Part shown: positions 1 through 33,514 of the stretch, piece after piece
Numbering within the stretch: position 1 is the first letter of the stretch
Layout: each line of letters begins with the position of its first letter
Source of the DNA: Chitinophagaceae bacterium
GTDB lineage: Bacteria; Bacteroidota; Bacteroidia; Chitinophagales; UBA10324
Direction: 5' to 3'
Assembly (NCBI GenBank): GCA_947474435.1
Contig: CANJII010000038.1
Span: 1-33,514, forward strand
Length of the DNA: 33,514 bases
Translations under genes and position numbers: made by a program
Notes under the pieces: generated by a model
What the model was told of the DNA's origin: nothing
The model's database searches: none
The model's input: only the letters and a program-made list of their open reading frames with translations

Positions 1-956
1 ATTGAATTTTTCAATCGATTATTTATTTCTGCCTCTTCACAATCAACATGAATGATTGTTCTGTTTTCCTCAAAGAATTTTACATCAGCTCCGGTTTGTC
101 TAATATCCAAACGGCTTCCTAAAACAATAATTAAATCAGATTCTCCAATAGCTAAGTTCACCCAGCGATTTCCATAGCTGCCGAGAAATCCAACTCTTAA
201 CGAATGTTTATATGGAATAACATCTAACCCAAGTAATGAAGTGGCAACAGGAACATTTACTGAATTGATAAAATCAGTAAACAACTCCAAGCTGTTCGAT
301 GCTCGTATTCCTCTTCCGGCAATGATCAGTGGTCTCTTTGATTGGGAAATGAGTGTTGCAATTTTTTCTAACGCAAATTCATCAATGACACTATCACCTG
401 CTAAATTAGTTGGTTCAATTTTCTGATTACTAATTTCAATATTTTCCCGTTGCACATTCATCGGAATATCAATTAACACAGGGCCGGGGCGACCACTTGT
501 TGCAATAGAATATGCTTCTTCTAAAAGAAAAGGAATCTGCTGAGCCGTTTTTATTTCGAAACATTTTTTTGTTACTGGAATTGCCATAGAAATAATATCT
601 GTTTCCTGAAATCCAAGTTGTCTTATTTTTCTGGCTCCCTTTTGTTCATGAATGTTTACCTGACCTGTTATAAAAATGGCTGGTGCTGAATCGAAATAAC
701 ACGATGCAATTCCGGTTAATAAATTAGTAGCACCAGGACCGCTTGTGGCCAATGCAACACCTGGAATGTTTTTTACACGGGCAAAACCATCGGCAGCAAA
801 GGCAGCTCCTTGTTCATGATGCATGGTGATAATATCAATTCCCTTTGCAGCATTTAAAGAGTCAAGAATGTGAGTTATCATTCCACCGGATAATTCAAAT
901 ACACAATCAATTCCTTTACTCTTCAGAAACTGCGCTATATAATCACTTGCTTTCAT
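1..956 (-). CDS. ThDP-dependent acetolactate-synthase-like enzyme, YerE-like (partial, cut by left edge)
   Basis: About 318 residues of the N-terminal part are present; the gene runs off the left edge. It starts MKASDYIAQFLKSKGID and has the thiamine-diphosphate Pyr-domain signature HHEQGAAFAADGFARV, with E48 as the expected cofactor-activating glutamate, then SGPGATNLLTGIAS and the SGRPGPVLIDIP end of the Pyr domain. From about residue 190 it enters the central domain. It would condense a two-carbon unit from pyruvate onto an acceptor. Its position as last visible gene of an rfbF-rfbG-rfbH operon points away from branched-chain amino acid synthesis and toward YerE, the ThDP flavoenzyme that adds a two-carbon branch to CDP-3,6-dideoxy-4-keto-hexose in Yersinia. 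Its start lies 14 bases inside the upstream gene, indicating translational coupling. The ThDP family is clear; the YerE role is inferred from context. A plain acetolactate synthase remains possible. Confidence 0.85.
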   Translation of the reverse strand, partial: MKASDYIAQFLKSKGIDCVFELSGGMITHILDSLNAAKGIDIITMHHEQGAAFAADGFARVKNIPGVALATSGPGATNLLTGIASCYFDSAPAIFITGQVNIHEQKGARKIRQLGFQETDIISMAIPVTKKCFEIKTAQQIPFLLEEAYSIATSGRPGPVLIDIPMNVQRENIEISNQKIEPTNLAGDSVIDEFALEKIATLISQSKRPLIIAGRGIRASNSLELFTDFINSVNVPVATSLLGLDVIPYKHSLRVGFLGSYGNRWVNLAIGESDLIIVLGSRLDIRQTGADVKFFEENRTIIHVDCEEAEINNRLKNS

Positions 957-1986
957 TCAGGTAATAATTAAAAGTCTTTTGTAAAGTTTGTTTTGTGTTG
1001 AAGTGCGATTGCAAATTCAATTCTTGCTTCGCCCTTAATGTGGCAGGCACATACCTTAAAGGTTTACTATTAATTTTTTTCGCTGCAATTTGAATGTCCA
1101 CAGGTTTATCAGAAAATGAAGCAATAATTTTTGCAACATCTTCAATACTTAAATCTTCTTCTGATCCGACATTGTATGGATGGCAGGATTCTCCTCTGAA
1201 TAATATTGTAAAGAGCCAAACTGTTAAATCTGCAGCATACATGTATGAACGGAAAGCTGTTCCATCACTGCTGATTTTTATTGCTGTTCCATCTGCAACA
1301 TTCCTGATAAAATTTCCAACAGCAAAGTGGCCATCAAGCGGAAGATAGGGTCCGGCAAATGCAAAGCACCTTGCAATTTTTGAAGGAATAGAATAATTTT
1401 TTAAATACAAATTGCAAAGCATTTCAGCCACGCGCTTTCCTTCGCCATATGCAGCACTGGAATCATAAATATCAGGACTTCCATTGAACTCTTCTGAAAC
1501 ATGAGTGATTTCAGAAGGTTGCTTTCCATACACTGCTCCTGAACTTGTATGCAGAATTGCTTTCACTTTTTTAATTCGTGCTAACTCAAGAATGTTTTTT
1601 GTGCCTTCAACGATTGTGTCAAACATCAACACAGGTTGTTCAATGTTGAGTGATACAGCTGGTTCGGTTGCAGCGTGAATGATAAAATCAATTTTCTCTT
1701 CCGAAAAAGTGAAGCTTCGGATATCTCCATTCAGAAATTTTATTGCTGAATGATTGAACTGTGGGAATTGCATTAAAAATTTTTCAGGATTGCGACTCAA
1801 TACAATCAATTTTCCATTGAGTTGTAATTTCTCATTGATGAAAATAAAACTTTCGAGTAACCACTTTCCAAAAAATCCGGTTCCTCCGGTTATGAATATT
1901 GTTGAACCGCTTGGAAAATATTCTTTCCATAAATCATTGGTATGATTCAGAACATGTTCAAGGTCTGAGGTTGGAATTGTTTTCAA
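943..1986 (-). CDS. NAD(P)-dependent sugar epimerase/dehydratase (SDR), probably the last reductase of the CDP-sugar pathway
   Basis: An extended short-chain dehydrogenase of 347 residues. The Rossmann loop GGTGFFG lies at 34-40, after an unusual ~28-residue N-terminal lead. The conserved D88 of NGDI, the HTSSGAVYG strand (about 146-154) and the catalytic pair Y180/K184 (YGEGK) are all visible. Start and stop overlap the neighbours: its ATG overlaps the rfbH stop by 4 bases and its end overlaps the next gene by 14. In known CDP-dideoxyhexose clusters this slot holds the 4-keto reductase or epimerase (abequose, paratose, tyvelose, ascarylose) or YerF, which reduces the two-carbon branch in yersiniose. 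Because a ThDP carboligase follows, a YerF-like role is the best guess, but the substrate cannot be read from the sequence. Confidence 0.85.
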   Translation of the reverse strand: MKTIPTSDLEHVLNHTNDLWKEYFPSGSTIFITGGTGFFGKWLLESFIFINEKLQLNGKLIVLSRNPEKFLMQFPQFNHSAIKFLNGDIRSFTFSEEKIDFIIHAATEPAVSLNIEQPVLMFDTIVEGTKNILELARIKKVKAILHTSSGAVYGKQPSEITHVSEEFNGSPDIYDSSAAYGEGKRVAEMLCNLYLKNYSIPSKIARCFAFAGPYLPLDGHFAVGNFIRNVADGTAIKISSDGTAFRSYMYAADLTVWLFTILFRGESCHPYNVGSEEDLSIEDVAKIIASFSDKPVDIQIAAKKINSKPLRYVPATLRAKQELNLQSHFNTKQTLQKTFNYYLNESK

Positions 1987-3296
1987 TCTTTCAGCAGCTG
2001 ATGAAAAATATCAATCATGTAATCTATCATCTCATCATTGATCATGGGAGTTACACCAATCCAGAAAGTTTGATTCAGAATTATTTCAGTGTTTTTTAAA
2101 TCACCAACTTCGCGATAAGCATGATTTTTAAAATAGGGTTGCTTTTTAATATTTCCTGCAAACAATAAACGGGTAGCAATTTTATTTTTTGTTAGCTGGT
2201 ATATCAAATCATTCCTTGTAATTCCGGCTTCGGGCTTCAGTGTAATTAAAAAACCAAACCACGATGGACTTGCATTTCGAGTTGCTTCAGGCAATATCAG
2301 TTTATGAGAAAGATCACTTAAGCCGTTTTTTAATTTATTGAAATTGTGTCTTCTGATGCGAATAAATTCTTCGAGTTTATCTAATTGCGCTAACCCTAAG
2401 GCGGCTTGCATATCTGTAATTTTCAGATTGTATCCCAATCGGGAATAAATGTATTTATGATCGTATCCAAATGGCAAATCACCCAATTGCCATTCAAATC
2501 TTTTTGCGCAGGTATTATCTTTTCCGGGTTCGCACCAGCAGTCTCTTCCCCAGTCGCGGAACGACTCCATTATTTTTTTGAGCTTAGCATTATTGGTAAA
2601 CACCGCACCGCCTTCACCCATTGTAATATGATGTGCCGGATAAAAACTTAATGTGGCAATATCTCCGAATGTTCCAACATGTTTGTTATTGTATGTTGCT
2701 CCGAGCGCATCACAACAATCTTCAACCAGCCACAACTTATGCTTCCTTGCAATTTTATGAATCTCTTCAACCTGAAAAGTATTTCCAAGGGTGTGGGCAA
2801 TAACTATTGCTTTTGTTTTCGGACCAATGGCTTCTTCTAATCTTGCAATGTCAATTTCATAGGTCGGAATTTCTACATCGAGAAAAACAGGCGTGAGTCC
2901 GTATAACAAAAATGGATTAATGGTTGTTGGAAAAGAAACAGCAACAGTTATGAATTCATCACCCGGTTTTAATGCACGATCACCTAATTCTTCAGCTGTA
3001 AGAGTTGCTGCTGCAATAAGATTGGCGGATGAACCGGAATTTACTGTTATTAAACTTTTTATTCCAATGAACTTTGCGAGTTTTTTTTCAAACTCGGCAT
3101 TGAATCGCCCGGTTGTAAAAACACCATCCAAAGCGGCTTCAGTCATCAATTGTAATTCCTTCTCATCAAATACTTTTCCGCTAACCGGAATTGTTGATTC
3201 ACCAGAAATGAATTTTTTATTTTCATGAACCTCATCATGATATTGTTTGATGAGCGAGAAAATTTCTTTTTTAATAGTTTCTGCTTTTGATTTCAT
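1983..3296 (-). CDS. rfbH: CDP-4-keto-6-deoxy-D-glucose 3-dehydrase (E1)
   Basis: A PLP-fold protein of 437 residues that removes the C3 hydroxyl of CDP-4-keto-6-deoxyglucose, working with a reductase partner. Two family hallmarks separate it from ordinary DegT aminotransferases. First, the PLP lysine position is a histidine, in PAHHITMGEGG (H222). Second, it has the C-x-C-x7-C pattern C253, C255, C263 (in RDCWCEPGKDNTCAKRF) plus C194/C195 (VEDCCDALG), matching the cysteines that bind the [2Fe-2S] cluster in Yersinia E1. The length is normal. It follows rfbG after 6 bases and its stop overlaps the next start, so it is in the same operon. The reductase partner (E3, DdhD/RfbI type) is not in this window. 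Confidence 0.95.
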   Translation of the reverse strand: MKSKAETIKKEIFSLIKQYHDEVHENKKFISGESTIPVSGKVFDEKELQLMTEAALDGVFTTGRFNAEFEKKLAKFIGIKSLITVNSGSSANLIAAATLTAEELGDRALKPGDEFITVAVSFPTTINPFLLYGLTPVFLDVEIPTYEIDIARLEEAIGPKTKAIVIAHTLGNTFQVEEIHKIARKHKLWLVEDCCDALGATYNNKHVGTFGDIATLSFYPAHHITMGEGGAVFTNNAKLKKIMESFRDWGRDCWCEPGKDNTCAKRFEWQLGDLPFGYDHKYIYSRLGYNLKITDMQAALGLAQLDKLEEFIRIRRHNFNKLKNGLSDLSHKLILPEATRNASPSWFGFLITLKPEAGITRNDLIYQLTKNKIATRLLFAGNIKKQPYFKNHAYREVGDLKNTEIILNQTFWIGVTPMINDEMIDYMIDIFHQLLKD

Positions 3297-3302
3297 AATG
3301 GA

Positions 3303-4364
3303 TTAATAGTTGGCAGTGAAATTTTTTATTTGATTCACTCTGCTTTCATACACATTTTCCGATTCCTTTTCTGATAAATATCCTTCAACTGTGTATTGAA
3401 TTGTTTCTTCAAAATTTAAAAGTGGCCTCCAATCCAACTGCGACAATGCTTTTGAAATATCAAGTTTCAACAAACTTGCCTCATGCGGTTTGTTTGGATT
3501 GTTATCGGGTTTGTATTTGAGATTGGTAATTGTTTTTGAAATTTTATTTATTACATCTGATACACTGTAATCTTTTTCCGTTATCGGGCCGAAATTCCAA
3601 CCGCCTGAAAATGATTTTCCTTTTTCATACAATGTCTGAGCAAGTTTCAAATAACCGAATACCGGTTCTAAAACAAATTGCCAAGGCCGTGTTGAATTTG
3701 GATTTCGGATTATTAGTTCGCTATTTGAAAAATAGGCTCTGAACAAATCAGGTATAATTCTGTTCTCGGCCCAATCGCCACCGCCTATTACATTTCCGGC
3801 ACGGGCTGAAGCAACCGCGCAATCATCAGATTGAAAAAAAGATTTTATGTAAGAAGCAGTAACCAGTTCGGCGCAACCTTTTGAGGCGCTGTACGGATCG
3901 CTTCCTCCCATCGCATCATTTTCATTGTAACCACGCGCCCATTCATTGTTCTGATAACACTTATCGCTTGTTACATTAACAGCAACTTTTACAGAAGTGG
4001 TTTCACGAACAGCTTCAAAAAAATTTACTGAACCAATAATATTTGTTTCAAAAGTTTCAACCGGATCATTATAAGATTGCAGTACGAGGGGTTGTGCTGC
4101 CAGATGAAAAGCAATTTCCGGTTTAACCTGATTGAAAAAAATTTTAAATGATTCTCTGTTTCTCACATCGCCATCCTGATGATGAATAAGTTTTGCAAGA
4201 TTTGTTTTAATGAAATTATCGTCAGAAGTTTTAGGAGGTAAAGCATATCCATGAACATCTGCTCCCAATTCATTCAGCCAGATACAAAGCCATGAACCTT
4301 TAAAACCGGTATCGCCGGTTACCAGAATTTTTTTTCCTTTAAAAAATTTATTGAACAGATCCAT
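3303..4364 (-). CDS. rfbG: CDP-glucose 4,6-dehydratase
   Basis: An SDR enzyme that converts CDP-glucose to CDP-4-keto-6-deoxyglucose. Visible motifs are the Rossmann loop TGDTGFKGSW (about 16-25), HLAAQPLV, TSDKCY (132-137), the catalytic Y158/K162 (YSASKG), GNVIGGGDW and RPWQFVLEP, all typical of the RfbG subgroup rather than dTDP- or GDP-sugar dehydratases. The start chosen is MDLFNKFF at 4364, where the family normally begins, giving 353 residues and an 8-base gap from rfbF. An in-frame ATG at 4391 would add nine residues (MENLEVIKH) and overlap rfbF by 19 bases. Second gene of the CDP-sugar operon. Confidence 0.95.
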   Translation of the reverse strand: MDLFNKFFKGKKILVTGDTGFKGSWLCIWLNELGADVHGYALPPKTSDDNFIKTNLAKLIHHQDGDVRNRESFKIFFNQVKPEIAFHLAAQPLVLQSYNDPVETFETNIIGSVNFFEAVRETTSVKVAVNVTSDKCYQNNEWARGYNENDAMGGSDPYSASKGCAELVTASYIKSFFQSDDCAVASARAGNVIGGGDWAENRIIPDLFRAYFSNSELIIRNPNSTRPWQFVLEPVFGYLKLAQTLYEKGKSFSGGWNFGPITEKDYSVSDVINKISKTITNLKYKPDNNPNKPHEASLLKLDISKALSQLDWRPLLNFEETIQYTVEGYLSEKESENVYESRVNQIKNFTANY

Positions 4365-4372
4365 ATGTTTTA

Positions 4373-5146
4373 TTACTTCCAGATTTTCCACTCTGCAGTA
4401 CCGTTATTCCAAAGTTCATTCAAATCCATTTTATCTTTTAATGTATCCATGGGTTTCCAGAAACCTTCGTGCTTGTAAGCAACTAAATTATTTCCGGCAG
4501 TTATTTTTTCGAGCGGGTCTCTTTCCCAAATGGTGTTATCTCCTTCAATGAAATCAAATATTTGTGGCTCGCAAACAAAGAAACCGCCATTGATCCAGTG
4601 TCCATCACTTTTAGGTTTCTCTTTAAAATTCATCACCTGTAAATCATTATTTATTTGCAGTGCACCAAACTTTCCGGTTGTTTGAATAGCAGTAACAGTC
4701 ACCATTTTTTTCTTTGAATCATGAAAATCCAAAAGTTGTTTGATGTTTACATTTGAAACACCATCACCATAAGTCAGAAAAAATTTTTCACCATTCACAT
4801 ATTCTTTAATTCGCTTAATACGACCTCCGGTTAGGGTATCTTTTCCGGTATCAACCAATGTAATCTTCCAGTTTTCAGTTGCAGTGTTGTGTATTTTCAT
4901 CTGGTTATTTGAAAGATCAAATGTTACATCAGACTGATGAAGAAAATAATTGGCGAAATATTCTTTCACCATAAAACCTTTGTAACCAAGGCAAATTATG
5001 AATTCATTAAAACCATAATGAGAATAAATTTTCATGATGTGCCACAAAATTGGTTTGCCTCCAATCTCCACCATTGGTTTCGGACGAATATCTGTTTCTT
5101 CAGAAAGACGGGTGCCCAATCCACCCGCGAGAATAACTACTTTCAT
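4373..5146 (-). CDS. rfbF: Glucose-1-phosphate cytidylyltransferase
   Basis: This enzyme joins CTP and glucose-1-phosphate to give CDP-glucose, the entry step of all CDP-6-deoxyhexose pathways. At 257 residues it has the usual family length. The nucleotidyltransferase signature LAGGLGTRLSEET (6-18), RPKPMVEIGGKPILWHIM and YGDGVSNVN (metal-binding D128) are present, and WINGGFFVCEP and WKPMDTLKDK follow as in RfbF proteins. It is the first gene of the minus-strand operon. An exact TAnnTTTG box lies 22 bases before the ATG, so the operon promoter is probably in the gap to the divergent glycosyltransferase. Confidence 0.97.
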   Translation of the reverse strand: MKVVILAGGLGTRLSEETDIRPKPMVEIGGKPILWHIMKIYSHYGFNEFIICLGYKGFMVKEYFANYFLHQSDVTFDLSNNQMKIHNTATENWKITLVDTGKDTLTGGRIKRIKEYVNGEKFFLTYGDGVSNVNIKQLLDFHDSKKKMVTVTAIQTTGKFGALQINNDLQVMNFKEKPKSDGHWINGGFFVCEPQIFDFIEGDNTIWERDPLEKITAGNNLVAYKHEGFWKPMDTLKDKMDLNELWNNGTAEWKIWK

Positions 5147-5168
5147 GTTATCATGATTTTTAGTGCTT

Positions 5169-5176
5169 CAAAATTA
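5169..5176 (-). promoter_or_regulatory. Candidate -7 promoter box for the rfbF operon
   Basis: Reads TAATTTTG on the minus strand, an exact match to the Bacteroidota -7 consensus TAnnTTTG, 22 bases before the rfbF ATG. No clear -33 TTTG is seen at the expected distance. Confidence 0.4.
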
Positions 5177-5220
5177 ATTATCAAAAATGGAAACATTTGT
5201 TTGATGGAATTTATTATTTA

Positions 5221-5258
5221 TTCAATGACTTATTGAACAAGTGTTCAATTGTATTGAA
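5221..5258. promoter_or_regulatory. Cluster of TTCAAT/ATTGAA half-sites with an 8-2-8 palindrome (possible operator)
   Basis: In the 238-base gap between divergent genes lie alternating half-sites TTCAAT (5221), ATTGAA (5232), TTCAAT (5244) and ATTGAA (5253), spaced 11, 12 and 9 bases. The middle pair extends to the near-perfect palindrome ATTGAACA-AG-TGTTCAAT (5232-5249). Spacing near one helical turn and a position upstream of rfbF suggest a repressor or activator site, but no regulator gene is next to it. The rest of the gap holds nothing recognisable. Confidence 0.35.
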
Positions 5259-5384
5259 ATAAAATGACTGTACTGATTTTATTTGTAAACTGTTTAAATT
5301 CAATTTTCTGATTATCAGCGCATAAATTTTTCATTCTTAAATTATCACTTCCATTCCTATTTTGCCTTCCTTATTTTTCAATTG

Positions 5385-7052
5385 ATGAGTAAAAAACAAA
5401 CTAAGATTTCTGAATCGAAAAAAATAACTCCTGCTAATACGAAGGTGGTCACTAAGCCATTACTCGAGCGATTTCCGTGGATAGAATATGTATTGGTTGG
5501 ATTAACAATTACAATTCTTTTTTTTCTGCGGAGAAATTTTTTAGGTATTCCGATGGAGCGCGATGAAGGATCGTATGTGATGTATGGCAAGTGGTTAGTT
5601 GATGGCGCAAAACCATATGTTGATTTTTATGAAATGAAACCTCCCGGAATTTTTTTAGTGTATGGGTTGATGGTGAAACTTTTTGGCTACGATGCATTGA
5701 GTTTACAAAAAGGATTTTGCTATGTGTATGCACTGATACTTTTATTTTTTTATCTATTCTTTCGAAACCTATTCGGAAAAAAAATGGCGATGGTGCTGTT
5801 GCCAGTTGGCGGATTGCTTTTTCTGAACCCACAGATTTATGGATTCACCATTCAGGCAGAATTTTTTGTGCTCGTGTTTGTTTTAGCAGGTTTGTATTTA
5901 TTCACGCTTGCGAAACTGAAAAATAATTTATGGATTTTACTTTTTTCCGGTATGATGCTCGGATTTTCAGTTTTAATAAAACAGGCCGGAATATTCTATT
6001 GTTTTTTTGGGGCTTTATGGATATTGATTGATTGGCTGAAAAATAAAAATCTGCGGAAATTTATTTTCGAAACAATGGCTTTTGCAGCAGGAGGTCTGAT
6101 TCCTGTTTTATTAATTTTTCTATGGATACAAATGCAGGGATTAACTAAGGATATGCTTTTCTGGATAGTGGAATTCCCGGGGAAATATTATCTCGTTGAT
6201 ATTTCATTTGATGATGGAATAAATATGCTAACCACTACTTTTAAAAATATTCGGGGTGAACAACCTTTGTTCTGGATGCTTGCATTTGCAGGTTTGATTG
6301 CCGGATTTTTTATTAAAATTTCATGGGACAAAAAAATCGTTTATTATTCTTTTATCATCCTTTCATTTTTACCAATTGTTCCCGGCTATCGGTTTTATGG
6401 TCACTACTGGATATTATTTGTTCCCGGCATTGCACTCTCCATTTGCCTCACTTATCAATTGCTCGAACAATTGGTTGGGAAAAGCAAAGCGCTTAAAAAT
6501 ATTTTGGGTGTACTCTTTCTGATTATTCCAATAAGTCATTTTGCCAATTCCACCTCGTATTATTTAAAACCGGATTTCGATAAAATTTTACACGCAGGTT
6601 ATGGCAGCAATCCGTTCCCTGAAGCAAAAGTTATTGGCGATTTTCTGAAAAAGAATATGAAACCCGGAGATCAGATTTATGTTGCCGGATCAGAACCTGA
6701 AATATATTTATATACTAATACGCTTGGTGTTACACGACACAATGTTGTTTATATCATTAATCTGAAATATCCATTTACCAAAACAATGAGAGCTGAAGCC
6801 ATAAAAGATGTAGAAACAAAAAAACCGCGGTACATTGTTGATGTTGTCATTCCCATTTCATTATGGTTTTCAAAAGAAAGTGAAATGGAGCTTTTTGAAT
6901 GGACTCAGAAATATGTACAGGAGAATTATAATTTAGTTTTCATTGCTGATCAGTATAGTCCGGGAAATGCAACCAATTATGTTGAGGGGCCAGCGGTTTT
7001 AACCTATAAACCGCAAGGGCAAAATTTCATAACGGTTTGGGAGCGGAAATAG
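5385..7052 (+). CDS. GT-C family membrane glycosyltransferase (GT39/ArnT-like)
   Basis: A 555-residue integral membrane protein with about ten hydrophobic spans. After the first span (about 34-49) comes an extracytoplasmic loop with ERDEGSYVMYG (acidic pair D60/E61) and DFYEMKPPGIF (D80, E83, K85), the arrangement of PMT/ArnT-type enzymes that use polyprenyl-phosphate sugar donors on the periplasmic side. A soluble C-terminal part follows from about residue 410. The ATG at 5385 is preferred over the TTG one codon earlier. It is divergent from the CDP-sugar operon and could move a sugar onto envelope glycan or lipid A, but the substrate is unknown. Only 21 bases separate its stop from the dusB stop. 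Confidence 0.85.
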   Translation: MSKKQTKISESKKITPANTKVVTKPLLERFPWIEYVLVGLTITILFFLRRNFLGIPMERDEGSYVMYGKWLVDGAKPYVDFYEMKPPGIFLVYGLMVKLFGYDALSLQKGFCYVYALILLFFYLFFRNLFGKKMAMVLLPVGGLLFLNPQIYGFTIQAEFFVLVFVLAGLYLFTLAKLKNNLWILLFSGMMLGFSVLIKQAGIFYCFFGALWILIDWLKNKNLRKFIFETMAFAAGGLIPVLLIFLWIQMQGLTKDMLFWIVEFPGKYYLVDISFDDGINMLTTTFKNIRGEQPLFWMLAFAGLIAGFFIKISWDKKIVYYSFIILSFLPIVPGYRFYGHYWILFVPGIALSICLTYQLLEQLVGKSKALKNILGVLFLIIPISHFANSTSYYLKPDFDKILHAGYGSNPFPEAKVIGDFLKKNMKPGDQIYVAGSEPEIYLYTNTLGVTRHNVVYIINLKYPFTKTMRAEAIKDVETKKPRYIVDVVIPISLWFSKESEMELFEWTQKYVQENYNLVFIADQYSPGNATNYVEGPAVLTYKPQGQNFITVWERK

Positions 7053-7073
7053 AATTTTTATTTGAAGTGCAAA

Positions 7074-8096
7074 TTATTCAGCTGTGTATGCAGGAGCTAA
7101 AACCCGTTCGGGTTGAGTGCCCTCGTACTTCACAATAATTTCTTCGAGCACCTGATTAATTTCTTCATAAGTTGTCAGCACCACTAATCGGTCGCGATAA
7201 TTTTTGATGTATGGAAATCCTTTGAAATAATTTGTGTAGTGTCGGCGCATTTCCAATATGCCAAGCATATCTCCCTTCCATTTCATACTTTGTGTTAAGT
7301 GCGTGCGGCAAACATCCACACGCTCACTTACAGTTGGCGGCGCAAGCATTTCACCTGTTGCCAGAAAATGTTTTGCTTCACGAAAGAACCAAGGATAACC
7401 AATAGCTGCACGGCCAATCATGGCGCCATCCAATCCCATTGAGTTTTTTACAAAGCGCACTTTCTCAACAGTATCAATATCACCATTGCAGAAAACCGGA
7501 ATTTTCATTCGCTGATTGTTCTTCACTTTTTCAATCAAGGTCCAATCGGCATTTCCTTTATACAACTGTGCGCGTGTGCGGCCGTGAATACTGATAGCTG
7601 CGATTCCGATGTCTTGTAATCGTTCAGCTACTTCCACCACATTTTTTGTGTTATCGTCCCAACCCAATCTTGTTTTTACAGTTACAGGCAGAGTTGCACG
7701 CTTAATAATTTCAGAAGTCATGCGCACCATTTTCGGAACATCCTGTAATATGGCTGCACCTGCACCACGACACGCAACTTTTTTTACCGGACAACCATAA
7801 TTAATATCAATCAAATCGGGTTTGGCTTCTTCAATAATTTCAACACAGCCAACCATGGTATCAATTTCTCCCCCAAAAAACTGAATTCCAATCGGGCGCT
7901 CTTCATCATAAATATCCAGTTTCATCACACTCTTTTGCGCATGACGAATTAAACCTTCTGATGAAATAAATTCAGTGTACATCAAATCAGCACCATTTTG
8001 CTTACACACCATTCTGAATGGCGGGTCGCTAACATCCTCCATTGGTGCGAGCAACAATGGAAATTCTCCTAATTCTATTTTATCTATCCGTACCAT
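7074..8096 (-). CDS. dusB: tRNA-dihydrouridine synthase, DusB type
   Basis: An FMN enzyme of 340 residues that reduces uridine to dihydrouridine in tRNA D-loops. The TIM-barrel start LLLAPMEDVSDPPFR, the DINYGCPVKKV active-site loop with catalytic C102, KTRLGWDD, SIHGRTRAQLYKG, CNGDI and MIGRAAIGYPWFF are all as expected for Dus proteins. It stands alone, with a near-match promoter box (TATTTTAG, 8109-8116) 12 bases before the ATG. It converges with the glycosyltransferase gene with almost no gap. Confidence 0.95.
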   Translation of the reverse strand: MVRIDKIELGEFPLLLAPMEDVSDPPFRMVCKQNGADLMYTEFISSEGLIRHAQKSVMKLDIYDEERPIGIQFFGGEIDTMVGCVEIIEEAKPDLIDINYGCPVKKVACRGAGAAILQDVPKMVRMTSEIIKRATLPVTVKTRLGWDDNTKNVVEVAERLQDIGIAAISIHGRTRAQLYKGNADWTLIEKVKNNQRMKIPVFCNGDIDTVEKVRFVKNSMGLDGAMIGRAAIGYPWFFREAKHFLATGEMLAPPTVSERVDVCRTHLTQSMKWKGDMLGILEMRRHYTNYFKGFPYIKNYRDRLVVLTTYEEINQVLEEIIVKYEGTQPERVLAPAYTAE

Positions 8097-8179
8097 TTGA
8101 ATTGTGCGCTAAAATAGTTGGCGGCTAGCAATAGGTAGCAAAACCTGAATATCAAAATGAAGAACTACAACAAGCATAA

Positions 8180-8187
8180 TATATTTG
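8180..8187 (+). promoter_or_regulatory. Candidate -7 box for the small antitoxin-like gene
   Basis: TATATTTG matches TAnnTTTG exactly and lies 11 bases before the ATG at 8199. Because it falls inside the longer reading frame starting at 8157, it supports the shorter start. Confidence 0.45.
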
Positions 8188-8198
8188 CAGAAAAAAAT

Positions 8199-8429
8199 AT
8201 GGAAGCCACTTATAGTTTAAAGTCAAGTGAACTCAATATTGATTTTATAAATGCCATAAGAAAAATATTTAAAAACAATGAGGTTGAAATCACAATCTCA
8301 ACTACAAATAACAAGAAAGGAGAAATAGAATTTTTGAAAGCAGTTTCAGATGTTCGGCTTAGAAAAAATATAATTTCATTTTCTGTTGAAGACTTTAAGA
8401 AGAACTCTAAAAAAATTATTGCTTCATGA
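8199..8429 (+). CDS. Small antitoxin-like protein of unknown function
   Basis: A 76-residue protein beginning MEATYSLKSSELNIDFIN. An in-frame ATG at 8157 would add 14 residues, but a -7 promoter box lies inside that extension, so 8199 is preferred. The layout is a short beta-strand opening (ATYSLKSSEL), a helix (IDFINAIRKIFKN), a second strand (EVEITIS) and a charged C-terminus rich in lysine. This resembles short Bacteroidota proteins found before RelE/YoeB-type toxins, from memory rather than a search. Downstream, overlapping by ATGA, is only a 22-codon reading frame (8426-8494) starting MICIEYSERV, so no complete toxin is present. It may be an orphan antitoxin. Function not established. 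Confidence 0.5.
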   Translation: MEATYSLKSSELNIDFINAIRKIFKNNEVEITISTTNNKKGEIEFLKAVSDVRLRKNIISFSVEDFKKNSKKIIAS

Positions 8430-8494
8430 TTTGTATAGAATATTCTGAGAGAGTAAATTTTTGTTTTTTAATACTTCGAACTATTCATGATTGA
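8426..8494 (+). pseudogene. Very short reading frame, possible remnant of a toxin gene
   Basis: 22 codons, ATGA-overlapped with the antitoxin-like gene. The first residues MICIEYSERV resemble the opening strand of RelE/ParE-family toxins, but the frame stops after FCFLILRTIHD and no continuation is seen in the other frames. It may be chance. Its end overlaps the start of the next gene. Confidence 0.2.
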
Positions 8495-9473
8495 ACAAAA
8501 AAGTTTTTTAAACCGGCAACCGGTTATTATGCAATTGATGATACTGGTTTTTCTGGTGTTTGCCTGCACATTCATTTTTACCATTGCATCCATGATGCTC
8601 GTTGGTCCGCTTTATGGAATTGATGGAGCAGATTCATTGATTTTAAAAGCAACTGAAAATCCCGATGCATTAAAAGAAAACAGGAATGAAGTGAATGCCA
8701 TAAAACTCATTCAGCTTTTTTCAACCATCGGAACATTTTTAATTCCGGCATTGGTATTCGGATTCACGAAGGGAATGGGAAGCGATTTTCTGAAACTGAA
8801 AACTAAAACTTCCATGCTGATGGTGGTATTGGGAATGGCCACCATCTTTTTATCGGCTCCTTTGGTAAATGAAATTTATAACCTGAATAAATTGATAAGT
8901 CCTGAATGGTTCGGAAGTTTAGGAAAGGGGTTTCTCGAGTCGGAGGAGAAAAATAAACTGCTCACTGATTTATTTTTATTCATGCCCCAGGCACAGGATT
9001 TAATTATTAATGTTTTTGTCATTGCATTGTTGCCGGCTGTTGCCGAAGAACTTTTTTTCAGAGGAATAATTCAGCAATTATTTAAAGAAGCTTTTAAAAA
9101 TATTCATGTCGCTGTATGGTCAACTGCCATGCTGTTCAGTTTTATTCACCTGGATTTTTATGGATTTATTCCGCGCATGTTTCTTGGTGCACTGCTTGGA
9201 TATTTATTCGTATGGAGTAACAGCCTGCTCGTAAACATTGGAGCACACTTTATCAATAATGCCTCGCAAGTCGTTATGGTTTATCTATTTCAGAGCGGCT
9301 TGATTTCGTATGATGCCCAACAAGATGAAAGTATGCCTTGGTACATCACCATAATATTTTCATTATTGATGTTTGGCTTGCTTATAATTGTTTACCGTAA
9401 AAGAGTGATTGAAAAAGAACCCGAACCCGAAATAATTCCAGATAACATTTTTCAGGATAATAATTATGGATAA
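8487..9473 (+). CDS. CPBP family intramembrane glutamic endopeptidase (CAAX protease-like)
   Basis: A 328-residue membrane protein with about eight hydrophobic segments. The family motif EELFFRG gives E187, E188 and R192; the second motif FSFIHLDFYGFIPRMFLGALLGY contains H221; the third is NIGAHFINNA (H254). These form the catalytic centre of Rce1/CPBP proteases, which act inside the membrane. Substrate unknown. Its last eight bases (ATGGATAA) contain the start of cdsA, so it is translated with the phospholipid genes. That suggests a membrane-homeostasis role, though only by context. Confidence 0.88.
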   Translation: MIEQKSFLNRQPVIMQLMILVFLVFACTFIFTIASMMLVGPLYGIDGADSLILKATENPDALKENRNEVNAIKLIQLFSTIGTFLIPALVFGFTKGMGSDFLKLKTKTSMLMVVLGMATIFLSAPLVNEIYNLNKLISPEWFGSLGKGFLESEEKNKLLTDLFLFMPQAQDLIINVFVIALLPAVAEELFFRGIIQQLFKEAFKNIHVAVWSTAMLFSFIHLDFYGFIPRMFLGALLGYLFVWSNSLLVNIGAHFINNASQVVMVYLFQSGLISYDAQQDESMPWYITIIFSLLMFGLLIIVYRKRVIEKEPEPEIIPDNIFQDNNYG

Positions 9474-10317
9474 AAAAGTTTTTGCCACCCGAACCATCAG
9501 TGCAATTGTTTTCGGAATAATTATGCTTGTGGGATTATTATGGAATCAATACAGTTTTATTGTGCTCACAACTTTAATATGCGGCGGATGCTTGTGGGAA
9601 TATTTCGGATTGGTAAGTTCCATTCAAACTTATCCAGAAGACAAGAAAAAAATATTCCGGATTATTTCAACTATTGTTGGCCTGATTGCCTTTTTGTTTT
9701 TCACCATTCCTGCATACAATATTTTTTTAACAGGATATTTTGTATTAGCTGTTCCGCTTTTGTTTTTAATGGTCAGTCTTGAGTTTTTTTCAGGTGAGAA
9801 CAGAAATTTTCAAAACACAGCGTTGAATTTGCTTGGTATATTTTACATCTCCATTCCTTTGGGGTTATTGCACCTGCTTTTGTTTTTACAATCAAATGTT
9901 CATTGGGCATGGTTTCCCGGAAATGTAAATTCGGTTCTTGGTCTGTTGCTTTTGATATGGGCAAATGATTCATTCGCTTACATTGTTGGTTCAATGATTG
10001 GAAAGCATAAAATATTCCCATCCATATCACCAAAGAAAAGCTGGGAAGGTTTTTTTGGCGGAATGATAATGGCGCTCCTTACCGCATGGTTGTTATCAAT
10101 GTGGCTCAATACAATAAGTTTACAGGATTGGATAGTGATTTCACTCATCGCAACTATTGTTGGAACCATTGGTGATTTATTTGAGAGCATGATTAAGAGA
10201 AATCTCGGCATTAAAGATTCAGGAAGCATAATGCCCGGGCACGGTGGTTTCTTAGATCGCTTCGATGCTTTTATTTTCTGTATCCCTTTTGTTTTTGCTT
10301 ACATGTTTTTGAAATAG
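9466..10317 (+). CDS. cdsA: Phosphatidate cytidylyltransferase (CDP-diacylglycerol synthase)
   Basis: Makes CDP-diacylglycerol from phosphatidate and CTP at the inner membrane. It has 283 residues and many membrane spans. The CdsA signature is complete near the C-terminus: SMIKRNLGIKDSGSIMPGHG followed by GFLDRFDAFIF. Upstream, SPKKSWEGFFGG and GTIGDLFES are also typical. It overlaps the CPBP protease gene by 8 bases and precedes psd by 12 bases, so all three are probably one transcript. Its product feeds phosphatidylserine synthase, whose gene is not here. Confidence 0.96.
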   Translation: MDKKVFATRTISAIVFGIIMLVGLLWNQYSFIVLTTLICGGCLWEYFGLVSSIQTYPEDKKKIFRIISTIVGLIAFLFFTIPAYNIFLTGYFVLAVPLLFLMVSLEFFSGENRNFQNTALNLLGIFYISIPLGLLHLLLFLQSNVHWAWFPGNVNSVLGLLLLIWANDSFAYIVGSMIGKHKIFPSISPKKSWEGFFGGMIMALLTAWLLSMWLNTISLQDWIVISLIATIVGTIGDLFESMIKRNLGIKDSGSIMPGHGGFLDRFDAFIFCIPFVFAYMFLK

Positions 10318-10329
10318 AAATTATCGCTG

Positions 10330-10989
10330 ATGTACATTCATAAAGAAGGATTCACCACATTATTAATTCTTGCAGTTGTATTGATCGCAATAAACTTTGG
10401 TGCTTACTGCGCGCTTTGCGATGAAGATGTGGTGCAAATTATTTTAGCAAGTGCTTCTCTCATTTTCTTTTTAATGGTTGCATCTTTCTTCCGGAATCCA
10501 AAAAGAAATTTAACGCAGAATGAGTTAGCCATTGTATCGCCTTGTGACGGAAAAGTGGTGGTGATTGAAGAAACTGAAGAGAACGAATATTTTAAAGACC
10601 GGAGAATTCAGGTATCAATTTTCATGTCACCAGCCAATGTGCACATCAACCGGAATCCGATTAAAGGAAGGGTTGAATATGTAAAATATCATCCCGGAAA
10701 ATATTTAGTAGCCTGGCATCCGAAATCTTCTACCGAAAACGAACGCAATACCATTGTAATAAATAATGGAACTGCTTCCGTTCTGTTTCGGCAGATTGCA
10801 GGTAAAGTGGCCCGAAAAATTGTTTGCTATTTAAAAGGTGGCGAAACTGTTTTGCAAGGCAGTGAAATGGGATTTATAAAATTCGGTTCGCGGGTCGATT
10901 TGTTTCTGCCATTGGATGCGAAGGTGGTAGTAAAACTTCAACAAACTGTAAAAGGGGGCGAAAGCATTATTGCCCTGCTGAAAAAATAA
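10330..10989 (+). CDS. psd: Phosphatidylserine decarboxylase, short proenzyme type
   Basis: Converts phosphatidylserine to phosphatidylethanolamine. The 219-residue proenzyme is of the short class: one or two N-terminal membrane helices (about 8-28 and 36-53), then VSPCDGKVV, IFMSPANVHINRNP and ERNTIVI. The self-cleavage region GSEMGFIKFGSRVDLFLP contains G186-S187, where cleavage should create the pyruvoyl cofactor. Last gene of the CPBP-cdsA-psd run. Confidence 0.95.
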   Translation: MYIHKEGFTTLLILAVVLIAINFGAYCALCDEDVVQIILASASLIFFLMVASFFRNPKRNLTQNELAIVSPCDGKVVVIEETEENEYFKDRRIQVSIFMSPANVHINRNPIKGRVEYVKYHPGKYLVAWHPKSSTENERNTIVINNGTASVLFRQIAGKVARKIVCYLKGGETVLQGSEMGFIKFGSRVDLFLPLDAKVVVKLQQTVKGGESIIALLKK

Positions 10990-11016
10990 AATTGTGAAAT
11001 CTGAACCAAATTACTT

Positions 11017-11024
11017 TACATTTG
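11017..11024 (+). promoter_or_regulatory. Candidate -7 box for the secreted Cys/Thr-rich protein
   Basis: TACATTTG is an exact TAnnTTTG match 28 bases before the ATG at 11053. A weak -33 candidate, ATTG, ends at 10994. Confidence 0.45.
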
Positions 11025-11052
11025 ATTTGAAATAAACTAAAACAATTAAACA

Positions 11053-11403
11053 ATGAAAAAACTTTTTTATCTCGTAGTTGCACTTTGCTTTATCCAGGTT
11101 GGAATTTCAAAAGCACAAAGTTCAGTAAGCACTGACAAACAAAAAAAAGAAACAATTTCCACTCAAACCACCAGTGATGTGAAACAAGTTTCCGGAACTT
11201 GCGATTCAAAAAAATCGACCACAACTTCCAACACATGTACACCTTCAAAAGAAAATCCTACTTGCTGCCAGAAAAAAGGAATGACTACCGGTTGTTCCGG
11301 AACAAGCAGCACAACTTCTTCAATGACAAAAAATGACAAGAAAAAAGTAGAAGTTCAGAAGGATGCTTCAAACACACAAAATTTAGGAACAACCCCTAAA
11401 TAA
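11053..11403 (+). CDS. Small secreted Cys/Thr/Ser-rich protein, unknown function
   Basis: 116 residues. A clear Sec signal peptide (MKKLFYLVVALCFIQVGISKAQ, cut after about residue 21-22) is followed by a low-complexity mature part rich in Thr, Ser, Lys and Gln. The mature chain has five cysteines in short motifs (TCD, NTC, PTCCQKK, GCSG). No domain is recognised. The composition suggests an unstructured periplasmic or surface protein; cysteine pairs could bind metal or form disulfides, but this is not shown. It has its own promoter box and a strong terminator, so it is a single-gene transcript. Confidence 0.6.
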   Translation: MKKLFYLVVALCFIQVGISKAQSSVSTDKQKKETISTQTTSDVKQVSGTCDSKKSTTTSNTCTPSKENPTCCQKKGMTTGCSGTSSTTSSMTKNDKKKVEVQKDASNTQNLGTTPK

Positions 11404-11423
11404 TAAATTAAAAAATAAAATTA

Positions 11424-11462
11424 CAAAACCCTGATTCACCTGAATTGGGGTTTTGTTTTTTT
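11424..11462. terminator. Rho-independent terminator
   Basis: Stem CAAAACCC (11424-11431) pairs with GGGTTTTG (11448-11455), followed by seven Ts. It ends the Cys/Thr-rich gene transcript. An A-rich run lies before the stem, so the same hairpin could also end radC transcription from the other strand. Confidence 0.85.
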
Positions 11463-11480
11463 AGAGAAAATTAGTTTAAA

Positions 11481-12191
11481 TCAAAAGCTGATCAACCCCT
11501 CATCAGCAAAACTGTAGTACCCTTTTTCAGTTATAATAATGTGATCGAGCACTTTTATATCCAGCATCTTACCGGCATCAACAGTTTTTTTTGTCATATC
11601 AATATCCTGATCGCTTGGTTTCAGATTACCAGACGGATGATTGTGACAAAGAATTATTGAAACTGCATTGTATCTGACAGCAAAATTGAAAATGATTCGT
11701 GCATCGGCCACAGTTCCTGTTATTCCTCCTGAACTTATTCGTTCGGTTTGAATAATTTTATTTGCACGGTTCATGAATAATACATGAAATTCCTCATGTG
11801 TCAGTTCGCCAATTGTTGGTTGCATGAAATTAAATACATCTCGGCTTGCGTTTACTTTATTTAATTCAATGGCTTCTGATTTTTGACGGCGCCTTCCGAG
11901 TTCAAGCGCTGCGACTATAGTGATTGCCTTTGTTTCACCAATGCCTTTTATATTTTTTTCAAGCAGTTCCTGCACCGAAAGTTTTCCAAGCCTGTTCAAA
12001 TCATTGCCAACTGCGTTCAATATTTTTTTTGATACTTCAGTTACCGGTTCATTGCGAACGCCACTTCGTAATAAAATGGCAATGAGTTCAGCATCGCTCA
12101 GCGATTGTTTTCCTTTCAGCAATAATTTTTCACGCGGCTGATCTTCTTCTGCCCAATGCTTTACGGTAAAGTTTTCAGGATAAGAATTCAT
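11481..12191 (-). CDS. radC: RadC family protein (JAB/MPN+ metalloprotease fold)
   Basis: 236 residues. The N-terminal helix-hairpin-helix part (about 25-105, with LLRSGVRNEPV and IKGIGETKA) is followed by the JAB1/MPN domain with the zinc motif HNHPSGNLKPSDQD (H183, H185, D194) and the catalytic-side glutamate in THEEF. RadC was once described as a repair protein, but its biochemical role is unsettled. It is convergent with the secreted protein gene and divergent from the fasciclin gene. Full family length. Confidence 0.93.
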   Translation of the reverse strand: MNSYPENFTVKHWAEEDQPREKLLLKGKQSLSDAELIAILLRSGVRNEPVTEVSKKILNAVGNDLNRLGKLSVQELLEKNIKGIGETKAITIVAALELGRRRQKSEAIELNKVNASRDVFNFMQPTIGELTHEEFHVLFMNRANKIIQTERISSGGITGTVADARIIFNFAVRYNAVSIILCHNHPSGNLKPSDQDIDMTKKTVDAGKMLDIKVLDHIIITEKGYYSFADEGLISF

Positions 12192-12376
12192 ATTTAAAAA
12201 TGTTTGAACTGAAAGGTAAATAAATATTTGTTTTATAAAATTTAGGGCCGAAATTCAAGAATAGTAAAAGACCTGAATGTCTTAATATATGATAATTGTC
12301 AACTTACGATTATGATTTTTTTCATTCTCTGAGTTCATTCGCAAAGCGATTTTTGACCAACAAATATTTAAAAAAA

Positions 12377-12946
12377 ATGAAAAAGAAAATTTACTTTTTA
12401 CTCGTGGGTTGCATGATGCTATTCACTTTTGCATGTAACAATGCTGAAACAACTGCCAGTGAAGGCACAACCGAAGGAGCAGCCGTTGATGCTTCAGTTG
12501 GTCAGGCGAATGTGACCGATAATGATTCGCAAAAAGATGTTGTGAAAGTGGCTGTTGGTTCTCCAGATCACACAACATTGGTAGCTGCTTTAAAAGCTGC
12601 TGATTTGGTAAATGCGCTTGCCAATGCAGGGCCATTCACCGTATTTGCACCAACCAACGCTGCATTCGACAAACTTCCAAAAGGAACTGTTGAAGATTTA
12701 TTGAAACCCGAGAACATTGCAACGCTGCAAACAATTTTACAACACCATGTTATGACATCTGCATTAGAGGCTTCCTTCTTTCAGGATGGACAAACTATGG
12801 GAATGGTGGATGGAACCAATGTTACTTTCCATATAAAAGATGGTGCAACTTATATTGATGATGCAAAAATTATAGGATCAGTTCGTGCTTCAAATGGTTG
12901 GGTACATGTAGTTGATGCGTGTGTGTTGCCTCCTGCAAAAAAATAA
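12377..12946 (+). CDS. Fasciclin (FAS1) domain lipoprotein
   Basis: 189 residues from the ATG at 12377. A longer in-frame opening at 12296 uses TTG and would bury the signal peptide, so it is rejected. The signal peptide MKKKIYFLLVGCMMLFTFAC ends in a lipobox with C20 as lipidation site, then an acidic linker. One FAS1 domain (about 50-187) shows FTVFAPTNAAFDKLP, the HHV motif and GWVHVVDACVLPP. FAS1 domains mediate adhesion or binding at the cell surface; the partner is unknown. Its transcript ends at a strong hairpin. Confidence 0.9.
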   Translation: MKKKIYFLLVGCMMLFTFACNNAETTASEGTTEGAAVDASVGQANVTDNDSQKDVVKVAVGSPDHTTLVAALKAADLVNALANAGPFTVFAPTNAAFDKLPKGTVEDLLKPENIATLQTILQHHVMTSALEASFFQDGQTMGMVDGTNVTFHIKDGATYIDDAKIIGSVRASNGWVHVVDACVLPPAKK

Positions 12947-12982
12947 TCAGATAGTTAATTAGTTGGTTTAATTAGGAATAAG

Positions 12983-13020
12983 GAGTTGGTAGAAAAATGA
13001 TTTCTATCAACTCTTTTTAT
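12983..13020 (+). terminator. Rho-independent terminator after the fasciclin gene
   Basis: Stem GAGTTGGTAGAAA (12983-12995) pairs with TTTCTATCAACTC (13001-13013) with one G-T wobble and a five-base loop, followed by a T-rich run. Confidence 0.88.
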
Positions 13021-13070
13021 TTTTTTATTGCATGATCCGATTTTAATTTCATCATCTGAATTTAAAGGTC

Positions 13071-13580
13071 ATGAAAAACATTTTAATGTTGTTTCTCATT
13101 TTATCCCCGATGGTTTTTATTCCTTCCTGTTGCTGCAAAGATGATAATGATTGTTCCTATCCAAATATTCTTGATAGTGATGATTGCAATTGTAAAATTG
13201 ATCCAAACTACATGATGGGATTATTGCAGGCTCAAGTTGATAATGGCAGCGGATCACAAATAGAACAAAGCAACGATGCCACTGTTACTTTTTCAAACGA
13301 CTCCACTGAAATTGATGCGAGTTTTGATAATAATCAGTGGTTGTGGTTTAGTATTTACGGTCAAACTACAGGAACCTATCCGATTGCACAATCAGGAAAT
13401 ATCTCCATTTATAACAGCAACACCAACACTGAATATTTTGCTACAGAAGGAGCCATAATATTTTCTTCAATTGATAAAGCTGCGAAAAAAATTACCGGCA
13501 CTTTTGATAATATGAAATTGGTTTCGCAGTTTGGTGATTCAGTAATTATCACTAATGGAACATTTAATATTGATAATTGA
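13071..13580 (+). CDS. Putative lipoprotein, unknown function
   Basis: 169 residues. The signal peptide MKNILMLFLILSPMVFIPSC has a lipobox cysteine at C20, followed by two more cysteines (CCKDD). The mature part is rich in Asn, Asp, Ser and Thr with alternating hydrophobics, likely a beta-sandwich. The stretch NISIYNSNTNTEYFATEGAI followed by ITGTFDNMKL and TNGTFNIDN resembles small Bacteroidota lipoproteins that end in a 'GTF..' strand. No enzymatic motif seen. It lies between the fasciclin terminator and the convergent prfA. Confidence 0.65.
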   Translation: MKNILMLFLILSPMVFIPSCCCKDDNDCSYPNILDSDDCNCKIDPNYMMGLLQAQVDNGSGSQIEQSNDATVTFSNDSTEIDASFDNNQWLWFSIYGQTTGTYPIAQSGNISIYNSNTNTEYFATEGAIIFSSIDKAAKKITGTFDNMKLVSQFGDSVIITNGTFNIDN

Positions 13581-13621
13581 CAATGTAAAAAACTATTAAC
13601 CAGGAATTTGAAATCAGATTC

Positions 13622-14707
13622 TCAAACTCCTACGGTGCTCTCCTTCATCAACTCTGCATTCTCGGCCATCTGCAATGCATCAAGCATTTCCTGAATATTT
13701 CCATTGATGAAATCAGGTAAAGTATATACAGTCATTCCTATACGGTGGTCTGTTACACGACCTTGCGGATAATTATAAGTTCGGATTTTTGCTGAGCGGT
13801 CGCCACTGCTCACCATTGATTTTCTTTTTGCTGCAATTTCTCCTTCGTGTTTTCGCACTGCTGCTTCATACAATCTGGTGCGCAACATTTTCATCGCCTT
13901 CTCACGATTGCCCAACTGTGAGCGTTCGGTCTGACACATCACCACTACACCCGTAGCAATGTGTGTAAGAATAACTTTTGTTTCCACCTTATTTACATTC
14001 TGTCCGCCTGCACCACCGCTTCGTGCGGTTTCCATTTTCACATCCGCATCACGAACTTCAACATCCACTTCTTCTGCTTCGGGCATCACCGCAACTGTTG
14101 CAGCACTTGTGTGCACACGACCCTGCGCTTCTGTTGCAGGTACTCGCTGCACACGATGCACACCTGATTCGAATTTCAAAGTGCCGTAAACATTTTCGCC
14201 GGTCACTTCAAATATCACTTCCTTATAACCACCCATTGTACCTGGACTGTCGCTCACTAATTCCAGTTTCCATTTTTTGTTTTCGCAATAGCGGATGTAC
14301 ATGCGATACAATTCCCCTGCAAACAAACTCGCTTCATCACCACCTGTGCCGGCGCGAATTTCAATCACGGCATTTTTTTCGTCAGTCGGATCTTTTGGGA
14401 GCAACAATAACCGAATGGCTTCTTCCGATTTTAATTTTTCTTCTTCCAAACCATCGAGTTCACCTTTCGCCATTTGCTTGAACTCGTCATCTTTTTCAGT
14501 TTCAATAATGTGCCTGTTGTTCTCGATATTGCTTAATATCACTTTGTATTTTTCAAATGCCTCAACCACTTTCTGCAATTCTTTGTACGACTTATTCAAT
14601 TGCACATACAACCGCTGATCAGCAATTTTTCGCGGGTCGTTCAACTGCAATTCTAAATCCTGCCATTTCTCCTTTATTGATTGGAGCCTGTTTACTAATT
14701 CATTCAT
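13622..14707 (-). CDS. prfA: Peptide chain release factor 1
   Basis: Recognises UAA/UAG stop codons and triggers peptide release. At 361 residues it is full length. The codon-recognition tripeptide PAT (190-192, in [16 protein letters not shown]) marks it as RF1, not RF2, and the catalytic GGQ is at 234-236 ([11 protein letters not shown]). An exact -7 box (TATTTTTG, 14715-14722) lies only 7 bases before the ATG, so the mRNA may have almost no leader. It follows the propeller gene by 36 bases on the same strand. Confidence 0.97.
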
Positions 14708-14714
14708 TGTGGCG

Positions 14715-14722
14715 CAAAAATA
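14715..14722 (-). promoter_or_regulatory. Candidate -7 box for prfA
   Basis: TATTTTTG on the minus strand, an exact TAnnTTTG match 7 bases before the prfA ATG; this predicts a nearly leaderless transcript. Confidence 0.4.
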
Positions 14723-14743
14723 ATAAGTTAGGGGAAAGACTAA

Positions 14744-15478
14744 TCAGTATGGATAAACAGCTATCTTCTCTTTCAGCAAAAGATAAATTATGTGCGATTC
14801 AATCTGAAGTTGCAATGCTGTATCAGGAAGTTCAATGGAATATTCTTCCATTGTTTTCAGTTGATAAATGTGCGCCTGATTATTTTTTTTAAAGATGAGT
14901 TGATTGTTCTCCACCTGAAAATTCGTGATTCCTTTTGTTGGAATTTTATTCAGAAAATTTCCGAACTGATCAAAAACAAAAACTCCTAGTGATGAATCAG
15001 AAACAAACAGTTGTTGATTTTCTTCCTTCATTAAAAAAGGTTGAATGTGTTTATCGGAAATGGATTGCATGGTTGGGCTTTCATGCATCACCTCCAATTG
15101 TGAATTGATTTTTTTCAACCGCTCATCTGCTTCATCATACACCCAGAAATTTCCATCCTGCGATAAACATGCAACAGGTGATTGAATAATTCCGATAGGT
15201 GCAAGTTGGGTTTCAGCAATTTCAGAAAGTGTATTATCAAGCCATACAATGGTGCTGAAATCTTTGTAGTACAACATCATCTTCATTGGATTCGAAACAT
15301 CAAGACTCGTTAGTTGACCGAGCGACTTATTTGTATAAGTGTGTAACAGTTGACCGGAAGAATCATGCTTCACCACTTTGTAATCAGTGGTAACGGCATA
15401 AATATTCTGCAGGTTATCAGTAGTGAAAAACAGCGCACTCACTTTTATAATGAAGAACAAATGCCACAGCGGTTCCAT
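14744..15478 (-). CDS. Propeller-like protein of unknown function, coupled to lpxH
   Basis: 244 residues, with a hydrophobic N-terminus (WHLFFIIKVSALFF) that could be a signal peptide or anchor. The rest is made of repeated strand units such as NIYAVTTDYKVVKHDSSGQL, GNFWVYDEADERLKKIN and GVFVFDQFGNFLNKI, which look like NHL/six-bladed beta-propeller blades. No catalytic motif is visible. The start codon shares one base with the lpxH stop (TAATG), so it is probably translated by re-initiation. The role is unknown; the coupling suggests an envelope function. Confidence 0.65.
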   Translation of the reverse strand: MEPLWHLFFIIKVSALFFTTDNLQNIYAVTTDYKVVKHDSSGQLLHTYTNKSLGQLTSLDVSNPMKMMLYYKDFSTIVWLDNTLSEIAETQLAPIGIIQSPVACLSQDGNFWVYDEADERLKKINSQLEVMHESPTMQSISDKHIQPFLMKEENQQLFVSDSSLGVFVFDQFGNFLNKIPTKGITNFQVENNQLIFKKNNQAHIYQLKTMEEYSIELPDTALQLQIESHIIYLLLKEKIAVYPY

Positions 15479-16332
15479 TATTTTTTCACTGAAGGTTTTA
15501 TTATTACTGAATTATTCGTGATAGAATTTTTCGCGTCAGTTTCCCTCTCCTTAGGAGAGGGATTAAGGGTGAGGCTTCTTAACTCCAGTTTCTCTCCATC
15601 AAAAGTTGCGTAGCTGAAAAACCGCAGCCAGTCGCCGAGATTGATGTACCGGCTTTTTTCTTTGAGCGGATAATCCATTGCGAGGTGACGATGACCAAAA
15701 ATAAAAAAATCAATCTGTTCGTGTTTCAGCATTTCGCGCGCGTAACCAATCAGCCATTCTTTTTCTTCACCCAGAAAATCTTCTTTCACTTCACCATTCA
15801 GAAAGCGATTGTTGTAACTCCATTTTTTTCCGAGCCACACACCGAAATTCGGATGCACGCGCGCAAACAACCAGCGGAAAACACGCGCATGAAAAATTTT
15901 CTTAATCACTTTGTACTTATAATCGCCGGGACCCAATCCATCCCCATGACCAATCAGAAACTTTTTACCGCTACACTCAAATTGAATTTCTTTATTGAAG
16001 ATGGGAATATCCATTTCCTTGGTAAAATAATTTTTCATCCATTGATCGTGATTGCCCGGAAAAAAATAGATGGGAATATTTTTATCGCGCAACTCCGCCA
16101 GTTTCCCCAGCACGCGAACAAATCCTTTCGGCACCACCTGCTTGTATTCAAACCAGAAATCGAACAAGTCGCCGAGAATAAAAATGCACTGTGCGTCTTT
16201 CGAAATTTCGTCGAGCCACTGAACAAATAATTTCTCCCGCTGCAAACTTTTCTCGCGGGTTGGAACACCGAGATGCAGATCAGAAGCAAAATAAATTTTC
16301 TTTCCGCTATCAACGGAGGTGGGGAACTGCAT
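15478..16332 (-). CDS. lpxH: UDP-2,3-diacylglucosamine hydrolase with repeat-derived C-terminal tail
   Basis: Cleaves UDP-2,3-diacylglucosamine to lipid X in lipid A synthesis, at the inner face of the membrane. The calcineurin-like metal motifs are complete: SDLHLG (D18, H20), LGDLFDFWFEY (D55), PGNHD (N95, H96 region), GHGDG (128-132) and FGHRH (213-216). The length is 284, about 30 more than I expect for the family. The extra tail from about residue 252 (LRSLTLNPSPKERETDAKNS) is encoded by a 9-1-9 palindromic repeat (15543-15561), so a repeat element seems to have inserted and extended the frame. The start overlaps the LUD gene stop (TGATG); the stop overlaps the next start (TAATG). Confidence 0.93.
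   Translation of the reverse strand: MQFPTSVDSGKKIYFASDLHLGVPTREKSLQREKLFVQWLDEISKDAQCIFILGDLFDFWFEYKQVVPKGFVRVLGKLAELRDKNIPIYFFPGNHDQWMKNYFTKEMDIPIFNKEIQFECSGKKFLIGHGDGLGPGDYKYKVIKKIFHARVFRWLFARVHPNFGVWLGKKWSYNNRFLNGEVKEDFLGEEKEWLIGYAREMLKHEQIDFFIFGHRHLAMDYPLKEKSRYINLGDWLRFFSYATFDGEKLELRSLTLNPSPKERETDAKNSITNNSVIIKPSVKK
15541..15576. repeat. Palindromic repeat element inside the lpxH 3' end
   Basis: CCCTCTCCT (15543-15551) and AGGAGAGGG (15553-15561) form a perfect 9-base inverted repeat around one T, followed by ATTAAGGGTGAGGC. The wording matches a short dispersed element I recall from many Bacteroidota genomes. It is read in frame as the lpxH tail (LTLNPSPKERE). Confidence 0.65.
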
Positions 16333-16976
16333 CAGCGAACCGGATCGTCAATCAAAAAAACATAAACTTCTTTCGGACCATGCGCGCCGAGCACTAAAGT
16401 TTTTTCAATATCCGCTGTTCGGCTCGGACCCGTTGCAATCGAAATCATACTCGGCAGATTGCCTTCATATTTCTGTAACACTAATTGCGTGGCATCCTTA
16501 ATATCAAAAACCAGTTGCGATGTATAAGCCACCACAATATGAATGGGCGGAAAGATTGGCAAACTGCGACCGCTCTGCTGCCGGCTCGTGAGCAAAATGC
16601 TGCCCGTGCGCGCCACTAAGCACTCGCACAAAGTAATTCCGGCGTCGGCTTTATCAATTGTTTTCCCCACGCGGCATTTATTAAAATCAAATCGCTGAAA
16701 TAAATCCTGCAGCGGTTTTTCCCAGCAGTACAAATGATTCCAGCCCTTCTCGTTCGCCACCGTCGAAATGGATTGAATGAACTCAGCAATGTTTTCGCAG
16801 TAAATAAAATTGCCCTGAATTTTTGTGAACTGCTCCGCAAAAACCACATCCAGTGTATCAGTCGGCGCCGGATAAACCGAAGCCGTTTGGTCAATATTCG
16901 GAAAAGGAATGTTGGTGGAATGAATGAGCGCCTTCCGAATTTTTTTCAGCACGCGCTCTTTACTGGTTGGCTCCAT
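16332..16976 (-). CDS. LUD domain protein (LutC/YkgG-like)
   Basis: 214 residues of the LUD (DUF162) family, whose LutC member works with LutA and LutB in L-lactate oxidation. Typical elements are the N-terminal helix SKERVLKKIRKAL, the central DAGITLCECLVARTGSILL, RSLPIFPPIHIVVAY and the C-terminal SMISIATGPSRTADIEKTLVLGAHGPKEVYVFLID. A LutB-like protein is encoded about 14 kb away at 31267; no LutA is present. Here the gene instead heads a coupled run with lpxH. LUD family is certain; a lactate role is only possible. Confidence 0.88.
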   Translation of the reverse strand: MEPTSKERVLKKIRKALIHSTNIPFPNIDQTASVYPAPTDTLDVVFAEQFTKIQGNFIYCENIAEFIQSISTVANEKGWNHLYCWEKPLQDLFQRFDFNKCRVGKTIDKADAGITLCECLVARTGSILLTSRQQSGRSLPIFPPIHIVVAYTSQLVFDIKDATQLVLQKYEGNLPSMISIATGPSRTADIEKTLVLGAHGPKEVYVFLIDDPVR

Positions 16977-16993
16977 AGTTTTTATTAGTGAAG

Positions 16994-17001
16994 CAAAAGT
17001 A
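16994..17001 (-). promoter_or_regulatory. Candidate -7 box for the LUD-lpxH operon
   Basis: TACTTTTG on the minus strand, an exact TAnnTTTG match 17 bases before the LUD gene ATG. Confidence 0.5.
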
Positions 17002-17161
17002 GAATTATGAATGAAAATATTTTGAGAGAATTTCCAGTTGTACTCACATCAGGGATTTTTATATCACTTAAAATGAATTAATTAAAAAATAATAGCAGGT
17101 GAATAACAGTTCGTTGTCAATTTGGTTTATGATTTCACAAGTATTATAAAATTGTCAAACT

Positions 17162-17169
17162 TATCTTTG
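17162..17169 (+). promoter_or_regulatory. Candidate -7 box for trmB
   Basis: TATCTTTG matches TAnnTTTG exactly but ends only 5 bases before the trmB ATG, so the transcript would be leaderless. No clear -33 element. Confidence 0.3.
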
Positions 17170-17174
17170 ACCCA

Positions 17175-17816
17175 ATGGGAAAAAACAAACTAAAGCATTT
17201 TGCCGAGATGGAAACATTCACAAATGTTTTTCAGAAAGCAACAGTGTTGAAAGGAAAATGGAATGAAGTTTTTTTTCAAAATAATAACCCAATCACATTG
17301 GAATTAGGATGCGGCAAGGGAGAATATTCATTGGCGCTCGCAAGTTTATATCCTGAACGAAATTTTATTGGCATTGATATTAAAGGCGCACGAATCTGGC
17401 GTGGCGCTAAAACCGCATTGGAAGAAGGATTAAAAAATGTTTGTTTTCTGCGCGCGCAAATTGACCACCTGCCCGAATACTTCGAACCAAATTCCATTGA
17501 CGAAATCTGGCTCACTTTCAGCGACCCACATCCACCACTTCACGAAGCGAAGAAGCGACTCACTTCACCAAAATTTATTTCCATCTATCGTCAGGTTCTT
17601 AAGCCGAATGGAATCATTCACCTGAAAACCGATTCAACCATATTGTATGAATACACTTTGGAAATTATTGAGGAGCTTAAACTGAAAATGATTTATCACT
17701 CGGCTGATATTTATTCGAGTGAGTTGTATGATAAAATTCTGGAAGCGAAAACTTACTATGAGAATATGCATCTCAAACTTGGAAAGACGATTAAGTATGT
17801 GAAGTTTGGTTTGTGA
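17175..17816 (+). CDS. trmB: tRNA (guanine-N7-)-methyltransferase
   Basis: Methylates G46 in tRNA using S-adenosylmethionine. 213 residues. The SAM-binding loop LELGCGKGEYSLALA (42-56), the acidic strand FIGIDIKGARIWRG, and the catalytic region IWLTFSDPHPPLHEAKKRLT (D117) are visible, then IIHLKTDS. Bacteroidota TrmB proteins commonly start MGKNKL, which supports this ATG. It is convergent with the methylmalonyl-CoA epimerase; an inverted repeat fills the gap. Confidence 0.94.
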   Translation: MGKNKLKHFAEMETFTNVFQKATVLKGKWNEVFFQNNNPITLELGCGKGEYSLALASLYPERNFIGIDIKGARIWRGAKTALEEGLKNVCFLRAQIDHLPEYFEPNSIDEIWLTFSDPHPPLHEAKKRLTSPKFISIYRQVLKPNGIIHLKTDSTILYEYTLEIIEELKLKMIYHSADIYSSELYDKILEAKTYYENMHLKLGKTIKYVKFGL

Positions 17817-17827
17817 GAATTATGTGG

Positions 17828-17910
17828 GACACGGATTTAAACTGATTGAACAGATAATCACAGATTTTATTTATCTGTTATAATACGCAGTATCTGTGTT
17901 CATCAGTGTC
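17828..17910. repeat. Inverted-repeat element between trmB and the epimerase gene
   Basis: Outer arms GACACGGAT (17828) and ATCAGTGTC (to 17910) pair imperfectly, with CACAGAT and ATCTGTG inside. An inner perfect 9-base pair, AACAGATAA (17849-17857) and TTATCTGTT (17871-17879), adds a second stem. The wording resembles a 'GGACACGGATNAACACAGAT' element I recall as dispersed in Bacteroidota. It ends next to the epimerase stop codon and could act as terminator for both convergent genes. Confidence 0.65.
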
Positions 17911-18312
17911 TTATTGTATCTCCTGACACAACTCGATCAATACTCCATTCGTGCTTTTTGGATGAAGGAAAATGACCATTTTATTATCTGCACCACGAAA
18001 TGGTTCTTCGCGGGTGAAAATGAATCCTGCATCTTTTAATCTTTTTACTTCTGCATTTATATCTGCGACTTCATAAGCAATGTGATGCATTCCCTCGCCG
18101 CGCTTCTCAATAAATTTTCCGATTGCTCCTTCTGCATTTGTGGTTTCCAGCAATTCAATTTTTGTATCACCTGTTTTGAAAAAAGCAGTGCTCACCATTT
18201 CTGATTCTACATTTTCAATTTTATAACACGGCGTGTTCAACAGTGTTTCAAATAATTTTTTACTCGTTTCTAAATTCTTTACGGCAATTCCAATGTGTTC
18301 GACTTTCAGCAT
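17911..18312 (-). CDS. mce: Methylmalonyl-CoA epimerase
   Basis: Interconverts (R)- and (S)-methylmalonyl-CoA in propionate/succinate metabolism. A VOC/glyoxalase-fold protein of 133 residues. The metal ligands expected for the family are in place: H6 (VEHIGIAVKNLE), H76/H77 (GMHHIAYEVADI) and E127 (GVLIELCQ). KNLETSKKLFETLL and KRGEGMHHIAYEV are typical of Mce rather than of other VOC enzymes. The mutase genes are not in this window. An AT-rich gap with a repeat lies upstream. Confidence 0.9.
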   Translation of the reverse strand: MLKVEHIGIAVKNLETSKKLFETLLNTPCYKIENVESEMVSTAFFKTGDTKIELLETTNAEGAIGKFIEKRGEGMHHIAYEVADINAEVKRLKDAGFIFTREEPFRGADNKMVIFLHPKSTNGVLIELCQEIQ

Positions 18313-18350
18313 GGAGATAATGATTTTTTACAAAGATGAAAATAAAGTTC

Positions 18351-18450
18351 TTACCACAGAGGGCACGGAGTTATTTCACAAAGTAGCTCAGCGTTTTATT
18401 TTATTCTCTGTGAAACTTCTGGTTCAAACTCTGTGTTACTCCGTGGTGAA
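18351..18450. repeat. Inverted-repeat element upstream of the IscA/ErpA gene
   Basis: The left arm ACCACAGAGGGCACGGAGT and the right arm ACTCTGTGTTACTCCGTGGT are imperfect reverse complements around a middle of about 50 bases. The 'accacagaggcacagag' wording is, from memory, a common dispersed element. It ends 5 bases before a candidate promoter box, so it occupies the place of the -33 region. Confidence 0.65.
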
Positions 18451-18454
18451 AGCA

Positions 18455-18462
18455 TAAATTTG
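18455..18462 (+). promoter_or_regulatory. Candidate -7 box for the IscA/ErpA gene
   Basis: TAAATTTG is an exact TAnnTTTG match 20 bases before the ATG at 18483. The -33 position falls inside the adjoining repeat. Confidence 0.45.
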
Positions 18463-18482
18463 CCTCAGTAAATTTTAAAACC

Positions 18483-18809
18483 ATGATACAGATAAGCGAG
18501 CACGCAAAAAATAAAGTAACTGAAATACTGAAGTCAGAAGGAAAAGATGATTCGTACTTCGTTCGGGTTTCGGTTGTTGGAGGTGGGTGCAGTGGTTTGA
18601 GCTACAAAATGGATTTCGACCACGAAATGAAAAAAGATGATCAGGTATTTGAAGATAAAGGAATGAAACTCGTTACCGACCTCCGCAGCTTTTTATATCT
18701 GTGCGGAACCACACTCGACCACAGCGACGGATTGAACGGAAAAGGTTTTCATTTCGTAAATCCGAATGCTACACGCACTTGTGCTTGCGGAGAAAGTTTT
18801 GCGGTTTAA
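18483..18809 (+). CDS. A-type iron-sulfur cluster carrier (IscA/ErpA/SufA family)
   Basis: 108 residues, full length for HesB/IscA proteins, which carry or deliver Fe-S clusters to apo-enzymes. The three conserved cysteines are present: C36 (VVGGGCSGLSY) and C100/C102 (TRTCACGESF). FLYLCGTTLDHSDGLNGKGFHF is the usual middle block. No isc or suf genes adjoin it, so whether it is ErpA-, IscA- or SufA-like cannot be decided. Its stop codon lies inside a palindromic repeat. Confidence 0.93.
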   Translation: MIQISEHAKNKVTEILKSEGKDDSYFVRVSVVGGGCSGLSYKMDFDHEMKKDDQVFEDKGMKLVTDLRSFLYLCGTTLDHSDGLNGKGFHFVNPNATRTCACGESFAV

Positions 18810-18843
18810 GTTCTACCTAAATCCTCCCCATTGGGGGCTTAAA
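18805..18843. repeat. Palindromic repeat at the 3' end of the IscA/ErpA gene
   Basis: The outer arms TTTAAG (18805-18810) and CTTAAA (18838-18843) enclose the core CCCCA-T-TGGGG (18826-18836). The 'CCTAAATCCTCCCCATTGGGGG' type is, from memory, a common dispersed element in this phylum. It overlaps the gene's stop codon and lies 11 bases from the convergent monooxygenase stop, so it may also act as a terminator. Confidence 0.6.
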
Positions 18844-18854
18844 ACAGGCTCGAC

Positions 18855-20192
18855 TTATAGATAATCCTTAATCATCTTCTGAATTTCATCAGAAGAAAAT
18901 TTCTCTTCTAAGTTTTCTACCAGAAATAATTTCTCCAATATTTCATCGCGGTGTTTTCCTATCCGTTGCGCTTCGGAGTATGGAATGTGGGTGAATGAAA
19001 CCATGGAGTAAGCCGGAATAAATTTTTCAGGAAAAGCATTTGCAATCATTTTTTCAATTTGCTTTTTACGAAGGAATTTTTTATCGGCAACCAAATCGCG
19101 CATCTCAATAAAATTATTCAGCGCGAGTTCGAGAATCGCATCTGCATTCGGTTTGCGCGATTGTTGGTACAGCGGAAAAATTGTTTTCCAGTCATCGCCA
19201 TTTTCATCCATCAGCTCGCCGAGAATTCGGCAATCTTCAAAACCGCAATTCATTCCTTGTCCGAAAAACGGAACTACAGCATGTGCCGCATCACCAATGA
19301 GCGCGGCTTTATCTTTATAGGTCCAAGGATAACATTTGATGTATGGAAGCGATGAAGTTGGATTGGCGAAGAAAACTTTTTTGTAATCAGGCATCATCGG
19401 AATGGCATCTTCAAAATACTTTTTGAAAAACACCTCCACATCATTCTCGGTTTTCAATGTGGCGAACGATTCTTCTCCTTCAGTATGAAAAAATAAAGTG
19501 CAGGTAAAACTTCCATCCGCATTCGGCAGCGCAATGAGCATAAAATTTTTTCGGGGCCAGATGTGCAATGCGTTTTTCTCCATCAGAAATTTTCCTCCTT
19601 CTCCTGGCGGAATGTGCAATTCCTTGTAGCTGTGTTCAATATAAGTTTGAGAATAATCGAATCGGTCGAGTTTCTGCATCGAGCGCCGCAATGCCGAGAA
19701 GGCACCATCAGACCCAAAAATTAATTCTGATTTTTTTGTGATGAGTTGCTTTGTGGTCTGGTCTTCGAAAATCAGTTCTCCGCTATCGAGATTCACTTCT
19801 TCGCATCGATGATTAAAATAAATTTTTACTCCGGCTTGTTGCTCGGCTAAATCCATCAGCGTTTTATTCAGTCCGCCACGCGACACCGAATAAATTGCTT
19901 CGCCCTTCATTCCGTAAGGTTGTGAGGATAAAGTGCCTTCTGTATTGTGTACCATTCGTGCGTTCATTGGAATGGCAACTTTGCGAATTTCTTCTTCCAA
20001 TCCTGCTCCAGCGAGACCGCGCCAGCCTCTGTCGCTTAATGCAAGATTGATGGAGCGCCCTGCTGAGATTTTTTCTTTGCGCATATCCGGTCGGCGCTCA
20101 TAAATATCAACCTTGTATCCACGCTTGGCGAGATAAACAGAGAGTAAACTTCCGACTAAACCTGCTCCGAGAATTGTTGCTTGCTTGCTCAT
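18855..20192 (-). CDS. kmo: Kynurenine 3-monooxygenase
   Basis: A FAD- and NADPH-dependent hydroxylase that turns kynurenine into 3-hydroxykynurenine, on the route from tryptophan to quinolinate and NAD. 445 residues. The dinucleotide-binding start ATILGAGLVGSLLSVYLAKRG (G9, G11, G14), YERRPDMR, SINLALSDRGWRGL, FGSDGAFSALR and the FAD motif LIGDAAHAVVPFFGQGMNCGFEDC are all visible and match KMO closely. The other pathway genes (kynureninase, 3-hydroxyanthranilate dioxygenase) are not nearby. It appears to be a single-gene unit. Confidence 0.93.
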   Translation of the reverse strand: MSKQATILGAGLVGSLLSVYLAKRGYKVDIYERRPDMRKEKISAGRSINLALSDRGWRGLAGAGLEEEIRKVAIPMNARMVHNTEGTLSSQPYGMKGEAIYSVSRGGLNKTLMDLAEQQAGVKIYFNHRCEEVNLDSGELIFEDQTTKQLITKKSELIFGSDGAFSALRRSMQKLDRFDYSQTYIEHSYKELHIPPGEGGKFLMEKNALHIWPRKNFMLIALPNADGSFTCTLFFHTEGEESFATLKTENDVEVFFKKYFEDAIPMMPDYKKVFFANPTSSLPYIKCYPWTYKDKAALIGDAAHAVVPFFGQGMNCGFEDCRILGELMDENGDDWKTIFPLYQQSRKPNADAILELALNNFIEMRDLVADKKFLRKKQIEKMIANAFPEKFIPAYSMVSFTHIPYSEAQRIGKHRDEILEKLFLVENLEEKFSSDEIQKMIKDYL

Positions 20193-20263
20193 TTTATTAT
20201 TTTTCTTTATCCGAATTGCGGGAATGCAGTAAAAATTTTTTATTAAAATTTCTTTTGAATCAC

Positions 20264-22717
20264 TTAGTGAATATCCTGCTCTGCTTCAGCTAATTTATCG
20301 GCAGGTGTTTTTTTATTCAACGCCTTTCTATCTGCCCAGCTCTTTAAGGTCAATAGCATGCTTGGTAACAGAAGTAAATTGTTAAACATGGCTACAATCA
20401 AAGTAATGGAAGTAAGTAGTCCGAGATAAAAAGTTCCACCGAAATGTGAAGCGGTGAAAATGATAAATCCAAAAAATAAAATGATACTGGTATAAATAAT
20501 ACTGATGCCCGCTTCGTGCATGGCGAGCCCAACTGTTTTTGTTACATCAAAATTATGGCGGTGCAATTCCTGTTGGTACTTGGCCAGAAACCGTATGGCA
20601 TTGTCAATGGCAATTCCGAAAGCTATGCTGTAAATTAAAACAGTAGATGGTTTCAATGGAATATTAAAATAGCCCATGAGTCCGGCGGTTAATGCAAGCG
20701 GAACCAGATTAGGCAGCACACTGAAAAAAACCATGCGCACCGAACGGAATAAATAACCCATGCATAAAGCAATTAATACAAATGCAAGTGCCAAACTTTG
20801 CAGCAATCCTGCAATAATGAAATGATTTCCTTCGAGAAAAACCACACTCGTTCCTGTCATGGTCACTTTGTATTTCGAAGTATCGAAAATGGAATAAATT
20901 TTTGGCTGCAACTCTTTGAATAATTCCGCCATGCGGGTGGAACCAACATCGGCCATGTTCACGCTTATGCGACCGGTTTGAGCCAGGCTATCAACAAACG
21001 GAGTGATAATGCTTTTATCTTTTACCTGCTTGATAAGGTAGGTAAAGGTGACCACATTGCGGTCAACACCCGAAAGTCCGCCACCGCTTTTAATCATTTT
21101 GTATTGAGATGGATCGCCTTGCGCATTTGCCTGATTGATAAATTTGATGGCTTCGATTATGCTTAGCGGTGAGGAGAATTCAGAATATGTTTTTAAAGTA
21201 TCTTGAAGCTGATTCATTTTAAGCAGTGTGTTATTTTTTTTCAGCGCATTTTTATCTCCTGTTCCTTCAAATCGCTTAATCGGAAAAACGCCCAAGAGTT
21301 TTCCTTCTACTAATTCATATTTTTTTTCTTTTCCTTCCACCATAATTTCAAAAGGCATAACTCCTTTAAAATGTTGTTCAAAAAATTTTAAGTCGGTATA
21401 TAATTTATCGCCGTGCGGAATGTCATCAACAATAAATCCGGTTGAAGTCAAGCGCAACATTCCTATCACAGAAAACACAACTACAACCGAAGTAGTGATG
21501 TAAATTATTTTCCGGTAATTATTTACCCAATGTGTAAAGGTGTCGAGAATTTTATTGAGCAAGGTTTGCTTCAGGTAACTTAACTGCAAAGCTTTAGGAA
21601 CAGGGAGGTAACTGAATACGCATGGAATTATAATCACTGATACCACAAAAATTCCGGCAATGTTTAATCCGGCAACCAATCCGAATTCTTTTAAAACGGT
21701 GCTGCGAGTAAAATAAAAAACACCAAATCCGATTGCGGCTGTCAGGTTCGTGAATAAAGTGGCGAGCCCGATTTTTTCAATCACTAACTGAAGCGCCTGC
21801 ATTTTATCGCCGAGCCGTACATACTCAATATGATACTTATTTAAAAGATAAACACAATTCGTAATTCCTATAACCACAACAAGCGGAGGAATTAATCCGG
21901 TGAGTAAAGTGATTTTAAAACCAAACAACACAAGCGTGCCAACCGACCATATCACGCAAATACCAACTACTAATAAAGAAAAAACGACTGCAAAAAATGA
22001 GCGGAGCAAAAACAATAAAACCAATCCGGTTACTAATGCAGCCAATAAAAGAAACAGGTTTAATTCGGCAGCCACTTGTGTGGCCATCACTGTTCTGATC
22101 ATTGGCAATCCGCTGTAATTAACTTCCAATCCGGTTCGCTGATGAAAATTTTCGCCGAGTTTTTTTATTCCATTCACTATGGCAATTCGTTCCTTGCTGT
22201 CTAATTTTTTTTGATTGATACGAACTGCCATCAGCGTGGCGCCGGTTTCGGGTTCATATAATTTTCCTTTATAAAAAGGTAATGAATAAAAAATCCGACT
22301 TAAGCTATCAAGTTCAGGAAATGATTTTGGTAAGCGAGAAAATATTGGCTGCAATGAAATTTTTCCGGTGGATGTATCTTTTACCGCATTGTAACTTTTG
22401 CAAATGGAAAGCACATCTTCCACTCCATCTAATTGCTTTAAACTATCGGCAAGCTGGAACCACGATTTAAAAAACTGATAGTCGAACAGATTTTTTGGCA
22501 ATACGCCAAGCACAAGTACATTTCCATCTTCACCAAATTTTTCTTTGAAATGGAGGTAATCAATGTATTTCGGATTATCAGTAGGAATAACTTTAGCGAA
22601 ACTATATGTAAGTTCCACATCTTTGGCTTTGTAAGCCATGAACACTGTTATGGCTGCAACAACAATTAACAGCAACAATCTGAATCGTAAAACTCCGGCA
22701 GCTATTTTATGCCACAT
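20264..22717 (-). CDS. MMPL/RND-superfamily membrane transporter
   Basis: 817 residues with the duplicated RND layout: an N-terminal helix (about 12-28), a large periplasmic loop, a bundle of membrane helices (about 218-400), a second loop and a second bundle (about 640-795). The two halves carry the related segments VVIGITNCVYLLNKYHIEY and FGIAIDNAIRFLAKYQQEL followed by SIIYTSIILFFGFIIF. Such exporters (MmpL, HpnN, Patched-like) move lipids or hydrophobic compounds. No partner genes for a tripartite pump are seen. The substrate is unknown; a lipid role is a guess. It is divergent from porZ. Confidence 0.88.
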   Translation of the reverse strand: MWHKIAAGVLRFRLLLLIVVAAITVFMAYKAKDVELTYSFAKVIPTDNPKYIDYLHFKEKFGEDGNVLVLGVLPKNLFDYQFFKSWFQLADSLKQLDGVEDVLSICKSYNAVKDTSTGKISLQPIFSRLPKSFPELDSLSRIFYSLPFYKGKLYEPETGATLMAVRINQKKLDSKERIAIVNGIKKLGENFHQRTGLEVNYSGLPMIRTVMATQVAAELNLFLLLAALVTGLVLLFLLRSFFAVVFSLLVVGICVIWSVGTLVLFGFKITLLTGLIPPLVVVIGITNCVYLLNKYHIEYVRLGDKMQALQLVIEKIGLATLFTNLTAAIGFGVFYFTRSTVLKEFGLVAGLNIAGIFVVSVIIIPCVFSYLPVPKALQLSYLKQTLLNKILDTFTHWVNNYRKIIYITTSVVVVFSVIGMLRLTSTGFIVDDIPHGDKLYTDLKFFEQHFKGVMPFEIMVEGKEKKYELVEGKLLGVFPIKRFEGTGDKNALKKNNTLLKMNQLQDTLKTYSEFSSPLSIIEAIKFINQANAQGDPSQYKMIKSGGGLSGVDRNVVTFTYLIKQVKDKSIITPFVDSLAQTGRISVNMADVGSTRMAELFKELQPKIYSIFDTSKYKVTMTGTSVVFLEGNHFIIAGLLQSLALAFVLIALCMGYLFRSVRMVFFSVLPNLVPLALTAGLMGYFNIPLKPSTVLIYSIAFGIAIDNAIRFLAKYQQELHRHNFDVTKTVGLAMHEAGISIIYTSIILFFGFIIFTASHFGGTFYLGLLTSITLIVAMFNNLLLLPSMLLTLKSWADRKALNKKTPADKLAEAEQDIH

Positions 22718-22853
22718 TTATTTATCTGAAATTTTTCGGGGCGAAAGTAATTATAAGTTGTTGTTTCATCTTTCAGGAAATACGCAAATGATAAAAATCA
22801 TTTTAAATGGGAGTCAGCATTTCCAAATAAAAAAAATACTACAAGCCAATATT

Positions 22854-22868
22854 CTGCGTTAAGCGCAG
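22854..22868. promoter_or_regulatory. Inverted repeat CTGCG-TTAAG-CGCAG before porZ
   Basis: A 5-5-5 inverted repeat ending 19 bases before the porZ ATG and just upstream of a near-match -7 box (TATTTTTA, about 22874-22881). Its place between the core promoter positions is where a repressor would bind. The rest of the 170-base divergent gap holds only a near-match -7 box for the transporter (TACTTTCG, minus strand, 22742-22749). Confidence 0.25.
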
Positions 22869-22887
22869 CAATCTTATTTTTAACGCG

Positions 22888-25200
22888 ATGAATCGTTTTA
22901 CTTTTCTTTTTTCTTGTTTTACATTTTGCTTTCAAAATGTTTTTTCACAGCAAATTCCTATAGGCAACTGGAAAGATGAATTGCCATATCAAAATGCCCG
23001 GGCGGTAGTTCAGTCAGGAAATAAAATTTATTGTGCAACCGATGTTTCAATGTATTCGGTTGATAAAACTGATTTCAGCATGGAAAAATTAAGCAAAGTG
23101 AATGGTTTGTCTGATATTGGTTTCAATACTTTGTATTTTGATTCAGAAAGAAATCAATTACTGATTGCATATAGTAATAGTAATTTAGACCTGTTGAAAG
23201 AAGATGGTGTTTTTAACAATGCAGATATTAAAAGAAAAAATATTGTCGGAAATAAAAACATCAACAGCATTTTTCAACAAAATGGTTTTGCTTATTTATG
23301 TTGTGGTTTTGGAATAGCAGTTATGAATCTGGAAAAACACGAATTCTCTGAAACTTATTATCCGGGGCAAACCAATTCATATAACAATGTGAATGGAATG
23401 ACTGCTGATGCGAATTATTTTTATGCCGCAACAAGTTCCGGAATGTATCGTGCGGCTATAAATACTGCAAATCTTTCTGATTATTCGCAATGGCATAAGT
23501 TCGATTCGCTTTCAGGATTGCCGGATGCAGAAGTGAAAAAAATTATTTCATGTAATGAAATAATTTATTGCAGTGTAAATGATTCCTTGTTCCGTTTTGA
23601 TGGAGTTCTTTGGAATAGAATTTTTCAACGGGATGATATGTATATAACATCACTCGATAACGGAGTAAATGAATTATTGGTTGGGATGAAATCGGATAGC
23701 GGACTTGCGGCACGGGTAATCAGAATATTTGTTGATAACAGCATTGATTCCATTCAAACAAAAATTAATTCACCGAGGCAGGTAGTTAAAGATGAAATCG
23801 GAAATTATTGGATAGCTGATGATCAATTAGGGTTAAAATATTTTTCAGCGTCGGGTGAAAGTTCCTTCATTCCAAGTGGTCCGAGTACATTCAAAGCTTC
23901 TGATATTGCAGTGTGGAACAGTATTGCCTATGTTGTTCCCGGGGGAGTTTCTTCAGGGTGGAATTACTCAGGAGAGGGGAGTGGCTATTTTATCAGTTAC
24001 GACGGGTACTGGATAAATTTTAACAAATACAATGCGGGTGGTGCGCTGGATACAGTAAAAGATATTTTCAGAGTTGCAGTAAATCCAAAAACCGGAGAAA
24101 GTTATCTTGCTTCGTTTAGCTGGGGTGTAATAAAATTAAATGCTGATGGATCGTTCAATACTGTTTTCAAATATAACAGCTCACTCCAAAATGCAATCGG
24201 AGATCCAACCAGCGTTCGCGTCTCCGGACTGGCGTTTGATACAGATGGAAATTTATGGCTCAGTAATTTTGGCGCAGCAAAACCATTTTCGGTATTGACT
24301 GTGGCAGGCGAATGGAAAGCATTTGTTCCAACCTCAGGTTTTGCAGGTGGCGGTCTTGCAGATGTTGTAGTAGATCAGAATAATTATAAATGGATAATAC
24401 TGGCTAATGGCAATGGTATTTTAGTTTATGATAGTGGAGAAGACCCACTTGCTTCAAACGACGATCAATGGAAAACATTAGGAACAGGAATTGGAACCGG
24501 AGGGTTGCCAACAAAAAATACTCAATGTTTGGCCGTTGATAAAGATGGATATATATGGGTGGGCACCGATCAGGGAGTTGCCGTTTTTTATTGCCCGTAT
24601 GATGTGTTCAGCACTTCGGGTTGCGATGCTCAGCAGATTATTGTGAAACAAGATTTATACAATGGTTACCTGCTTGGTACCGAAACAATAAATGATTTGG
24701 CGGTTGATGGTGCAAACCGTAAATGGTTTGCCACGAATAATGGTGTTTTTTTAATGTCAGCTGATGGCAATAATCAGATTTATCATTTTACAAAAGATAA
24801 CAGCCCCCTTTTTTCAAACAACATTTTATGCATAGGAATTGATAGTAACAATGGGGATGTATATTTAGGAACCGACCTTGGAATTATTGTATACCGAAGT
24901 GATGCTATTGAAGGAACTGAAACCGGAAGTCTATCCGATACAGCCTATATTTTTCCAAATCCGGTTCGCCAAAATTTTATGGGTGTAGTTGCGATTCAGA
25001 AATTAGCCTATCAATCACAAATAAAGATCACTGATTTATCAGGAGTATTAGTTTACGAAACTGAATCGAACGGCGGCCAAGCTGTTTGGAATGTAAAAGA
25101 TTTTAAAGGCAATCGTGTGGCCACCGGTGTGTACTTAGTATATGCAGCAAATGCAGAAGGCACTGATAAATTGGTTGGAAAAATTGCAGTTGTAAAGTAA
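22888..25200 (+). CDS. porZ: T9SS attachment-complex protein PorZ
   Basis: 770 residues. A signal peptide (to about residue 21, VFSQ) is followed by two beta-propellers: the first opens IGNWKDELPYQNARAVVQSG and includes LSKVNGLSDIGF, DLLKEDGVFNNADIKRKNI and AYLCCGFGIAVMNLEK, the second has two-component-regulator-type blades such as DKDGYIWVGTDQGVAVF. The C-terminus (about 687-770), starting IFPNPVRQNF and ending TGVYLVYAA...KIAVVK, is a type A T9SS sorting domain. This order, the length and the CGFGI.V..LEK segment match PorZ of Porphyromonas, part of the PorU-PorV-PorQ-PorZ complex that trims cargo and joins it to A-LPS at the cell surface. No other T9SS genes adjoin it; kdsD and manC lie next to it on the other strand. 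Confidence 0.87.
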   Translation: MNRFTFLFSCFTFCFQNVFSQQIPIGNWKDELPYQNARAVVQSGNKIYCATDVSMYSVDKTDFSMEKLSKVNGLSDIGFNTLYFDSERNQLLIAYSNSNLDLLKEDGVFNNADIKRKNIVGNKNINSIFQQNGFAYLCCGFGIAVMNLEKHEFSETYYPGQTNSYNNVNGMTADANYFYAATSSGMYRAAINTANLSDYSQWHKFDSLSGLPDAEVKKIISCNEIIYCSVNDSLFRFDGVLWNRIFQRDDMYITSLDNGVNELLVGMKSDSGLAARVIRIFVDNSIDSIQTKINSPRQVVKDEIGNYWIADDQLGLKYFSASGESSFIPSGPSTFKASDIAVWNSIAYVVPGGVSSGWNYSGEGSGYFISYDGYWINFNKYNAGGALDTVKDIFRVAVNPKTGESYLASFSWGVIKLNADGSFNTVFKYNSSLQNAIGDPTSVRVSGLAFDTDGNLWLSNFGAAKPFSVLTVAGEWKAFVPTSGFAGGGLADVVVDQNNYKWIILANGNGILVYDSGEDPLASNDDQWKTLGTGIGTGGLPTKNTQCLAVDKDGYIWVGTDQGVAVFYCPYDVFSTSGCDAQQIIVKQDLYNGYLLGTETINDLAVDGANRKWFATNNGVFLMSADGNNQIYHFTKDNSPLFSNNILCIGIDSNNGDVYLGTDLGIIVYRSDAIEGTETGSLSDTAYIFPNPVRQNFMGVVAIQKLAYQSQIKITDLSGVLVYETESNGGQAVWNVKDFKGNRVATGVYLVYAANAEGTDKLVGKIAVVK

Positions 25201-25300
25201 AAGTTAAAAAGCAGTTGATATCAATATGCATATATTAAATACAAATAAAAAACACATCTGAACTTTTCACTAATTCTTCTTATATACAATTCTAAAAGGC

Positions 25301-26383
25301 TCACAAAAACTTATCGCCCTTCTGCCGTTTTATATCAGCAACAATTTGTTTTATTTCCTGTTCGCGGTCTTTGGGGCTTATGAGTAATACATCATCGGAG
25401 TCAACTATTATATAATCTTCCAATCCCTGTAACACTACGAGTTTTTTATCGGGCACCATCACCATGCAATTGTTGGTGTCGAACACCACTACATTTTTTC
25501 CGCTCACGGCATTTCCCATGTAATCTTTCTGATGAAGATTGTATAACGATGCCCATGTTCCCAAATCGCTCCAGCCGAATTTCGCCGGCATCACTAACAC
25601 ATTTTTTGCTTTCTCCATCACTCCAATGTCTATGGAAATATTCTGACACAAGGTGTAAACTTTATTAATAAATTCTTTTTCCTTCTTGGTGTTATAATAA
25701 GTTTTTCCACGCTGAAAAATATCGAACAGCTCAGGTTGATACAATTGAAATGCACGCAACCATGATTTTACACTGCCAATAAATATTCCGGAGTTCCATA
25801 AAAAATCACCACTCTGGTAAAATGTTTTTGCAATTTCAAGAGTCGGTTTCTCAACAAATGTTTTCACTTTGTGTGCGCCGTTCTCATCATTTCCTTCAAT
25901 GAATTGTATGTATCCATAACCGGTATCAGGTCGTGTGGGCAATATTCCAAGCGTGAGCAAAACATCTTTGTGCGATGCAATTGTTTTTGCCTTATCCATC
26001 ACCTCACCAAACATTTTTTCATTCAAAATAATGTGGTCGGATGGAGCAACAATTAAATTGGCAGTTGGATGCAGGGCAGAAATTTTATGCGCCGCATAAG
26101 CCACGCAGGGCGCAGTATTTTTTCGTGCTGGTTCTAAAAGAATATTGGTTGATTTAATTTTTGGTAATTGCTCAGTTACGAAATCTTTATACGCATCGTT
26201 GGTCACCACAAAAATATTTTCGGGAGGCACCACTTCTTCAAATCGTTCGAAAGTTTGCTGCAACAATGTTTTGCCTGTGCCAAGCACATCTAAAAATTGC
26301 TTGGGTTTTTTATTCTTACTCAATGGCCAGAACCGACTTCCGATTCCACCGGCCATAATCAATACATAGTCGTGAGTGGGCAT
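25301..26383 (-). CDS. manC: Mannose-1-phosphate guanylyltransferase
   Basis: Makes GDP-mannose from GTP and mannose-1-phosphate. 360 residues, the single-domain form without the fused isomerase. The signature MAGGIGSRFWPLSKNKKPKQFLD (10-32) is exact for the family; IVAPSDHII, FVEKPT, FLWNSGIF and FGWSDLGTWASLY follow. It lies 53 bases after kdsD on the same strand, probably in one transcript, giving precursors for the LPS core or surface glycan. Confidence 0.95.
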   Translation of the reverse strand: MPTHDYVLIMAGGIGSRFWPLSKNKKPKQFLDVLGTGKTLLQQTFERFEEVVPPENIFVVTNDAYKDFVTEQLPKIKSTNILLEPARKNTAPCVAYAAHKISALHPTANLIVAPSDHIILNEKMFGEVMDKAKTIASHKDVLLTLGILPTRPDTGYGYIQFIEGNDENGAHKVKTFVEKPTLEIAKTFYQSGDFLWNSGIFIGSVKSWLRAFQLYQPELFDIFQRGKTYYNTKKEKEFINKVYTLCQNISIDIGVMEKAKNVLVMPAKFGWSDLGTWASLYNLHQKDYMGNAVSGKNVVVFDTNNCMVMVPDKKLVVLQGLEDYIIVDSDDVLLISPKDREQEIKQIVADIKRQKGDKFL

Positions 26384-26436
26384 TCAGTTGTTTTGCTTTT
26401 GCAAAGAAAAAAATATTCGGTTAAAACAATCATGAT

Positions 26437-27414
26437 TTAAAGCAGCCCTTCGCGCAATAAATCGTGAACATGCATCATTCCTTGGTACTTTAATTTATTC
26501 ATCACAATTATTTGCGTAATGTTTTTTTCACGCATCAGTTGTAATGCGTTTACCGCCAGTTCATCCAACTGTATTGTTTTTGGATTTTTGCTCATAACTT
26601 CAGCAGCGGTTAATTTATTGTAGTCAGCATTTTTTTCAATCATTCTTCTCAAATCGCCATCAGTAATTATTCCTTTCAGTTTTCCTTTCTTATCTAAAAC
26701 CGCAGTTGCTCCCAATCTTCCTCCGGTCATAGCCACTATTACTTTGCTGATGTTATCACTTTCAATCACAACAGGTTTGGTATGCTGCGCTGAAAGGTCT
26801 TCCACTTTTAAATATAATTTTTTCCCCAATGCTCCTCCGGGATGCACACGCGCAAAATCTTTTGAACTGAATCCACGCATTTCCTGAAGGCAAACAGCAA
26901 GTGCATCGCCCATTGTCATTTGAGCTGTGGTGCTGGTTGTTGGTGCCAGATTATTTGAACACGCTTCCTGTTCAACGGTTGTATTTAAAACCGAATCAGC
27001 ATTTTTTGCCAGAAAAGATTTTTCATTTCCCACCATTCCGATTAAAAAATTTTTCGAATGTTTCAGAAGAGGAATCAACACTTTAATCTCGGCACTCTCT
27101 CCACTTTTCGAAATACAAATAATCACATCGTCTTTCTGAATCATCCCCAAATCGCCATGAATGGCATCGGCAGCATGCATATATAATGCAGGTGTTCCTG
27201 TGGAATTAAAGGTGGCAACAATTTTTTGGCCAACAATGGCGCTCTTGCCTATTCCGGTTACCACCACTCTGCCTTTGGCAGAAAATATTTTTTTTACTGT
27301 GAGAATAAAATCTGCATTCAGATATTTGCTCAGTTTTCTGATAGCCTCAGCTTCAATTGTAAAGGTTCTGTTTGCCGATTCAATTATTTTTTTGTCTGTC
27401 AAAAGCAACTTCAA
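26437..27414 (-). CDS. kdsD: Arabinose-5-phosphate isomerase (KpsF/GutQ family)
   Basis: Converts ribulose-5-phosphate to arabinose-5-phosphate, the first step to Kdo for LPS. 325 residues. The SIS domain (about 35-180) has GIGKSAIVGQKIVATFNSTG (54-73), HAADAIHGDLG (H80, H86) and CISKSGES; two CBS domains (about 205-325) follow, with ITDGDLRRMIE and MREKNITQIIV. Length and domain order are typical. It heads the kdsD-manC pair. The 180 bases up to divergent recQ show no repeat or clear promoter, apart from a weak TACTTTTA box. Confidence 0.95.
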   Translation of the reverse strand: MKLLLTDKKIIESANRTFTIEAEAIRKLSKYLNADFILTVKKIFSAKGRVVVTGIGKSAIVGQKIVATFNSTGTPALYMHAADAIHGDLGMIQKDDVIICISKSGESAEIKVLIPLLKHSKNFLIGMVGNEKSFLAKNADSVLNTTVEQEACSNNLAPTTSTTAQMTMGDALAVCLQEMRGFSSKDFARVHPGGALGKKLYLKVEDLSAQHTKPVVIESDNISKVIVAMTGGRLGATAVLDKKGKLKGIITDGDLRRMIEKNADYNKLTAAEVMSKNPKTIQLDELAVNALQLMREKNITQIIVMNKLKYQGMMHVHDLLREGLL

Positions 27415-27594
27415 AAAGTTTTAATTGGTTTTTGAAAGCTGTAAAAGTAAAAATAACGGCCACGAACAAGGCTTTATGAAATTTAAAATGAAACAGGTAA
27501 CAATGAGATAGCATCCTTACATAAAAAATTTACCTACAATGCGATAATCTTTATTACTTTGGAGGTGGGGAAAATCGGGGGTAAAAAAATATAA

Positions 27595-29811
27595 ATGAAA
27601 AATACAGGAACAGCAGTTAAAGAAAAAGTTGATTTAACAAAAGCGCTCAAAAGTCATTTCGGCTTTAACAAATTCAAGGGCAATCAGGAAAAAATAATTC
27701 AGAGTTTACTGGATGGCAAAGACACATTTGTGATTATGCCAACCGGCGGCGGAAAGTCGCTGTGCTACCAGTTACCGGCACTCATGAGCGAAGGAACCGC
27801 CATTATTATTTCGCCGCTTATTGCGCTGATGAAAAATCAGGTTGACCAGATTCGTTCTTACAGCGACAAAGACCATGTTGCGCACTTTTTGAATTCATCA
27901 CTTTCAAAAGCACAGGCCACTCAGGTTAAAAAAGATATTACTGATGGCAAAACAAAAATGCTGTATGTGGCTCCCGAAACATTGGGCAAGGATGTGAACA
28001 TTAAATTTTTCTCTGAGATAAATATTTCGTTCATCGCAGTAGATGAGGCACACTGTATTTCAGAATGGGGCCATGATTTCCGTCCTGATTATCGTCGAAT
28101 CAAAGCAGTAGTGGAGGCCATTGACCATCGCATTCCAATCATTGCGCTCACGGCAACTGCAACCCCGAAAGTGCAGTTAGACATTGTGAAAACAATGGGC
28201 ATGGAAGACCCGAATATTTTTATCAGTTCTTTCAACCGCCCGAATTTATATTATGAAGTTCGCCCCAAGGGACCCAAGGATGTGGTAATGAAAAACATTA
28301 TCAAATTCATTAAACAAAACGAAGGAAAGTCGGGAATCATTTATACACTCAGCCGAAAATCAACTGAAGAAATTGCTGAGACATTGCAGGTGAATGGGAT
28401 TTTAGCTGTCGCATATCACGCAGGGTTAGAGGCACACCTTCGAGCCGAACGGCAAGACCAGTTTATTAATGAAGATATACATGTTATTGTAGCCACCATT
28501 GCATTCGGAATGGGAATAGATAAACCCGATGTTAGGTTTGTGATGCACTACAATATTCCAAAAAGTATTGAAAATTATTATCAGGAAACCGGGCGTGCTG
28601 GTCGCGATGGGTTGGAAGGAAATTGTATTGCCTATTATAATTACATGGATATTCAGAAACTCGAAAAATTTATGCGCGACAAAGGAAGTTCGGAGCGCGA
28701 ATTTGGCGGGCATTTGTTAGTAGAAACCATGGCGTATGCTGAAACTTCTGTTTGTCGCCGGAAATTTATTCTGCATTATTTCGGAGAAGAATTGCCCGAT
28801 GCAAATTGCGGCAACTGCGATAACTGCCTGCACCCGAAAGAACAGATTGATGGAATGAAATATATTTCAGCAGTGCTTGAAACAGTGAAAGGAATTAAAG
28901 AGAGTTTCACTATTCCGTACATCGTAAATATTTTAATCGGCGCAAAAAATCAGGAGGTAGCAAACTACAAACACGATAAATTAAAAGTCTTTGGAATAGG
29001 AAAAGAAAAGGATGATCATTTCTGGAACAGCATAGTTCGGCAGGCACTCATCAATAATTTTATTATCAAAGACATTGAGAATTATGGTGTGATAGCATTG
29101 AGTGAAAAAGGTCATCAGTTTTTAAAGAAGCCAACCAAGATTATGGTTTCGCTCAATCATGATTTTGAAGGATTGGGTGCTACGAATGACGATGAAGGCG
29201 GCGGTGGCGCATCGTCGCTTGACCCTGTACTTTTCAAAATGCTGAAAGATTTAACAAAGGAAGTTGGCAAGGCAAACAACCTTCCGCACTTTGTTATTTT
29301 TCAGGAGCCCTCGCTCATTGATATGTCCACTCAGTATCCCACAACCATGGAAGAGTTGGCAAACATCAGTGGAGTAAGCAAGGGAAAAGCAGAGCGATAC
29401 GGCGAGCAGTTTGTGGAGATGATTGCGCAGTATGTAGAAGATCACGACATTGACAAACCAAGTGATGTGGTAGTAAAATCAGTCGTGAACAAAAGCGCCA
29501 TGAAAATTTACATTATCCAGAACATTGATAAAAAAATACCATTCGAACAGATTGCACGAGGCAAGGGATTGAAGCTGGATGATGTGCTACAGGAAATGGA
29601 AACCATTATTTTATCAGGCACAAAACTCAATCTGAATTACTACATCAATGATATGATGGAACAGGAACGGCAGGAAGAAGTGATAGAATATTTCCGCACC
29701 GCTGAGAGCGATTCGTTTGATGATGCAATGACCGAATTAGGTGAAGAAAATTATACCAACGAAGAATTAAAACTCATGCGCCTGAAATTTTTGAGCGACA
29801 TGGGGAATTAA
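27595..29811 (+). CDS. recQ: ATP-dependent DNA helicase RecQ
   Basis: 738 residues. A 3'-5' helicase for recombination and fork repair. Motif 0/I region FKGNQEKIIQ and MPTGGGKSLCYQLPAL (Walker A 48-55), DEAH box at 150-153 (VDEAHCISEWGHDFRPDYRRI), TATATPKV, and motif VI ENYYQETGRAGRDG are present. Zinc-binding cysteines (CRRKFILHYFGE...CGNCDNC, about 380-405), a winged-helix RQC region, an HRDC domain (about 545-620) and a C-terminal helical tail complete the usual layout. The downstream gap holds a long inverted repeat. Confidence 0.96.
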   Translation: MKNTGTAVKEKVDLTKALKSHFGFNKFKGNQEKIIQSLLDGKDTFVIMPTGGGKSLCYQLPALMSEGTAIIISPLIALMKNQVDQIRSYSDKDHVAHFLNSSLSKAQATQVKKDITDGKTKMLYVAPETLGKDVNIKFFSEINISFIAVDEAHCISEWGHDFRPDYRRIKAVVEAIDHRIPIIALTATATPKVQLDIVKTMGMEDPNIFISSFNRPNLYYEVRPKGPKDVVMKNIIKFIKQNEGKSGIIYTLSRKSTEEIAETLQVNGILAVAYHAGLEAHLRAERQDQFINEDIHVIVATIAFGMGIDKPDVRFVMHYNIPKSIENYYQETGRAGRDGLEGNCIAYYNYMDIQKLEKFMRDKGSSEREFGGHLLVETMAYAETSVCRRKFILHYFGEELPDANCGNCDNCLHPKEQIDGMKYISAVLETVKGIKESFTIPYIVNILIGAKNQEVANYKHDKLKVFGIGKEKDDHFWNSIVRQALINNFIIKDIENYGVIALSEKGHQFLKKPTKIMVSLNHDFEGLGATNDDEGGGGASSLDPVLFKMLKDLTKEVGKANNLPHFVIFQEPSLIDMSTQYPTTMEELANISGVSKGKAERYGEQFVEMIAQYVEDHDIDKPSDVVVKSVVNKSAMKIYIIQNIDKKIPFEQIARGKGLKLDDVLQEMETIILSGTKLNLNYYINDMMEQERQEEVIEYFRTAESDSFDDAMTELGEENYTNEELKLMRLKFLSDMGN

Positions 29812-29814
29812 ATT

Positions 29815-29932
29815 CAGTAGGCAGTTTTACAGTAAGCAGTAGGCAGAGTTTGCGATTATATTTTTTTCTGCATACTACTTTTTTGTAAATTGTAAATTCA
29901 ACTGCCTACTGAAAACTGCCTACTGCCTACTG
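29815..29932. repeat. Long imperfect inverted repeat built of CAGTAGGCAG units
   Basis: The left arm holds CAGTAGGCAG twice (29815 and 29840 area, with a variant CAGTAAG between); the right arm holds CTGCCTACTG in near-tandem copies ending at 29932. The arms are reverse complements around an AT-rich centre of about 50 bases. 'CAGTAGGCAGTAGGCAG' units are, from memory, a recurring element in Bacteroidota genomes. The element fills almost the whole 128-base gap between recQ and the alkyltransferase-like gene. Confidence 0.75.
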
Positions 29933-29939
29933 ATCCGTT

Positions 29940-30317
29940 ATGCTACCACCATCCTTAAGAAAAAGCAAAACTCTATTTGATAAGCAAAACTTTTTTGAAA
30001 GAGTATTTGCTGTTGTAAAAAAAATTCCACGAGGGCGTGTTACGAATTATGGTGCGATAGCAAATTATTTAGGAACAGGTTTAAGCGCTCGCACAGTTGG
30101 TTGGGCTATGAACTCAAGTCACATATTAGTTCCGCCTATTCCTGCGCATCGTGTTGTAAATCGTAACGGATTGCTCACCGGAAAAAATCATTTTGCCACA
30201 CCCACTTTAATGGAAGAATTATTAGCTGCAGAAGGAGTGGAAGTAGTAGAAAATAAAATCACCAACTTCGAAAAATTGTTTTGGAATCCGAGTGAAGAAC
30301 TCCGTATTAAGAAGTAG
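29940..30317 (+). CDS. Alkyltransferase-like protein (MGMT family, catalytic Cys replaced by Ala)
   Basis: 125 residues of the O6-alkylguanine-DNA alkyltransferase C-terminal domain. The expected features are ERVFAVVKKIPRGRVTNYGAIA (with Y37), the arginine finger R51 in SARTVGWAMN, and the active-site loop. That loop reads IPAHR (67-71) instead of PCHR, so the methyl-accepting cysteine is A69. ATL proteins of this kind bind alkylated guanine without removing it and pass the lesion to nucleotide excision repair. The sequence before FFERVF (residues 1-17) is not conserved, so the true start could be later. Confidence 0.88.
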   Translation: MLPPSLRKSKTLFDKQNFFERVFAVVKKIPRGRVTNYGAIANYLGTGLSARTVGWAMNSSHILVPPIPAHRVVNRNGLLTGKNHFATPTLMEELLAAEGVEVVENKITNFEKLFWNPSEELRIKK

Positions 30318-30393
30318 CGGAAATAATATTTTTTGTTAGTGTAACAGTTTTAAAATCGTGTGGTTGGTCAGGCAACCAACAATGGTGGAGGGT

Positions 30394-30999
30394 TTATTGT
30401 ATTTTAATTAGAGATACGACCTCATTTTTGTCAACCCACTGATGAGAAAAATAATTAAAATAATTTTTTCCAATCAGCTTCATCTGAGTATCTGATAATT
30501 CTTTTATTTGATAAGAACTAACATTATAAATAGTATCCAAAATATTTCCCCAATGATCGTACTGATAATAATGAGTTTTTATATTCAAGGTTTGGTCATT
30601 GTTTGAAAGGCTTCCTGATCCTTTAGATTTTAATGTATCACAATAGGTCCAATAAAAAGGCTGGCAATGCAGATAGCTACTATCATAATCATTATAATTT
30701 CCTTTCTGTACAAGTTGATAATCAATATCAAGATTATCACTGAAAGTTATGCTTGCATAAGGGTTTACTGAAGTATCTCTACATATTATTGTATCGCCAC
30801 ATGATGTTACCAGGAACCCTGAAATAATATGCGGATTTCCTATTTGCTCAACATTTGTCAACTTGCAACTCAAAACCTCCCATTTGCCTTTTAAAAGATC
30901 ACTGACTTTTACAGGTTGGTTTTCTAATGTATCAATTGACTCCTTTTTACAGGAGATACTTAATGATAAAATCAAAATAAGAATTAAATAATTCTTCAT
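30394..30999 (-). CDS. Putative lipoprotein, lipocalin-like, unknown function
   Basis: 201 residues from the ATG at 30999, which gives a good signal peptide with lipobox cysteine C17 (MKNYLILILILSLSISCKKE). An ATG 25 codons earlier (31074) would hide the signal peptide and is rejected. The mature start VSDLLKGKWEVLSCKLT resembles small lipocalin-like lipoproteins of Bacteroidota ('L.GKW.l'). The rest is beta-rich with many Tyr and Asp, and a paired CGDTIIC motif. Function unknown. It converges with the alkyltransferase-like gene over a 76-base gap. Confidence 0.65.
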   Translation of the reverse strand: MKNYLILILILSLSISCKKESIDTLENQPVKVSDLLKGKWEVLSCKLTNVEQIGNPHIISGFLVTSCGDTIICRDTSVNPYASITFSDNLDIDYQLVQKGNYNDYDSSYLHCQPFYWTYCDTLKSKGSGSLSNNDQTLNIKTHYYQYDHWGNILDTIYNVSSYQIKELSDTQMKLIGKNYFNYFSHQWVDKNEVVSLIKIQ

Positions 31000-31160
31000 C
31001 GTTTCAAATGTACTGATATTTTCATTAACACATTTGTAAACGGTGTTGATTGGGTATTTACTTTCATTTCCCAATCACCCACCCCCTTCAGCCAATCCCG
31101 TTCTTTTTCCAAATCAGCAATCTGTTTTTGCAAATAAGCTACCTGCTGTAACAGTTCATG
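30996..31160 (-). pseudogene. Coiled-coil reading-frame fragment without a start codon
   Basis: On the minus strand an open frame of 54 codons follows directly after a stop and begins HELLQQVAYLQKQIADLEKE, a strong heptad pattern, then RDWLKGVGDWEMK. It has no start codon at the front and ends at a TGA that overlaps the lipoprotein ATG. Such tails occur at the C-terminus of small regulators or transposase subunits, so this may be the last piece of a decayed gene. It may be chance. Confidence 0.3.
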
Positions 31161-31241
31161 TCAAATAGAAATTCACACATACCCACTCACAAGCCCAAAA
31201 GAAAATGAAACAAAAAAGAATAATGTAATATTAACTTCGCC

Positions 31242-31249
31242 CAAACACT
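31242..31249 (+). promoter_or_regulatory. Near-match -7 box for the LutB-like gene
   Basis: TAACTTCG differs from TAnnTTTG by one base and lies 17 bases before the ATG at 31267. Confidence 0.3.
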
Positions 31250-31266
31250 TTATTAATACATTCTTA

Positions 31267-32652
31267 ATGTCAGAAAAAACTTTCGATTCCTTTAAAGATG
31301 CAGTGAAAGAAACTGCATTTGATAAAGAGATGCACCGCAAGCTCAGTTGGAACATTGGCAAGTATGCCGATACCGTGGTGAAAGGAAAAACACAATATGC
31401 AGATTTAGAGAGCGCAAAAATGCGCAGCAAGAACCTGAAGTGGAAAGCCATGGAGAACCTCGATAAATATTTATTGGAGTTCGAATCAAATTTTACAAAA
31501 CGCGGGGGCAAAGTAGTGTGGGCCGAAACTTCAGAAGAAGCGCTGGCCGAAATTGCATCAGTCATGCAGCGAGTGGAAGCAAAGAGTGTGGTGAAATCAA
31601 AATCAATGACCACCGAAGAAGTTCACCTCAATAGTTTTTTAGAAAAAATGGGAGTGGAAGTGGTGGAAACCGATTTAGGCGAATACATACAGCAGATGGA
31701 TAAGCAGCCGCCGTTTCACATTGTTACACCCGCCATGCACAAAAGCAAGGAAGATGTGGCGAAAGTTTTTCACGAACATCACGGCACACCAATCAACAGC
31801 ACACCCGAAGAATTAACAATGGTAGCCCGAAAAATTCTGCGCGATAAATACACCAAGGCTGATGTCGGCATCACTGGTGCAAATTTTATTCTGCCTGATA
31901 TTGGCGGCGTGTTGGTTTTAGAAAACGAAGGCAACGCACGGCTTACTGTTACATTTCCAAAAGTTCACATTGTTATTGTTGGAATTGAAAAAGTAATTCC
32001 ATCGGTAAACGATTTGCATTTGTTTCTCCCGCTGCTCGCCACATTCGGAACCGGTCAGCAGGTAACGGTTTACAACACCATTTTCACCGGACCAAAACAA
32101 GAAGTCGAAATTGACGGCCCCGAAGAAATGATTGTGATACTGATGGACAATGGCCGTACTAATTTATTAGCTGAAGCCGAACAACGCCAGGCTTTGTATT
32201 GCATTCGTTGTGGCGCATGTTTAAATGCATGTCCGGTTTATAAAAATATTGGCGGCTTCAGTTATCAAACAACATACAGCGGCCCAATCGGAAGTGTGAT
32301 TACGCCGCACTTCAAAGGCATGGAAGATTTTAAACACCTGAGCGGTGCCTCTTCTCTCTGCGGAAACTGTACAGAAGTTTGTCCTATGAAAATTGAACTT
32401 CACAATTTGTTAGTGATGAACCGGAAGGATGCAGTGAATCAGGGATTTTATAACCGGAGCGAAAAATTCGGTTGGATGATTTGGAAGCGTGCAATGCTGA
32501 GCAGAAAATTAACCAACACAGGAGGTGCCGGAATAAAAAATTTTATGATGAGATTATTATTCAAAAACACCTGGGGCGCAAAGCGGGAGTTGCCGGTAAT
32601 TGCAAAAAAATCTTTTAATCAACTCTGGAAAGAGAAGAGTAAGCTGGAATAA
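31267..32652 (+). CDS. LutB-like iron-sulfur protein (lactate utilisation protein B family)
   Basis: 461 residues. The N-terminal two thirds is a LUD domain (KSVVKSKSMTTEEVHLNSFL, ADVGITGANFILPDIGGVLVLENEGNARL). The C-terminal part is a ferredoxin-like unit with CIRCGACLNACPVY (C312, C315, C318, C322) and CGNCTEVCPMKI (C365, C368, C372), expected to hold two [4Fe-4S] clusters. In Bacillus LutB acts with LutA and LutC in L-lactate oxidation. Here it stands alone; a LutC-like LUD gene is at 16332-16976 and no LutA is seen. The 275 bases after it contain no gene or clear terminator. Confidence 0.9.
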   Translation: MSEKTFDSFKDAVKETAFDKEMHRKLSWNIGKYADTVVKGKTQYADLESAKMRSKNLKWKAMENLDKYLLEFESNFTKRGGKVVWAETSEEALAEIASVMQRVEAKSVVKSKSMTTEEVHLNSFLEKMGVEVVETDLGEYIQQMDKQPPFHIVTPAMHKSKEDVAKVFHEHHGTPINSTPEELTMVARKILRDKYTKADVGITGANFILPDIGGVLVLENEGNARLTVTFPKVHIVIVGIEKVIPSVNDLHLFLPLLATFGTGQQVTVYNTIFTGPKQEVEIDGPEEMIVILMDNGRTNLLAEAEQRQALYCIRCGACLNACPVYKNIGGFSYQTTYSGPIGSVITPHFKGMEDFKHLSGASSLCGNCTEVCPMKIELHNLLVMNRKDAVNQGFYNRSEKFGWMIWKRAMLSRKLTNTGGAGIKNFMMRLLFKNTWGAKRELPVIAKKSFNQLWKEKSKLE

Positions 32653-32877
32653 CCATAGGGTTTTATTCCTACCAAAAGAAAGATAAATAGATGGTACGCA
32701 ATATGCGGGCAACCATTCCTCTGAATTTGTTTTTCATAGTTTCTTTTCTGTGCATGTGAAAATACTTTTGCTAAGAACGAATTTTACGATTTCATATTAT
32801 ATAGTTGTAAGTCATTTAATTGTCAGAAGTCTTGATTGATGGACAAGTAATATTTTTGAATACAATGTTCGAATTGG

Positions 32878-32909
32878 TTTTGGTGAATTAAAAATTTAGC
32901 TTACTTTCA
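32878..32909 (+). promoter_or_regulatory. Candidate promoter for the SprB/GEVED protein
   Basis: TTTTG (32878-32882) and TACTTTCA (32902-32909) are separated by 19 bases, close to the Bacteroidota -33/-7 arrangement; the -7 part is a partial match. The ATG follows 18 bases later. Confidence 0.4.
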
Positions 32910-32927
32910 TCAATTAATTTTTGGTGA

Positions 32928-33514
32928 ATGGAAAGATTTTTACAAAAACGAATTATATTAACGGTAATTTTTTTATTCATACTCTCAAATTGGAGTAAGG
33001 CCCAATGTCCGTTTACAACATCAGGAGTTGTTACAAATGTTTCTTGTTTTGGGTTTAATAATGGTTCTATCGATTTATCGATAGCAGGCGGTTCAGGGGG
33101 AAGTAACCCAACCTATTGTTTGCCGACCTACACTAATCCAGGCTGTAATTGCACCACTACTTGGGATAAAATAAATAATTTCTCTACAACAGGAGGGTCA
33201 ACAAATATTTCTAATTTAAACTCTGGTTGTAATGGCGTTTTGCCAAACAACTTTAATTATTTTTCCGCAATGACAGTAACTGTCAATCCCGGTCAGACTT
33301 TTAATTTTGCAGTACAATGTGCTAATTCTGGCTGTTCAAACACATTTCAGCAAGGATTCAGAGTGTGGGTTGACTGGAATAATAATGGAAGTTTTTTAGA
33401 TGCAGGCGAAAACATCTGGGGAGCAGGACCTGGATTTCAGGTTTTTAATGGTTCCGCAACCGTTCCTGCAAATACTTCCTGTGGACTAAAGAGAATGAGA
33501 GTTCGTTGTACTTA
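32928..33514 (+). CDS. Secreted surface protein with SprB-like repeat and GEVED domain (partial, cut by right edge)
   Basis: 195 codons are visible before the window ends. A signal peptide (MERFLQKRIILTVIFLFILS, cut near KAQ) is followed by a SprB-type opening, VSCFGFNNGSIDLSIAGGSG, which passes directly into a GEVED-domain sequence: TYCLPTYTNPGCNC, INNFSTTGGSTNISNLNSGC, NYFSAMTVTVNPGQTFNFAV and GFRVWVDWNNNGSFLDAGEN. Such proteins are usually very long T9SS cargo with a C-terminal sorting domain, acting in adhesion or gliding. The sorting domain is outside the window. Many cysteines are present in the first 150 residues. Confidence 0.85.
   Translation, partial: MERFLQKRIILTVIFLFILSNWSKAQCPFTTSGVVTNVSCFGFNNGSIDLSIAGGSGGSNPTYCLPTYTNPGCNCTTTWDKINNFSTTGGSTNISNLNSGCNGVLPNNFNYFSAMTVTVNPGQTFNFAVQCANSGCSNTFQQGFRVWVDWNNNGSFLDAGENIWGAGPGFQVFNGSATVPANTSCGLKRMRVRCT

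Follow-up and report, generated by a model that had tools for sequence, protein, structure and literature searches.

The lpxH gene of the Chitinophagaceae bacterium studied here very probably owes its present 3′ end to the insertion of a mobile palindromic repeat, and the peptide tail that the insertion added to the protein seems to have been tolerated. We analyzed a stretch of 33,514 nucleotides, referred to as the window, together with the remainder of the genome, five congeners, and more distant genomes. The repeat belongs to a multi-copy family with nearly identical copies, the corresponding sites are empty in related genomes, and the reading frames carrying copies are intact.

In the window, lpxH overlaps the gene downstream of it, the TAA stop codon sharing one base with the ATG of the next gene (Table 1). 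The LpxH name rests on homology because the scores with the NCBIfam models PRK05340 (100 bits) and TIGR01854 (83 bits) are both below the curated cut-offs; the downstream gene gave no Pfam match at E ≤ 0.001. The first-pass annotation of the window had placed the last catalytic motif by residue 216 and the end of the usual LpxH block near residue 251. Both positions hold, as the metallophosphoesterase match stops at residue 216, with GHRH at residues 213–216, and the congener proteins match residues 1–252 and then differ. Its view that the frame had been kept open and the overlap with the next gene preserved agrees with the intact 284-residue frame and with the congeners described below. The same annotation read the start of the tail as a translated palindrome with its flank. 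This part corresponds to the 46-nt repeat copy; the remaining 53 nt of the tail are not repeat sequence. The palindrome itself is not a chance occurrence, with no match at up to three mismatches in 100 shuffles of the window, and GGGTGAGG is found at 15568–15575. The region 15478–15600 (reverse strand) has a predicted fold with a z-score of −2.6, and 3 of 200 shuffles reach the same stability. No Rfam match at gathering thresholds was found in the window, nor was a second copy of the element there, either by pattern searches or among the 20 of at least 60 direct and 25 of 159 inverted repeat families listed.

Table 1. Features at the 3′ end of lpxH, in positions of the 33,514-nucleotide window.
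Feature	Position	Strand	Evidence
LpxH-type UDP-2,3-diacylglucosamine diphosphatase, 284 residues with the extra tail	15478..16332	-	ORF; Metallophos domain at residues 12-216
LpxH residues 1-251, ancestral part common to the congeners	15580..16332	-	89-95% identity over residues 1-252 with five congeners
Lineage-specific LpxH tail, residues 252-284, replacing the congener ending KYYQK or KYYKK	15481..15579	-	DNA comparison with five congeners
46-nt repeat copy, SLTLNPSPKERETDA in the lpxH frame, about residues 253-268	15531..15576	-	46/46 identity to the copy in L141
Perfect palindrome CCCTCTCCT-T-AGGAGAGGG, 9-base arms, 1-base center, predicted hairpin	15543..15561	.	Pattern search and fold
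Rest of the tail outside the repeat, including the stop codon	15478..15530	-	No significant match
TAATG, lpxH stop overlapping the next start	15476..15480	-	Same TAATG in 5/5 congeners
Downstream overlapping gene, 244 residues	14744..15478	-	ORF; start region aligns in congeners

The lpxH genes of all five congeners encode a 256-residue product ending in KYYQK or KYYKK, have no element at the site, and are joined by TAATG to the same downstream gene. Because all five have TAATG there, the overlap is, on this comparison, one kept from the ancestor. The lpxH gene of the window diverges after about residue 251, crosses the element and a further 53 nt, and reaches the same TAATG. The insertion is not a clean one, since the last five codons of the congeners are replaced and a 53-nt stretch, itself unexplained, comes after the element. 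These 53 nt gave no significant match among the element loci of the genome and the rest of the window. Their local match to the congener lpxH ending has a score equalled by 51 of 2,000 shuffles, and they may contain a degraded remnant of the ancestral ending, a suggestive reading only.

The tail is found in one of the six genomes of the genus and is also absent from the other family members with a readable lpxH end. A contig scan gave 80 further LpxH loci (best identity 61%), none of them as close as the genus, so they were used as a distant control; these relatives of LpxH also point to Bacteroidota as the group of the genome. The tail peptide occurs in none of the 79 readable ones (L106 gave no usable frame), in agreement with the first-pass annotation, which had regarded the tail as a novelty. 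These 79 loci have 21–37 residues between the last GDW or GEW motif and the end of the protein, compared with 52 here.

The palindrome, likewise, is not unique in the genome. We built a covariance model (R1) from 16 copies of the same genome, whose alignment gives a consensus of approximately AAnAAGCCTCACCCCTAACCCCTCTCCnAAGGAGAGGGGAACnGnCGCGA. The model detects 48 copies in this genome at E ≤ 0.01, and the highest score belongs to the lpxH copy (15526–15580, 76.1 bits), itself one of the 16 used for building the model. The five congeners contain 32, 29, 33, 4, and 0 copies at the same threshold. The palindrome pattern with up to two mismatches matched the whole genome 17 times forward and 15 times in reverse, many palindromic places being counted on both strands, against zero matches for the reversed control. 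The lpxH repeat is identical in all 46 bases to the copy at G000:C5:116595–116649 (L141), a sign of recent spread. The family is patchy and not confined to the genus, because 30 of 149 genomes in an even sample of the order have a match at E ≤ 1e-4 under stricter filters, and 10 of these 30, including the genome studied here, belong to its own family.

Over 102 copies from four genomes, an A/T stretch prolongs the right end of the element, and on the left the bases just outside it are A-rich; the right end of the unit probably lies about 13 nt further out than we have drawn it. Each of the three typed forms of the element is free of stop codons in four of the six frames, so that an insertion of suitable length would often be translatable. 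Inverted pairs are found at C4:66782–66887, C3:144953–145091, and C25:35543–35634, and also in the arrays on C35 and C57; most of the listed copies have no partner nearby. These arrays consist of units of about 180 nt near contig ends (L199:2039–2518 on G000:C35 and L201:108–650 on G000:C57), in which a second palindrome sits inside the stem-loop of the element. Two copies of a MITE-like repeat, related to the element yet distinct from it and with longer inverted ends on its flanks, CCAATATAAA ... TATATTATTTTGG, occur at L005 and L014 (G000:C1:2030 and C1:131849).

We classified 43 copies of this genome by a codon-usage score trained on its own frames. They were drawn from 52 matches at E ≤ 0.1; the C35 and C57 arrays, with eight matches between them, count as two entries, and the three weakest of the others were dropped. 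Twenty-two copies are intergenic, nine internal, eight N-terminal, and four C-terminal. N-terminal overlaps (8 of 43 here, 10 of 59 in the congeners) were excluded from the insertion count because start codons may be misplaced, and internal copies were recognized by an intact frame, broken genes falling outside the count. Of the eight sites occupied by the nine internal copies, two are in LeuRS, the second of them taken up by an inverted pair; the others are in AspRS, PyrD, TsaE, SufD, a DnaE-type polymerase, and a hydratase-like protein. Copies inside genes, for which the first-pass annotation had proposed a search, are thus present at no fewer than these eight further in-frame sites. AspRS, LeuRS, PyrD, TsaE, and SufD have NCBIfam matches above the cut-off, the DNA polymerase III alpha-type fragment has one below it, and the hydratase-like protein was named from its sequence.

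At each of the eight internal sites, three or more congeners are without the element. None of the five congeners has the copies in AspRS, PyrD, the hydratase-like protein, or the first LeuRS site; those in TsaE and the second LeuRS site are common to G011 and absent from four. The SufD copy is common to G011 and the polymerase copy to G014; each is absent from three congeners, with G013 giving no match in either case. Relative to the congeners, the net gain of DNA is 45 nt in AspRS, 45 nt in TsaE, and 24 and 63 nt at the LeuRS sites. The alignment of AspRS with the solved enzyme 6wom has a single gap, which is 15 residues long and falls at the element. In PyrD, the polymerase, and SufD, the element seems to have replaced a variable loop; a plain insertion was rejected for SufD, whose form here is seven codons shorter at the site than in three congeners. 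The trees of the lpxH locus and of LeuRS conflict, and we therefore give no insertion dates.

Among the congeners G011, G012, and G014, we classified 59 of 94 copies (60 loci; 66 matches, seven secondary ones omitted), of which 42 are intergenic, seven internal, and 10 N-terminal. Three of the seven internal copies are at the sites already described in TsaE, SufD, and the polymerase. The best matches of the other four, all below the cut-off, are cysteinyl-tRNA synthetase, Mfd, DNA polymerase III alpha, and a sugar-epimerase-like protein. In other families of the order, 5 of 14 loci have the element in a frame that extends for 40 residues or more to either side, a count that has no chance control; two of them could be named by family, as HisC (above the cut-off) and a partial Mfd (below it). 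Peptides encoded by the element are found in several reading frames and in proteins that are unrelated. A recurrence of the element across genomes in DNA polymerase III alpha-type and Mfd-type proteins was observed at L147, L288, L325, L324, and L347, which fits the DNA-repair hosts described in the available text of PMC3733652. A second LeuRS on a small contig (L275, G014:C138) carries the palindrome-coded peptide SVSPSPRGQGEPW at approximately the first LeuRS site; the contig is possibly a contaminant, and the region of that site possibly an insertion hot spot. The 387-residue dehydrogenase at L154:1508–2668 (reverse strand) has an element tail, FSLTPTLSKREGVKK, and an element-like peptide, SSFPLGEGRDGARK, near its start.

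Filled and empty sites side by side in six close genomes (AspRS, LeuRS, TsaE, PyrD, and others) make the fate of newly gained coding sequence directly testable. They also caution that tails and loops of this type, where gene models show them, come from repeats and are not domains.

The element also appears to have a preferred placement at stop codons. Measured from the CCTCACCC end, 19 of 102 copies have a frame stop in the range from 44 nt inward to 10 nt outward, and no copy has one at the other end; orthologous copies are counted separately, and redrawing the right end by about 13 nt outward would admit two stops at the other end. At L150 and L209, the stop codon is supplied by the element. 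The lpxH copy is outside the 19, yet has the same orientation at the 3′ end of its gene, and looks like a stop-abutting placement that has fallen a few codons early. This bias, the predicted hairpin, and REPs reported near the 3′ ends of ORFs in other bacteria (PMC3733652, as far as its text was available) would fit an element kept for its role as RNA or DNA, in which a 3′-end hairpin stabilizes the mRNA or tunes the coupling to the next gene and the protein tail is a by-product. We regard this as possible but rather unlikely. None of the five congeners has the element at lpxH, so it is dispensable there, no terminator-like site was found in 15300–15800, the copies deep in AspRS, LeuRS, and PyrD have no 3′-end role, and the count of 19 was made without collapsing orthologues. 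A broader proposal, which we make only tentatively and consider unlikely, is that of a Bacteroidota mobile hairpin, lacking a GTAG or CGTC tag and a linked transposase, that would settle at stops in one orientation, create new C-terminal tails upon landing early, and repeatedly build new loops inside genes for core enzymes such as tRNA synthetases. If this is true, protein remodeling in the genus would be traceable site by site.

Could the tail itself have been selected, as a peptide altering the activity, stability, or membrane contact of LpxH? The intact frame and overlap and the excess of basic over acidic residues in the tail would suit such a role, which is nevertheless very improbable in view of the same-element peptides in unrelated proteins and several frames, the restriction of the tail to one of six genus genomes, and its low predicted confidence. 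The AlphaFold model of LpxH, obtained with a 40-sequence alignment, has a mean pLDDT of 79, with values below 50 for residues 177–183 and 257–284. It points to a disordered tail only weakly, because low values are to be expected where, as in the tail, the alignment offers no homologues. An assembly artefact, with repeat copies joining unrelated flanks, could be imagined for a draft genome in 98 contigs, since repeats can mis-join, but is still less probable given that both flanks match the congeners, with lpxH on the upstream side and the same overlapping gene on the downstream side, and that the frame is intact. An ancestral tail lost in the congeners, for which we found no supporting point, is refuted as far as sampled by its absence from the five congeners, the other readable family members, and the 79 readable distant loci.

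According to the insertion model that we prefer, a mobile non-coding palindromic repeat of about 46–56 nt, REP-like and in some places arranged as inverted pairs, would have landed close to the last five codons of lpxH in this lineage. The gene would have stayed open through the element, as it could because four of the six frames of the common element forms contain no stop codon, and would have ended at a stop still overlapping the next start. The 33-residue tail is most likely a floppy appendage, tolerated without a function of its own; it would be translated and neutral. The same events presumably recurred in core proteins of the genus, where in-frame copies in tolerant loops and ends would survive selection, and untranslatable insertions would be removed by it.

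We infer that the copies move by transposition, and that some enzyme, perhaps of the Y1 (HUH) type, moves them. Y1_Tnp genes number three in this genome and are present in 11 of the 16 family genomes. The flanks of all 36 Y1 matches over these 16 genomes were checked, up to 1.5 kb for 16 loci and up to 3 kb for the other 20. No element lies within 1 kb of a Y1 gene at any of the 36 loci, and the flanks of 35 are empty. The lone neighbor (L356:1606–1660) is located about 1.4 kb from the matched Y1 domain (L356:2760–3326, G015:C8), with another gene between them, in a genome that has four element copies. Since about 0.4 neighbors within 1.5 kb are expected by chance (a hand estimate from copy numbers, Y1 numbers, and genome sizes), we claim no link to Y1 genes. 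Linkage to a RAYT gained no support, one nearby copy for 36 Y1 loci being about the chance level and compatible with a link or with none. Copy number does not track the number of Y1 genes. Two genomes with five and seven copies have no Y1 match, but are 74% and 86% complete. The Y1 protein of G015 comprises 188 residues with the motif YIHNNP, resembling the subclass 2.6 pattern in the available part of PMC6006769, and is a tentative lead.

Translated palindromes are already in print, as the RPE of Rickettsia and as REPs inside genes in many phyla. For Rickettsia, a common explanation of the translated repeats is the weak selection that acts on intracellular bacteria. RPE, described as 105–146 bp long, have been reviewed for 19 Rickettsia reading frames (PMC2229807, in the part available). 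The accessible text of PMC3733652 describes REPs as short palindromes, single or paired, that are mainly intergenic and frequently close to the 3′ ends of ORFs but also occur inside coding sequences of several species, including those of tRNA synthetases and DnaE2, with some genes hit twice; CGTC repeats are found in Bacteroidetes, and RPE-4 and RPE-6 of R. conorii belong to CGTC families. The element described here resembles the Rickettsia RPE as a palindrome in frame in conserved proteins, DnaE being among the RPE hosts (PMC3733652; PMC2229807). As far as the published descriptions were available, it is set apart by its length of about 46–56 nt, the lack of a conserved CGTC, and a Bacteroidota-like genome. 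With the GTAG and CGTC REPs of PMC3733652, it shares short single or paired palindromes, a mainly intergenic location with some copies at ORF 3′ ends, and copies in tRNA synthetase and DnaE-type genes, one gene being hit twice, but it has no conserved GTAG or CGTC tag, and its center is 1–3 nt long compared with 4–5 nt in those REPs as described there. Among 43 copies of this genome, taken as the model match with 15 nt to either side, GTAG occurs in two forward and three reverse and GTGG in four and nine, and as a set these copies lack the stem-foot GTAG or GTGG that defines a GTAG-tagged REP. CGTC occurs in two forward and seven reverse of the 43, and CCTC is common (34 forward) but lies about 10 nt from the stem.

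The available part of PMC6006769 divides the Bacteroidetes TnpA proteins into classes, of which subclass 2.6 is mostly from Bacteroidetes and has atypical structures. REP/REPIN elements with TnpA-REP (RAYT) of Bacteroidetes subclasses 2.4 and 2.6, as described in that part, combine a hairpin with conserved flanks and some inverted pairs, as here; unlike them, the present element has no copy closer than 1 kb to any of the 36 Y1 loci, the nearest being the one at about 1.4 kb in G015. No paper on this particular repeat family was found in the literature searched, outside which most subscription papers fall. As a protein-coding palindromic element, the repeat is both multi-copy, with its 48 copies at E ≤ 0.01, and in frame where orthologues lack it, in LpxH and at eight other sites. 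To the published systems, our analysis adds the repeat family, its hosts, and its filled and empty sites among congeners.
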